Source: Heterostelium album PN500 (lineage: Eukaryota; Evosea; Eumycetozoa; Acytosteliales; Acytosteliaceae). From it: a stretch of 64,000 bases of DNA. The translations under genes were made by a program, and so were the position numbers. The notes beneath the pieces were generated by a model. That model was not told where the DNA came from, did no database searches, and was given only the letters and a program-made list of their open reading frames with translations. Numbering within the stretch: position 1 is the first letter of the stretch; each line of letters starts with the position of its first letter. Location: assembly GCF_000004825.1 (NCBI RefSeq), contig NW_008805064.1, positions 868,001 to 932,000 of the forward strand, read 5' to 3'. Shown here piece after piece: positions 1 through 64,000 of this stretch.

Positions 1-1266
1 CTTTTTGGTATTCCACCCATTGATTTGCTACATCTACTCTTAGCTTATAGAGGACCGTCACCTGGGTGTTGCATTTTATATTTGTAAAGTTACTGATTGT
101 CGGTAGACTGCATGTCTTATTATCATTGATTGTTACTATTATTGGTTCATTAAAGCCTGTTCCATTGGTAGAGAGAACACCACCACTCTCTAAAATAGTT
201 GAACTAATTGATGGTTCTTCATATGAAAGTATGATTGTATTATTATTATCATAACTATTATTATTATTACTTATTGTATTGGTTGAAATGAATGTATAAT
301 TATATTTATATGATCCTGATCCACTTTGTATATTACATTCTAACTTATCACTTGTTATAATATTAAGATTTGAACAATCTAATGTTTGATTTTCATTGGT
401 GAATCTTATAATACTACTATTATTGTTGTTATTGTTATTCAAAGTTGATAGAAAACAACCTCTAAGTGAAAGTGTATAGTTTCCTGCCACTGGTATTCTT
501 ACATGGTTTGATGGATCGTCAATCAAACTAGGTTCTAATAGTAGTGTAAGTAAAACATCTCTTGATATCACTTTATTCGAGTAGAACTCTAGAATGATAT
601 CATTAACAGTGATGTTACATGGTACCTCTATGACTATGGTCCAATTGTTATTGAACAACGTGAATGGAATCGGCGTGTAGTCTTTGGTGACATAGATCGA
701 TCTTAAACTACTACCCATATTGAAATTCATACCAATAGTTACATTATTCTCTACTTGTGTTTGATTTAAAGGATTTGGTGGTTCAACTTTAAATTTATAA
801 GAAGATCTGTGTTATTATTATGTTGATTCAATCTAAAATAGATATATATGGGTACTAATAAAACTTACATAAATAAACAGTGTATGGCAAACCACCACCA
901 GGATAAACATTAATTGTTCCATAGAATGGTATTTTCGGGTTATCTTGGAAATCAATAGATATTTGATGTGTTGTTTTATTAATTGGATCTAAATCGACAT
1001 ATTTAAACACAATACTAGTGTTATCATCAGTGAAAAGTCTAGTTCTATTTGTGAAATAGCTATCTGGTAGATTTGAATCACTGTTCAATGTTAAATTTAC
1101 TTGATTAATAGCATATGATACAATAACTATAAAAAAATAAAATAAAATTATTAAAAAAAATGAAAAAAAATTTACTTGTCTTTTACATACATCCTTTAGA
1201 AGCAACACCCTCTATCTTTAAAAGGAATAAAATAGTGATAAAAGATAAAAACAATTTATGATACAT
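1..1266 (-). CDS. secreted IPT/TIG-like surface protein, 5' part only
   Basis: Runs off the left edge. Three exons fit: 1191-1266, 869-1126 and 1-786, with GT/AG introns 1127-1190 and 787-868. Together they give about 373 residues without a stop. The first ATG (1266) opens a hydrophobic N-terminus ending in GVASKG, a good secretory signal peptide. The mature part has many N-glycosylation sequons (NRT, NKT, NET-type) and Asn runs. The segment coded near 30-200 resembles an E-set/IPT-TIG fold (SGGVLSTNGTGFNEPIIVTI pattern). Dictyostelids have large families of IPT/EGF surface proteins used in cell adhesion or recognition; a second one lies at 33.5-38.1 kb. The acceptor at 786 was chosen because the nearer AG at 807 leads to a stop. 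Class is fairly sure, exact role unknown. Confidence 0.6.
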
Positions 1267-1644
1267 TATTTTTTAGTTATTTGTTAATTAAATTAAAACA
1301 AAAAGTTACTCTGTTTAGATCTTCTATTTACATATTTTTGATGGTTGGACTAAATGTGTTATTATAATAATTTACACTTTATTAATAATTTTAACCATTT
1401 TTGATCAAAAAACAAAATCTTGAATCTTTTTTTTTTTGTGAGTAGTTATCATCTCCATCAAGCAGATCTTTAAATTTTGTTAAAGTTTAATTTTTTTGTG
1501 AGTAGTCCACTAAATAACCCAGTTGGGTTGTGATTGAGTAAAAAAAACACACCTCCTATGTGATCACCATTGTAATATTGGGAAGTAATAAGAATAGTTG
1601 ATAATGTACTTAAAATTTGATTGATTTTAAAATTTTTTTTTTTT
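1267..1644. other. AT-rich intergenic spacer
   Basis: Upstream of the IPT-like gene and downstream of the NRTEG gene. No convincing coding sequence. It holds two copies of a short motif, TTTTTTTGTGAGTAGT, at 1434-1446 and 1494-1506, 60 bp apart. Confidence 0.6.
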
Positions 1645-3255
1645 TTAATCAAAGTTATAATCTTTTAAGAAATTGATAACAAATTCATTTTTTGTAGTTT
1701 TAGCTAAAACTTTTAATCTTGATCGGTCAGTGCGAGGATTTTTTAACAACCAATCGATAGCGTCTAAATTCGATATGTCGAGCTTTGACAGACAAGTACT
1801 TATTTTGTTATCGTAGAGTTCATGTTTTACCAGTTGATGTTGATCGAGATATTTAACCATTTCAAGATCGTTGTTCTCCAGTGCATAACCAAGTGCTTCA
1901 TCAGAGCAACCTTCTGTCCTATTTTCATTTAAAAATCTAACGGTTTCCAAATCTCTATTCCTAATGGCGTTGTTCATAGCAAACTTTGTACAATGGGTCG
2001 CAGTTGGATAGTTGGCATGAAGATACTTAACCATCTCCAGACAATGTTTTCTTCCACAAGTAATATCGAATGTATTCTCATAGAATCCTTCGGTTCTGTT
2101 GGCCGCCAAGAACTGGAATGTCTCTAGTTGCCCATTGATGGCAGCATACGACATTGCATTGGCAGTGCAACCCTCGGTTCGGTTGTAATGAAGAAACTTG
2201 ACAATGTCAAGCGAGAATCTTGCAGCAGTGTCGAATGCCTCCTTGCTGAATCCTTCCGTTCTATTCTTGTGGAACCACTGTACTGTTTCCAGAGGTCGCG
2301 AAGCTGGCAAATCACTTGGAATCTGTCGAGACAAGATCTGTACTGGTTTGCCACCGATTGCACCTTTCTCGTGTAGCCACTTTAGAATGTCGAGTCGATA
2401 GTTGGAAAACGCATTGTACAGCGCGATATAGGTGAACGATCGGCATTTCTCGTAGAGAAACTTGACGAGGTCAAGCGAAGATCCACCGCAAGCAAGATCT
2501 ACATCGGCAGCAGCGACTTGGTATTTTTGTTTCGAACTACTGAGCCAGAGGTATGTCTCCTGGTTGGCATTCAATCTCAGACCTATTCTCGGTGGTTGCA
2601 GACAGTATCGCTCCACTAGCCAATCGGCAACATCGTAGACACCGAGTTTGACAGCTTTGATAAATAGACCCATCTTTTCGAAATCGCCTTTCTTTATGTT
2701 TGTCTGTAGTGTATCGAAATCACGTTGTTGTAGTGCATCTTCAATGGTTACAATCTTTTGATTCTCGCTTTGTTTGGCGGCGTAGAAATCGAGTTTCTCT
2801 AGTGTCACATTGTGAAGATAGTCGATAATTTTGAAATAGTAGCTCTTGTTGATCACCGATTTCATATAGGCGACAATATCGAACCTAGCCAATTCAACAG
2901 CAAACTTTATACAGCTGAGAGACAGCAGTTGAACACGTGCGCTCTCACTCTTTTCGAACATCAGCTGTATGGCTTTGAGACGGTCGTGTTTGATCGCCGT
3001 CTGTAAAATACAGTGAATGTCTCTATCGAATAGATAACACCTATAGTGATAGTGGTCATCGGATTTACAATCCAACCAATAGTATTGTAAAGCATCGACA
3101 TAGTCATATGCAATCAATTGTTTTGGTTTACCAACGAGTACCGACCATGAATATACAGCTAATTTTAGATTCTTATGAATATTCTTTACTTTTTTGAATA
3201 TCAATGATCTTATAATATAATTTTTAAATAAAGAATTAAATATTTGATTTTGCAT
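1645..3255 (-). CDS. ankyrin-like repeat protein with NRTEG loops (536 aa)
   Basis: Single exon. I start at the ATG at 3255 (MQNQIFNSLFKN...), not 57 bases upstream, because other members of this family in the window start with the same pattern: Met, hydrophobic, IFxN, VxRxxIF. Repeats of about 30-35 residues follow the ankyrin-like plan: helix, (L/M)E(M/I)VK(F/W)LHxN, loop NRTEGC or NRTEGF, helix with A-M/A. At least four clear NRTEG loops lie in the C-terminal half; the N-terminal half holds more divergent repeats. No membrane segment or catalytic domain is visible. Such proteins are greatly expanded in some dictyostelids and are usually annotated only as ankyrin repeat-containing. Function unknown; protein binding is the likely role. 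Confidence 0.85.
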   Translation of the reverse strand: MQNQIFNSLFKNYIIRSLIFKKVKNIHKNLKLAVYSWSVLVGKPKQLIAYDYVDALQYYWLDCKSDDHYHYRCYLFDRDIHCILQTAIKHDRLKAIQLMFEKSESARVQLLSLSCIKFAVELARFDIVAYMKSVINKSYYFKIIDYLHNVTLEKLDFYAAKQSENQKIVTIEDALQQRDFDTLQTNIKKGDFEKMGLFIKAVKLGVYDVADWLVERYCLQPPRIGLRLNANQETYLWLSSSKQKYQVAAADVDLACGGSSLDLVKFLYEKCRSFTYIALYNAFSNYRLDILKWLHEKGAIGGKPVQILSRQIPSDLPASRPLETVQWFHKNRTEGFSKEAFDTAARFSLDIVKFLHYNRTEGCTANAMSYAAINGQLETFQFLAANRTEGFYENTFDITCGRKHCLEMVKYLHANYPTATHCTKFAMNNAIRNRDLETVRFLNENRTEGCSDEALGYALENNDLEMVKYLDQHQLVKHELYDNKISTCLSKLDISNLDAIDWLLKNPRTDRSRLKVLAKTTKNEFVINFLKDYNFD

Positions 3256-4050
3256 AATATTAATAATTGAAATAATGATAAACACAAAATAATATTTTTT
3301 AATTATGTTCACAAAAAAGATTATTTTTTTTTTTATTGAATAGAAATAATGTAGAATTCATGATAGTTGGATATCCAACAAATTATTTAAAGTTTTTTTG
3401 TTATTAAAGTTTATTCATTTTAATTATCATATATATATATAACAACATCATTGAAATTCACTCATTTAGATCTATATAAATCATTAATATTCATACATAG
3501 TATTAAGATAGAATAGATAGGCTTATCAGTAGAGGAGTGTTGATCAACAACAGAACAATTAGGTGAAGTGAAGTTGGATGGTTTTAATTAATCACAATCA
3601 GATTTGAAATTACCTTGATACACTAATTAAGTCATTGTGTAATAAGAGTTATAATGTATAATTTTAAACTTTTCACAGGAGAGCTATATATTTGTAAAGT
3701 AGAAATCAAACACTGCAGTGAAACAACATTAATTCACAATGATCATGAGACTTAGAGAGGCTCAAGTTACAATAAGCTTCAAATATCAAATAGAAGAGCA
3801 GTCATGTCGACAGTGTTAGAAAATAGCGCACGGTCAGGTTTTATGGTAATTGGTGACCTTAGAGTGGCTGGTTTTAAATTTTACAGCCTACCTCCGACTA
3901 ATATTAACAGAACAGATCTGCTACATGGCATAAACCACAATAGCAACAATGAAGAGGCGTACAGGATATTCAAACGAATGCTCTTCTTTCATTGTTTTGC
4001 GACAACATCGGGATACCGCTTGCGGGTAAGCAATATTAAAAATATTTGAG
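3256..4050. other. intergenic region with a doubtful 81-codon ORF
   Basis: Mostly AT-rich. An open frame on the + strand at 3804-4049 has more even composition than its surroundings and includes a GTAAGC donor-like site at 4026. No family is recognised, and it does not splice in frame to the coding-like scrap at 4155-4363. I treat it as unproven. Confidence 0.4.
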
Positions 4051-4121
4051 TGCTCGGACCTGGAATCGAACCAGGGTTAGGAGGACCACAACCTCATGTA
4101 CTGCCACTATACGATCCGAGC
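4051..4121 (-). tRNA. tRNA-His (GTG)
   Basis: The reverse complement folds as a cloverleaf. The acceptor stem GCTCGGA pairs with TCCGAGC, followed by discriminator A. The D arm is GTATAGTGGCAGTAC. The anticodon arm is TGAGG-TTGTGGT-CCTCC, with the GTG anticodon in a 7-base loop. The T arm is CCTGG-TTCGATT-CCAGG. Length is 71 bases with no intron and no encoded CCA. As usual for eukaryotic tRNA-His, the G at position -1 would be added after transcription. Confidence 0.93.
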
Positions 4122-4154
4122 TTTTGATGCTGGCCATTATTTATAAAAAAAAAT

Positions 4155-4363
4155 AAAGTTAAACCTACTTGATTGTTTTATTACATTTGGTGACATCGTC
4201 AGTTCTTTTGGTTTAATTACCTTATCAAAGAAAATCGAGGAAGAGATCTCCAACGTGCCCTGCGTATTCAAGCATGATGTACTCTGGTATCAGTATAACC
4301 AAACTCAATATCCACTGTCAATCATCAAGTCGTTACAACTCCAGGTGCAGTCCCTGGTATAAA
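4155..4363 (+). other. coding-like scrap downstream of tRNA-His
   Basis: One + strand frame stays open from just after a TAA near 4144 to a TAA near 4363. It reads about 65 residues of ordinary protein composition (...DIVSSFGLITLSKKIEEE...) with no ATG. It could be an exon of an unrecognised gene or a decayed fragment. No family was recognised. Confidence 0.25.
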
Positions 4364-5247
4364 TAAATAAAAGATACATCCGGAGAATATATAGCATACT
4401 AAGGCAAGAACTGTATTTGTCTTCAACTTGAATAATCTTATAGTTTCATTATTGGAAAACTCAATAAATATAAATTGGAAGAAGATGAAAATGTTTATAA
4501 TTAAATTATTAATTTAAAAATACTTAAATAATTTTAATGTATTACTTTTTTTGAGTCTCAAAGTACAATTCCATCCTTGAATATATATGAATCTTTGTGT
4601 GACATCTTAAAATACAATGTCAATCAATTGATTTTTGATAGAATCTCTTACCAATGTATGCAAATTCCAAAAAAAAAAATTGTAAACAAATCTGCATCTT
4701 ATCAAAACTTTTTGTTGAATTCTATTATAAAAACAAAAATAACAAGATGTCACTGAAATAAAAACTATCAATAACACCAGGTCCAATTATCTGTCTTTTT
4801 GAAACGATATATGCATTATCATAAATATAAATTACTTTCGAAGTAGATCGCTCAAAAGTTTTAAGACCTTGAGTGCAAAGTAGTGTAAACCATTAAATCA
4901 ACAAATAGTCATATTAATTGTATAGTTCTAATATATACCATACCAAAAATAAAAAACTTATTTTTTTAATTAGAATATAAATAATGTTTTAGGTGTTGTT
5001 TTTTTTAAAAATAATAAAGATTATTTTAATTCTTTTTAAAATAATAAAGACAGATTTGTGAAAAATCAAACAACAAGTTAATAATTTACGACCTCACAGA
5101 ACAAAAAATATCTTAATTCGCAATTATCCAAAAAAGAAAAAAAAACTTTAAAAAAAAAAAACCATCATTAATTTAAATCATGGATTCATTAATCTTTCAT
5201 TTTACTATTCATTTCTCTATTTATTTGTTAAACAAGTAATTTAGTAA
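4364..5247. other. AT-rich intergenic region, promoter of the transglutaminase-like gene
   Basis: No gene seen. It is rich in homopolymer A and T runs, which become densest in the last 120 bases before the ATG at 5248. That is the usual look of a dictyostelid promoter. Confidence 0.55.
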
Positions 5248-7084
5248 ATGGCTACAATTGATCCACCATTCAAATTAACTGATGGGTTGGTTTTCAGATT
5301 AAGATCAAGAAAAGGTTTAAAAAATAAAGATGATCTTCCCGATTGGTATTTAGCCTATAGTGAATCCGATGGAACTCGTATGTATTCGTATTTTCAATAC
5401 ACACACACAGACACCACTTCAAATTTGTTTGTTCAGTAGTTATTAAGATTCATATAATCATCATCTTATCATTTAGTAATCAGTAATGGTGGATATAATA
5501 AATCATCGGAATGGATGTTGAAAGCCGATCCAACAAACGAAGGTGTCTTCTCTATAAAGGCTGCAAACTCTAATCATTTCATTGCGATCAACGATGCTCT
5601 CGAAGTGAAAACTCCACCACAGGCCAATCCAAACACCAAGATGAAACTGTTCTTCTTGGATACTGGTAAGGTGTGTGTCATGAGCTTCACCCACAAGGAT
5701 AAAAAGAATCGTGCAGGTGGTGCCGGTCCACATCTGGGTGTGCAACCACGTGGTGAACTCATAGGAAATGCAGGTCGTGGTGAGTGGGGACAATTCGATT
5801 TCCTTCCCACCGATCTCGCTGCCAACAACACAAACCTCACAAAGCTACAAAAGTCGATTGCACTCAACGCTCTCCCACTGTCCGATCCTCAACACGAAGC
5901 GACTCAACTGCTCTTTAACCATGCGAAACATCGTGAATTGTTCTACGGTCAATTCATCGTGGAGACAAAGCCTGTCTCTGTTGCCAAGGCATTGTTGAAC
6001 GCCGATTTCAAACTGCCAAACATGAAGGTCGATAAGTGGGCGGTGTTCTGTGCAGCTCCACCATCGCCAATGCCAAGTCAGAATGTGAAATCTGCCTCTC
6101 TAAAGGTATACAATCTAAAGAATGAATTGGTATCGGGATCCGATATGAAACAGACAGAGAATGGCCATTACATGTTGAGATCTATGGTTCACGGTTATCC
6201 ACACAATATCACTGCCAAGTATGAAATCGAAGCACAACTGTACTCTATGACATTGAAACGTGCTGAACCAGGACAAATGATTCCACCGGTTCCAATGATG
6301 GGTGAAGAGCAACGTGCATACCATCTAAAGAAGACCAGTCTGATGGATTTCGATAGTGTAGTATTCCAAAATTGGGTTACCAACAATCGTCTACATCCAA
6401 TGCCAACCGAAATCGGACCAGAACCACTACTTTGTTATGCATATCGTGTATTCTTGTTCATCAAGATTCACTTCTCCTATATCTATGCCAAGGATGTAAA
6501 ATCAAGAAAAGCATCCGACACTATTGTACGTCGTGCTACCGATTGTGGTGGATTCTGTATTTTATATGCTGCAATTATGAGGTAAAAAAAAAAAAAAAAA
6601 AAACAATACAAAAACATTTAATAACTAACATGTTAAATTATAATAATTTAATAGAATGCATGGTATTCCTTGTAGATTATTATTTGGACGTTGGGCAGCA
6701 ACTACTCCTGAACCAACTGGAAACGTTCATGTAAAAGGTGAATTCTATTGTGATGGTGTAGGTTGGATTCCATACGATCCAGCGTCGGCAATCACAAACG
6801 ACCATACAGCACCTTACACCAAATGCTTTGGAAGCAGCGGTGGTAACTTTATTACTATGCACTTTGACCACAACATCCAAGGTCTAGAGACAATCATTCA
6901 AGGCAAAAAGAATATCGAGTTTTCACAGGGTGTATTTTACTATGTATCGGGACAAGGTAATTTTGAGAAAGAAAAACTCCACTCTAACTTGGACCGTAAA
7001 CACAAACTAGAACCAAACATCACAAAAGATACGCTTTCATTTGTAATAAAATTAATTCTTTTTCTTTTTTTTAAAAAAAACTAA
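5248..7084 (+). CDS. transglutaminase-like protein with N-terminal beta-trefoil-like region (554 aa)
   Basis: Three exons: 5248-5377, 5477-6581 and 6655-7084, all with GT/AG borders that keep frame. Residues about 10-115 look like a fascin/ricin-type beta-trefoil: FRLRSRKGL, WMLKADP and FSIKAANSNHFIAI are sheet-turn repeats. The C-terminal third is a transglutaminase-like core. DCGG has its Cys (about residue 400) followed 15 residues later by GIPCR, as in the family. VHVKGEFY then supplies the His and WIPYDPA the Asp, so the Cys-His-Asp triad is complete. Family members crosslink or hydrolyse amide bonds (transglutaminase, protease or peptide N-glycanase folds), and the substrate here cannot be told. 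No signal peptide is visible, so it is probably cytosolic. A coding gap between the middle region and the core is unassigned. Confidence 0.85.
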
Positions 7085-7149
7085 ACCAAACATTTCCTAT
7101 TAATTGAGTATTCTTATTCTATGAATATTTTGGTTAAACTCAATCCTTT

Positions 7150-8290
7150 GATGTTCAACATTTATTAAATCTTCAGTGCTGAAATTAAATCAAAACCTTC
7201 TCTGCTATCACTTTCTCTACTATCACTAAGAAAACGTTTCTTTTGTTGTTGGTATGATGGTGTTGTGTTGGTGATCTTGATCGTGATCCTGAAGGTGAGC
7301 TTGATGGTGAACTTGATTGTGATCCTGAAGGTGATCTTGATTTTTTTGTTTTAGTTATATCTCTTTGATCTGCATATTTGACAAATGTTTCAAAATGAAA
7401 TCTAATTAACTAAATTTTCAGCCCTTCCTTTAAAGTTTTACTCTCTTTTCCATTATATTTCGCTTTTTTTTCTTCCAAAGTCAACTCATTAAAAGCCTTG
7501 AATTCTTTTAGTGTATTTTCATCTCTGAAACTATGAAGTGCATTGGCTGCTAATGTTCCGGATGATCTTCGATAGTTTACGAATACGGCACCTTGAGCAC
7601 CTTCGCCGATATCTAATCCTATTGGCAACATTTCTTTAGAATGATAATCCTTGTATTTCCAAGGTGGGTCATTCAATAGTTTTGTTTCAAGAATGATCAT
7701 TTGGCAAGAGCTTTCATAAATCTTGAGATGAATGCTAAAGCAGGTGAAATTGTATATACTTACCAATAGAGCCAGTACATGATTTCTGAGAATAATACAT
7801 ATTCCTCCACTAAAACAGACGTTCCATTCTTTATACCTTTCACCAACAGGAAGAAAAGCCAATTTTGAATGATCCATTTGACTTCCATATGAAGAACCCC
7901 ATTTAAACTCTTGGTTTCCTGACTGGACTGTGTAAGTTGTCCCAAACTTTGCCAAATTCACTCTATTTGCATACTCGAAACCTTCTTTATCTCCTAGATT
8001 CCATGTGATATCAGAATTCTCAAGTCTGACTTTTCTCCATCGGCAAGGAGAGGAAGGCAAGGCTGATGGGTTTCTTCTTTACATTCTTTTTGGAAAAGAT
8101 TTGACCATATAGATCTTATGTCTTTTACTCTACTTGGTTGTCATTTAATGAAATATAAAATTTTCAGTTGCTTGCACAGTAGTTCTATCATCTAAACTAT
8201 CGACATCTTGGAATCTCTTTGAACCGTGTCTAGATGCTACTGTACCTCTTTCTAGATCGGGATTTAAAGCACTGATAAATTTTTATCATT
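7150..8290 (-). pseudogene. unrecognised, apparently decayed or badly resolved gene
   Basis: Several protein-like stretches lie on the minus strand in different frames. One near 8165-8275 reads ...NPDLERGTVASRHGSKRF. The main frame, 7410-8060, has 216 codons and is open through a GTAAGT site near 7760. A tail at 7175-7330 holds a Ser-Arg-Pro-Ser-Gly-Ser repeat, then SDSRESDSREGF and a stop. I could not join them with standard introns without hitting stops, so this is either a pseudogene or a multi-exon gene with sequence errors. No domain was recognised. The downstream ankyrin-like gene at 8406 is in the opposite orientation. Confidence 0.35.
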
Positions 8291-8405
8291 TCGTCAACTG
8301 TGTTTTTTTTAAACAATATGCAAAAAAAAAATCAAAAAAAAAAACTTCTTATTATTATTTTTTTTAATTATTCAAAAAGATGATCATTTTTTTTAATTAA
8401 AAAAA

Positions 8406-9398
8406 ATGGATAAAATATTATTATTAAAGATATATAATAACAAAGTAATTTGTAATATAATATTGTATTATATAAATAACATTAATTTATTTAAAAAAAG
8501 TTTTGTTCATACGATTTTTCATTCTGATTACACAACCTATAAATGGAATGATTTAGTTAAAACACCACGTTTGTTAGCAGGTAATGGGTATCTTCAACTA
8601 GTGATGCGATTTTTCGATTTGAAATTCGGTAACAATCAAAGTGAGTTACATAAATGGCTCAGTAGTGAACAAGGTGCACAAGTCTATGTGGCGGCAGTGA
8701 AATCAAACAATCTAGAGATTCTAAAGTATCTGAACAAACTGTATCTGACACAGTATGATCTTTTGAGTCCGGCTGCCAAGTACGGTCGTTTGGACATATT
8801 GAAACATCTTATCGATACGCAAGCCGGCTGGGATTTCTACAGGTCGTTCGTGGTGGCGCCGCTTTCCGGTAGTCTGGAGGTCATGCAATTGTTGGCTCCG
8901 CTCATTCCAAAGATAGTGTATCCCTCGATGTATTCGAATACTGCGTTCGATTCCGCTGCCAAAATAGGTCAAATAGATATGATTGAATGGCTGCAAACGA
9001 AAAGACCCAACGATAGAAGCTCCAGTTGGATGTATCATACCGCCATAGAGTCAGGACATCTGCATGTGATCCAGCATCTTTTGGAGAATAACAGAGACGA
9101 TATCAACTGTCAAAAATACGGATTCACAATCTTTGATTATGCAGTGTATTGCAATCAATTTGAAATACTTAAACTCTTACATTCCTACGGTTTAAGAAAA
9201 AACGTTGGTTCTCTCATTGAGATCACTATGAACAACAATAACTTTGAAATGCTAATATGGTTGGTTGAAGTACATAATCATAGGATTTCAGCGAAAGACA
9301 TAGAACATGCAACTGAAAAAAATAAACCAAACATGTTGTGTTATTTAATTGAAACTTTTCAAAAACAAAAACAAAAACAACAACAGCAACTACAATAA
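8406..9398 (+). CDS. short ankyrin-like repeat protein of the NRTEG family (330 aa)
   Basis: Single exon from the ATG at 8406, which sits after a long A/T tract. The N-terminus (MDKILLLKIYNNKVICNIIL) matches the start pattern of the other NRTEG genes here. Repeats such as LEILKYLNKLY, LDILKHLID, IDMIEWLQTKRPNDRSS and LHVIQHLLENNRDD follow the same ankyrin-like rhythm, but the loops have lost the NRTEGC signature. The C-terminus ends in a Lys/Gln run. It is shorter than its relatives (401-561 aa). Function unknown. It converges on SART3, with only 47 bp between the stop codons. Confidence 0.82.
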   Translation: MDKILLLKIYNNKVICNIILYYINNINLFKKSFVHTIFHSDYTTYKWNDLVKTPRLLAGNGYLQLVMRFFDLKFGNNQSELHKWLSSEQGAQVYVAAVKSNNLEILKYLNKLYLTQYDLLSPAAKYGRLDILKHLIDTQAGWDFYRSFVVAPLSGSLEVMQLLAPLIPKIVYPSMYSNTAFDSAAKIGQIDMIEWLQTKRPNDRSSSWMYHTAIESGHLHVIQHLLENNRDDINCQKYGFTIFDYAVYCNQFEILKLLHSYGLRKNVGSLIEITMNNNNFEMLIWLVEVHNHRISAKDIEHATEKNKPNMLCYLIETFQKQKQKQQQQLQ

Positions 9399-9445
9399 AT
9401 TCAACACTTTTAATAAATATTTATAATTCAATCTAATTGTATTAT

Positions 9446-12346
9446 TTATTGATTTGTCTTTTTAGTTAATCCTCTTGGAATTAATAAAGTTGGTCTTCTT
9501 GTAGGAATATTTGCTGCTGAGGCAGTTGGTTTTGTTACTTGACCGGCTGGTATTGGCGCTTTGCCACCACCGGGTGGTTTCGATCGAGCGACATTCAATA
9601 TCTTGCCCATAAAGTATTTTTGATTCATCTTGAGTGCTTTCTCTACGTTCTCTTGATCCGGTAAATCCATGTAGGCAAACGGTCTACCACCGGCTTTCGA
9701 TATCAATCTGATCTCTGTCCATTCGAATCCTTTGCCAGTGAAGAACTCTTCCATCTTCTCTTTGGTAACAGTCTTGGCCAAATTGTTGATAAACAGTGTT
9801 TTACCCTCGGTGTTGGCATAGTTAATTTCCTTGCCTTCTTCGGTTTCGGCACCGGCACCACCGGTTGTCGTATCCATTGGTGTGATACCGCCAGCAGCTT
9901 CCAACTGTTGTTTCTCTTCTTGACGACGTTGTTGATGTCTCTTGGTGGAGTAATCGACCTTTAGTTTGAATCCCTGGAGTTCGAGACCATTGACTTGTTC
10001 CAGTGCTTTGGCTGCACTCTCACCCAGCTTGTACTCGACGAAAGCAATACCTTTGGAACGTCCTTTCCTATCGGTAACAATCTCTGTAAGATCCAACTCA
10101 CCAAACGGTTTGAACAACTCTATCAATTGCTCGACAGTGGTTGCAAACGATATATTGGAAACAAATAAAACTTTCTTTAAATCAATCTTTGGTTTTCTTT
10201 CTTCTCTTGGTGGTTTACCATTATTATTATTATTATTATTATTATTCTTATCACTATTCCTATTATTCTTTGTTCCTTTTTCACCTTTTTGTCTCTTTCT
10301 ATCATTATTACTATTTGATCTTTCATCAGTCAACTTTCTCTTTCTCTCTGCATCTTCCATACGTTTCTGTTCACGTGCCATATTCTCTGCGATTACCTTT
10401 TCTTGTTTGGCCCACCACTTTTGGTAGCTAGAGAGTGCATGTTGCTGTTGTTTCAAATCACCATACAAACGTTCGAAATCTATCCAATCTTGGAATACCT
10501 GAGCAGTGGTATCTTCGGCATGTGCAGCTTCACCATAGATCGTTCTACACTTTTCGAAACCAGCACATTCCAACTCGATATCAATATACTCTGTACATAT
10601 ATAATACTGCTTATTGAAACTGAGCAACAAATCAAATTGTTTTCTCGATTCCTCTATCGATTTAAATTGTCTATATTCAAACTTTGCCCAGAATAATAAT
10701 AATTCACTTATTACCATTGTTACTTCTGTTGAATTAACTATATATAAAATAAAGACAATTAATATTAGTATTATTATTGTTTTAAATAAAAAAAGTTATT
10801 AAATATATTACATTGTATAAAATAATCATAATATCTTTGGAAATGTTGTCTTAATAGTTGAATGGTTGATGTTTCTTTTACGGTTGATCTGTAGTGTCTC
10901 CAGAGATAATCGAATCTCGCGTTGAATATCAATTTAAAGTCGTTGATAGTTGCCAGTCCAGCTATTAATGCTCTCTCGAATACCTGTTCCAACATTTCGA
11001 TCGCTTTGGAGTGACTCTCCAACGACTGTAGGTAATGTACCCAGAGGTCACCACTCCAGTAGATGTTTCGAAGTGCTCGATCGTAGGTTGCAAACAAACG
11101 ATTGTCATCGACCAACCGATTGCTATCTTCATACTGAAGATACTCGCTCCACAGCTGCCAACTATCGGCATGTCTCGAGATGGCACGTTCAAACAACACC
11201 AAAGCTCTCATCGGTTTCTTCTTTTGTTCGAATCGAACATACTCTAGCCAATTGGCAACGGTATCACCACCGGTGCCAGTTAGTTTCTCTTCGAACGCTT
11301 GATGTTCTTCCATTTGTTTTAGAGCTGTTTTATATCTGGTTTGAAGTGTTATATCACTATCTGGTTTATAATCATTGCTACTACTACTATTGTTGTTGTC
11401 ATCGTTTAATGCATTCTCCCAATCTAAATAACTTGTATACAATTCCTCTAAATCTATTTGTGGACATGCCAATTGATTGTGATAGATCTGTCTGATTCTG
11501 GTGATCTGTGATTGATATTCAGCTTGGAGTGATCGATCGACTCCACTCTGAACGTTCATCTCGAATATTCTGTATTGTGCCCACAACAATGGTGATTCAA
11601 CAATGTGATCGACACAAAAAGTGATAGCTCTCTCATAGATCGTTCTAATAGTCTTGAACTGCTGTGTATCACTCTGCTTGATATCCTTTGTAGACATTAA
11701 ATTGGGTGCATTCACCTCTTGAATGTATTGACAATATTTAATCCAAATTCTAACCGCTATTAGAATATAAAGTTAAAATTAGTTTATAAATTAATTTACA
11801 ATCAATATATTAATATATTTACATACATAAGAAATCCTTGATGGCCAATTCAAATAGATCGATCATCTGTTGATAATCAAGATCGTTTTGATTCTTTTCG
11901 TCTTCCAACCAAGGTAACCATACACTCTCTGGCAATGGGAATACTGACTGACATGACTTTCTTGCCAATCTCAATCTCTCTTTATCGACATGTTTAACTT
12001 TACGCAATGAATTTATATATTCCAAATGTTTTTCAAATGAATATGGATTCTCTCTAACCTAATGAATATGAATATTAAATAAAATATATGTTAACAAACA
12101 ATTGTTTGATGGAATGGAATTATGAATGAAGTGAACTTCAAAAACACATACCTTTATTTCCAAATGTTCAATTGCTTCACTTGAAACTGTATTTGAATCA
12201 TCATCAGAGTCATCATCATCATCATCATCAGAGTCATCTGAAGAATCATTATCATCATCATCAGAACTTATATCTACACCATTTTCACCATCTTGTTGTT
12301 GATCCATTTCATCGTCTTCATCATCTTTATACTCTCTACTGAACAT
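9446..12346 (-). CDS. sart3: SART3/Prp24-like U4/U6 snRNP recycling factor (887 aa)
   Basis: Four exons: 12152-12346, 11827-12058, 10812-11756 and 9446-10737. The N-terminus is an acidic Asp/Ser run. Residues about 70-590 are HAT (half-a-TPR) helices with the usual spaced aromatic residues (VRIWIKYCQYI, WLEYVRFE, LWSEYLQYE, WIDFERLY). A Lys/Asn-rich linker and two RRMs follow. RRM1 (about 647-720) has RNP2 LFVSNI and RNP1 KGIAFVEY. RRM2 (about 770-840) has LFINNL and RPFAYMDL. SART3 binds U6 snRNA and helps U4/U6 re-anneal in the nucleus; in animals it also carries USP15/USP4. The C-terminus (TLLIPRGL) resembles SART3, but the LSm-binding SNxDFxKxF tail of human and yeast proteins is absent. 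It shares a 501-bp promoter region with the eIF4E gene. Confidence 0.92.
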
Positions 12347-12847
12347 AGTGTGTTATATCAATTACTTATAATATTGTAATAACTTTTTAATTATGTTAAA
12401 TTTTTAAAAAAAAAAATAAAATAAAATAAAATAAAAAATAATATTAAATTTTATTTATAAAAAAATCATCAATTGTGAAGTTAAATGTTTTATTGAGCGA
12501 ATCATTCACACAAAAAAAAAAACATATATATTTCTTGCTATTTTTGTTCAAAAAAAAAAACTAAACTATACTAAAAGTTTTAAACTATTTGTTTTATTAT
12601 TATTATTATTGTTATTATTATTTAATCAAAATCGATTAGTTTTAAATAATTTAATCGATTAAGTTAATTATTTTTATTATTATTATTTTTTAAAACAAAA
12701 CAAAACAAAACAATCATTTATTGTTATATAGATCTATATTATTACTATCTAAACTTATATACTTATATACTTATATATATATTTAAACTATTCGTATTTT
12801 ATTTATTTGAATAGAATTATTTTAAAATCAATCTTTTATTTATTTAT
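12347..12847. promoter_or_regulatory. bidirectional AT-rich promoter between SART3 and eIF4E genes
   Basis: Both flanking genes are transcribed away from this 501-bp interval. It consists of A/T runs, an (AAAAC) run at about 12692-12711 and an ATTATT run, with no ORF of note. No specific factor site could be named. Confidence 0.5.
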
Positions 12848-13819
12848 ATGATGAATAACAACAATAGTAGTAGTAGTACAAACGGTCATGGTAGTTCTGA
12901 ATCGAATGGCACAGAAGCATTAGATAGTAATGGATTTCATAAATTAGATTGTAGTTGGACGATATGGGTTGTAGATCCCACCAGAAAGATTACAACACAA
13001 TCAAATACAGCTAACCAAACCTCACATGATGACTACATGTCAAGTCTAGAGAATCTAGGTTCTTTTGAAACAGTAGAAGATTTTTGGATGTATGTATATA
13101 TACATATCTATATCTCTTTAATAAATAATGATACTAATCAAATCAATCTTTCTTATCTAAAACTATCAATCGTTCAGATTATATCATAAACTTAAACCAC
13201 CCTCAAAGATGGCACACGACGAAACTTATCATATATTTAAAACAGGTATCAATCCTACATGGGAAGATCCAATAAATAAATCTGGTGGAAAATGGGTTTT
13301 GAACATCTCTGGAAACAATAGAGCATCTTTCTATGATATCGATACAATCTGGGAGAATATTGTAAGAACAAAAATCAAAAACATCATAAATCATAAATCA
13401 TAAATCATAAATCATAAATCATAAATCATAAATCATAAATCATAAATCATAAATCATAAATCAAATCGAGAAACAATAATTAACTGTTATCTATCTTTCT
13501 TTACATCATTATTAATATTATTATTATAATACAGGTTTTAGGTGTTGTAGGTGAGACTATTGATACAGAAAGAGATATTTGTGGTCTTGTTTTAAATAAA
13601 CGTTTTAATCTCGAGAGAATTTCCGTCTGGAACAGAGATTCTTCGAATTCGAAAGGCATTGAATCACTGAAAACCAACATTTTAGATACACTTCCACCCA
13701 ACTCTAATAACTCAAAACTCAATATCAAATATCAGATACACAATACCCAAATGAACAATTCACAAGGTTCCATACCAACCAATAACCCAACAGGCGCACC
13801 AACAACCACTGCCTCCTAA
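12848..13819 (+). CDS. eIF4E-family cap-binding protein, 4EHP-like (236 aa)
   Basis: Three exons: 12848-13089, 13178-13361 and 13535-13819, all in frame with GT/AG introns. After an Asn/Ser-rich head the eIF4E core is clear: LGSFETVEDFW, ILYHKLKPPS, FKTGINPTWEDP, GGKWVLNI, ENIVLGVVGE, ICGLVLN and RISVWN. The second cap-stacking Trp (in PTWEDP) and the third-position Trp (in ISVWN) are present. The first stacking Trp (W56 of human eIF4E) is a Tyr, in SHDDYMSSL, as in class II 4EHP/eIF4E2. 4EHP proteins bind the mRNA cap weakly without promoting initiation and act as translational repressors; the same is inferred here. Intron 2 holds a 7-bp microsatellite. Confidence 0.9.
13385..13461. repeat. 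(CATAAAT)11 microsatellite in an intron
   Basis: Eleven exact tandem copies of CATAAAT, 77 bp, within intron 2 of the 4EHP-like gene. The donor lies at 13362 and the acceptor at 13534, so splicing signals are not part of the repeat. Confidence 0.95.
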
Positions 13820-14193
13820 TAACCACTGTATGTAAAGTATCAGTCAGTGATAATAATAATAATGATAATCATAAATAAATTTATGATTCATAATAATAAC
13901 AAGCTAAAGTTAACTAAACCACTACAAATTAATTATGTGCTGGTAATACCGAATAAATAAATAAAAAAAAAAAGAACAAAAGTTATAAACCAACAACATC
14001 TAAAAGGTAATAAATTACTGTTTACTTCCTTGCCTTATTTTATTTTTTTGTAATTTATTTTGGTTTTTTTTATTTTTATTTATTTTTATTTATTTTTATT
14101 TATTTTTATTTATTTTTATTTATTTTTATTTATTTTCCATGAGTTTTCATCGAAATTTCGTATGGGATCCTCACATTCTTTGCAAAAGTTTTA
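13820..14193. other. intergenic spacer between eIF4E-like gene and tRNA-Ala
   Basis: No gene seen. It holds the 3' flank of the eIF4E-like gene and a T-rich tandem repeat (annotated separately). Confidence 0.6.
14071..14136. repeat. 10-bp tandem repeat (TATTTTTATT)
   Basis: About 6.6 perfect copies of a 10-bp T-rich unit. It lies 3' of tRNA-Ala and is probably slippage-derived. Confidence 0.92.
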
Positions 14194-14266
14194 TGGACTA
14201 GAAGGGTATCGATCCCTTTACCTCTCGCATGCTAAGCGAGCGCTCTACCATCTGAGCTACAAGCCC
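14194..14266 (-). tRNA. tRNA-Ala (AGC)
   Basis: The minus strand gives GGGCTTG at the 5' acceptor side, the D arm GCTCAGATGGTAGAGC, and the anticodon arm CGCTCGC-TTAGCAT-GCGAG with anticodon AGC. The T arm AAGGG-ATCGATA-CCCTT and CTAGTCC plus A close the cloverleaf. The acceptor stem has one G-T wobble and one T-T mismatch. Internal A-box and B-box (GATCGATACC-like) elements are present. Length is 73 bases with no intron. Confidence 0.93.
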
Positions 14267-14305
14267 TGTGATGGGTTCATTTTTTATTTTTAAGTATTTG
14301 ATTTA

Positions 14306-14986
14306 GGAAATCCTCATCAGCAAAGGATTCTCCCTCCTGGACACCTTCACCACATAGCCAAGATCAAAGACCAAAAAGGGCGAGACACTCTCTTCAAACT
14401 ATTCGCTAGATGTCTACCGCTCTCTAAGATAGACCTCACCTTCTGTATACACTGCTTACCATTCGTATTCACAGGTCTCCCACCGATCAAGATCACCGAG
14501 CACCACCTCTTCAAATACACCTACAAACCCATCATAAAACGGATCATACACATATTTACCGGGGAAACTCTCGACTGGGAGTTCGACATCCTCAAGATGA
14601 CAAGCAAAAACGAGCTACAATCAAAACGTAATTGCTATCGTACTGCACCAGGTCTGGATTCTTCACTGCAAACTCGCGCACAACTCCCTCATCACACCCA
14701 CCACCTTCTATCACGCAACAACCAACATTAACAAACTAGCTAAACTAGAATACCACAAACTAATCAGAAAATCAAAACAAGACTTCGGTCGAAACAACTC
14801 AAACATTCAAACATATCAATCAAAATGGCTGAAGAAGCTAGACGACTTCAAACTCATCTGGAACCACCAAACCTGGAACTTCCCAACGCCATCACACCTC
14901 ATCAGCAAATAAACAAATAAAAATAAAATCCATCTGAGTATTCTTCAAGATATGAGAATACTTTAAAAAAAAAAAAAAAAAAAAAA
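14306..14986 (+). mobile_element. 5'-truncated non-LTR retrotransposon (LINE), TRE-like, upstream of tRNA-Ala
   Basis: 681 bp flanked by exact 11-bp target-site duplications, TATTTGATTTA, at 14295-14305 and 14987-14997. It ends in a poly-A tail of about 22 A (14965-14986). Base use is C- and A-rich on this strand, unlike its neighbours. It codes the C-terminal end of an ORF2-type protein in two successive frames: first IDLTFCIHCLPF...EHHLFKYTYKP, resembling the Cys/His knuckle of L1-clade ORF2, then IVLHQVWILHCKLAH...PSHLISK and a stop. One frame change near 14640 separates them, so it is dead as well as truncated. The insertion point is 28 bp upstream of the 5' end of the tRNA. Dictyostelid TRE5 elements target about 48 bp upstream of tRNA genes, so a TRE5 relative is likely. 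The intact duplications suggest it is fairly young. Confidence 0.85.
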
Positions 14987-14997
14987 TATTTGATTTA

Positions 14998-15322
14998 TTC
15001 TTCTGTTGTATTAATTGTTTTTTTGACCTACTTTTTGAGTTTTAATGGGTCTTTAAAATAATTTGATTCAATTAAGAAAAGGACATATGTTTATTAAGTT
15101 AATTCATATTTCTCTTCAAGATAAAAGGTAACTTTAAAAATTTTTTTTAAATTTTTATTCTTTAAAAAAAAAGATAATCCTACAGAGGGAATAGAAGTGC
15201 TTGATATCATCGACCAACTCAAATATATTACTCCTAAAGGCAGAGACTTAATGTAGAGTCTTCAAGCTTCTTTTGGTAAAAAAAAAAAAAAAAAAAATTC
15301 TTTTAGGCTATTTATTATCACT
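14998..15322. other. intergenic spacer with a possible small retroposed fragment
   Basis: At 15164-15296 a stretch ending in 19 A residues is flanked by the 7-mer ATTCTTT (15157-15163 and 15297-15303). Inside it a short + strand frame reads NPTEGIEVLDIIDQLKYITP and continues to a stop. It looks like a retroposed gene fragment, but the duplication is short. Confidence 0.35.
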
Positions 15323-17125
15323 TTATTCGTCTGAATCTTCTGAATCTTCTGAATCATCATCATAATTATTATGTTCATTATCATCATTATCATCATTATC
15401 ATCATTATCATCATTATCTTTATCTTTATCGTTTAATATTAATTGATTTAGTATATCAAAATGAATGATTCCACCTTCTAATCCACCATCTGCAATCATC
15501 AGATAATGATTGGTTGTGTTGTCAAGTTTTCTAATATAAAAAAGTTGACTATCCAATTTTGGAAAGAATACATAAAGTGTTTCGATAGTTGATGGCAATG
15601 TTTGTAGTGGATTGTTGACAAGGAATCGATGAATGACTCTTAAAGTTGTAAGTGTAGATGGAAGTACATAATCAGCTAGAGTCTGATCATAGTTTGATAA
15701 ATCAATGTCGGTCACTGATTCCGGTATGGAATGAGGAAGAAGAGGTAATGTATATTCCTGACTGAGCACCAGTGTTTTCACTGTTTTTGGAATCAAACCA
15801 ACAGGGATTTCATGATTGTAAACTTCGCCGAGATTCAGCTCTTCCAAGCCTTCAGGAAACACTCCCGCTACCAAAGGATGATTATAAACCCCCAATGAAA
15901 GATTCTTAACTTTCGATGGTAGTTGACCAACTGAGAGAGGTTGAACAGAGTTGATTTGACTACAGATATCGAGGTTCTCTATCGTACAGGAGCTAGGAAT
16001 GATTCTTGGATCGAGTGTGTTTAAACATTCACCTAGATCCAGATCTTCATAGTTGGAATCTGCTGCCGGTGTTGGAATGACATCTGGTAGCAGTGTAAAT
16101 GGATCAGCAGAGTCGAATGCCTCAAGATAGATGGTAACGAGTGTCTTTGGAAGATCATCTGGTTTCAGAGTGTATCCCGATGGCCTTAGGTAAAGTAAGA
16201 GTTCTTTGAGATTCGGTAGCGATTTCAATTGTTGAATATTACTAAACGATGCGTTAGTGATACCGGAGAGCGCTTCAATACTGGTGGGGAGTGCCGGTAG
16301 GTTGAGTTCATAGGGAAGGTTGAATTTAAGTCTTTCCAATTGTTTTGGAATTACAGCGGCCGAGAGAATATGTGAATAGCTTCCAAGCTGTAGTTCTTTT
16401 AGAGAAGCAGGAAGAGTACCAACTTCAAATGGTAGATTATATCCTCCAAAAGAAACGTACTCCAATGAATCCGGTAGCCAACCTTTCTCCAAATGCTTTC
16501 TGAACGTGAAAAACCCAAGATTTTTGATATTCGCTGGTATACAACCAACGGCCAAATTATTATCGAAATAAATTTCATATTTAACAACATTGGAATCGAC
16601 CACTTTGTCATAAACAGCTAGCATCGTTTCCACATCACAGTCAGAATAAAATAAAATTTTTGAAACAACTGGATCAATTTTTAGTTGCTTTATATCATTT
16701 TGTTCTGAAAATAATAATAAAATTAAGAATAGAAATGTATTTTGATTAGAATTGAATAGATAGATAATGTTAAAACATTATAAAATTGATATTGATATAT
16801 ACATACTATGGTTAAATGTAAATTCATCAATGCTTGAGTAAACACTAGTTCCAATACATAATACACAATCATCGAGATTCTTTAGAACTGTCTCGTATTG
16901 CTTCCTATAGGAATGGAGATGAAAATCTGCAATTTCATCCAACTGTCGCGATGTGCTATAGAACTCTTCACTGTCCAACGTAAGATATTTATCACGATCT
17001 TCGAACCATCTTTTACAAGTTAAACTGAAACATAATCTATCTATCGCATTTGGTATCAATTCAACTATCTTATTTAATAAAAGATGTGATAAATTTACAA
17101 ATATATGATTATTATTATTATTCAT
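15323..17125 (-). CDS. F-box and FNIP-repeat protein (566 aa)
   Basis: Two exons, 16807-17125 and 15323-16704; the intron keeps frame (GTATGT...TTTCAG). The N-terminus holds an F-box (NLSHLLLNKIVELIP... LTCKRWFEDR), expected to bind Skp1 in an SCF ubiquitin ligase. From residue about 150 come at least ten FNIP-type leucine-rich repeats (pattern IPxxhxxLxLxxYNxxhxxGxLPxSh), for example LPASLKELQLGSYSH and IPKTVKTLVLS. These make a solenoid for substrate binding. The C-terminus is a run of Asp, Asn, Glu and Ser. FNIP repeats are an amoeba and giant-virus speciality and are very numerous in dictyostelids. The substrate is unknown. Confidence 0.88.
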
Positions 17126-17750
17126 TCATTAATGAAATAAAAATAAAAACTGTCATGTGATGTTTTTTATTTATTGTTTTTAAGAGAAATTTATTTGAAA
17201 CTTTGGATTTTTTTTAAAACAATCCTCAAATCTACACAATTTTAGTACAAAGAAATCATAGGTTTTATCATTGGGAAACGAGATTCTGTATTACATGAAT
17301 CCAACTGATAAATAAGCAGCAAAAATACAATACCATTACTAAAAAAAAACAAGATATTTTTACAAAAATCTTGATCAAAACAAAGACATTCCAGCCAAAA
17401 AAGAATTGTTGATCATAATATATATTTCAACTAATAAATATTAAATCAATCTACAAGTATCAGTCAATAAAGATTCGTTTTAATCGAGATAAGACTTTTG
17501 AATCTTACCACTATGTCGATGTTGCAGGTTTTAAACTCAGGTAAAACACCTATTTCTAAGACAATATAATTATATTTAAATATTTGAGTTGAGCAAGTAA
17601 CCCATTTTTAAGAATTAATTATCTTCATATTAAAATTTAAATATTAAAGAAATTTTTTATTTATTTTATTTTCTGTTTATTTCATTAGAGTTTGAATGAA
17701 TTAAAAAACCTATTTTTTTTTTTTTTTTTTTAATTTAAATATAGATCTAT
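17126..17750. other. AT-rich intergenic spacer
   Basis: 625 bp between the promoter side of the FNIP gene and the 3' end of the secreted-repeat gene. No ORF, RNA or repeat of note. Confidence 0.6.
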
Positions 17751-19679
17751 TTAATTAAAGAATCCACTTGATGCACCACCAAATTGACCAGTTAGATCAC
17801 CAGTTGCTCTTGCTTCTCTATTGATCAAAAATTCTTGCAATTTATAGATGTAGTTGAGTTGGTTACGCAATTCATCATTGGTTTCATCGGTATTGTCCTT
17901 ATCAAGACTTGGGAATCTTTCATAAATGTCAGCTAAACGGCTTCTGATCTCACGGAGTTCGTCTCTGTTTATCTCGAATCCACTGGCACCAGCATTCTTT
18001 CCAAAGCTGCTCTTCAATTCACTGACATGATCGACGAGGTGATTGGCATTGTTGGCAAGAGCCAAATCGTTGAGATTCTCTTGGTTTTCACCCAACAGCG
18101 ATCTCAATGCATTAGTCCAGTCTTCGGCTTGATCCTCCTTTTGGCTACTGAGACCCTGGATTATACGGACAATATTGAGAAAGTCTGGAGATGATTCTCT
18201 AGTTTCATCTTGAGTGTTGCTCCATTGTTGTAAATGATTAACAAAATCAATGCTATTTAGCTCATCATTTGCCAAAAGTTGATTCAAAAATTCTGAAAAA
18301 GAATCTTTTTGTTGCACGTAACGTGAACGGTGAGCTGGAATACCATATGGTGCTTCCTCTACTTCTCTTGCTTTGGCAGCAGTAGTTGGAGCAGCAGTCA
18401 AAGCTGGGGCAGAGGGTGAGGTAGTAAGTCCGGCAGTAACTTGAGCGACGGTGACTCCTGGTAAGTGTGCAATCGATGCTCCGGCAATAGATACACCTGG
18501 AACATGGGCCAATGATTGTCCGGCAATTGAAAGTCCAGAGACATGAGCAACAGAGGCACCAGAAACATGAGCTAACGATTGTCCAGCAATAGACAAACCA
18601 GAAACATGGACAGAGGATGAACCAGTTGCTGGATTGTGAGAAGTTGTTTTGTTATCGCCTGTGGTTGGCTTCTTACCCAAATGCAATAGAGAACTCAATA
18701 AAGCACCGAGTCCCTTGAGAAGTTCACCAATTAAATCTTCTTGGAGTTTAGATTGGGCTGGTCTGGCACGCAACTTGACCAAAATGTTTTGGATGATTGA
18801 GGAGATTCTTGGTAAAAGTTGGCGAATTTTGTCTCTAATTTCTGGGGTGATTTCGAAATCTGCTCTCTCCAAATCGTGATTGTATTTACCGATTTGGCTC
18901 GAGGTTTGGGCTTCCGGTGATTTTGGCTTGACACCTGCGAGGGTTTCAAGCAAGTTTCTTAGACCACCGAAAACACTTCCAAGAAGTGATCCAATAAATC
19001 CAAAATTGTCTTCTCTCTCGACCTGCTTACTTAGTTTAGCCCAGTTGTCGAGTTGACGAGTGAGATCAGATGCATTTGATTCCTCTGCTTGATTTGGTTG
19101 GAAGATACCCAAAACTGAACCAATAAGACTGAATGCACCGTTGAGAATATTACCAACGATTCCAGCAAGGAATTGCTCTTGAAGAACATCCTTGTTTTGG
19201 AAGTCTTTGTTTTCAATGAGCCAGTTGACGAGTTGTTTGTCTAGTTCGTTCGAGACTACCTCTTCTTCTTTGTTGCCACCGAAAAATAGGCCAAGGAGAT
19301 TATTTAAACCAGTAAGACCTTCTTCTTCCTCCAATAGTGCAATCTTTGAATGTTGTTGATTGGTCTGATCTTTTTGAGTGTTGGCCCAATTGTGAAGCTC
19401 TTTGGCAAAGTCATCATGGTTGGAGGAGAGTATTCTTAACAGTAAATCAAGTTGTGAGAGTTCAGTTTCCAAGTTTTTCGAACGGAGATCATCACCCCAT
19501 TTGTTACTCTCTGCTTCAAGAGCCTTAAAAAAAATTAAAAAAAAAATAATAATTAATTCTTTGTTTTTTTTTTTGTTTTTTTCCTATCTTTTAATAATTA
19601 ATTAATGACTTACGGTTGTTGAAGCAATAGAAAACAATACAAGGAAAATCAGTAAAACTGATTTATCTTTGAGTAACAT
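17751..19679 (-). CDS. secreted repeat protein with Trp-helix repeats and a Ser/Gly/Ala/His repeat block (612 aa)
   Basis: Two exons, 19614-19679 and 17751-19523. Exon 1 codes exactly the first 22 residues, MLLKDKSVLLIFLVLFSIAS and two Thr, a clear signal peptide; the intron is GTAAGT...TTTAAG. The mature protein holds five or six weakly similar segments of the type L...(L/F)xxxLxxWxxxxxx(E/Q), for example FAKELHNWANTQKD, LDKQLVNWLIEN, LTRQLDNWAK, FVNHLQQWSNTQDE and AEDWTNALRSLLGE. They alternate with Gly-rich hydrophobic stretches (LLGLFFGG, IGSLLGSVFGG). Residues about 290-350 are short tandem repeats (HVSGLSIAGQSLA, HVPGVSIAGASIA). No Cys-rich or catalytic domain is seen. I do not recognise the family. 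An extracellular matrix or coat role is only a guess. Confidence 0.8.
18420..18625 (-). repeat. coding tandem repeat block (HVSG/SIAG units)
   Basis: Inside the secreted protein gene. About four degenerate units of 13-18 codons built from H(V/L)(S/P)G(L/V)(S/T)(I/V)AG plus QSLA or ASIA. The DNA units are near copies, which points to slippage or unequal exchange. Confidence 0.8.
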
Positions 19680-20644
19680 TTTTTTTTTATTTGGTGTTGT
19701 AGTTGTTGGTGTTAAGAAAACAAACAATTGGATAGGAAACTCAAACAGAAAAAAAAAAAATATAATAATTTATAATATATTATATAATTAATAATTAAGA
19801 AACTTAATTAAATTGCTATTTGGAAATGAAAATCAATATGATTGATTTATATATTGTATGTTATTATTATTTTTTTTAAAAAATTATATTTATGAGTAAC
19901 AACAAATGATTTTAAAATAAATGATGGTTGGTAATATGAAATCACTAGCAAAGTTATTATTCAAACAGAATTTGAGTGTGTATCTACAATAGATGATGAG
20001 CTTTTGATACAGAACATCATATTCATTGCATAATATATCACCCTAATTTTGGCAATGATTTTGATTGTGTTTATTGAATAATCCAACCATTCATTATTAT
20101 GAATAAACGGGACCTATAATAAGATTTTAATAGTGAGCCAGTTAGTTATCTTATCATCTATACACTTATGATTGTTTATTTTGTTTGTAGTTAAGTTATT
20201 TAATTAACCACAACACCCTATTCATTTATTATTATTCTTATAGGTGTTTTCATATGAAAGTGATAAACATTAAAACAATGAAACTGAAAATCTGATCAAA
20301 AAAAAAAAAAAAAAAGTGGGAATTGCTTTTCACTCTTGCATATAATTGATTGTAGGGTCACACAAATAAAAAAATTATTTGTAATAAATAGATAAAATTT
20401 AATCAATAAATATAACTAGTTATTTATGATTGAAAGATTAGTGCATAAATAAATAATCCTAATATATAAAGTGAGAAATCTTTATAACTTTTTTTTTTTT
20501 TAAATATTATTGTTTAGAAATTTACAACAAAATAAAATGATCATCAAATTTTATCATGATTTCAAGCTCCGATTTTTTGCAAAATGATTAATGATTATGA
20601 TTTTTTTTTATTTTCCAATTTTTTAATTTAATTATTGATTTAAT
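19680..20644. promoter_or_regulatory. bidirectional promoter region, secreted repeat gene / MST gene
   Basis: 965 bp of AT-rich DNA between divergent genes, with poly-A at about 20300 and poly-T at about 20490. No ORF or RNA gene seen. Confidence 0.5.
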
Positions 20645-21652
20645 ATGTTAAAGAGTATAAGATTATTATCATCAGTGTTAAAATCATCATCACCAACATC
20701 GAAATCATCATATTTATTCAATAATAAATCAACTTTTGCATCAGTAATCAGTAGAACAATGTCAACTACTACTGCAGTCAATCCCAATCTATTTGTCAGT
20801 CCACAATGGTTGAATGATAATCTCTCGAGTGTAAAGGTGGTCGATGCATCATGGTGGATGCCACACGAGAAGCGTGATATCCGTGCTGACTACCAAGCTG
20901 CTCACATCGATGGAGCTGTGCTCTTTGATATCGATGAAATCTGTGACAAGTCTGTCAATCTACCACACAACTTGCCAACACCCGCTGTCTTTGAGAAGGC
21001 AGTTGGCGAGCGTCTCGGTATCTCTGAGCAAGACCACGTAGTGATCTACGACTGTCGCGGAACCTACGTTGCATCGGCACGTGTCTGGTGGACATTTTTG
21101 ATTTTCGGTCACAACCCAGCCAAAGTCTCCATTCTCAGAGGTGGACTTCCAGCTTGGACACGCGCCAATCTTCCAACCGTTGCCGGCGCAATCAAAGATA
21201 CCGACAAACCAACCACCTACAAATCAACATTCAATGGCTCGCTCGTCAAGAACCGTGAGGATCTCGAGAAGAACATTGTCGATAAACACTATCAGGTGGT
21301 AGATGCTCGTGTTGCCGATCGTTTCTATGGCCGTGTCGACGAGCCACGTCCAGGATTACACCGTGGTCATATCCCAGGTGCTTTCAACGTACCATGGGTT
21401 GAGATTGTCAACAGTGCCGAAGGAGGATATCAAAACAAGGAGCGTGTACTCGAACTCTTCAAGAACAACGGTATCAACGTAGAACAACCAATTCTCACAA
21501 CCTGCGGATCCGGTACCACCGCTGCCGTACTCACACTCGGACTTCACTCATTCGGATATCCAATCGCACCAATCTACGACGGTTCTTGGTCAGAATGGGG
21601 ACAACCACAACTTAACTTACCAGTTGAACCAATCCCACAACCAAAGAATTAA
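20645..21652 (+). CDS. 3-mercaptopyruvate sulfurtransferase, probably mitochondrial (335 aa)
   Basis: Single exon. Two rhodanese domains, as in the MST/TST family: an inactive N-terminal one (about 45-180) and an active C-terminal one (about 200-325). The active loop reads TTCGSGTTAA. CGSGxTA is the MST form, whereas thiosulfate sulfurtransferase has CRKGVTA, so 3-mercaptopyruvate is the likely donor. The enzyme moves sulfur from 3-mercaptopyruvate to a thiol or cyanide in cysteine breakdown and H2S formation. The first 38 residues, up to the second Met, are rich in Ser, Lys, Arg and Leu and lack acids, as expected for a mitochondrial presequence. The second Met (residue about 39, MSTTTAVNP) could give a cytosolic form. 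Confidence 0.93.
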   Translation: MLKSIRLLSSVLKSSSPTSKSSYLFNNKSTFASVISRTMSTTTAVNPNLFVSPQWLNDNLSSVKVVDASWWMPHEKRDIRADYQAAHIDGAVLFDIDEICDKSVNLPHNLPTPAVFEKAVGERLGISEQDHVVIYDCRGTYVASARVWWTFLIFGHNPAKVSILRGGLPAWTRANLPTVAGAIKDTDKPTTYKSTFNGSLVKNREDLEKNIVDKHYQVVDARVADRFYGRVDEPRPGLHRGHIPGAFNVPWVEIVNSAEGGYQNKERVLELFKNNGINVEQPILTTCGSGTTAAVLTLGLHSFGYPIAPIYDGSWSEWGQPQLNLPVEPIPQPKN

Positions 21653-21858
21653 AATATTAATAACATACATACATATCAAATAAATAACAAAACTAACTAC
21701 ATTGTAATTACAATAAATAAATTTTTTTTTTTAATTCTTAAAATTAAATTATAAGTTTTTGTTTTTCTTTTGTTTTTTGGAGTTGTGTTGTTTTGGGCTG
21801 GAGTTGAGATTTGGAGTTGTGTTGTTGTTGTTGTTGTATGATTGTGTTATTTCTCTTC

Positions 21859-22321
21859 TTATAGTTGATGAATAGTTGTTTGACCTTCTTCTTTCTTGGC
21901 TATGATTACAACTACACCATCACGTTTACCGACGGTCGATGAAGCAATGGGAGCAGACAATTTAATAATCTTATAAAAGTTTCCTTCTTGAATGTCTTGT
22001 TGTGTACATGTATGAGTGTTGTTGTTTGGTACAAGTATTTCAGTTCCGTTTGGTATCTGTATCGATTCGGGCAGTGATATTGTACCCTCCAATATGATAT
22101 CCATTTGATTCACTGTAATCTTTAAGGCATTTGGTTTATAAAATGGAATGAAGGCATAAATGATAAAACTGTCGGCAGTCTCTGATACATTTACAGGTAA
22201 ATTGATTCTATTCAATGAATTCAATGTCATTATTGAATTTAATAAATTATCATTATTCAAATTATTAATATTATTATTATTATTGTTGTTATTGTTATTG
22301 TTATTGTTAATTATACTATGA

Positions 22322-22353
<32 letters not shown>

Positions 22354-23827
22354 GTTCTATAATTTTTAAAAAAATGTATAAAATATTTATATGGTTAGTT
22401 ATTTTCTATTATTTTATTATAATCATTTATAATTACCAAGTTTACATTTGCTCTAGATTTTGATTGATTGATTTTTTGATCTTTTAATTCGATTTCCCAT
22501 TTGTAGAGATCGTCCAATGTATAAAGATAGTCTGGATGTGTTTGAGTATAGTCATTGGGCATCAGATCATCGGTATTGATAAACTCGATAAACGGCAAAA
22601 GTGTTGCATATTTAATGCATGTCAAGAATGCGTCCTGAAGATGCACATCATGTCCATCGGAAATATCATGATTCCTCTTTCTCTTTCTCTTTTTAGCATC
22701 GGATTTCGATGATAATCTTTCATTTTCAAATGAACTAATATATTCTTTAATAGATTGCTAAATATTATTAAATTAAAGATTAATATACTAATAATTATTA
22801 TTGTTATTGTTATTGTTATTGTTATTGTTATTGATTATTATTATTAACTTACATCATCTAAATGTTGATAAATAAAAGTATATACAGCACCACATAGATT
22901 TGCCATGTCATTGGGTTGTTTATAACGTTTTTCAGAGTCGATCTTGTTGGTGTAGAGTGCAAGCACTAGGGTTCTTCTGATGCTAGGTGTCTTTTGAGTC
23001 GGTACCACTCGGAAATAGTAGTTGAGAAAAGCGAGTGCCTCTTTCTTCTTGTCCTCTTGTCCACGCTCTGTGATAGGTCGTAGATTCTGCTGTTGCTGCT
23101 GAATGACCTGTTGTGTCAGTGATACCTGTGTCTGTCCATTACCAAAATTGGAATGTGCATTGAATTGCAGTAGATGTGTCGGTAGAGGTGGTGGAGAAGG
23201 TGGCATTGCACACAATATATTATCGTCGCTATTCAATTGTTGTTGTTGTTGTAGATCATTCATTGGTGATGATCTTCCATTATTAGCGTTTGTTGTTGTT
23301 GTTGTTGTTGTTGTCGTTGTATTGTTGTTTGTTATTATATCACTTAATTGTGATGACATTGTATTGAGAAGTGTACCTGTTGACTCTTGTAGCAGACTAC
23401 CTGCATTGCCTGCACTCAGATGGAACGATTGGGTATGCAGGACGGTTCCGTTCGTATTGAGATAGCTGTCGGTGACTGAATCAGTTGTCGATTGAGAATC
23501 ATCTTGTTGTTGATGTTGTAGATACTGAGTGTTACCATTACCATTGCCATTGCTATTTCCATTGCCATTACCATTTAGATGTACAATTGTGGCATGTTGT
23601 GATTGAAATTGATTATGATTATGATTATTATTGTTGTTACTATGTTGATGATTATTACTACCATTGTCTAGCTCTGATACCATCGATGCATATCCACCAT
23701 TGGAATAGTAAGAATGATCGTTTCCAACTTGATTTGGATCGATATACAACAAGTGCATCTGGTCATTCGAATCGACGACATGATTTAGAAATGTATTTGA
23801 AGTGTCATCTTCTAATGAAGACATCAT
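21859..23827 (-). CDS. Asn/Gln-rich protein ending in an Hsp20-like domain (597 aa)
   Basis: Three exons: 22853-23827, 22437-22757 and 21859-22356. The first 240 residues are low complexity (poly-Asn, poly-Gln, poly-Thr). A conserved-looking helical part follows (about 255-345: KKEALAFLNYYFRVVP, TPSIRRTLVLALYTNKID, MANLCGAVYTFIYQHL). Next comes a basic KKRKRKRNHD stretch that may be a nuclear signal, and an acidic helix (LYTLDDLYKWEIEL). After another Asn run, the last 120 residues fold like an alpha-crystallin/Hsp20 or CS beta-sandwich: LPVNVSETADSFIIYAFIPF, KPNALKITVNQMDIILEGTI, FYKIIKLSAPI, GVVVIIAKK. Hsp20 domains bind unfolded or partner proteins. A nuclear role is inference. I do not know a named homologue. 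Confidence 0.75.
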
Positions 23828-24517
23828 TTAAGAACTATTTTTATTTTTGTTTTTTTTTTTGACAATAAATCTAATATAAAAGATCTAATAACTAACTAGA
23901 TCTTAATTCTTTATAATAAATTGTTGTTACTGGTTGTTACTGGTTATTGCTATTTGATTATACTCTAACCTCCTTTTTTTTTTTTTTTTTTTTTTGTATT
24001 TTTAAAAAATTTTCAAATTTTATAAAAAAATAAAAATAAAAATAAAATTATAAAAAAACAAAATATATAATGTAAATCGAAAAGGAAAGGGAATGGTGAT
24101 TTGTGTGTGTGTGAAATAAATAAATAATTGTTTGTTTTATGTGGTGACCTTTAAAAGTAAAGGATTTCAAATTATTGACAGTATTAATTTGGGAATAGAA
24201 TTTTTTTTTTTTTTTTTTTTTTTTTGATTTTTTCAAAATTTATTTGAAATTTAGTTGCACATTTATTTTTAAATTAATTGAATTTTTTCAAACCCCAAAA
24301 TTTCGAAAAAAGTCGTTAGGTGGACTATTTTAGTCAACAATCATTATTTTGATATTTTTTTTAAATAGTTTTTAATCAAAAAGGTGTTGGCGCAATACTT
24401 CATACCCTCTTTATCTCCCACATTTATCAAAAATTATGATTGATGACCGCCGATCACCGATATAATATATGTTTTGTTTTTAAATTATTATTTTTTTTTA
24501 TTTATAATATTTTTCTT
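23828..24517. other. AT-rich intergenic region
   Basis: 690 bp with long poly-T runs near 23970 and 24200. It is the promoter side of the Hsp20-like gene and the 3' flank of the Stealth gene. A slightly more mixed stretch at 24380-24460 shows no recognisable RNA fold or ORF. Confidence 0.5.
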
Positions 24518-27500
24518 TTAGACGATATAATATTTCTTATTTTGTCTTGATAGTTGTTTTGATTTTTGTTGTTTCCAAATTAAAAATAATACAAATACGA
24601 TTAGACCACTTAGGAGTAAGATGGTGGTGTGATTTCTTTGGTTGTCTTCGGCTTTGATGCTGACGATGTCACCGATGTACTGGAAGTGATTGGTGGTCGA
24701 AGCGGGCAACTCGAACGACGATGGTCGTGGGAAGAGCGATTCGTAAAAGTCGTGTACAACCTTGATGGCGAGTGGCGCCGTCGGTTTGTCGTGATTGATG
24801 TTGTCGTTGAGACAGATGAATTTGTGACGACGCTGTCTGACTCCGTCGAGTCGACTCTGAGTCACCGTGTAGTTGTCGTCGACCATCAGGAATGCCACTT
24901 CGTCGGTACCCTCAATGGTGGTCTGATAGAAGTTGCGCTTCGAGTAGGATACACGTGCGTCCTCGAAGGTCTTGTTCGATGCACGCACCACCTCGTTGGT
25001 GATGTGACACTCCTCGAGTTCCACTCCGCTTATCTCGAGGGTGCGGTTGTCCAACTCGACGATGTTGGTGATCTCGCCGTTGGCCAGTTGCTCCTGTTGG
25101 CGCAGTGAGTGACATGCCTTGTAGAGATTCGACTTGAACTCCTTGAAGGCGGTGGCTCTCACCGGTGTACCATAGACATTGACGGCAAACGATCGCAGTT
25201 CATTCTCATTCAACCAGCCATCGCCATTGATATCGATCTCCGAGTGCCAGAGTTTATCGAAATCGAACGGTACCTTCTTGTGAATCATATAGTAAAAGTA
25301 GGAGAATGCATATTGCATATCTCTTGGATTTCTCAAACTGTGACTACTTGTTGATTCCCATTGAACTGGCCACCTAAATAGCAATTTTAATAATTAGTTT
25401 GTTAGTTATTTGAATGTTGGCCATTATTAAATAATAATATTATCAATTACTTTGTTTGAATTTCTTCCATTAAATCTTTATCAATCATATGTGGCATATG
25501 AGCAGGTACTTTTCTTGGTGATGGACCAAATTCGACAGTGTAGAGACGATTTACATATTTGAGTGAGTCACCAAACATATCCATTAGTTTTCTACTTTGG
25601 GCGGCTGGTTTCTCTTGTTTGATGTCTTCGGTTTCCTCCCATGGGAATACTTCACCTTCTTCCTTGAGAATCTTCTCTAGTTCACGGTTTTGCATATATC
25701 TCTCAAATGCCAACATCTCTGGATCCTCATTGGATTTGCTAAGCATCAACTCTCGTTGTTTGGCAATGTAATGATTCTCCAACTTCTTTTCCTCTTCAGA
25801 TTTGCGTTCTATAAACTTCATTACAAGCAAATCATCTGGATCCTCTGCTGCTGCTGATGATGCTGCAATTGAATTCAACACCACCTCTTCCTCTTCCTCT
25901 TCCACTTGGATATTCAACAATTGTCTACCTGTACCACTTATTTCCTGTTGTTGCTTCTTTTCATCTTGATTATCGAATATCTTATCTTCCAATATATCTA
26001 TCAAGTCGGCATTGTTTAACTGATCGTTGTTGTTGTTGTTGTCATCGTTGAAATCGTTGGATGCTACTATATTACTTCGTTCATCGTTGTTGTTTGTAAA
26101 CAACTTGACGTCTTCACCGAGAGAATTGAAGATCTCGGCGACACTTGAACCCTCTGGTTTATTGAGTGCATTCTCCAAATCGGTAATGGAATCCTCTCTA
26201 TCCATAGATTGATCTTGTGTACTACCACCAGATACCAAATCATCATCCAACTGCTCAGAAGCAGGATTACTATTGCCTTTTGTTGAATGTTCTTCTTTTA
26301 TATTCAATGGACTCGCTTGATTATCTTTTGCATCTGTATTGTGATTCTCATTGTTATCATTATTATTTTCATTTTCATTATTATTATTATTATTATTCTT
26401 TGGTATCCAATCTTGTTTATCATTAACATTCTCTACTGATATTGATTTAACTGTTTCTGTTGGATTTGGTGTTGTTTCTGTTGATGATGATGTTTCAAAA
26501 TCTGATGCTGTATGCTCTCTTGATGTTTTTACTGTTTTTGTTGTTGAATTTGAATTGGTTTGTGTAGAAGTAGCTGTCTTTGTTGTTGTTGTTTGATTAG
26601 TTAATGGTGTTAATGTAGATAAAGGTTTTTCAGTTGTATTGACAATAGTTGATAGTGTAATATTAAAATCCTTAGTGAATGTCTTTTTCGTGTCACCCGA
26701 TCCAGTTTCATACGATATAGAAATCGATACCGACTGGTACGGTATATTATGATGGAATGTCAATGTCATTATCTTATTCTTTTGAGAGATTGTCGCTGTT
26801 CTCACCAACACTGCATTGTCATGTGATCCATCGGTAATAGTCGCTTCACCAACAAGTTGCGTCAGATTGAAATAAACTGCATTCGTTCCATTTATTATTT
26901 CTATATGTGTCTATAGAATAAAATATCGAATTCAGTTATTAGTTAAACAAAAAATAATAAGATTTAAACAACAATCATATATTACATACTTGATTTGTTA
27001 TATTATATCCCAACATTTCATTAAACATAATTTCAACACCACAATCACCGGCATCGAATCCACAGTCAATGTTCTTACACATACGATCGCAATGTTTGTC
27101 ACCGATCCAGGCGTCAGGACAACTACGAGAACAGTAGTTTCTAGCTTTGGTGTCGGTACGAGATGTTGTACTGGTACCGCCACCAGTGTTTCGATTCCAC
27201 CAACGTGTTTTCGCTTTACCGGTGGAGTTGTTGCAGTCGCCACCGTCAAAGTCACACAGTGTGACATTGCAAGCGGCATCACAGAATCCGTCACCCACCC
27301 AATTGTTTGGACAACCATCGTTACAATTTGGCACTGGCCAAGAGAGGAACACCTTTTGGCCGCCTCCCTTGGTTGCGAAATCATCGGGATACACCGGTCG
27401 GCCGAACATGACGTCGTCGTTCAGGTAGAGGAATTTCTTTGACAGTCCTGGAATACGATGAATGTTTGTCTCGATCGATGGCGAGCTAAAAGTCGGGAGA

Positions 27501-28085
27501 TGCGATCGGTTTCTAAAGATCTCTTCGTGTGTCACAATGGTGATCTTTGGATTGGAGAGATCGAGCCAGTTGGGCACCTGGCCGTTGGTCACCAGGAAGA
27601 TCTGTCGGACCCACGGCGCAAACTGCTCGACCGAACGCAACGAGTATTTCAACTCCTGGTTATCGATGTATCGCGATGGTGGATTGTCGTCACGGTAGCA
27701 GTTGTGCTTCGAAGGATCCTGCTTCTCGGTGCACTCTGGCATGGTCGGGTCACGCAGCGATCTCTTCAGATCGTTGACCGCCTTGATCAGCTTTGGATCG
27801 GAACCATTCACCCAAGTATAAACAATATCTATCGAATCTGAGCAAACCGCCCATTTACTATCTTTTCCACCGACATTATCATTCCATCTAAAACTATCTG
27901 TATTTAAATAATATCCTTTTTTGAGTTAATATATCAATTCGAATTTCAAATTCCAGAAACAAAAAAAAAAAAAAGCAAAAACATAACAACAACTTACCAC
28001 TTCCTTCGCTTGTAACAGTGAAAACAGATACCAACTGAAATACTGTGTTAAATGAGATGAATGCACCCAATATACATAGTGCCAT
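24518..28085 (-). CDS. GlcNAc-1-phosphotransferase alpha/beta-like Stealth protein (1,103 aa)
   Basis: Four exons: 27998-28085, 26990-27897, 25451-26910 and 24518-25373. The N-terminal hydrophobic stretch ([20 protein letters not shown]) should be a signal anchor. Stealth motifs are in order. CR1 is [13 protein letters not shown] (about 53-65). CR2 includes [24 protein letters not shown] and [11 protein letters not shown] (about 185-195). Two Notch-type LNR modules follow ([16 protein letters not shown] and [15 protein letters not shown]). Then come a long Asn/Glu-rich spacer and CR3 ([12 protein letters not shown] ... [14 protein letters not shown]). An EF-hand, [13 protein letters not shown], lies near 866. 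A C-terminal membrane helix lies near 1075-1092. The GNPTAB enzyme tags lysosomal hydrolases with GlcNAc-1-phosphate in the Golgi; the same activity is inferred. The start is uncertain because the frame stays open upstream without an ATG. Confidence 0.9.
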
Positions 28086-29056
28086 ACCCCATCGACTCGA
28101 CAAAAATGAATAAAATTTAAATTGAAATACTTTAATTAAACTATTACTATCTATTTTTTGCCATGACTTATTGTTTTATTGTTTTTTTATAATATCTTTA
28201 TTTATATCTTATATCTATATCTATATATTTCTGCGATTATTATGATTATTTTATTTTAAAATATTAAAGTACATTGACCAAACAATGACTTTTAAATATT
28301 TTATTTAATATCTAATCTCTATATCTATATTTATATAACAAACTATCTATATCTATATGTTATCTAATCTCTATTTATAATGAATAGGTTATTTGATTAT
28401 TGAAACTTATATCATTTACTAAAATATATATTTAACTTTTGATATTTCTAACAAAAAAATATTATTAGGAATGTGACAAAAGATTGTAGATGTGGCAATA
28501 AAAATAAATTGTAATATAATAAATGCAATGACCTTTTGATCCTTGACTTTGAATCACCAATCCACAAAACATTCCAAAAACTGTTGTGTTTTTTTTTTTT
28601 TTTTTTCAACAACTTTTTGCAGTGATACTTTTAAAAAATCAATGTGTGCGTTGTGCAGAATAATCCGTTTTTTTTTTTCAATCAAAAACCGACAATTTCG
28701 AAGTTTCTATTGACATGTCTGTAATAAATTTCTTTTATTTATTTTAAAACATGGTAAACAATTTATCTATTTATTTTTATTTCAATATCAATAAATAGAC
28801 TAGATTTGAATTGTTGGAATGAAGTTAACTCAAGTCTCTCAAAAATTTTCTACAACAATTTTACTTTGCTTTTTTTCTTTTTTTTACAATCCTCAAAACA
28901 AAAAATAGGGAAAGATATTTTTAATTTTGACAACTTGAAAAGTAGAATGAAAGATGCAGATATTAAAAAAGAAATATAAATTAAAGTACAAGTTTTTTAT
29001 TAAAAATGTGGATAAAGTAATAATAATAAATTGATTGTTTTGTTATGACGTTTTGT
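28086..29056. other. AT-rich intergenic region
   Basis: 971 bp upstream of the Stealth gene and downstream of CCDC22. Only TATATC-type low-complexity sequence and homopolymer runs are seen. Confidence 0.6.
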
Positions 29057-31133
29057 TTAGTTGGAACCTGCAGAAGCCATCTTTGATTTTACTTGCGCAA
29101 TCAATGTCTGATTCTCTGCTTTGATTGTCTTGAGATCGTTGAGTACACGATCGGTATTGAGTGTATTGGTTTTCTGTGAGATGTAATCGATCTTGGAGGT
29201 GAGTGTAAAGATGTTGTTTTGGTAGGTACCGGTTTCGTCGATCGCCGTGAGCAACGTTTGGAACTTCTCGTCGATAACGGCAAACGATTTGATTGCAGTC
29301 TTGGCGGTCTGATCTTTCTTGGCGTCGGCATACAGCATGTCTTTGACGGCATCGAATGTACGCACCGCCGTATCGGTGATGGTGTTGATCTCCTTCTGGA
29401 GAGTGCGAGTATCCAGCAGGATACGATCGATATCCTCCTTCTGTTTCTTGATGTTCTTGACACTCTCGATGATACGACGAGTGTACATCGAACGATTGGT
29501 GTCTTTCGGCATCGCTTTGTAGGTGTCTTGCAGCTGTGTGAACAACTCCTCCTTGGCGCGAATGTCGGCAATCATCTTCTTGATCAACGCACGAATCTCC
29601 TTGATACGCTCGACCTTTGATTTCGCCTCGTCGCTCTGGTTGGCTTTCTCGTCTTTCAGCTGACGGTATTTCTCGATGATCGGACGTCTCACCTTTTCCC
29701 ACTCGCCGCTCATCTCGATCAGGCTTGCCGATGTCTGCTGACAGAGTTCCTGCAGCTTGGCAAAATTCTCCTCGGCGTTCTCCAACAAGCCGAAAGTCTT
29801 CTTCTTGACTTTGTATTCCTTTTCGAGTTCGGCACGCTTACGATCCTCTTCGTTGATCTGCGCTTCGAGCTGACGAATCTGCTGAATCCAATCGTCCATC
29901 TCAGAGGTGGCGTTTGCCATACGATTGGCTAGCTCCTCGAGTACCGATTGCAACTGGTCGATTTCCTCCTGTTGTTTCTGTTGTCGCTCTTCCTCTGTTT
30001 CCTTTGCCTTTGGTTCGATTGGCTCGGAAGCAACCTCTTCATTTGTAAAAGCTTTCTTTCTTGCGAATTGACCATAGTCATCATCTGCCGATCCCATTCC
30101 AAACTGACCAATCACATGATCAAATGTATTATTTCTTCTTGAATCTGCACTGGATCCATCGACCATCGCCGATCTAATACTATCATTCATCTTTGATAAT
30201 ATTGTCTTTGATTTATTCTTTTTATATTCCTAAAATAGTAGTTAGTTAGAGTGTGTTTTGACATCTTTTGGAAAAAAAATACAAATTTCAATCAATCACT
30301 TACTAATGGATTCAATCCAGATTGTGAACCTTTTGTATTCCATTCATTTTCACGTTCTTGTGCTTCGGCATAGATGGAGAGATTGTACTCAAAGACAGAG
30401 GGTGCAACGTCGTCGGTACGATTAGGCTGTTGGTTGATAGGACGTAGGTGTTTGATGTAAAAGTCTTCGAGACCCGGTGTTAGCTTGAGTTGACGTCCAC
30501 GAGCCGGAATCTTGAGTGGCGCCACTGTGAAGAGTTTCGCGGTCGAGTAGTTACCGGGAATACGCTTGGTGAATGGACAAAAGTAAGGCATCCACGACTC
30601 TTTGATGGACGATGCCAAGTGGTTGCAAATCAAGTCCTTGAGTGATGCGGTGGAGTCGCCTTCGACCACCTCCTTCTTTGGTAGATGCTGACCGAGGAAC
30701 ACAAAGATACGACGTACATCGTTGATGTTTGGATAAAGCAGGTTGTGATAACTCAACTCTGCACGATAGCCAGTCTCACGAATGGTGGCAGCCAGTACCG
30801 AACAACTGTTGACACGCGCCGACATATTCTTTGGTATAGTTGCAGTGAGATTCGCCACTTTAGCTTCATTGATAACTCGCAAATATGCCAAACATGCTTT
30901 ATATACAATTTCTGCATCGAAATCCTTAATAGTAATTTCATCACCCAATTCACTAAAAAATAAATATTTTATAAAATATGATGATGATGTTATAAAATAA
31001 ATTGATAAGTGTTTGAACCTATTTATTGATAGAATAGAGAGAGATATGAAAACTTTGCTATAGCATAGAATAACATTACATACCATCCTAAATCTCTTAA
31101 TGTAAGCAAAATGATTCCATCTGCTTCATCCAT
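29057..31133 (-). CDS. ccdc22: CCDC22, CCC complex subunit (623 aa)
   Basis: Three exons: 31084-31133, 30304-30952 and 29057-30229. The start MDEADGIILLTLRDLG mirrors human MEEADRILIHSLRQAG. The N-terminal CH-like (NN-CH) part follows: LAYLRVINEA, MSARVNSC, GYRAELSYHNLLYPN and VRRIFVFLGQHLPK. After a variable linker the C-terminal half is coiled coil with family landmarks GEWEKVRRPIIEKYR, YTRRIIESVKNIKKQKEDIDRIL, DTRTLQKEIN and YADAKKDQTAKTA. CCDC22 pairs with CCDC93 and COMMD proteins. With Retriever and WASH, it recycles membrane cargo from endosomes. The exon joins restore the family alignment without gaps, so the model is strong. Confidence 0.95.
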
Positions 31134-31553
31134 TTTAAATCTATTTCTATTCTAATAATAAATATATTGATTAAATAGAAATAAATAAATATGTTGTTAA
31201 ATAATGAAACTATTTAGTAATGACTAAATAAATTGATTTCAGATATGAATTCATCATTATCATTATTTTTTAAAAATTTGATCAAAACTTTTTTTAGAAA
31301 AATCAATTGTAATTTTTTTTTTTTTGTTTTTAGATTAATTTAATTTTATTATCTTTGTCTTTGTTTGTTATAATTAATTTTCTCTTTCTTAAATGTTGGT
31401 TCTGTTGTGACTTCTTACTATGGTGTATAGATATCTGTTTAAAAATTAAAAATTAAAATTAAAAAAACAAAATAGTTAGTAAAATGTATTCTCTATCTCT
31501 CTCTTGGATTTTCTTTAAATATTAATAGATGATTGATGATCAGAATGTTTTTT
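31134..31553. other. AT-rich intergenic spacer
   Basis: 420 bp. It is the promoter of CCDC22 and the 3' flank of the phosphatase gene. Nothing else seen. Confidence 0.6.
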
Positions 31554-32849
31554 TCAAACACTATAAGATTGTTTATTTGAATTAAAGTCGTTTAGGTGAC
31601 GTGCAATTTTAACTGATTGTGGTTCGGTGGTGGTGTTGGTGGAATATTGCTTCCAATACCATACCCAATAATGAGCGACTGATATATGATTATCATGTCC
31701 AAACAGCGAGAGATAGTTTAGTCGGTAGGTGGAGAGTGAACAGATCACTCCTATCGTCCAGCCCAGCAGTACATTGCCAAAAGTATGTCGGTAGTCGACG
31801 ATTCTGCTAACACCCACCAGGACGGCACCGCATATACACATCAGGATCATTACATAGATAAAGAGATGACCACGATTGTTAAAGGTTTTCAGTCGGGCAT
31901 GCAAGAAGAGCGCCAGAAAGACAAGTCCGCATGCAGCCAGTCCGGCATGTCCCGAGGGATACGCAGCCATTCCGTCGAGAATATCGGCCTCGTCACCGGT
32001 GCAAACCTCTTTGCTGTAGTAGAGCTGGTTGAATCCGACGGGTGTGGCGCGTGCCAACGATTCCGGTGTCGGTTTGCAACGCACCAAGAAATTCGGTCGG
32101 AGACCGCCAATGAAACATTTGATGACGGCAACCAGCAGCAACGTCAAACCAAACGATTGGATCAAACCGAGAACGCTGTGATGCAGATCGTGCCAGTTGC
32201 GAGAGTGATAGATAATCGTTACAAACATGACGATGATCGGGAGGAACAAGGAGATGGCGAGAAGCGCAGGGAAAGGCACCAGTTCGTCAACCAGTGGATA
32301 GGAGATGTTTGGATCGTTCAGTGAGAAGAGACGTCCTCTCACCGGAACGAAATAGAAAAGCATTCCTCCGGTCAGTGTTGCCATTATGGTGAAGCACCAA
32401 TCGAAAACATACATGGCAACACGATACCGACGACGTATATCTAAACTTAGAAATGGTGTATGATTATCTGAACTTGAATCATAACCCATATTTCCATTAT
32501 TCGTATTATTTTTAAGATTATTATTATTATTTGATATTCTATTATGACAATTTTTACAAGTTTCTGGATTTTGTTTTTGTTGTTGTTGATGTTGTTTATA
32601 CACTGGTTTCAATTCAACTGAGTTCTTCAAGTTGTTATCCTCATTTTTTATGGAAATTGGTTTCATGAAATCTTTAACGGATGAATCTATATCAATATTA
32701 TTATTTATCATAGGATTTTGACTCGAATTTATATTATTATTATTTTCATTGTTATTAACCACAATACTGTTATTATTACTGTCATTTATACAACTATTAC
32801 CGACATTTTCGTTATTACTATTATCTGTTGACTCACTTCCTTCAACCAT
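31554..32849 (-). CDS. PAP2-family lipid phosphate phosphatase (431 aa)
   Basis: Single exon. About 130 Asn-rich residues precede a six-helix PAP2 membrane domain: VFDWCFTIMATLTGGMLFYF, ALLAISLFLPIIVMFVTIIY, LGLIQSFGLTLLLVAVIKCF, AACGLVFLALFLHARL, FIYVMILMCICGAVLVGV and VLLGWTIGVICSL. Motif C1 is KCFIGGLRP (KX6RP) and C2 is PSGH. C3 is SRIVDYRHTFGN, where the usual SRX5HX3D ends in Asn instead of Asp. LPPs remove phosphate from phosphatidate, lysophosphatidate and similar lipids at the outer face of the plasma membrane or in the ER lumen. The missing C3 Asp normally supports the catalytic His, so activity may be low or altered. Confidence 0.88.
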   Translation of the reverse strand: MVEGSESTDNSNNENVGNSCINDSNNNSIVVNNNENNNNINSSQNPMINNNIDIDSSVKDFMKPISIKNEDNNLKNSVELKPVYKQHQQQQKQNPETCKNCHNRISNNNNNLKNNTNNGNMGYDSSSDNHTPFLSLDIRRRYRVAMYVFDWCFTIMATLTGGMLFYFVPVRGRLFSLNDPNISYPLVDELVPFPALLAISLFLPIIVMFVTIIYHSRNWHDLHHSVLGLIQSFGLTLLLVAVIKCFIGGLRPNFLVRCKPTPESLARATPVGFNQLYYSKEVCTGDEADILDGMAAYPSGHAGLAACGLVFLALFLHARLKTFNNRGHLFIYVMILMCICGAVLVGVSRIVDYRHTFGNVLLGWTIGVICSLSTYRLNYLSLFGHDNHISVAHYWVWYWKQYSTNTTTEPQSVKIARHLNDFNSNKQSYSV

Positions 32850-33501
32850 TATTAATTTAATTTATTAGATTTAAATTGTTGTTTTATTTTTAATACAATA
32901 CGATAATAATAAAAGTAAAAAAAATATATATATAGATAGGTAATCTAAAAGATTATTAATTAAAGTTATTACAATAATATTTATATTAGTATTATATTAT
33001 TTATTTTCTGTGTGTTAAAATATATATTATCTGTGTGGTTTATTTTTTGTTGTTTTTACAGTAATACAACTAATTATTATTATTGTTGTTATTATTTTTG
33101 TTAAAAAAAATTTACTTATCAAACGATAAATAAATAAAAATCATATTTATATAGGTTGTGTTTGGACTGGTCCCCAACAATATTAATATAAATTGAGAAC
33201 ATTATATTAAAAAACAACACACAATTAAGAATTTCTATTTTTAATTGGTAGATTGAAAAAAAGTGGAATTCTAGAATCAAAAAAATGGGGTGCTCTTCCA
33301 CTTTTTCACCCTATTTGATTGATCATTGCACAAACATGTGTTTCTTTTTTTTTTTTAAAATCTTAAAATAAAGTGTGTGGTTTGAATAAGACTTTCAGTG
33401 AATATATTCTAGTATTGATCAAGGTTTGAAAGCTTATTATTTCAAGAATATATTTTATTTTTTTATTTTTATTTAAAAAAATATTATTACAATTTATTTT
33501 A
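32850..33501. other. AT-rich intergenic region
   Basis: 652 bp upstream of the phosphatase gene and downstream of the large surface-protein gene. TATATA tracts are present; no gene seen. Confidence 0.6.
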
Positions 33502-36500
33502 TTAATTATTAAATTTCCGCAATTTATAACCAATTTCCCTTGCCCTATATCCCAATTTCTTTTTATACAATAAGACGAGAGCTACTGCAATTGCTACTCC
33601 ACCAACAACAGAGAAAACAACGATCAACGGAATCTTGTATTTCTTTTCTGAATCGCCACATTCATCGGATTCAACAAGAAGTGATCCAAAGTTTGGATCG
33701 ATAATCGCATTGTCTGTGAATTGTTGAATTGAAATTGCTGTGAGAACATTCAATTTCGTTGGATATGTTTGGTTGATAAGTTTGGAAGATGGATCATCGG
33801 AATCCAACAATGAAACTTGACTGTGTGTGACTTTACCATCGACAATCATTCTGTCTGAATAATAACTCTCGAGAATCGATCCACCAATATGAATTTCCAT
33901 TGTTCGAAGTGAATCTTTATCGTTGACTTGATTGTTGATTGTTGTTTCTTGACAATCGCCGAGTTGACTATTATCACCTTGTGAAAGGAATAACAATTGA
34001 AGATAGTTTGTTAATTCTTCAAATTTCCAATCCAAAATTTGAACTTTATATTTGACAGAGTTGGCTGGAATTGAAAAGATATCACCTGCAAAGTTGTATG
34101 TGCTTTCATTGAGATAAACTGTTGTATTAACAATGATCTTTCCAATTTTATCGATGGTTGATTGGTATGAAATAAAGTTTCGTGATTGATCTGATTCCAA
34201 GATGGACCATTCCAAGTTCTTGAAAAGATAACTCTTTTTAATATTTCCAATCGAATCCAATTCTCTAACTTCTGTTATATTTACTTTGAATTCAACTTTA
34301 TCATTGGTGACCAATGTTACATCGGTTGAATTATCATTTAGAATTGGTGGTTCCGACACTCCTGATATTTTGTTTGAACATGTAAATCCAAAGTAATCTT
34401 TGAAACAATCGCATTTACCAGTGGTTGGATTGCATTGACCATTCTCACCACATGATGTTGGACATTGATTTACTTGTTTATAAATGAATTTATCTCCAGA
34501 TGTTGAAAGATGAGCGACATTTACTTGAACTGAAAGTGTTGAATTGCTTGATCCAACATTTGATTCAAACCAACAAGTTAATCTTGTTGGACTGATTACT
34601 TTTGGATTTGTACAATTCTTTTCACCAATCAATACGATTAGAGCGTTATCTGCAAAGTTATTTCCATCGATTGTAACGGTATCTGCTTTCTTGAAAATGG
34701 TTGAAGTAACACTATCAATGATTGGTCCTTGATATGAAAAGAGTGTTGAGCTTGATTTGTCCAAGAAATTGAATTGAGCAGATACTTGTCCTGATCCTGG
34801 TGGTGCTTTGCATGAAATTGTGTAAGGACTATAACTAACACCATCCCATTTCAAATCAGTGCATTGAACACCTCCAATCGAAACTGTGAGCACTGGTTGT
34901 TCATCGAATGAAATTGGTGAAAGATAATATCCTTGGAAGTTTATTATTCCACCTGCGACTAATGGTGATGATACATTCATAACAACTGGTGGAATTGGAA
35001 TTTGAAAAACCTGTGAATCTAGACCATATGAATTCATAGTAATCGGTCCACTTCTGCTATCTAATGGTAAATTAAGTTGGACACTGGTATCTGTATAACT
35101 GGAAATGTCAAGCATTGAAGAATCAATAACTTTGGACAATCCATGTATTTTTGGTCGTACAATACCAAAATACTTTCCGTTGAGTGTCATTGATACTGTT
35201 GGTGGTTCAGCTGCAATAACACTGTATTGTGAGTTTTTAATAGATGGTGGTGTTCCTGAATAGTTGTAACCTCCAGAAAGTATACCAGATGCGGTTGTTG
35301 ATAAAACTTCCAAAGTTGCTGGTCCATAAAACTGAGTCGCAATAAATGTAATGTATGATGGTCCAGTTCCTCCACCAATGATATTTATTAACTGTCCGTT
35401 AAACTTTAAAGCTGCTGAAATATTATTTAAATTGTATCCATACAAAGAAACTACATTATTTGGTATCATATACTTTGGTGAATATGATGTTATTACAGGT
35501 GCTAAAAATAAATTATAAAAATATTTTAGGATGAGAATATTTTAGTTTGTTTTAGAATAATTTATAATTACCCCAAGTTATATTTTCAGAATATAAAGTA
35601 AAACCTTGAGAAGAAATTAAAGAAAATAATCCATTTGAATCATAATCTGGGAATAAAAATGAACATGATGTATCTGAGCAAACCAAATTATTTGGTGAAA
35701 CTTGCTTACTACCCATTATTATTTTCAAACTATTTTTGTATGGTGCAATATCTGGTGAACTCATTACAACAGTAATATTGTTTTGAACAAAAGTTGGATT
35801 TTCAATTCCTAAAAAAAAAAATTTCTAATTAGTTTAATTATTTTAATTTAAATAATATTTCTTATAATTACTTTTAATAGAAACACCCATATATCCATCT
35901 TGATCGGCTCTTCTGAATTTATATTGAATATTGTTGGAAAGTTTGTATATTAATGGTGGAACTACAAAAGAAATTTGAGAATCACTCAAATTTGTGACAT
36001 TGGTACAAGTAACATTGTCATTGGGGTTGAAATTGTATATGAGTATAACAGTAAATGGATCTTGAACAGTTGAGAAAAATTGACCATTGGCAAGAACTAC
36101 TCCACCTTCTGTCGAAACCGGTGTAGAAGAAGAGAGGATAAAAGCTGGTGATCCCCAAACAAAGAAATCGGATGCATCAGGTCCAATGATAACTGAAAAA
36201 TTATAAATACCATAGGGTACATTATTAAAAGAGTAAGTTATCTGGTTGGGCGTCATTGTTAGAACTTGACCATCTGGCAATCCATTGATCATTATTGAAC
36301 CTCCAGACAAACTAGCTCCATGGATATACAATATATTTGAAACGTAGCTAACAGAATCGATGGTTGGAACCAATTTGTACTGGTAGGTGGAGGTGATATT
36401 AAACGAAGACATTGAAATCAAATTGATGGTAATTAGTTTGGTGAGTGGAGCGTTTTGAACTGTGAGCATACCGGTCTGTGCAGCATAGGAAAATTGCAAC

Positions 36501-38085
36501 TCTTTTCCTTGTGATGTGACAACAATAGATTTATATTGTGGTGGGTTCAAAATATTACCCATTTTAAAGTTGAGATTTGGAGCGGTCAGTGTAGCTTCGA
36601 GAATGGATACCTTTCTCAGTCCATATACAATAATGAGTGGAAACTTTTGTGATTGTGGATAACCTTCAACTCTGTTGTTATTTAATGCCAAGTAGGGTCC
36701 ATTCGAGAGATCCACTGGAACAGGTGATGTAAAGTTGTAACCAGGGTACAAAAAATAATCTCCAAAATAAGATCCTATAACCCAAGTTTGTACTTGACTG
36801 ATTAAATTTGTTTGAATAAATTGCAAAATAGAAATATTATTCAAACATATATAATATGGGTGTACCTTGAGATTTCCATAAATACTATTCTGACTTGAAA
36901 CCAACATTTCTGCAAATGTTTTATTAATACTAGTAGATAAGTATTGATAAACTAAATTTGAATTTGGGTCAACTATTAATAGTTAAATAAAAATAATAAG
37001 TATAAGTTTATGATTCTATAAAAATTATTTTGTTTTAAACTTACTTATAGGTGGATTTAATTGTTGATTATATATTCCTATTGATGGAATATTAAATAAA
37101 ATGGATTGCAATTGTTTGATATCATCATTAACAGTAATTAACAAACCATACTGATTTTTTATAATGGATAATGTTTGATAGTTGTTAATCTTTATACCTG
37201 TTGCTGGATAAACCAAAAGATAATCCAAATTGGGACCGAATAAACGTATCTGCTTTTGATCTCTATTGATAGAGACTGATGTGACCACTGGAAGATTAAA
37301 GTAGAAAGAATAATTCTTTTGGCTATTAATCTCGAAAAAGAATTGTCCAACATAAGATGCAAACGTTTGTGGTAGAACGCAGGTTACGGAAATCAAAGAG
37401 ATATACGGAGTATCACATTGGACAGAGACGCCACTAGCAACGGAAATTAATCTGATTGATGGAACTGGATCAACAGTAATATTGCTAATAACCACCGTTG
37501 TTGACTGTGTATCTAACATAGTAAATGTTGGATCGGTAGCAGCATTCATTCCAGATTCAAGAATTACATAGTTTACGTCAGTGTCCAAAGCCGGTTTGAA
37601 TCCTGTTGAATCAGCAACCAGCCAATTACTATCATAGTTTCCAGTGAAATTAGCACAGAATGACAAACATGCTGGTGGGTAATCTAAATAAAATGGTTGA
37701 TTTTTAATTGGTCCAGATGACCATCCCCATAGAGCATTCAATTTATCCAAAGGAATTGCTCCAATCCAAAGTTTTCCTTTTCTAAAAACTTCTGATTTGT
37801 TTGTAACAATTTGATATTCTTCTAAACTTTCAAAAGTAACCAATGATCTAATATAAAAGTATTAAAATAAAATGTTTAAAAAGATAATAATAATAATCAA
37901 CCAATATATATTTACTTTGTATTATCTGTTAATTTTAAAGCTTCAGAATAGGTCATTGGATCTAAAAAAAATTCATACTTTGATGTTAAAGTTGAAAATG
38001 TAATTGATCCACCATTTGATTTATATGTATAAAGTGAAATACATTGTATTACTATTAATAATATGATATTAACTATTTTTATCAT
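33502..38085 (-). CDS. C-type-lectin-like / IPT-TIG / EGF transmembrane protein (1,436 aa)
   Basis: Five exons: 37916-38085, 37045-37847, 35872-36972, 35572-35808 and 33502-35501; all joins keep frame. A signal peptide (MIKIVNIILLIVIQCISLYT) leads into a C-type-lectin-like domain of about 150 residues: YEFFLDPMTYSEALKL, GKLWIGAIP, LWGWSSGP and NYVILESG. Repeated E-set/IPT-TIG domains fill most of the ectodomain, such as VTIDGNNFADNALIVLIGEK and LTVSIGGVQCTDLKW. One EGF-like module (CPTSCGENGQCNPTTGKCDC) lies near residue 1060. The C-terminus is one membrane helix (VFSVVGGVAIAVALVLLY) and a short basic tail. This is a type I cell-surface protein, akin to the dictyostelid IPT/EGF adhesion and allorecognition families. 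The ligand is unknown. Confidence 0.88.
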
Positions 38086-38312
38086 TATATAAATATTATT
38101 TTTGATTATATTTATTCAAAGTGAAAATAAATTGAATTGATCCAAATAATATCTTGGCAAAAAAAAATCAAAAGACTACGACGTCGTTTTTTTTTTTTAA
38201 CAACTTAAAATTGATTTTATATAAAATCCAAGAAATATCTATTTTTCAAAGATTTTCGAGTTTGATAAATGGAATCAACTTCATGAACTCTATTACATTT
38301 TCCTATAAATAG

Positions 38313-38343
<31 letters not shown>

Positions 38344-38480
38344 AGAAAAAATACAAGTATTTTATTTATTTGGTTTTTATTTTGAGTTTACACAACTAAA
38401 ATTGAATTTCCTTTTTGTCTTGTCAACACTTTAAAGTCTAATCAATCATGTTGTTGTTTATCTTTTACTCTAATATTACT
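38086..38480. other. AT-rich intergenic spacer
   Basis: 395 bp with a poly-T run of about 26 at 38319-38343. Promoter of the surface-protein gene and 3' flank of GDH. Confidence 0.6.
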
Positions 38481-40427
38481 TTAAGAGAAAAGGTTTCCAG
38501 ATGATTCGTAGACAGCCTTGATCTTCATGATGGCATTGTAGAGGGCGGCGGTACGGTAGTCAGTGTTCTTTTCGATGGCGGTCTTTCTGGTTTCAGCACA
38601 TGCGTTGGTCATGGTGTCATCGAGACCTGAACGGACAATGTCGATTTCATCGGCACCGTGGATGATCAAGTTACGTTCGGCATCACCGAGCTTCTTGTTG
38701 ACGGTGGATTCGACGAATTCCAACAACAATTTCTTTGAGGATTCCTCCCACTTCTTGTTGAGACGACCGAAACGGACGTGACTCAAGTTCTTCAACCACT
38801 CGAAATAGGAAACAGTGACACCACCAGCGTTCAACAAGAGATCTGGGATGATGACATGTCCACGGTTGATCAAGTATTCGTCGGCACGTGGGGTCATTGG
38901 ACCGTTGGCAGCCTCACCGATGATCTTGGCTTGGATGTTGTGGCAGTTACCGATGTGGATTTGCTTCTCGAGGGCAGCTGGAATCAAGATGTCACATGGG
39001 ATTTCGAGGGCTTTGTGTGAGTCGACAATGTTGGTGGCACCTGGGAAGTCGATGAAGGTACCGTGTTGCAACTTGTACTTGTTGAGGGCATCAACGTTCA
39101 AACCGTCTGGGTTGTAGACGGCACCGTTGTGCTCAGCGACGGCGATAATCTTGGCACCAGCTTGCTCAAAGAACTTACCGGCCCAGTAACCGACATTACC
39201 GAAACCTTGGATGATGATCTTCTTACCCTTGATACCTGGAGTCAATCCAGTCTTTTGGAGGACTTCCTCGTAGGAAAGGAACTCACGGATACCGTAGAAC
39301 ACACCGAGACCGGTGGCTTCGGTACGACCACGGATACCACCGGAGCTGATTGGCTTACCAGTGACACAGGCCATTGAATCGACGTCGTTGGTGTTGAAAG
39401 CTTGGTAGGTGTCACGAATCCAAGCCATCTCTTGTTCACCGGTACCCATATCTGGGGCTGGTACATCGACACCTGGACCAATGAAGTTCTTTTGACAGAG
39501 CAACAAGGTGTAGGCACGAGTGATCTTCTCACGTTGTGCAACTGTGTATTTCTTTGGGTCGATACGGACACCTCCCTTGGCACCTCCGAATGGAACGTCG
39601 ACGACGGCACACTTGTAGGTCATCAATGAAGCCAAAGCCATAACCTCTTGCAAATCGACCTCGTTGGAATAACGGATACCACCCTTGCATGGCAAACGAT
39701 GGTGACTGTGTTGAGCACGGTAACCTGCAATGATATCGACATCTCCGTGTTCATTCTTGATTGGGAATTCAACACGCAAAGCAACATTGCACTCCTTCAT
39801 GTTATTGATGACACCTGGCTTCAAATTGGTGAGACCAGCTGCCTTGTCAAAGAAAGTCTTGAAACATTCCAAAAATCTTGGTTCGTTATCAATCTCATGT
39901 CTGTAAATTTGGAAAATATTTAATATTAGAAAATTGATCAAATTTCATTAAAAATAGCAACTATATCTAACAAAAAACCTATTTTTTTGACCATGCATTA
40001 TTTTTCGTCTTTACATTTTTTCGAAATCGATTCCTGTATTAGACTTTTTTTTTTGATGATAAAAAATTTTTTGTTTTGATCTAAAGTGACTTTTTTTTTT
40101 TTTTTTTGTATTTTTTTTTTTGATCATCAAAAAAAAAAAAAATTGTGTTCACCAAAACCAATCTATCTTAACTGCTTTATGAGGTGATGTCCATATATAA
40201 TTATAATATGGTAGTTGATGAAAAAAAGGTTGATTGTGATTATGATTATGATTATTTTTATATTGTTTTTAATAGGTTTTTTTTTATTTTATTTCTTTTT
40301 AAAAGTTGATTAAATAGATGATTTATACATACTGAGAAACCTCGGTGGAGTATGAACGATTTGAAACCAAAGATGATTGGTTGTTGAAGAGACTACGAGT
40401 AACGGTACGACTAACAAGACGATTCAT
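38481..40427 (-). CDS. gluD: mitochondrial glutamate dehydrogenase (504 aa)
   Basis: Two exons, 40333-40427 and 38481-39900, with a 432-bp intron. Exon 1 codes MNRLVSRTVTRSLFNN and a Ser-rich stretch to RSYSTEVSQ: basic, hydroxylated and without acids, a classic mitochondrial presequence. Exon 2 holds the whole enzyme. The glutamate-site stretch is LPCKGGIRYS. The catalytic-Lys region is VPFGGAKGGVRIDP. The dinucleotide loop is IIQGFGNVGYWAG, and the family segment NAGGVTVSYFEWLKNL follows. It interconverts glutamate and 2-oxoglutarate plus ammonia. Close similarity to the animal GLUD type suggests NAD or dual cofactor use. High GC3 and even codons suggest strong expression. Confidence 0.96.
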
Positions 40428-41639
40428 TTCTTTAAACTAAACTAAACTCCCAAATGGAACAAAAATTGTTTATTGGATGAATAGAAATATATAGAAAAAA
40501 AAAAAAAAAAAGGTTAATGATTAAAAAAATTGAATTGAACAGACTTGTTTGATCAAAAAAGAAATTGAATTTTAAAAAAAATAATTCAAAAGAAAAAAAC
40601 AAAAAAAAATTAAATAAAATAAAATTTTAAAAAAATCAAGGTGAAGTTTTAACTTTTTGCAAAAAACCCACTTGTAAAGAAATTTAAAAAAAACAACAAC
40701 AGGTCACTTCAAAAATCCCAACAAATGTTGTTTGATGCTGTCATTACGTAGTATGTTTGGTTTTTGTATTGATAACCCCACTCACACCTGGTTTTAATCT
40801 TACTCTTATGTTGAGTGGAAAACAACCTGGTTAATTCTACCAAAAAAAGTTTGTATGCTTTTCTCGTCTGTATCGTTTGGTGGTGTTGGTCTCCCCCACA
40901 ACAATTTAATTTTAGTCTTATAAGATAATAATTGGGATAGATTTTATTTTTCAACATACAATACAGATCTATGTTGTAATATCATTTCTGATATATTTTT
41001 TTAGAAAAAAAGAAAATATTTGTATTAAGTATTTGCTTTTATATAATTTGTCAATTTACAAAAACAAAAATACCAAAATTTTTTTAGAATTTCCGCTCAA
41101 GTGGTAATACCTCCGATATCGGAGGTAATTAGTTAAAACTAAACTTGATCATGATTAAAAAACTATAAGATTATATAAAAAGTTATGTTAAGAACAATAT
41201 TTAGGACATGGATAATAATTAAGTTCTTTGAGAAAAAAAACTCCAAAAGTTTTGCCAAAAACAAATAACAAAATTTTAAACAAATAAATAATTTTGTCAA
41301 AATAATTGAAAAAAAAAAGGTGGTGAGTCACAACAAAAAAAAAAAAAAAAACTAAAATAAATGCGAATTTCAATAATGTCGTTATCAGGTTATTAATAAT
41401 AATTAGTTTTGGATTCATTATTATTAGGAAAAATAAGAAACCATTAATATATATCAAAAGAAGTTAATTGTTATATTATTAATTTTAATATCTATTATAA
41501 ATTTACTTTTGTTTTGTATTGTTTAAGATAAGGATAGTTATTTAATAATAGTTCAATCAGTCATTCAGTCAGTCAATCAATCAATCAATAATAGAAGCGA
41601 GATAGTATTGTTGACTTTTTTGGATTAGCGGTTGAGGAT
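40428..41639. other. long AT-rich intergenic region with a 20-bp palindrome
   Basis: 1.2 kb between divergent GDH and DnaJ genes, so it holds both promoters. It is dominated by A/T runs. The short ORFs in it have promoter-like composition and no family. A perfect GC-richer palindrome stands out at 41108-41127. Confidence 0.55.
41108..41127. promoter_or_regulatory. perfect 20-bp palindrome
   Basis: TACCTCCGATATCGGAGGTA is its own reverse complement and sits in otherwise AT-rich DNA, about 510 bp upstream of the DnaJ gene and 680 bp upstream of GDH. The form fits a dimeric regulator site; no factor can be named. Confidence 0.45.
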
Positions 41640-43023
41640 ATGGAGGGAAATAAAGATGAAGCATTGCGATGCATTGAGATTGCAATGAAGAGAATCGGAG
41701 AGGGAAATAAAGAAGGTGCTATAAAGTTTTTAAACAAGTCGATTGCACTCTATCCAACGAGTAAAGCTAGAGATCTATTGGAGTTTTATAGTTCACAAGA
41801 TAGCGTAGATGGTGGTGTAAATGAAAGTAGTAGTACTACAAACGATAGTAATATTAGTAAAGAAGGAGAAGAACAAGAAAGTAATACAGTACATAAAAGA
41901 CATACTTCATCATCAACAACAACCGAACAATCATCATCATCCACTCCATCATCATCATCATCATCTACATCAACAACGACAACCTCTGAAAATAAACCTA
42001 AATTCACAAGAGAACAAGTAGAGTTGATTAAGAAGATCAAAACATGTAAATCATATTATGAAGTATTAGAAGTGAAAAAGACGGCAACAGAGGTCGATAT
42101 CAAAAAAGCATACAGAAAATTAGCATTGCAAATGCATCCCGATAAGAATCATGCACCTGGTGCTGAAGAAGCTTTCAAGAGTATGTCTGATGAAAAAAAA
42201 AACATAGAAACAACTAGTTGTTTAGTCTTTATATTTTTATTAATCATTATTATTTGTTTTTATATTTTTGTTAGTTGTTACACAAGCATTTTCATGTTTA
42301 AGTGATCCAAAGAAGAGATCAACATATGATATACATGGAGCAGAGTCACCGATGACTGCTTCGGGTCGTGGATTTGGTGGTAGACAAGGTGGCTTCTACG
42401 AGGAGGAGTTGTCACCCGAGGATATCTTTAATATATTCTTTGGTATTCCACCACGTGGAGGTGGAGCTCGTAGAAATCATCCTTTCTATTCGGATTTCCA
42501 ACCGATGGCAGGCAATAGAGGTCGTACTTTCCACTACCAGTTTGGCGGTGGCGGTGGCGCTGCCAATCGCGGCGGCGGTGGTAACCAGCAAGAGACATCT
42601 TCATTCTTTTCGATCATAATGATTCTCTTTACAGTGTTGTATGTTTTTATGTCTTTTTTTGGCGGAGGCTCATCCAGCAACAGCAGTAGCAATAGCAGGC
42701 CGCTTGCTTCACTGTACAGTTTCGAGCCTAAATTCAACATTCACAGAGAGCGTCATATGCGGCTGGGAACAGAAGAGATTACGCTGGATTTTACATATTA
42801 TGTCAAGGATAATTTAGAGGGTATACTGCGATACAACGGAATATCGAGCGATCAACTCGAACAAGAGGTTAAAGAGAGCTGGTTGGAGTTGCAAGCCAAA
42901 CTTTGTCGTCATAAGGAAACACTAGAGAAGAAACCACGTCAAACAGCGGAGTATATAGATCTAAAGAACAAAGGTGCATTCCAATATTGTGATCTATTAA
43001 AAGAATTAGGTTATCGATGGTAA
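41640..43023 (+). CDS. ER-membrane DnaJ protein, DNAJB12/B14 type (429 aa)
   Basis: Two exons, 41640-42180 and 42275-43023. The N-terminus ([19 protein letters not shown]...) is the family opening, MExNKDEAxRCIxxA. A Ser/Thr-rich linker precedes the J-domain at about 138-200 ([23 protein letters not shown] is in QMHPDKN). A Gly/Arg-rich stretch with [16 protein letters not shown] follows. A membrane helix ([19 protein letters not shown]) comes next, then the DUF1977 C-terminal domain ([26 protein letters not shown]). In animals and yeast these proteins sit in the ER membrane with the J-domain in the cytosol and recruit Hsp70 for ER-associated degradation. The intron splits the J-domain after AFK. 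Confidence 0.94.
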
Positions 43024-43248
43024 TATTATTATTTGGAATGAAAAAGAAAAAAAAAGAAAAAAAAACAAAAACAAAAACAAAAATAGAGAAAATATATATT
43101 ATTGTTACAATTTATAATTTACTTTTGTTTTTATTACATCTTTATTATTATTATTATTATTATTATATATTTTGTTATATTATTATTATTTCTTTCATTA
43201 TTATTTGTTTATTTTATTTCATCAAATGATTGATTTGGTAATCGAACG

Positions 43249-43995
43249 CTACCCCAACCTCTTGATTTTTATACCCAGTTCTGAGAGTTGTGATTTGAGT
43301 TGATCGATTTGTCCACGATGATAGATAAATGTTGGTATGTTGTAGAGTTTCGATGGTTCTGCATCCTTTACATTGTCGTCGATGTAGACTATGCGTGATC
43401 CGTATTGTTGGTAGGTGTCTGGTGTAGCATTGGGATAGATGGTTTTGATGAGTACCTCGATGAATCGGGTATCTGGTTTCGTGTAGTGACAGTCGTACGA
43501 GTACACCTCGTAGTCAAAGTGACGTCGGAAATTGTATTTGTCTTCGAGGTAGTCGATACGCGATTCAATGTTACCACTGAATGCCGCTATACGATAGCCA
43601 TTGGTTCGGAGTGAGTATAGCAGCGCCAAGATATCGTGATCCATGACGTAGCCTTCGTACCACAGCTTCTTGATGACATCGACGTCGTAGTTGGCCGGAC
43701 ACCGCTGCTTGAAGAAGCCATTCCAGAATTGGTCGTCCGTCAACAAACCTTTGCGCAGATCCATCGATTCCGGCGAGGTCAACAGCTGACGAATCAGCTT
43801 CGAGTCATAGCCACGACGTTCCCACGACTGAGAAGCGACCTCTTTGCCAGCAGAGAATATTACACCACCTAAATCTAAAGCTATAACATCAATCTTTTGA
43901 GGTGGTGTCAATGGTTTCGAATCAACACCTGGTGATGATGGTGATGATGATGATGATGGTAATGTTGTTGTATTATTTGTATCTTCACTATTCAT
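43249..43995 (-). CDS. HAD-superfamily hydrolase (248 aa)
   Basis: Single exon. After a Ser/Pro/Thr-rich start, HAD motif I is IDVIALDLGGVIF: the nucleophile Asp is present and the +2 residue is Gly, as in the epoxide-hydrolase-N-terminal/haloacid-dehalogenase subgroup. Motif II is IAAFSGN (Ser at the usual T/S), the motif III Lys is in HYTKPDTRF, and motif IV is IVYIDDNVKD. A helical C1 cap fills residues about 65-125. Likely a small-molecule phosphatase in the cytosol; the substrate is unknown. The 3' end is 225 bp from that of the DnaJ gene, in convergent orientation. Confidence 0.88.
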   Translation of the reverse strand: MNSEDTNNTTTLPSSSSSPSSPGVDSKPLTPPQKIDVIALDLGGVIFSAGKEVASQSWERRGYDSKLIRQLLTSPESMDLRKGLLTDDQFWNGFFKQRCPANYDVDVIKKLWYEGYVMDHDILALLYSLRTNGYRIAAFSGNIESRIDYLEDKYNFRRHFDYEVYSYDCHYTKPDTRFIEVLIKTIYPNATPDTYQQYGSRIVYIDDNVKDAEPSKLYNIPTFIYHRGQIDQLKSQLSELGIKIKRLG

Positions 43996-44550
43996 GAAAA
44001 AAAAGTAACTATTATTTAATTAATATATTTTATTTTTTAAATTAATTAAACTACTTTTTTTTTTTTTTTTTTGTTAGACTAACAACTGATGGTTTAGAAA
44101 AAAAAAAATGGTGGAATGGGGGTCAAATATTCATTTAAAACTTCTATTTTTAAATAAATAGCGACATCATGATCGTTTTTGAAATATTTTTTAACTTCTA
44201 GTAGAAATCAAATCTGTTAATTGATAAAGATTCTTTTTTTTATAAATCTACCAATCAAATAACAAGTTTTAAATTTATTTTTAAGAAATCACTTCGACCT
44301 TGAATTTGCTTATTTATTTTTGTCAATTTTTAATATATTGAATTTGTGAACTTCACAATCAATTTTGTTGTGGTATTTTTTTTTTTATATTTAATATAAA
44401 TAAATAATTCTTTAATTCCAAAGATGTACAATAAACTTTTCTTTCTTTTACAGGTTGTTGTTTTTTTTTTTTTAATTTTTTTTTTTTAATTTTTTTAACA
44501 TTTATTTTAAATCAATAATTATCACATGATTTTTTTTAATCTGATCATAA
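43996..44550. other. AT-rich promoter region between HAD and NRTEG genes
   Basis: 555 bp between divergent genes, full of poly-T runs. No gene or RNA found. Confidence 0.6.
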
Positions 44551-46236
44551 ATGGAATATACATTATTTTTAAAGATTTTTAATAATCAGGTTCTAAGATA
44601 TAATATATTTAATAAGGTTTCAGAGATTCATTTAGCACTTGGTTTAAAGACATGTGAGTGGATTCGTTTGGCAAATAATCCGCAGTTATTAATTAAATAC
44701 AATTATGTGGATTGCGTTAAAGAGTACTTTGTTAAATATCTTACACCTAATTGTAGTTCTCATATCACTCGACTGATAGGATTCTCTATTTCAATATCGA
44801 TTGAATGGGGTCGTTTCAAAGTACTAGAGATGTTTGTAAAGGATCTTCGGCTGAAACTATCGAATTACATTCGACACTCATTGATGTTTTATAGAGCCGC
44901 CTACAGTAGAAAGCTAGAGAATTTGGTGGCGCTCGAAAGATTTCTCATTGAACATGATGATATCGATAATATAACACCAAAGATCTATGTAGAGGGTTTA
45001 GAGGTGGCCGCAGATCGTGGTACTCTGGACATGGTCGTTTGGCTTTCAAATAAGGTCGGTGTTATCAGTCCCGATGAGATGACTGTTTCGCCTATCGAGC
45101 TTGCAGCAAAGAATGGTAATCTCTCGATGTTGCAATGGTTGATTGTAAACCGACCTAAAGACAGTTATCATCAGGTTGTTCACCTAGCTCTGGAGAATGG
45201 TCATGTAAAGCTGCTCGATTGGCTTGTAGAGAATGAACATATCGATCCTACCAACATTACAGTGAATATTGATATCTTAGCAGATAGTGGATTTCTGAAT
45301 TCAATCATCTGGGCACACAAGAAACATTGTAGGATAACATGTACTCACAATGCAATGAACTTATCGGCGTCACATGGTTACCTACACATTATCAAATGGC
45401 TCGATCAACATCGTACAGAAGGTTGTAATCAATTTGCTATGAACATTGCTGCTGAGAATGGCCACTTTGATGTTTTCAAATGGTTCCACGAGAATAGAAC
45501 TGAAGGATGTACAAATAAAGCAATGGACTTTGTTAGAGCGAATGTTCCAAAGATCTCCATTGAGAAATACAATGAAATGGTTGTTTGGATGCATAGAAAT
45601 AGAAGTGAAGGTTGTACAACTAGAGCTCTAGACAATGCCTCTTGTTTCTCATTGGAGCTGGTAAAGTTTCTTTATTACAATCGAACCGAAGGATATTCAA
45701 AGAATGCATTTTACAACGCTGCTCTCAATGGACGTTTGGATATATTTAAATTTCTAGAGGAGAATAGAACAGAAGATATTCCAACCAATGTTATTATAGC
45801 GGATGTCTGTAGAGCATCGGTGAATAACGATTGTTTGGATATGATAAAGTACCTAAATGACCAATATCCAGAGGAATCTTCTTGGAGTACTGCTATTGAT
45901 ACTGCTGCCTCCAATGGAAATTTGGCAATAGTGAAATACCTCTGTGAGAATAGATCGGATCGATGTAGTGAAATCGCGCTAATTGGTGCAATCAAGAAGA
46001 GGAGACCAGATATTATCGAATATTTACTAAGTAATAAATTGGTTATATGGACAAGTAAATCTATACTTGAAGCAGTTGGACAATTTTATTATTCATTAGC
46101 AGATCATCTTTTGCAACAATATCCAGAACCATTTGAAATTAACAAAGCAATGAATTTGGCAGAGGAGATCTATGAATTTTCAATCGATAATATTAGAAAT
46201 TATTTTAAACAAAGAAATTTATTAAATATAAATTAA
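44551..46236 (+). CDS. ankyrin-like repeat protein with NRTEG loops (561 aa)
   Basis: Single exon with the family start MEYTLFLKIFNNQVLRYNIF. The N-terminal 140 residues are a conserved head (SEIHLALGLKTCEWIRLANN, LIKYNYVDCVKEYF) also seen in the protein at 52.3-54.0 kb. About twelve ankyrin-like repeats follow, with loops HRTEGC, NRTEGC, NRSEGC, NRTEGY, NRTEDI and NRSDRC at 30-35-residue spacing, each after a (I/V)(F/V)K(W/F)(L/F)HEN helix. No other domain or membrane helix. Presumably a protein-binding scaffold. It bounds the left side of the small-membrane-protein array. Confidence 0.87.
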   Translation: MEYTLFLKIFNNQVLRYNIFNKVSEIHLALGLKTCEWIRLANNPQLLIKYNYVDCVKEYFVKYLTPNCSSHITRLIGFSISISIEWGRFKVLEMFVKDLRLKLSNYIRHSLMFYRAAYSRKLENLVALERFLIEHDDIDNITPKIYVEGLEVAADRGTLDMVVWLSNKVGVISPDEMTVSPIELAAKNGNLSMLQWLIVNRPKDSYHQVVHLALENGHVKLLDWLVENEHIDPTNITVNIDILADSGFLNSIIWAHKKHCRITCTHNAMNLSASHGYLHIIKWLDQHRTEGCNQFAMNIAAENGHFDVFKWFHENRTEGCTNKAMDFVRANVPKISIEKYNEMVVWMHRNRSEGCTTRALDNASCFSLELVKFLYYNRTEGYSKNAFYNAALNGRLDIFKFLEENRTEDIPTNVIIADVCRASVNNDCLDMIKYLNDQYPEESSWSTAIDTAASNGNLAIVKYLCENRSDRCSEIALIGAIKKRRPDIIEYLLSNKLVIWTSKSILEAVGQFYYSLADHLLQQYPEPFEINKAMNLAEEIYEFSIDNIRNYFKQRNLLNIN

Positions 46237-46289
46237 TTAGATGTCAAATAAATTTGATTTCCATATTTTTTTCATATTAAAAATTTAAA

Positions 46290-46330
46290 GTAACATATCA
46301 TCGAACTGGCTCACTTATCTCTAGATATTA
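46290..46330. repeat. stray array-derived segment
   Basis: AACATATCATCGAACTGGCT at about 46292 recurs with small changes at 49220-49245, inside the array (AACATACCATCGAACTGCCT). It suggests another eroded unit, or 3' flank, at the left end. Confidence 0.5.
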
Positions 46331-46409
46331 TTTTATCTACAAATTTCGATTATTTTCTAATATTCTTTTAAAAAGCATTAAAGGTAAAGTACACATTTTA
46401 TTTTATTAG

Positions 46410-46660
46410 CCTGATAGTTTATGTTGTTGATTTTGTTGGAGGTGAATATGTTGTTGATCGTCTAAGCGATTGTACTTCTGATTGATAATGAAGAAACCTT
46501 TTCGAGTCTCGACTGTGTTTGTGATGATTGTTGTTATATTGCTGAGTAGTCTCCTATGAATTGTGTGAGGTAATAGAGTTTTCCTTTTGGAATAGGTATG
46601 ATATAATATAAATATATTGCACTTTAACAATATCTCTAAAGTGTATTCTGCAATAAGATA
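46410..46660 (-). other. unit A 3' segment, possible last exon or UTR
   Basis: Follows an acceptor-like TATTGCAG near 46650. The stretch coding PIPKGKLYYL in one frame is conserved at DNA level in units B and D, and all three copies stop in that frame at nearly the same place. Another frame is open to 46406 in unit A only. Coding status is undecided. Confidence 0.35.
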
Positions 46661-46944
46661 CCGGGTCTATCATGATTTTTTTCATAAATGTTATTCTTTA
46701 TGATGAAAATTAATTAGTAAGTGTCAAATCTCCCTCTCTATATCTCAATCTCTTATTCAAAAGTATTGTGGTTATAACTTACAGGTCCAGAACTACATTT
46801 TAATAAACATTTCTGAGCATGCGTGATCCAAGATCTGTTTCTTACTGCTTACAGTTGCCTGATAACTAATTGGTGATAAATCAGTACCTGTTAGTAGGAT
46901 ATTGAATAGTAGAAACGCTCTATACACCAAATAATACATACACA

Positions 46945-47352
46945 TCAATTAAATATCAGCATTGTGGATAATATTGGTAAACTTATAAACAACCAAGTAT
47001 GGCTTTTCTTCCTTTCTGTACCATTAACTTCATTTCTACCACTAAATTCTGATGCACGTTGAATACTATATATAAAGAGTACAAAAATACATATAAAACT
47101 ATTTTTCGACACGGTAATAGTCAACGAACTACATTCCCTTCTCATTTTAAAATAAGTTCGAATATCATGATCTCTCTGATCATGAATATCCTCTGGTTGG
47201 GGAAATACTTCACAAGAAGTAGTTACATTCAAAATATTTATAACAGCAGAAGCTGTAGATTCACATTCGGTCTCTTTTACGTAAGTAAATAGACAAAGGC
47301 TAATTAAAAATAGATATGTTGCATAAAATGCAATACTCCTAAATTTATACAT
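46945..47352 (-). CDS. array unit A: small multi-pass membrane protein (about 135 aa or more)
   Basis: Starts at the ATG at 47352 (MYKFRSIAFYATYLF). Helix 1 is a signal anchor (ATYLFLISLCLFTYV). A short outer loop has the family Cys pattern TEC, TSCEVF and RREC. Helix 2 is NSFICIFVLFIYSI, then NEVNGTERKK, then helix 3 (WLFISLPILSTMLI). It aligns along its length with unit D. After 46945 a frame one base away continues with LVYRAFLLFNILLTGTDLSP, a stretch shared with units B, D and the remnant E. The true C-terminus is therefore unclear: frameshift or unseen intron. A GTAAGT donor near 46780 and TATTGCAG acceptor near 46650 suggest a further 3' exon. No known family recognised. Confidence 0.5.
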   Translation of the reverse strand: MYKFRSIAFYATYLFLISLCLFTYVKETECESTASAVINILNVTTSCEVFPQPEDIHDQRDHDIRTYFKMRRECSSLTITVSKNSFICIFVLFIYSIQRASEFSGRNEVNGTERKKSHTWLFISLPILSTMLIFN

Positions 47353-47541
47353 ATTTGTTCGAAATTAACTCTTTATAGTTATTGATACTCTTTTTTTTTT
47401 TGGGTATGATAAGTTGTTTTGTGGTCTATTGTATTGTTGTGATTAGTTGATTTGTTATTATTATTATTAATTGTATGGTGATAGTAAAATTTTGATTTTG
47501 ATTTAAAAATTTTGAAAGCCTGGGTGCTCACTTTTTTTTTC
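47350..47541. repeat. upstream duplicate, unit A copy
   Basis: 5' flank of unit A, nearly identical to 50866-51041 with small length changes in T runs. It holds the shared element at 47421-47439. Confidence 0.85.
47421..47439 (-). promoter_or_regulatory. shared upstream element, unit A
   Basis: Coding-strand CAACAATACAATAGACCAC, about 70 bp before the ATG. Matching elements stand before units B (48624-48642), C (49613-49634) and D (50922-50940). Confidence 0.5.
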
Positions 47542-47699
47542 GACAAAGACAACACAAAGAATCAATTGTCAAATGCATTAAACCTGGAAGAACAAACAAC
47601 CAATAGAAAACAAAGTTGAATATATAACAAATTCTTATTATTTATTAAAGTCGTTTTAGACATTAAAAGTGGTGTATTTACAAATTTTTATTTTGTTTA

Positions 47700-48579
47700 T
47701 TTTTAATGTGGTCGTTTCATTTGTTGTTGTTGTTGGAGATGAATATGTTGTTGATAAACGATTGTACTTCTGGTTCTGTAGAAGAAACCGTTTCGAGTCT
47801 TTACTGTGTTTGTGATGATTGTGGGTGGCGAAATATTATGATTGTTGTCAAATTACCGAGTAGTTTCCTCGAGGTAATAGAGATTTCCTTTTGGAATAGG
47901 TATGATATAATATAAATATGTTGCTCTTGTTCAGAAAGATGAACTTTCGTTCTATTTCAGATGGTCAATTGAGAGATGCACTACTGAAAGAACTACATTA
48001 TAACTTCTTTGAATAGATATTTTTGTACAGCTTATAGTTGCAACTATCATCTAATTGGTGATAAATCATTACCTGTTAGTAAGATATTGGATAATACAAA
48101 CGCACTATACACCAATTTAATACATACACATATTGTAGAGATATCAGCAATATGGAATTCAATATTAAATTAACCATATTTTTCAAGGCCGTATCGATTA
48201 TCGTTCCATGTACATCTTAAAAGAAGTTAGTGCATCTTGCACTATTTGAAAATGAATATCCTCTGGTTGAGGAAATGCTTTATATGATGTAGTTACATCC
48301 AAATTATTACGAAAAACCGTAAATCCCTGGTCGGATATCAAAAAACAAGGTCGATTTTCTTTAAAAAAAAGTAATATTTTAAGTTCTACCTAAATAATGA
48401 ACCATCGACCTTTATATTTGTTTGTTTCGATAGAATCACCCATTGATATACTTGATATTTCAAAAAGTGAAAGCTGAAGTGACATTACTCTGTATGATAT
48501 TAGGCTTTTAAATAAAGTTGACAAATTCAATGCAAAGAATCAATATCATATGTATTGACTCCTAAGTAAATTTAGACAT
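47700..48579 (-). pseudogene. array unit B: degenerate copy of the small membrane protein gene
   Basis: Its ATG (48579) gives MSKFT, as in unit D, then a stop. Further on the homologous text returns out of frame: NNLDVTTSYKAFPQPEDIHF (near 48230-48290) and TICVCIKLVYSAFVLSNILL followed by TGNDLSPIR (near 48060-48150). About 250 bp of unrelated-looking sequence separates the start from the conserved part. The 3' segment (PIPKGNLYYLEETT, then stop) is at 47860-47930. Clearly not translatable as one protein. It is still useful, as it preserves the C-terminal helix in one continuous frame. Confidence 0.65.
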
Positions 48580-48623
48580 AATTGTTTTCCTTTTTTTTAT
48601 TTTTGGATATGATCTGCTGTTTT

Positions 48624-48642
48624 GTGATCTATTGTATTGTTG
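48624..48642 (-). promoter_or_regulatory. shared upstream element, unit B
   Basis: CAACAATACAATAGATCAC on the coding strand, about 45 bp before the ATG of the degenerate copy. Confidence 0.45.
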
Positions 48643-49249
48643 TGATTATTATTATTATCTTTGTTGTAATTATAGTAGTCGACTAAATTTGTGTTGTTGA
48701 ACAAAGTGTCAGTCTTGTAAAAAAAAACGTTACCTCCCTTGAAATAACTAAAAAAGATGAAAGTAAAGTTTAAAATGATCATCTTTTTTATTTTTTACTT
48801 TAATATCATAACATATTTTTATGGTCTATTTTTTGTCTGTTTTTAAATTTTTGGTTGTTGACATGTTTTTGATTAATTCTAGATGGGATATAATAGTTTT
48901 TTGGATAACGTATAACTGTGTTGGTTGCTCTTGTTCAGGTCAAAGATGAGCTTTCTCTCTATTTTCAGATAGTCAATTGAGAGAGTAGTGCATCTATTTT
49001 AAGGAGTGCATCTCTGATTCATTTTCTTTTTATCTATGATAACAATTAATTAGTAATTGTCAAATCTCTCTCTCTTATTCAAAAGTATTGTTGTTATAAC
49101 TTACTTACATGAATAGAACTACATTATAATAAACTTCTCTGAACATGCTTGATTCATGATCTGTTTCTAATTTGTTGCTATAACTATCATACATTCCTCC
49201 AAACTATCAATATGACAACCGCAACATACCATCGAACTGCCTCACTTGT

Positions 49250-49567
49250 CTAGTTATAATATCTCCAAATGTCTGATAATATAGTTTGAGTTATATATGC
49301 GACAATAGAAAATAAAGTAATATTTTTAATTGCTGTGCTAGGCATCGTATTACACTTTATGAACATATCATGAGAATGAGTTATATTAAGTATTCTTTGT
49401 CTATACATTTTTAGATCCTCTTGACTAGAAAATGCATCACATGATGTAATTTCTGTCAATTCATTAGCAATATCAGGAAACATAGAATGGCATTCTATCA
49501 TTTCTGAGACAACATAAATACAATAACAAACTACCATTGTTGTTGCTATATAAACAAATTTAGACAT
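49250..49567 (-). CDS. array unit C: divergent small membrane protein (105 aa)
   Basis: I start at the second Met (MSKFVYIATTMVVCYCIYVV), matching the MSKFTNIATT start of unit D; a Lys-rich leader of six codons is open upstream. A signal-anchor helix is followed by the Cys pattern IECHS, TSCDAFSSQED and IKCNTM, as in units A and D. A second helix (ITLFSIVAYITQTIL) ends near the stop. It is shorter than A and D and lacks the NEVNGTERKK link and third helix, so it is either a diverged member or a truncated one. Confidence 0.5.
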   Translation of the reverse strand: MSKFVYIATTMVVCYCIYVVSEMIECHSMFPDIANELTEITSCDAFSSQEDLKMYRQRILNITHSHDMFIKCNTMPSTAIKNITLFSIVAYITQTILSDIWRYYN

Positions 49568-49612
49568 ATTTTTTTTTTTTTTCAAATAGCTTAATATTCT
49601 TTTTTGTTGTAT

Positions 49613-49634
49613 GATGTAATCTACTGTATTGTTG
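49613..49634 (-). promoter_or_regulatory. shared upstream element, unit C
   Basis: CAACAATACAGTAGATTACA on the coding strand, about 50 bp before the ATG. It is one of the few conserved blocks in the otherwise diverged unit C flank. Confidence 0.45.
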
Positions 49635-50446
49635 AATTTTTGTGTAATGTTAGGTGACTTTATTATCTCTATTTAATTAAAAAATTTTAGAAAAAAAATA
49701 ATATCAGTTTTAAAAAAAATTGGTTATTAATGATCAAAGACCATCGCTTTTTTTTCTGCGAGAAACTGTAAAAACAAGATCGAACTTTTTGCTAAAAATA
49801 TTTTGACAAAAAAAAATTTGTTTATTCGTTTGGACCTTCGGAAAACTAACAAACTCTATCTATTAACAATCCTAAGTAAATGTTGATAGTGTCTAGCTAG
49901 AAGACCAAACAACAATAGAAAATAAAGTTGAAAAAAATAAACAAATTTCAAAATAACAACTTTAGTTTACACTTTTTATTTTTTAAGGTGATCGTTTGTG
50001 TTGTTTGTTGATGTATCCACTGTATTTGTGACGATTGTGGCGGTGAAATTTTATGTTTGTTGTTATATTATTGAGTAGTCTCCGAGGAGTTGATGAGGTA
50101 ATAGAGTTTTCCTTTTGGAATAGGATAAATATGTTGCACTTCAACTTAAACTCTAAAGAGTATTCTGCAATAAGATACCGGGTCTATCATGATTTTTTTC
50201 ATCAATGTTCTTGTTATCTATGATTAAATTAATTAGTAAATGTCAAATCTCCTCTATATCTCAATCTCTCTATTCAAAGTATTGTGGTTATAACTTACAG
50301 ATTTAGAACTATATTAGAATAAACTTCACTGAGCATACATACAACATGCGTGATTCAAGATCTGTTTCTTATTGCTTATAGTTGCCTGTTATATAATTGG
50401 TGATAAATCAGTACCTGTTAGTAAGATATTGAATAGTACAAACGCT

Positions 50447-50866
50447 CTATACACCAATATAAAATACATACAAATTATTAGCTAACATTGTGGATACTAA
50501 TGCTAAATTTATAAACATACTAAGATACCTTTTCTTCCTTTCTGTACCATTAACTTCATTTCTATTTCTATCACATTGAATTATAACGAATACAAAGACA
50601 CATATAAAACTATTTTCCAACGCTTTGCTAGTCAACGATCTACATTTTAAGACCATTTTTATAGCAGTATAACTATCATTCAAAACCTGAAAATAAATAC
50701 TAGTTGGACTAAGAAATACTTCACAAGATCTAGCTTCTTCCAAATTATTTTTAAAAACAGTAGCTGTAGAACCACATTCGGTATCTTTTACGTAAGAAAA
50801 TAAACAATAGCTAAATATAAATAGAAGAAGTGCCAATGTTGTTGCTATATTCGTAAATTTAGACAT
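50447..50866 (-). CDS. array unit D: small multi-pass membrane protein (139 aa)
   Basis: Cleanest copy. MSKFTNIATTLALLLFIFSY forms helix 1. The outer loop is YVKDTECGSTATVF, RSCEVF and LKCRSL: three conserved Cys and NDS/NGT sequons. Helix 2 is NSFICVFVFVIIQC. NEVNGTERKK is identical to unit A; helix 3 is MFINLALVSTMLANNLYVFYI. Immediately downstream, one base out of frame, lies LVYRAFVLFNILLTGTDLSP, as in A, B and E. A donor-like GTAAGTTATAACC near 50298 and acceptor TATTGCAG near 50166 match those of unit A. Its upstream 175 bp is nearly identical to that of unit A. Function unknown. Confidence 0.55.
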   Translation of the reverse strand: MSKFTNIATTLALLLFIFSYCLFSYVKDTECGSTATVFKNNLEEARSCEVFLSPTSIYFQVLNDSYTAIKMVLKCRSLTSKALENSFICVFVFVIIQCDRNRNEVNGTERKKRYLSMFINLALVSTMLANNLYVFYIGV

Positions 50867-51041
50867 ATTTGTTCGAAATTAACTCTTTAAAGTTATTGAT
50901 ATTCTTTTTTGGGTATGATTTGTGATCTATTGTATTGTTGTTATTAGTTGATTTGTTATTATTATTATTAATTGTATGGTGATAGTAAAATTTTGATTTT
51001 GATTTAAAAATTTTGAAAGCCTGGGTGCTCACTTTTTTTTT
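50866..51041. repeat. upstream duplicate, unit D copy
   Basis: 5' flank of unit D, from TATTTGTTCGAAATTAACTC to AAAGCCTGGGTGCTCACTTT, nearly identical to 47350-47541. Only about 17 bp separate it from the stop codon of the next NRTEG gene, so the promoter of unit D must be very compact or overlap that gene's 3' end. Confidence 0.85.
50922..50940 (-). promoter_or_regulatory. shared upstream element, unit D
   Basis: CAACAATACAATAGATCAC on the coding strand, about 55 bp before the ATG. Confidence 0.5.
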
Positions 51042-51057
51042 GGGTGGTAACATTTTT

Positions 51058-52263
51058 TTAAATATTGATATTATAATCTTTGAGAAATGCGTATATAATT
51101 GGTATGTTACTTTGTTTTGCTAAATTAACTAGCTTGTCGTGATCCAATATGCTTGATTTCATTAACCAATCAACTATTTCAATGATAAATAGAGATTGAT
51201 TTTTTAATTGAGAAATAATTGATGATTCCAAATCATTTGAATAAAGCTTGCTATCAATGAGATATTGAATCATTTCAAAGTCTTTTCTTGATAAAGCATT
51301 ATCAAATACATTTATGGTAGTGCTGACATGAGTTGTATTTTGGTTAATCCACTTTACTAAATCGAGGTTCGATGATTTGATTGCTAAATCCATTAGATTG
51401 AAAGACCAATTATATTCATTTGGCTTTCCAGTTTCATAAAGATATTGAATCATCTCTAATTGACCATAATAACATAGACTTCCAATGAGATCGGAGGAAA
51501 CTCCTTCTGTTCTATTTTCTTTGAGGAATTTAAAGATTTCCAGTTGACCAGCCAATCCAGCATTAAACATTGCCAAGTTTGTACAACCTTCAGAGCGATT
51601 CTGATGAAGGAATTTAACAATATCAAGTGAGAAAGAAGCAACAAAATCCATGAAACCATGACTAAATCCTTCTGTTCTATTTTGATGATACCATTTTACC
51701 ATTTCAAATGTTTGACTCTTCTCTGATTCTTTAGTTAATGATTTTTGGCTAAAGAGGCATATGGTATGTGTTCCTTCTGTTCTATTCTCATGTAACCATC
51801 TAACAGTTTCGAATTTACATCTGGTGAACGCATTATACATTGCACTCTTTGAACATCCTTGATTATTATGATCATTGATCCATTTTACAACATCGAGTGA
51901 TGATTTTCTTGCTGCTTCATCGAAATCATTTGATGTAAAGTTGATTCTTATTTTGGTTGTACTCAACCATTGATATAAATCGTTCAGAGAGAATTTGAAA
52001 CCAAGTTCGGATGCTTCATACTCTCTATCTTCTATATAACCATTGGAAAGTAACCAATCAGGAATATGCTTTTGAAATTTGTTTAATGCAATACCAATCA
52101 TTCCATTTCTAAGTTGCAAATCATCTCTATCGGTTCTGTTGTTGATTAACCAATCTATAATCTGTACATGACCACCATAAACCTCTTTATTTTGAAATTT
52201 ATTAAATATATTTGATCTAATAACTAAATTATTAAATTCTAATTTGAATAATTCTGATTTCAT
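51058..52263 (-). CDS. ankyrin-like repeat protein with NRTEG loops (401 aa)
   Basis: Single exon, start MKSELFKLEFNNLVIRSNIF. It lacks the roughly 140-residue head of its relatives: NIFNKFQNKEVYGGHVQIID runs straight from the start motif into repeats, as if an internal deletion had joined them. Loops are NRTDRD, NRTEGT, NRTEGF, NRSEGC and NRTEGV, spaced 31-40 residues, with helices such as LEIFKFLKEN and LDIVKFLHQN. It is the middle one of three NRTEG genes that frame or abut the membrane-protein array. The neighbour at 52344 lies head to tail with it, suggesting tandem duplication. Confidence 0.85.
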   Translation of the reverse strand: MKSELFKLEFNNLVIRSNIFNKFQNKEVYGGHVQIIDWLINNRTDRDDLQLRNGMIGIALNKFQKHIPDWLLSNGYIEDREYEASELGFKFSLNDLYQWLSTTKIRINFTSNDFDEAARKSSLDVVKWINDHNNQGCSKSAMYNAFTRCKFETVRWLHENRTEGTHTICLFSQKSLTKESEKSQTFEMVKWYHQNRTEGFSHGFMDFVASFSLDIVKFLHQNRSEGCTNLAMFNAGLAGQLEIFKFLKENRTEGVSSDLIGSLCYYGQLEMIQYLYETGKPNEYNWSFNLMDLAIKSSNLDLVKWINQNTTHVSTTINVFDNALSRKDFEMIQYLIDSKLYSNDLESSIISQLKNQSLFIIEIVDWLMKSSILDHDKLVNLAKQSNIPIIYAFLKDYNINI

Positions 52264-52343
52264 AATTAATTAAATAATGATAATAATAAGTTAACTCTTT
52301 TTTCTATTTTTATTATATTTTTTTTTTCTTAACAATTTTTTTT

Positions 52344-53990
52344 TTATTTTTTCAAATTTATTTGTTGTTGTAAATAATTTTTAATTTCCAATTTATTTTG
52401 AGAAATTGAATAATTAATTAATTCTGTTAAATCTTGTTGATATAGTTTCTTTTCTATTAAATATTTTACTACTTCCAATGATCCATTGAATATTGCCAAT
52501 GTAATAGCATCCTGTGTACAACCTTCTGATCTATTTTCATGAAGCCATTTAACGACTCTTTTGTTTCCTGCTGCAGCTGCATTATCCATTGCTTTCGATG
52601 TCCAATACGGTTCGGTTCTAGTGTTGTGTAGGAATTGTATCATATCGAGATTATCTTTGGTACAAGCATTCTCAAATAGAGTCGATGGAATCTCAACATC
52701 TGGTCTATTGTCACAGAGGAATTGGAATATCTCTGCTTGATTATGAATGACTGCATTGTAGTATGCTTGAGACGAACATCCCGATGTTCCATTCTCATGA
52801 AGGAATTGAACGATTTCCAGAGAGAACCGAGCAGCTGTATCCATTGCATTACTAGAGAATCCTTCACTACGATTACAATGAAACCATTGAATCATTTGTA
52901 ATGGTAGATGTGAAGGTGTTCTAGTAGTTGGTATGGTTAAATGTCCAACCGGTAGACAAGCTTGATTTCCATAGTTGGATTGTAACCACTCTACCACTTC
53001 AAAATGATAGTTACTGAATGCATCTCTCATTGCAAAGTTGAATGTACATCCATAGGTTGTATTGGTATATAACCAACTGAGAATCTCGATGTTACCGTTG
53101 GCAGCAGCAGTATCCATAGCGGATTTAGAACAAATTAAACTCAATGCTACACCGTTGGGAGTGGAGGGTGTTTGATTTGCAAGTACCCAATTCAAACTGG
53201 CCAATTGATTTCTACTGGCTATGAAATCGAGATTGATTGAATTGTTCTTGCTATCGATGAGATGGTTGGATTTGATGTAATCGGCAAGGTGGAGATGTCC
53301 ATCGTTCAATGCATTCTGTAGAATTCTTTCGTTTTTATCGGCTGTTCGATTGGTGATAAGCCATTCAAATATGTGTATATTTCCTACGTGTGCAGCAATA
53401 CGAATAGGATAATATACCAACTTGTCTTTATTGACACCGAGGCTCTCGTAGCGCTCTGATACCCATTGGATAACCTCTAGGCTATTGGAAACCGGTGAAC
53501 TTGCTAATATACTACCGTAGAGTAGTTGTTCGTTACCGGCTGCTGCCATCTGCTCAATGTAGAGACAAAGATCAAGTCGCCCAAACTCAACGGCCGATCT
53601 CAATAGATCTGTATATTGGAATTGATTCGCTTTGATACATTGTTGAATTAAACCTCGCTCATAGAGGAATTCCAGCACTCGTCGCTGTCCATGTTTAATT
53701 ACGAATCCAATTAGACGTGGTAGTTGATCAGTAATATTGAACAGCTTGATACTGTTATTCGGTTTGCTGTTGGCGTTGTTGTTATTGTGTTGTATTCTTG
53801 GCGCGAGATAACAATCGATTAGTTGTTCTACAAAGTTGTAACGTGAGAGAAGTATCGGTTGATCTGTAATCAATGTACTCCATTGATAACTCTTTATACC
53901 AAGTATCGTATGTATCTCTGTGATATCCGCAAATATCTTTTGTTGAAGTACTTTATTTTTGAATACTCTAAAGAATAAAGAAATATTCAT
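52344..53990 (-). CDS. ankyrin-like repeat protein with NRTEG loops (548 aa)
   Basis: Single exon, start MNISLFFRVFKNKVLQQKIF, then the head TEIHTILGIKSYQWSTLITD, close to the head of the 44.5-46.2 kb protein. About twelve repeats follow with loops NRTADK, NTTYGC, NRSEGF, NGTSGC, NRPDVE, TRTEPY and NRSEGC. The NRTEGC motif is thus more worn here than in its neighbours. Two Asn runs lie in the head. No other domain. Probably a cytosolic binding scaffold, as for the family. Confidence 0.86.
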   Translation of the reverse strand: MNISLFFRVFKNKVLQQKIFADITEIHTILGIKSYQWSTLITDQPILLSRYNFVEQLIDCYLAPRIQHNNNNANSKPNNSIKLFNITDQLPRLIGFVIKHGQRRVLEFLYERGLIQQCIKANQFQYTDLLRSAVEFGRLDLCLYIEQMAAAGNEQLLYGSILASSPVSNSLEVIQWVSERYESLGVNKDKLVYYPIRIAAHVGNIHIFEWLITNRTADKNERILQNALNDGHLHLADYIKSNHLIDSKNNSINLDFIASRNQLASLNWVLANQTPSTPNGVALSLICSKSAMDTAAANGNIEILSWLYTNTTYGCTFNFAMRDAFSNYHFEVVEWLQSNYGNQACLPVGHLTIPTTRTPSHLPLQMIQWFHCNRSEGFSSNAMDTAARFSLEIVQFLHENGTSGCSSQAYYNAVIHNQAEIFQFLCDNRPDVEIPSTLFENACTKDNLDMIQFLHNTRTEPYWTSKAMDNAAAAGNKRVVKWLHENRSEGCTQDAITLAIFNGSLEVVKYLIEKKLYQQDLTELINYSISQNKLEIKNYLQQQINLKK

Positions 53991-54600
53991 CTTTTTAATA
54001 AATCTGTGAATGTATTTTTTAAGAATAATAATTTTATTTATATAAATAAATATTCATTGGAGTTTGCAACGTTGATTACGACAGATTTTTTGAACTTGAT
54101 AATTTAAATAATTAATTATTTGAATTAATTTTGTGTTTTTTTTACTTTTAATGATTTTTTATTTTTGATCAAGATCCCTCAATGCGATCTAGAATATTTA
54201 TTTATTTTTCAAATAAATTAATAAACATTTGAATGTTATTAATATTTTATAATAATATTCAAAGAATTTATTATTATTACTTTGATCAGTTTCTTGCTTT
54301 CGAAACATATTTACTATTTTAAAGGATGTGTAATCAATGATAATGCAGGTCGTGGCTTTATAGATTTAGTTTTTAGGATTGATTGAACAGACTTTTCAGC
54401 TAATAGAATTCATCAATAATCCAAGAGAATTTCTGATCATCAATATATTCATATTTCAGAGAAATGTAATTTAATTCATCAAGTCATAAATCTACCTATT
54501 GTAAACCATACAAATATGGATCGAATCTTTCAATCACTTAATTCTATAAATAGAATAAATTTTAATAAACAAGAATATTAATATATATTATGTATATAAC
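53991..54600. other. AT-rich intergenic region
   Basis: Promoter side of the 52.3-54.0 kb NRTEG gene. No gene seen. Confidence 0.5.
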
Positions 54601-55340
54601 CTTACCTTTCCACAATATCTCTATCTTGTTTTACCACTGAAGTATTGGATTGACCACTGATTGTGATATTCCTGAAGAAGTGATTGAAGAGCATCATTAA
54701 TGATTCAATAATTATCATTTAGAGAGGCTACCAAGGTGATATCACGTCTTTGACTTCTTTCATGCTGCTGATACAAATACGATCTGTTTCTTATTGCAAA
54801 CTGTTGTTGAAAGTCTATTGCTCGAGTATTTGTGCTATAAAGGATGGAGTGGCAAATCACTACCTATTAATATATACCGACACATACACCATTGTAATAT
54901 CATATTAACTTATAGATGTATACGTGAGTTAGGGAATAACTGAAAAGTGATCGGTGAAGAACTAGAATTGTTTCGATATAAATCCAAGGTCAACAAATAT
55001 CGAAGACAAAGGCAAATAAATATTTAGTAATGTAATTACAATACATATTATATGATTACTTTGGATACATACAATTGCAAAAGTTTGAGCAAACATTTAG
55101 TATTATCTCGTAGGAATGTGGAGTTGATCGAGACGATCTGGACGGAGAATGGATCGATAATATCTGACGATTAATCAACTAGTTGTCAATGATACTAAAC
55201 TCAATATCTGTTTGTTTATGAACTATGTACAGTAAACAAAGAATTGTCTGGTATATATAGACGCTGACACCGCTCTCTTTGCTACGATTCCTTTTATGAA
55301 CAACAACCCACACAAATGAAACATCAAAAAGTAATATGTA
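54600..55340 (-). pseudogene. array unit E: eroded remnant of the small membrane protein gene
   Basis: At 54780-54900 the text GATCTGTTTCTTATTGC ... CACTACCTATTAATA ... ACACCATTGTAATA parallels units A and D (GATCTGTTTCTTATTGC, CAGTACCTGTTAGTA, ACACCAAT). On the minus strand it still reads RYILIGSDLP where A and D read FNILLTGTDLS. Hydrophobic scraps upstream (MFAQTFAIVCIQS, ICIVITLLNIYLPL) may be the old membrane helices. No intact frame. It lies beyond two NRTEG genes from the main array. Confidence 0.35.
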
Positions 55341-55466
55341 TTTGTTGATAATTTCATCAATAGCAATAATCTCAAAATAACTTTAACTTTTAAAGATGTT
55401 TGGAATTTTGATTTTTTTTTATAAATTTAATGAAAGAATTTTATTTAAAGAATTCACAACGGAAGT

Positions 55467-56920
<1,454 letters not shown>

Positions 56921-56931
56921 TTAGACTTTAG

Positions 56932-57444
56932 CTATAAAGATAGGTAGATGAAATTATGAAATAAAAAATTCAACAACCAAGAATAAATTTTATTTTGATG
57001 TTGAATGGAATATATAATTAAAAATAAGGAAAAATAAAAGAATCAAAAGTGGTTAATAAATTATTATTTTTTTTTTGGTTATACGAAAAACTATTAATTA
57101 ATCTCCCCCTTTTATAACAACAACTACCCGAAAGTAAAATTTTTTTTGATAATAGATGGATGGTGTTTAATAAAAGTGTGGAAATGTGGTGTGTTGATTA
57201 ATTGATATATATTCGAGTAGAATAAAATTATTTTTTATTAAAGATTTCATTGTAAAAAAAAAAATAATTATAAAATACGTAAAAATAATATATAGATTAT
57301 ATTTATATATTTATAAATAGAATAGAAAGTATGTATATGTTTATAAGGGTAGGGTAAGAGTAGATATAGTTTTTCTATTTTCTTATTTTTTTTTTTTTTT
57401 TTTTGTGATTATTTTTTTTTCTATATAATTTTCTATTGACATAC
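56932..57444 (-). other. probable 5'-UTR intron of eEF1A
   Basis: On the coding strand CTTCTAG/GTATGTCAAT (57444) and TTTATAG/CTAAAGTC (56932) would remove 513 bp, leaving a short leader just before the ATG. Upstream of the donor is less AT-rich, leader-like DNA (57445-57520). Inferred from consensus only. Confidence 0.45.
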
Positions 57445-57520
57445 CTAGAAGAGGATCGAAGTGAACAAAGAAATGAGTTGGTAATCATGTGAGTTTTATT
57501 CACAGGCTTTGACGCTGCGA

Positions 57521-58281
57521 AAAAAAAATTTTAATTTTTTAAATTTCAAAAAAAAAAGTTTTGATTGACAAATTTATTAAACAGAAAATATTGCCTAGGC
57601 GTTTATTTTTGAAAATTTCGATTGACAGGCACTTCTGAACAGCAGACACTCTTGAAAAAATCTTTTGTTTTTCTCTTTTCAGTGGTCGGTTGAAGTATGA
57701 GATGAACACCAGGCGTTTTTCGAAAATTTGTGGAACCAAAAAGACCAATATAGAATCCAATAATTTAGATCCCGATAATATGAACTAACGAACCACTATT
57801 TCTTCACCATTTCTCATTTTATTAGAGGTGAAAAAAATTTTTTTTTAAAAAAGAATAAAAGGTTAAAAAAAATTAAAAGATTTTCGAAAATTAAATTAAA
57901 AAAAAATAAATTTTGTGTAATGATTTCTTTATCTTTTATATTACTATTGTAATTGTTTATCTAAACATTTGAAATTTTTAAAATATTAAGAAATTAAGAT
58001 TAGCATTGATATTTTGTAAAAAAATCATAATTATCCAGTACTTTGAACAGAATAAAAAAAAAAGTAATTCATATTTATTTAATAGAGATATATTCATTAA
58101 AAGATTCTCCTTTTTTACTCACAAATCTTATTCATTTCAATCCATTTTTTTTTGATAAAAAAAAAATAAAGCAATTTTTTTTTATTTTAATTTTTCATTT
58201 TTTTTTGATAAACTATTTGAACAAGCAATATCTTTTTTTTTTGCAATCAAAAAACCTATTATAATTAGTTTATTATCAAAG
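57521..58281. promoter_or_regulatory. bidirectional promoter region, eEF1A / TrpRS
   Basis: About 760 bp between divergent genes. The eEF1A-proximal 57570-57780 is less AT-biased and holds two similar blocks, CCTAGGCGTTTATTTTTGAA and CCAGGCGTTTTTCGAA, which may be upstream elements. The rest is A/T runs. Confidence 0.4.
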
Positions 58282-59744
58282 ATGAGTAATAATAATTTAG
58301 ATAATACTGCAGTTGTTCCAACAGCTGTAGATGAAACAACTACAGATCCATCTGATGATCAAATAGTAGATCCATGGACTGTATCATCAAAGAATGGTAT
58401 CAATTATGATAAACTCATTGATCAATTCGGTTCAACAAAGATTGAACCAGAATTGATTGCTCGTTTCGAAAGAGTGACAGGTAAAAAAGCACATCATTTC
58501 TTAAAAAGAGGTATCTTTTTTTCACATAGGTAAAGTATAACATATTAGTAAATAAATAAATAATCAATATTAATATACTACTTTATTATTCTCTCACAGA
58601 GATTTAGTTGAAATTTTAGATGCATATGAATCAGGTAAACCATTTTATTTATATACTGGACGTGGTCCATCTAGTGGATCATTACATTTCGGTCATTTGG
58701 TTCCATTCATCTTTACCAAGTATCTTCAAGATGTATTCAATGTACCATTGGTAATTCAAATGACCAACGATGAAAAGTTCCTCTGGAAAGATATTACTCT
58801 GGAGGAATCGATTCAATTCACCATCAATAATGTAAAGGATATCATTGCATTGGGTTTCGATATTGAAAAGACATTTATATTTTCAAATTTAGATTATGTT
58901 GGTACAATGTATCCAAATATTGTTAAAATTGGAAAATGTATAACTTTAAATCAAGTAATTATAAATAGATTATTTTATTTATTACTATGCTAAACTAACA
59001 AACACACATTAATATACTAGATAAAAGGTATTTTCGGATTTGATGATTCAAATTCATGTGGAAAGTTTGCTTTCCCACCAGTTCAAGCTGCACCAGCTCT
59101 ACCAGATTCATTCCCACATATTTTCTCACCAAGTGATCCAATGACAAAATCAATCCGTTGTTTGATTCCATGTGCAATCGATCAAGATCCATACTTTAGA
59201 ATGACAAGAGATGTTGCACCAAGAATCGGTTATCTCAAACCAAGTTTAATTCATAGTAAATTCTTCCCTGCTCTCCAAGGTCACAATACAAAGATGAGTG
59301 CCTCCGATAGTAATTCCGCCATCTACCTCTCTGATACACCAAAAGAGGTAAATGAAAAAATTACCAAACATGCATTCTCTGGTGGTCGTAAAACCAAAGA
59401 AGAACATGAACTCTATGGTGCCAACTTGGAGGTCGATGTTTCCTATGAATATTTAACTTATTTCCTTGAAGATGATGAATTATTAAAAGATATTGGTGAT
59501 GTAAGTAGTTTGAAAATTTTTTTTTTTTTAATAATTATTTTTATTAATAGTTTACTTTTTTTTTTTTTAGAAATATTCTTCAGGTAAATTATTAACAAGT
59601 CAAGTAAAGAATATTTTAATTGATATTATGATTGAAATCAACAAAAGACATCAAGAAGCAAGAGCAAGAGTTACTGATGAAATTACAAAGACATTTATGA
59701 GTGTTAGAAAGTTAAATTTCGCAATGCCAACAATCAAAAAATAA
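58282..59744 (+). CDS. trpS: cytosolic tryptophanyl-tRNA synthetase (418 aa)
   Basis: Four exons: 58282-58529, 58600-58954, 59021-59500 and 59571-59744. Class I signatures are [18 protein letters not shown] (HIGH-type) and KMSAS (KMSKS-type). Eukaryotic-type TrpRS features include the N-terminal VDPWTV...[13 protein letters not shown] segment, [10 protein letters not shown], and [13 protein letters not shown] binding the adenylate. There is no WHEP domain at the N-terminus and no mitochondrial presequence; the start is Asn/Asp/Thr-rich. The product charges tRNA-Trp in the cytosol. The 3' end is 77 bp from the convergent Gln-rich gene. Confidence 0.95.
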
Positions 59745-59821
59745 ACAAACTTTACAACAATAAATAATCAACTTTATTATTATTATTTATATAATTATTT
59801 ATTTTATTTTATTTTATTTTA

Positions 59822-61567
59822 TTATTGTGGAATTGGTTGATTTTCATTACCATTTTGATTATCAATATCCAAAAAAGAAAATATCCAATTATATTCTTCG
59901 GTACCTCCAATGGGTGGCGCTGGATATGTTCCAGTTAGTAATGGTGTTAAATATTGTTGTTGTTGTTGTTGTTGTTGATTTGATTGAAGATGTTGTAAAT
60001 TAGTTTGATGTTGTTGTTGTTGTTGTTGATTATTATTTGATGATTGATTATTTGTTAATTGATCTTTAACAATTAGTTGATCAGTTTTATTGGATTCCAA
60101 TTGGTCTAGCGATTCCTTTGGTTTTGATGGGACTTGTTGTGAATCGGATTCTAATGATTTGAAATGTTTAGTTTCATTGGACAAGTCAGACAAAGGTGCA
60201 ACCGATGGTGAAGAAGAAAATTCATTTCTTTGATTGGCTTGATCTACAAATGGTTGTTGTTGAATGATAGGTGATGAATGTGGTTCTGGTTTTAATTGTG
60301 GTGTTGTATCTGATTTAGATTGTTGTTGTTGTTGTTGTTGTTGTTTAATTTGTTGTTGATGCATTAAATGAACTTGTTGCATCATTGGTTGAGGTTGATT
60401 TGGATCAAAAGTATAGGACAAGCGTCTTTGTTGTTCAAGTACAGCTGCTTGGTCAACCGAAAATGGATTTCTACCATCCTGAGTCATTTTAGACATATCA
60501 TATGGATTAAAAGAATGTCTTCTCTGTTGTTCTAAATTTTGTTGTTGAATTTGTTGTTGTTGTTGATGTTGTTGTAAATGGACTACATTAACTATATTCT
60601 GATGATTATTAACATCATATGGATAGGTTAATACACGTCTTCCATCTTCTGTAATGATTTGTGGTTGTGTTGGTTGTGTATTTTGTTGAATCATTCCCAT
60701 ATTCATTGGAATTCCATGATTTATAATATATTGTTGTTGTTGTTGTTGAGCTTGTTGTTGTTGTTGTTGTTGAGCTGCTGCAGCAGCTGCTTGATATTGA
60801 AGTGAATTAATTTCATGTTGTATTTGTACATTTGATTGTTTTCCATCCTTTGAATCCAATTGTAATTTATCTGTTGATTGTTTAAATTTACTATTGTCAT
60901 CGGGTGTGGAAGAGTTGTTTGTGGGTGATGGTTGAGGGACTCCCATTTTCATTGATGGTTGAGTGGTTGCTTGTTGCACTGGAGATCCATTGTTGTTCAA
61001 TCTTACTTGATCATCCATTCGAGCAATATTGATTTTAATTTTGTTCTTTGGAGATGCATTTCCGACGGCAACACCATTGCGTAGAGGTGATTGTTGTTGT
61101 AGAGAAAGTGAAGTGATATTTGGTGTTAAATGTACATTTGATTCATCGTCCAGCGATTCCGATCGACGGACCTTCTTGTTGGGAGTTGGAACTTGGCGAT
61201 CGAGCATCGGTGAAGGCGATGGCGACTGCCCAGTGACTGTGGGTGACGACAACTTGAATGAAGTGAATGCTTGTCCTTGGGCGGGATTATTGATTCCACT
61301 GGTCGAACCAGATAGCGGATGACTCGATGGCGTGTTGGAGATATCCTCTGCTCCATCAGTCAACATCATCTCGATGCACTTGAGCACTTGCTTGACTCGC
61401 ATCTCACAATCGAGGTCCGAAAGAATCTTTGGCAGACATTTATTATAGGTAGGATTATATGTCATAACGGATGGATTAGTTGGAGAGGCACCTATAACTG
61501 AGTTTGAAGAGGAATTCATTTGAGGAGTCTGATGAGTTGACTGAGATTGAGTACTCTGAGACATCAT
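59822..61567 (-). CDS. Gln/Asn-rich protein with conserved short ends (581 aa)
   Basis: Single exon. Most is poly-Gln, poly-Asn and Ser/Pro-rich. Two islands look conserved: residues about 35-80 (YNKCLPKILSDLDCEMRVKQ, then VLKCIEMMLTDGAED) and the last 45 (YLTPLLTGTYPAPP ... EYNWIFSFLDIDNQNG). A short KKVRRSESLDDE patch could be a nuclear signal. Overall it resembles dictyostelid transcriptional co-regulators, but no DNA-binding domain is visible and I cannot name it. An upstream non-coding interval of over 2 kb suggests complex regulation. Confidence 0.75.
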   Translation of the reverse strand: MMSQSTQSQSTHQTPQMNSSSNSVIGASPTNPSVMTYNPTYNKCLPKILSDLDCEMRVKQVLKCIEMMLTDGAEDISNTPSSHPLSGSTSGINNPAQGQAFTSFKLSSPTVTGQSPSPSPMLDRQVPTPNKKVRRSESLDDESNVHLTPNITSLSLQQQSPLRNGVAVGNASPKNKIKINIARMDDQVRLNNNGSPVQQATTQPSMKMGVPQPSPTNNSSTPDDNSKFKQSTDKLQLDSKDGKQSNVQIQHEINSLQYQAAAAAAQQQQQQQAQQQQQQYIINHGIPMNMGMIQQNTQPTQPQIITEDGRRVLTYPYDVNNHQNIVNVVHLQQHQQQQQIQQQNLEQQRRHSFNPYDMSKMTQDGRNPFSVDQAAVLEQQRRLSYTFDPNQPQPMMQQVHLMHQQQIKQQQQQQQQSKSDTTPQLKPEPHSSPIIQQQPFVDQANQRNEFSSSPSVAPLSDLSNETKHFKSLESDSQQVPSKPKESLDQLESNKTDQLIVKDQLTNNQSSNNNQQQQQQHQTNLQHLQSNQQQQQQQQYLTPLLTGTYPAPPIGGTEEYNWIFSFLDIDNQNGNENQPIPQ

Positions 61568-63650
61568 TTTTATAATGAAATTGTTGTTGTTGTTGCTGTT
61601 GGTTTTATTTTTAGTAACAACAAAATTTTGGCCAATGTCTGTCTGTTCAAAACAGAGTTTTGATCAAGTTTGTCTTGTGGTAATGTTTTTGCAACCAAAA
61701 ATTGGGATTTTTTTTTTCAGTTTGTGAAAAAAATTGTGTACGGATTTTTTGAAAAATGATGTAAAAAAAAGTGAAAAAAAGTTGTTTCAAACTTTTTGCA
61801 AAGACCTTGATTTAATTAAAAAAAAATTAAATTAATAAATAAATATAGATTTTTTAATTAGTTTTTGTATGATGGTAAAAAAAAAAAAAGTAAGACTACT
61901 TTTGATTGGACAATATTTATCACATGATTAATTATTGATAAAAAAAAAAGTGTTTATAACTGTGAATGAACTGAATTTAAATTAATTAAACAATCATAAT
62001 AATTATTTGGTTTTTTTTTTTTTTTATATTAGCTTGGGTGGATAAATATGAATTAATATTAAATTTAATATGATGCAATGAAAATAGATCATCTTGTGTG
62101 GTGTGAGGCTTTTTTGTTATTTTTTTTATGATTTTGATTGGGTGTGCGAAAATGAAAAAAATGAGGTTTTGATTGAACATCACTGACCAAATGCTTGTGG
62201 ATGATCATTTTTGGTGATTTGATGGGTGACTTGGTGTATCAGGTGAATTTAAGAACTTCAAAGAATGATTGGACAGTTTTTGAAAGGATTAATGAAAAAA
62301 AAAAACCTTACCCCTTTTAAATAACTTTTGTTGTTGTTTTTAAATTAAAAAAAAAATTGGTTTAAAGTTTAATTAAACATCAGAAAAATTATAACTAATA
62401 TAAATATTTTATAGATATTCAAACTATTTATGAAAAAAAAAAGATATCTTGAATTATTAAATAAAATAATAAATAATATAATGATCAAAAAATAAATAAA
62501 TAAATTATTTATATTAAAAATAAATCAAATTTAATTATGATTTTAATAAATATACATATATAATAATATTTGGTGGATATATATAAAGAGGAAGTGTATT
62601 GATTGATGAGATGAGAGAGAGTATTTGTTAGTGGTGGTGGTGGTGATTAGTGGTAGGTGGTGTCTTTATGATATATAGTTTTTATTATTACTATTTTAAT
62701 TAAATATCTTTATAAATATAGTATAGTAAGCAAAGTAGCATGTTGATGTTACAACTATTTGGATATGATATTTTTGAATTCAGTTTAAATGTTGTTGTTT
62801 TGTTGTAGCAGCACTGCAAAGGGAAGTGGCGTAGTGGAAAGTAGAAAAGAGAGAGAAACAGAGTAACAACAATAACAAATTGTTTTGAATTTGATTCAGA
62901 TTTGGATTTGTTGTTGCTGCTGCTCTGCGTATTTTTCAATTCACTCCACTCACTCTGAATTAAACAATCAAAAATTAAAAAAAAAAAAATTTAAAAACAA
63001 AAAGAGGAAAAAAAAACAAACAAATGAATTTGAGTTCCTCCTTCCTATTAGCTTATCAGTCGATAATATATGATATTATACATATATAATTAAATCCCAA
63101 TTGGATTTGTCGTTGTTATTTTTGTTTGATGTGATATATATTTGATTCGACAATGTTTTGTTTTGGTATACCCGAGTTGTGATAAGTGATGGGGTGGTTT
63201 AACCACCAGTATAATTATACTCTATATATGTATATATAAATTATAATGACAAACAAACCACTAATCTTGGCAATTCTTTATGTTAATTTGATATATAAAA
63301 AAAAATAAACCAATCAATGATATGGAAATGGATAGGGAGGATATGGATATTGGAAATGGAAATGGAACAATAATAATTACCACTCTGAAATTAATAAAAT
63401 TTCTATTTTTATATAATAATAAATATGTTTATAAATGAATAGTTTAAATATTACAGTATTTATAACATAAACAAGATATAGAGATTGATAGATAGATATA
63501 TTTATTTATATTTTAGTTCATATATAAAAGTATTGGTGGACATAGAGTGTTGAACAACAACAATTAGTTTTTTTTTTTTTTTTTTTTTTTTTTTCTTTTC
63601 AATTAATTATTATTACACCAAGCTTGCTGCTCTCCCCATCTACCACAACC
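61568..63650. promoter_or_regulatory. 2-kb non-coding region
   Basis: Long AT-rich interval, upstream of the Gln-rich gene on one side and of a doubtful mini-gene on the other. GT-rich patches occur (GTGTGGTGTGAGG near 62095, TGGGTGTGCG near 62137, GTGGTGGTGGTGGTG near 62631). They resemble G-boxes of dictyostelid developmental promoters. A poly-T of about 26 lies at 63569-63594. No convincing gene inside. Confidence 0.45.
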
Positions 63651-63905
63651 ATGACTTATCACCACAATAATAACAACCAACAAAAACTACCAACAACAAA
63701 CAGCAAAAAGATGATAGTAAAGAATGATCAAGAGTCACTAGTTCTCGATTTCAGTTGAGTTGTTTGTTGTATGTTTTGTTTGTATATGAACATTTACTGT
63801 TTTTGTGTTTTGTTTGTTTTAGATGCTTGCTGTTTGATATTTCATAATATAGAGCTCGAACTGAATAAACTTATATATATTATTAATCAGAATCAGTGGC
63901 AATAA
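63651..63905 (+). CDS. doubtful two-exon mini-gene (61 aa) or 5' end of a gene running off the window
   Basis: After a poly-T/poly-A promoter-like tract and a pyrimidine-rich leader, an ATG at 63651 opens MTYHHNNNNQQKLPTTNSKK. Reading straight on gives a stop after DFS. A GTTGAG donor at 63754 and TTTTAG acceptor at 63822 would join it to NACCLIFHNIELELNKLIYI and a stop at 63905. The donor is not the usual GTAAG/GTATG form, so this may be a short ORF in the leader of a gene beyond 64 kb. No family recognised. Confidence 0.25.
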
Positions 63906-64000
63906 TAACAACAAACGCGAAGCAGTTCCACAACATCAACAACAACAACTGTTTGATATTAATTTTTTACAACTGGAATTTAAATTGATCACCTACCAAA

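Follow-up and report, generated by a model that had tools for sequence, protein, structure and literature searches.

A family of small predicted membrane proteins in two inverted arrays of Heterostelium album, with coding change in its A/D type outrunning the duplicated surroundings

The window analyzed here is a stretch of 64,000 nucleotides from Heterostelium album PN500 (contig NW_008805064.1, positions 868,001 to 932,000). It contains a head-to-tail array of four related units, A to D, on the minus strand (array 1, Table 1). This array is real, and its units lie near the positions given in an original prediction, which had also described C as diverged and B as dead. Open frames were found at about these places in A, C and D, and B is dead as proposed. 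The motifs MxKFxxIA, TEC, SCEVF, CxSLT, NSFIC and NEVNGTERKK are common to A and D, as had been noted. Judged by tblastn, similarity between units is far above chance level, with E of about 6e-33 for A versus D and of 8e-10 to 2e-9 for C versus D. The assignment of the stray segment at 46.29 kb rests on a match score of 44, compared with a shuffle maximum of 34 (n = 300). In Rfam searches, two tRNAs alone reached gathering scores in the window; three matches within the array (E 0.008–2.9) stayed far under these scores.

Table 1. Array 1 and its borders, in window positions
Feature	Position	Strand
Flanking ankyrin-repeat gene, 561 aa	44551..46236	+
Block repeated in inverted orientation, including the ankyrin gene tail; corresponds to C3:964368-969557 (L052 3368-8557)	45801..51041	
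Stray copy of the stretch directly past the C stop codon	46290..46330	-
Unit A, 3' noncoding part, overall	46420..46944	-
Unit A, 3' components	E1 46848-46951; E2 46753-46839; retroelement remnant 46420-46534	-
Unit A, open frame (135 aa) with three hydrophobic segments; outruns its surroundings	46945..47352	-
Unit A, 5' leader	47353..47540	-
Unit B, 3' end; matches the reverse-transcriptase-bearing frame of a dispersed retroelement at about 78%	47721..47848	-
Unit B, dead copy; ATG at about 48579, stop at codon 6, surviving coding patch 48204-48311	48164..48579	-
Unit C, diverged open frame, 105 aa; three loop cysteines kept, third helix absent	49250..49567	-
Unit D, 3' noncoding part, with E1, E2 and a short remnant of a retroelement	50013..50470	-
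Unit D, open frame (139 aa) with three hydrophobic segments	50447..50866	-
Unit D, 5' leader	50867..51041	-
Flanking ankyrin-repeat gene, 401 aa	51058..52263	-

About 45 kb beyond array 1 lies a second, inverted array that was absent from the original prediction; a genome search places it at about C3:964538-969068. Array 2 holds the open frames D' (128 aa), C' (107 aa) and A' (133 aa) together with a dead copy, B', and the B segment (window 48164-48574) is flipped within it at 97% identity. Contig C30 carries a solitary, C-like dead copy (the C30 relic), which aligns with C at 32% over 100 columns and contains two in-frame stops. This third locus was not part of the original prediction either, nor were the shared leader, the 3' modules and the retroelement fragment described below. 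In total, the family has six open frames across the two arrays. Genome searches that used D, A' and C found no other match at E < 0.1, and the counts are to be read as lower bounds. A match on contig C27 (E 0.151) was rejected because it runs antisense to another frame, and one on contig C9 was weak (E 1.69). In viral and bacterial/archaeal contigs, 11 and 23 pattern matches, respectively, yielded no confirmed relatives. By lineage-specific we mean here that none of the collections searched showed the family beyond this genome. The proposed birth-and-death mode is supported by the mixture of open and dead copies, by the inverted duplication of the array and its internal flipped segment, and by the hybrid structure of the D' gene, which is A-type across the gene and the near 3' region and D-type in the far 3' tail.

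Four cysteines (21, 31, 48 and 75 in D numbering) are invariant in the alignment of the six members, and the last three of them fall within a loop. By hydropathy analysis, each A/D-type protein (A, D, A', D') has three hydrophobic regions; C' has two and C has one. The predicted topology would start with a signal-anchor helix at the N-terminus, followed by a loop of about 55 residues that exposes the three conserved cysteines on the outside, a second helix and a short basic cytosolic loop, to which the A/D type probably adds a third helix. The three-cysteine loop is placed outside because the basic loop is taken as inside, and these proteins may be located at the cell surface. AlphaFold2 modeling of the three window proteins gave an unusable model (mean pLDDT 48.7, pTM 0.30). 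Searches of Pfam, NCBIfam and PDB returned nothing past cut-off or E 0.001, only weak scattered matches, so that the family indeed has no name within these three collections. The best of the weak matches, DUF805, was seen for one of six members at E 0.0078 and was rejected. Literature searches, which had no means of searching by sequence, did not return the family either.

Outside the coding part, the 5' leaders of A and D are 98% identical over 126 bp, and near-full-length matches to this leader occur in the genome at four units only. On the 3' side the units carry sequence found elsewhere, and one could thus suppose that the unit belongs to a transposable element and that its frame is a transposon gene. 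Module E1 recurs at 17 places in the genome, five of them within the arrays, and module E2 at 14, of which three are in the arrays. Furthermore, unit ends bear old retroelement fragments that are about 78% identical to a 1107-codon frame with a reverse transcriptase; copies of this element in the compared loci are about 99% identical to one another. We nevertheless regard a transposon gene as very unlikely. Protein matches are confined to the two arrays and the C30 relic, with those on C27 and C9 being weak, the leader has the narrow distribution described above, and dispersed copies of whole units were not found across the genome. At the other E1 places the longest frame running to E1 has 42 codons, compared with 128–135 in the four intact A/D-type units. 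A match to the interior of a known transposon, which the original prediction had named as the finding that would speak against it, was not seen for the frames, and the retroelement fragment is confined to the far 3' ends of the units. E1 was also considered as a general 3' UTR module; this was rejected, as a long frame reaches E1 in intact A/D-type units only. RNA structure in E1 was unsupported (9 pairs, −0.78 kcal/mol).

The inverted duplication of the array provides an internal control for coding change against change in the surroundings. Between A and A', 37 of 402 frame sites differ (9.2%), compared with 40 of 1823 (2.2%) elsewhere in the duplicated block (p = 8e-10), that is, in the spacer with its B remnant, the leader, the 3' region and the ankyrin-gene tail. 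Frames likewise outran flanks in the pairs A-D' (47/384 versus 11/498, p = 1.9e-9) and A'-D' (38/384 versus 8/494, p = 4.5e-8), the pairs overlapping and all p values here and below being uncorrected for multiple testing. Relative to the flanks, replacement sites changed 3.4 times as fast in A-A' (interval 1.9–6.5), 7.6 times in A-D' (4.2–16.7) and 8.2 times in A'-D' (4.1–22.6). The corresponding ratios for silent sites were 1.6, 1.3 and 1.8, with all intervals including 1. No such excess was found for C-C' (13/318 versus 38/1035, p = 0.74). Here a 10-base indel shifts the frame near the end; it inflates the C-C' counts in the NG86/YN00, simulation and codon maximum-likelihood (ML) analyses, and those counts were dropped in favor of the block comparison.

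A coding part might merely appear fast if gene conversion or constraint kept its flanks alike. Conversion does occur at this locus: the hybrid structure of D' is a sign of it, and in the site patterns of the A, A', D' and D frames three conflicting splits are supported nearly equally, by 6, 5 and 5 sites. In the older pairs with D, moreover, silent sites also run at about twice the flank level. Yet in the recent pairs the in-frame silent sites changed as little as the flanks, unlike the replacement sites. Spacer, B remnant and ankyrin tail, although different in kind, all diverge by 1–3%, and recent changes in the frames are mostly private (14 in A, 17 in D'). Near-equal conflicting splits together with mostly private changes indicate that conversion takes place, but that the private changes have no donor among the copies compared. 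We thus consider it improbable that alike flanks account for the excess.

Codon-based estimates of selection pointed in the same direction as the flank comparison for some pairs. With NG86, omega was 1.9 for A-A', 5.3 for A-D' and 4.2 for A'-D'. Codon ML gave an omega of 3.6–4.3 for A-D' (p = 0.029 and 0.014) and of 3.3–3.8 for A'-D' (p = 0.052 and 0.031); A-A' was not significant (omega 1.2–1.5, p = 0.75 and 0.47), and the three genes taken jointly yielded p = 0.09 and 0.04 under the two frequency models. YN00 estimates for 4 of the 15 pairs were 0.53 (D-A), 3.62 (A-D'), 0.67 (C-C') and 2.80 (D'-A'). In neutral simulations with the flank spectrum, A-D' (p = 0.002) and A'-D' (p = 0.006) stood out, and A-A' (0.13) and the D pairs (0.14, 0.14 and 0.08) were not significant. 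Codon models lend modest support to selection on the A/D type. Recent replacement changes are not concentrated in the loop but spread over the first helix, the loop and the second and third helices; in the older D-A' pair, changes are densest in the loop, at 0.83 per codon.

Relaxed constraint would offer another reading, in which decaying frames drift freely and the excess reflects noise or counting bias. Three copies (B, B' and the C30 relic) are dead, C and C' differ no more than their flanks, and the codon ML result for A-A' and the YN00 value for D-A do not exceed neutrality. Drift, however, is unable to give a frame about four times the change of its own duplicated surroundings, as measured for A-A'. 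In addition, the A/D-type frames remain open: each of the four indels inferred between these frames has a length that is a multiple of three, whereas flank gaps have many lengths. The neutral probability of an unbroken frame is 0.05–0.10 for each recent A-type pair and 0.003 for D-A'. Relaxed constraint therefore appears quite improbable to us. Taken together, the sequence comparisons speak well for diversifying selection in the A/D type and give no evidence of it in C.

Social amoebae are already known to have unstable families that change rapidly and frequently encode exposed proteins (PMC12324515, PMC8535579, PMC6526906, PMC4931340, PMC5006619, PMC6369745). Seventy-nine lineage-specific expansion families were tabulated for P. 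pallidum (PMC8535579), such families being marked by five or more paralogs within a species and twice the number found in other species. The family described here reaches the five-paralog level with its six open frames, each a predicted gene, and it also shows a sign of positive selection, common but not required in expansion families, in the A/D type only. This signal is strong against the flanks and modest by codon models. A close analogy within social amoebae is offered by the tgr genes of Dictyostelium, tgrB1/tgrC1 and the wider family, which likewise encode transmembrane proteins and whose locus duplicates, inverts and recombines along with rapid protein change (PMC12324515), much like the arrays here. 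In contrast to Tgr proteins, which PMC12324515 describes as carrying immunoglobulin-like TIG/IPT domains and acting in allorecognition, the present proteins measure 105–139 aa and have no cut-off-passing Pfam domain; up to E 1, no TIG match was seen in any of the six, which sets them apart from Tgr.

We give about an even chance to the explanation that we favor, namely a young lineage-specific family of small membrane proteins with an A/D type under positive selection, for which conflict or recognition is the most likely role. Tandem duplication, together with inverted duplication of the entire array, would generate new copies; these would die, as B, B' and the C30 relic have done, and swap sequence by gene conversion, as suggested by D', with positive selection driving protein change in the A/D type. 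The proteins could act in the membrane or at the cell surface in a conflict that rewards novelty; self/non-self or pathogen recognition would come first here, and poison-antidote drive seems less likely. Positive selection on the A/D type fits such a role in recognition or defense, which we infer. Two observations temper this reading, namely the spread of changes into the helices and the lack of a selection signal in C.

Poison-antidote drive is exemplified by the wtf genes of Schizosaccharomyces pombe, described in the cited account as encoding predicted transmembrane proteins without clear relatives elsewhere (PMC6526906). By analogy, live copies would be membrane poisons and matching antidotes that favor their own transmission. 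The small, predicted multi-helix proteins, duplication, dead copies, conversion between copies and rapid helix-wide change seen here match traits reported for wtf (PMC6526906). However, this likeness is one of description, with no sequence relation claimed, and there are just two arrays. According to PMC6526906, alternate transcripts of wtf drivers encode poison and antidote, whereas the genes here, judged by sequence, have one frame each and give no hint of paired transcripts. A selfish, wtf-like family hence seems rather unlikely. With similarly low probability, the arrays could represent a new conflict system unrelated to Tgr, made of small three-pass proteins with diversifying selection over their whole length, helices included. 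Live copies might then match or counter one another within the membrane, as in poison-antidote or kin-killing systems.

Proteins that outpace their surrounding DNA mark conflicts of an organism with itself, its kin or its parasites, and Tgr is the well-studied social-amoeba case of such conflict genes. A compact second family, unrelated to Tgr and with an internal control in the form of two arrays derived from one duplication, would offer a simple locus for testing what drives such change. Ankyrin-repeat genes border array 1, and array 2 likewise at its 5' side; the other end of array 2 is a truncated ankyrin tail.

Copies of the reverse-transcriptase-bearing element are about 99% identical to one another, and old fragments of it remain at the ends of the array units. 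At four of its five longer loci (L040-L043, but not L039), a tRNA gene lies roughly 45-63 bp outside the 5' end and is oriented towards the element. This position resembles that of tRNA-targeting dictyostelid elements (PMC5006619).

The noncoding modules E1 and E2, found in the 3' parts of units A and D of the array of small membrane-protein genes, are spread over the genome, with E1 in at least 17 and E2 in at least 14 places, both counts being lower bounds. Many copies are carried by contigs C35 and C5, and their surroundings are either unrelated genes or repeats poor in genes. A search for RNA structure in E1 found none supported. Within the conserved leader of D, and of D' and A' in the inverted second array (locus L052), we note a putative overlapping upstream frame of 64-70 codons.

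The ankyrin-type gene by the array also matches a Pfam family named after the viral multigene family 530 protein (E 0.00063, below the family's own cut-off), probably because of shared repeats. Alongside the ankyrin genes, the FNIP-repeat gene represents a further repeat-protein family. Exposed proteins of the ComC supersandwich/EGF-like kind are common in social amoebae, and the ComC supersandwich frame in the window shows weak EGF-like matches too.

Coordinates of the features discussed
Feature	Location	Strand	Details
Upstream frame, D leader	window 50859-51053		
Upstream frames, D' and A' leaders	L052 3499-3711 and 6792-6989		
Module E1	window 46848-46951		noncoding
Module E2	window 46753-46839		noncoding
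Loci listed for E1/E2	L053, L021, L022, L026, L030, L044-L048, L054, L055		
RT-bearing element	L039-L043 (longer loci), L013		~4.5 kb
Remnants of RT-bearing element	window 46420-46534, 47721-47848, 50013-50066		
Ankyrin-type gene	window 51058-52263		
FNIP-repeat gene	window 15323-16624	-	433 aa; E 3.8e-45
Frame with ComC supersandwich domain	window 33502-35469	-	655 aa; E 1.4e-12
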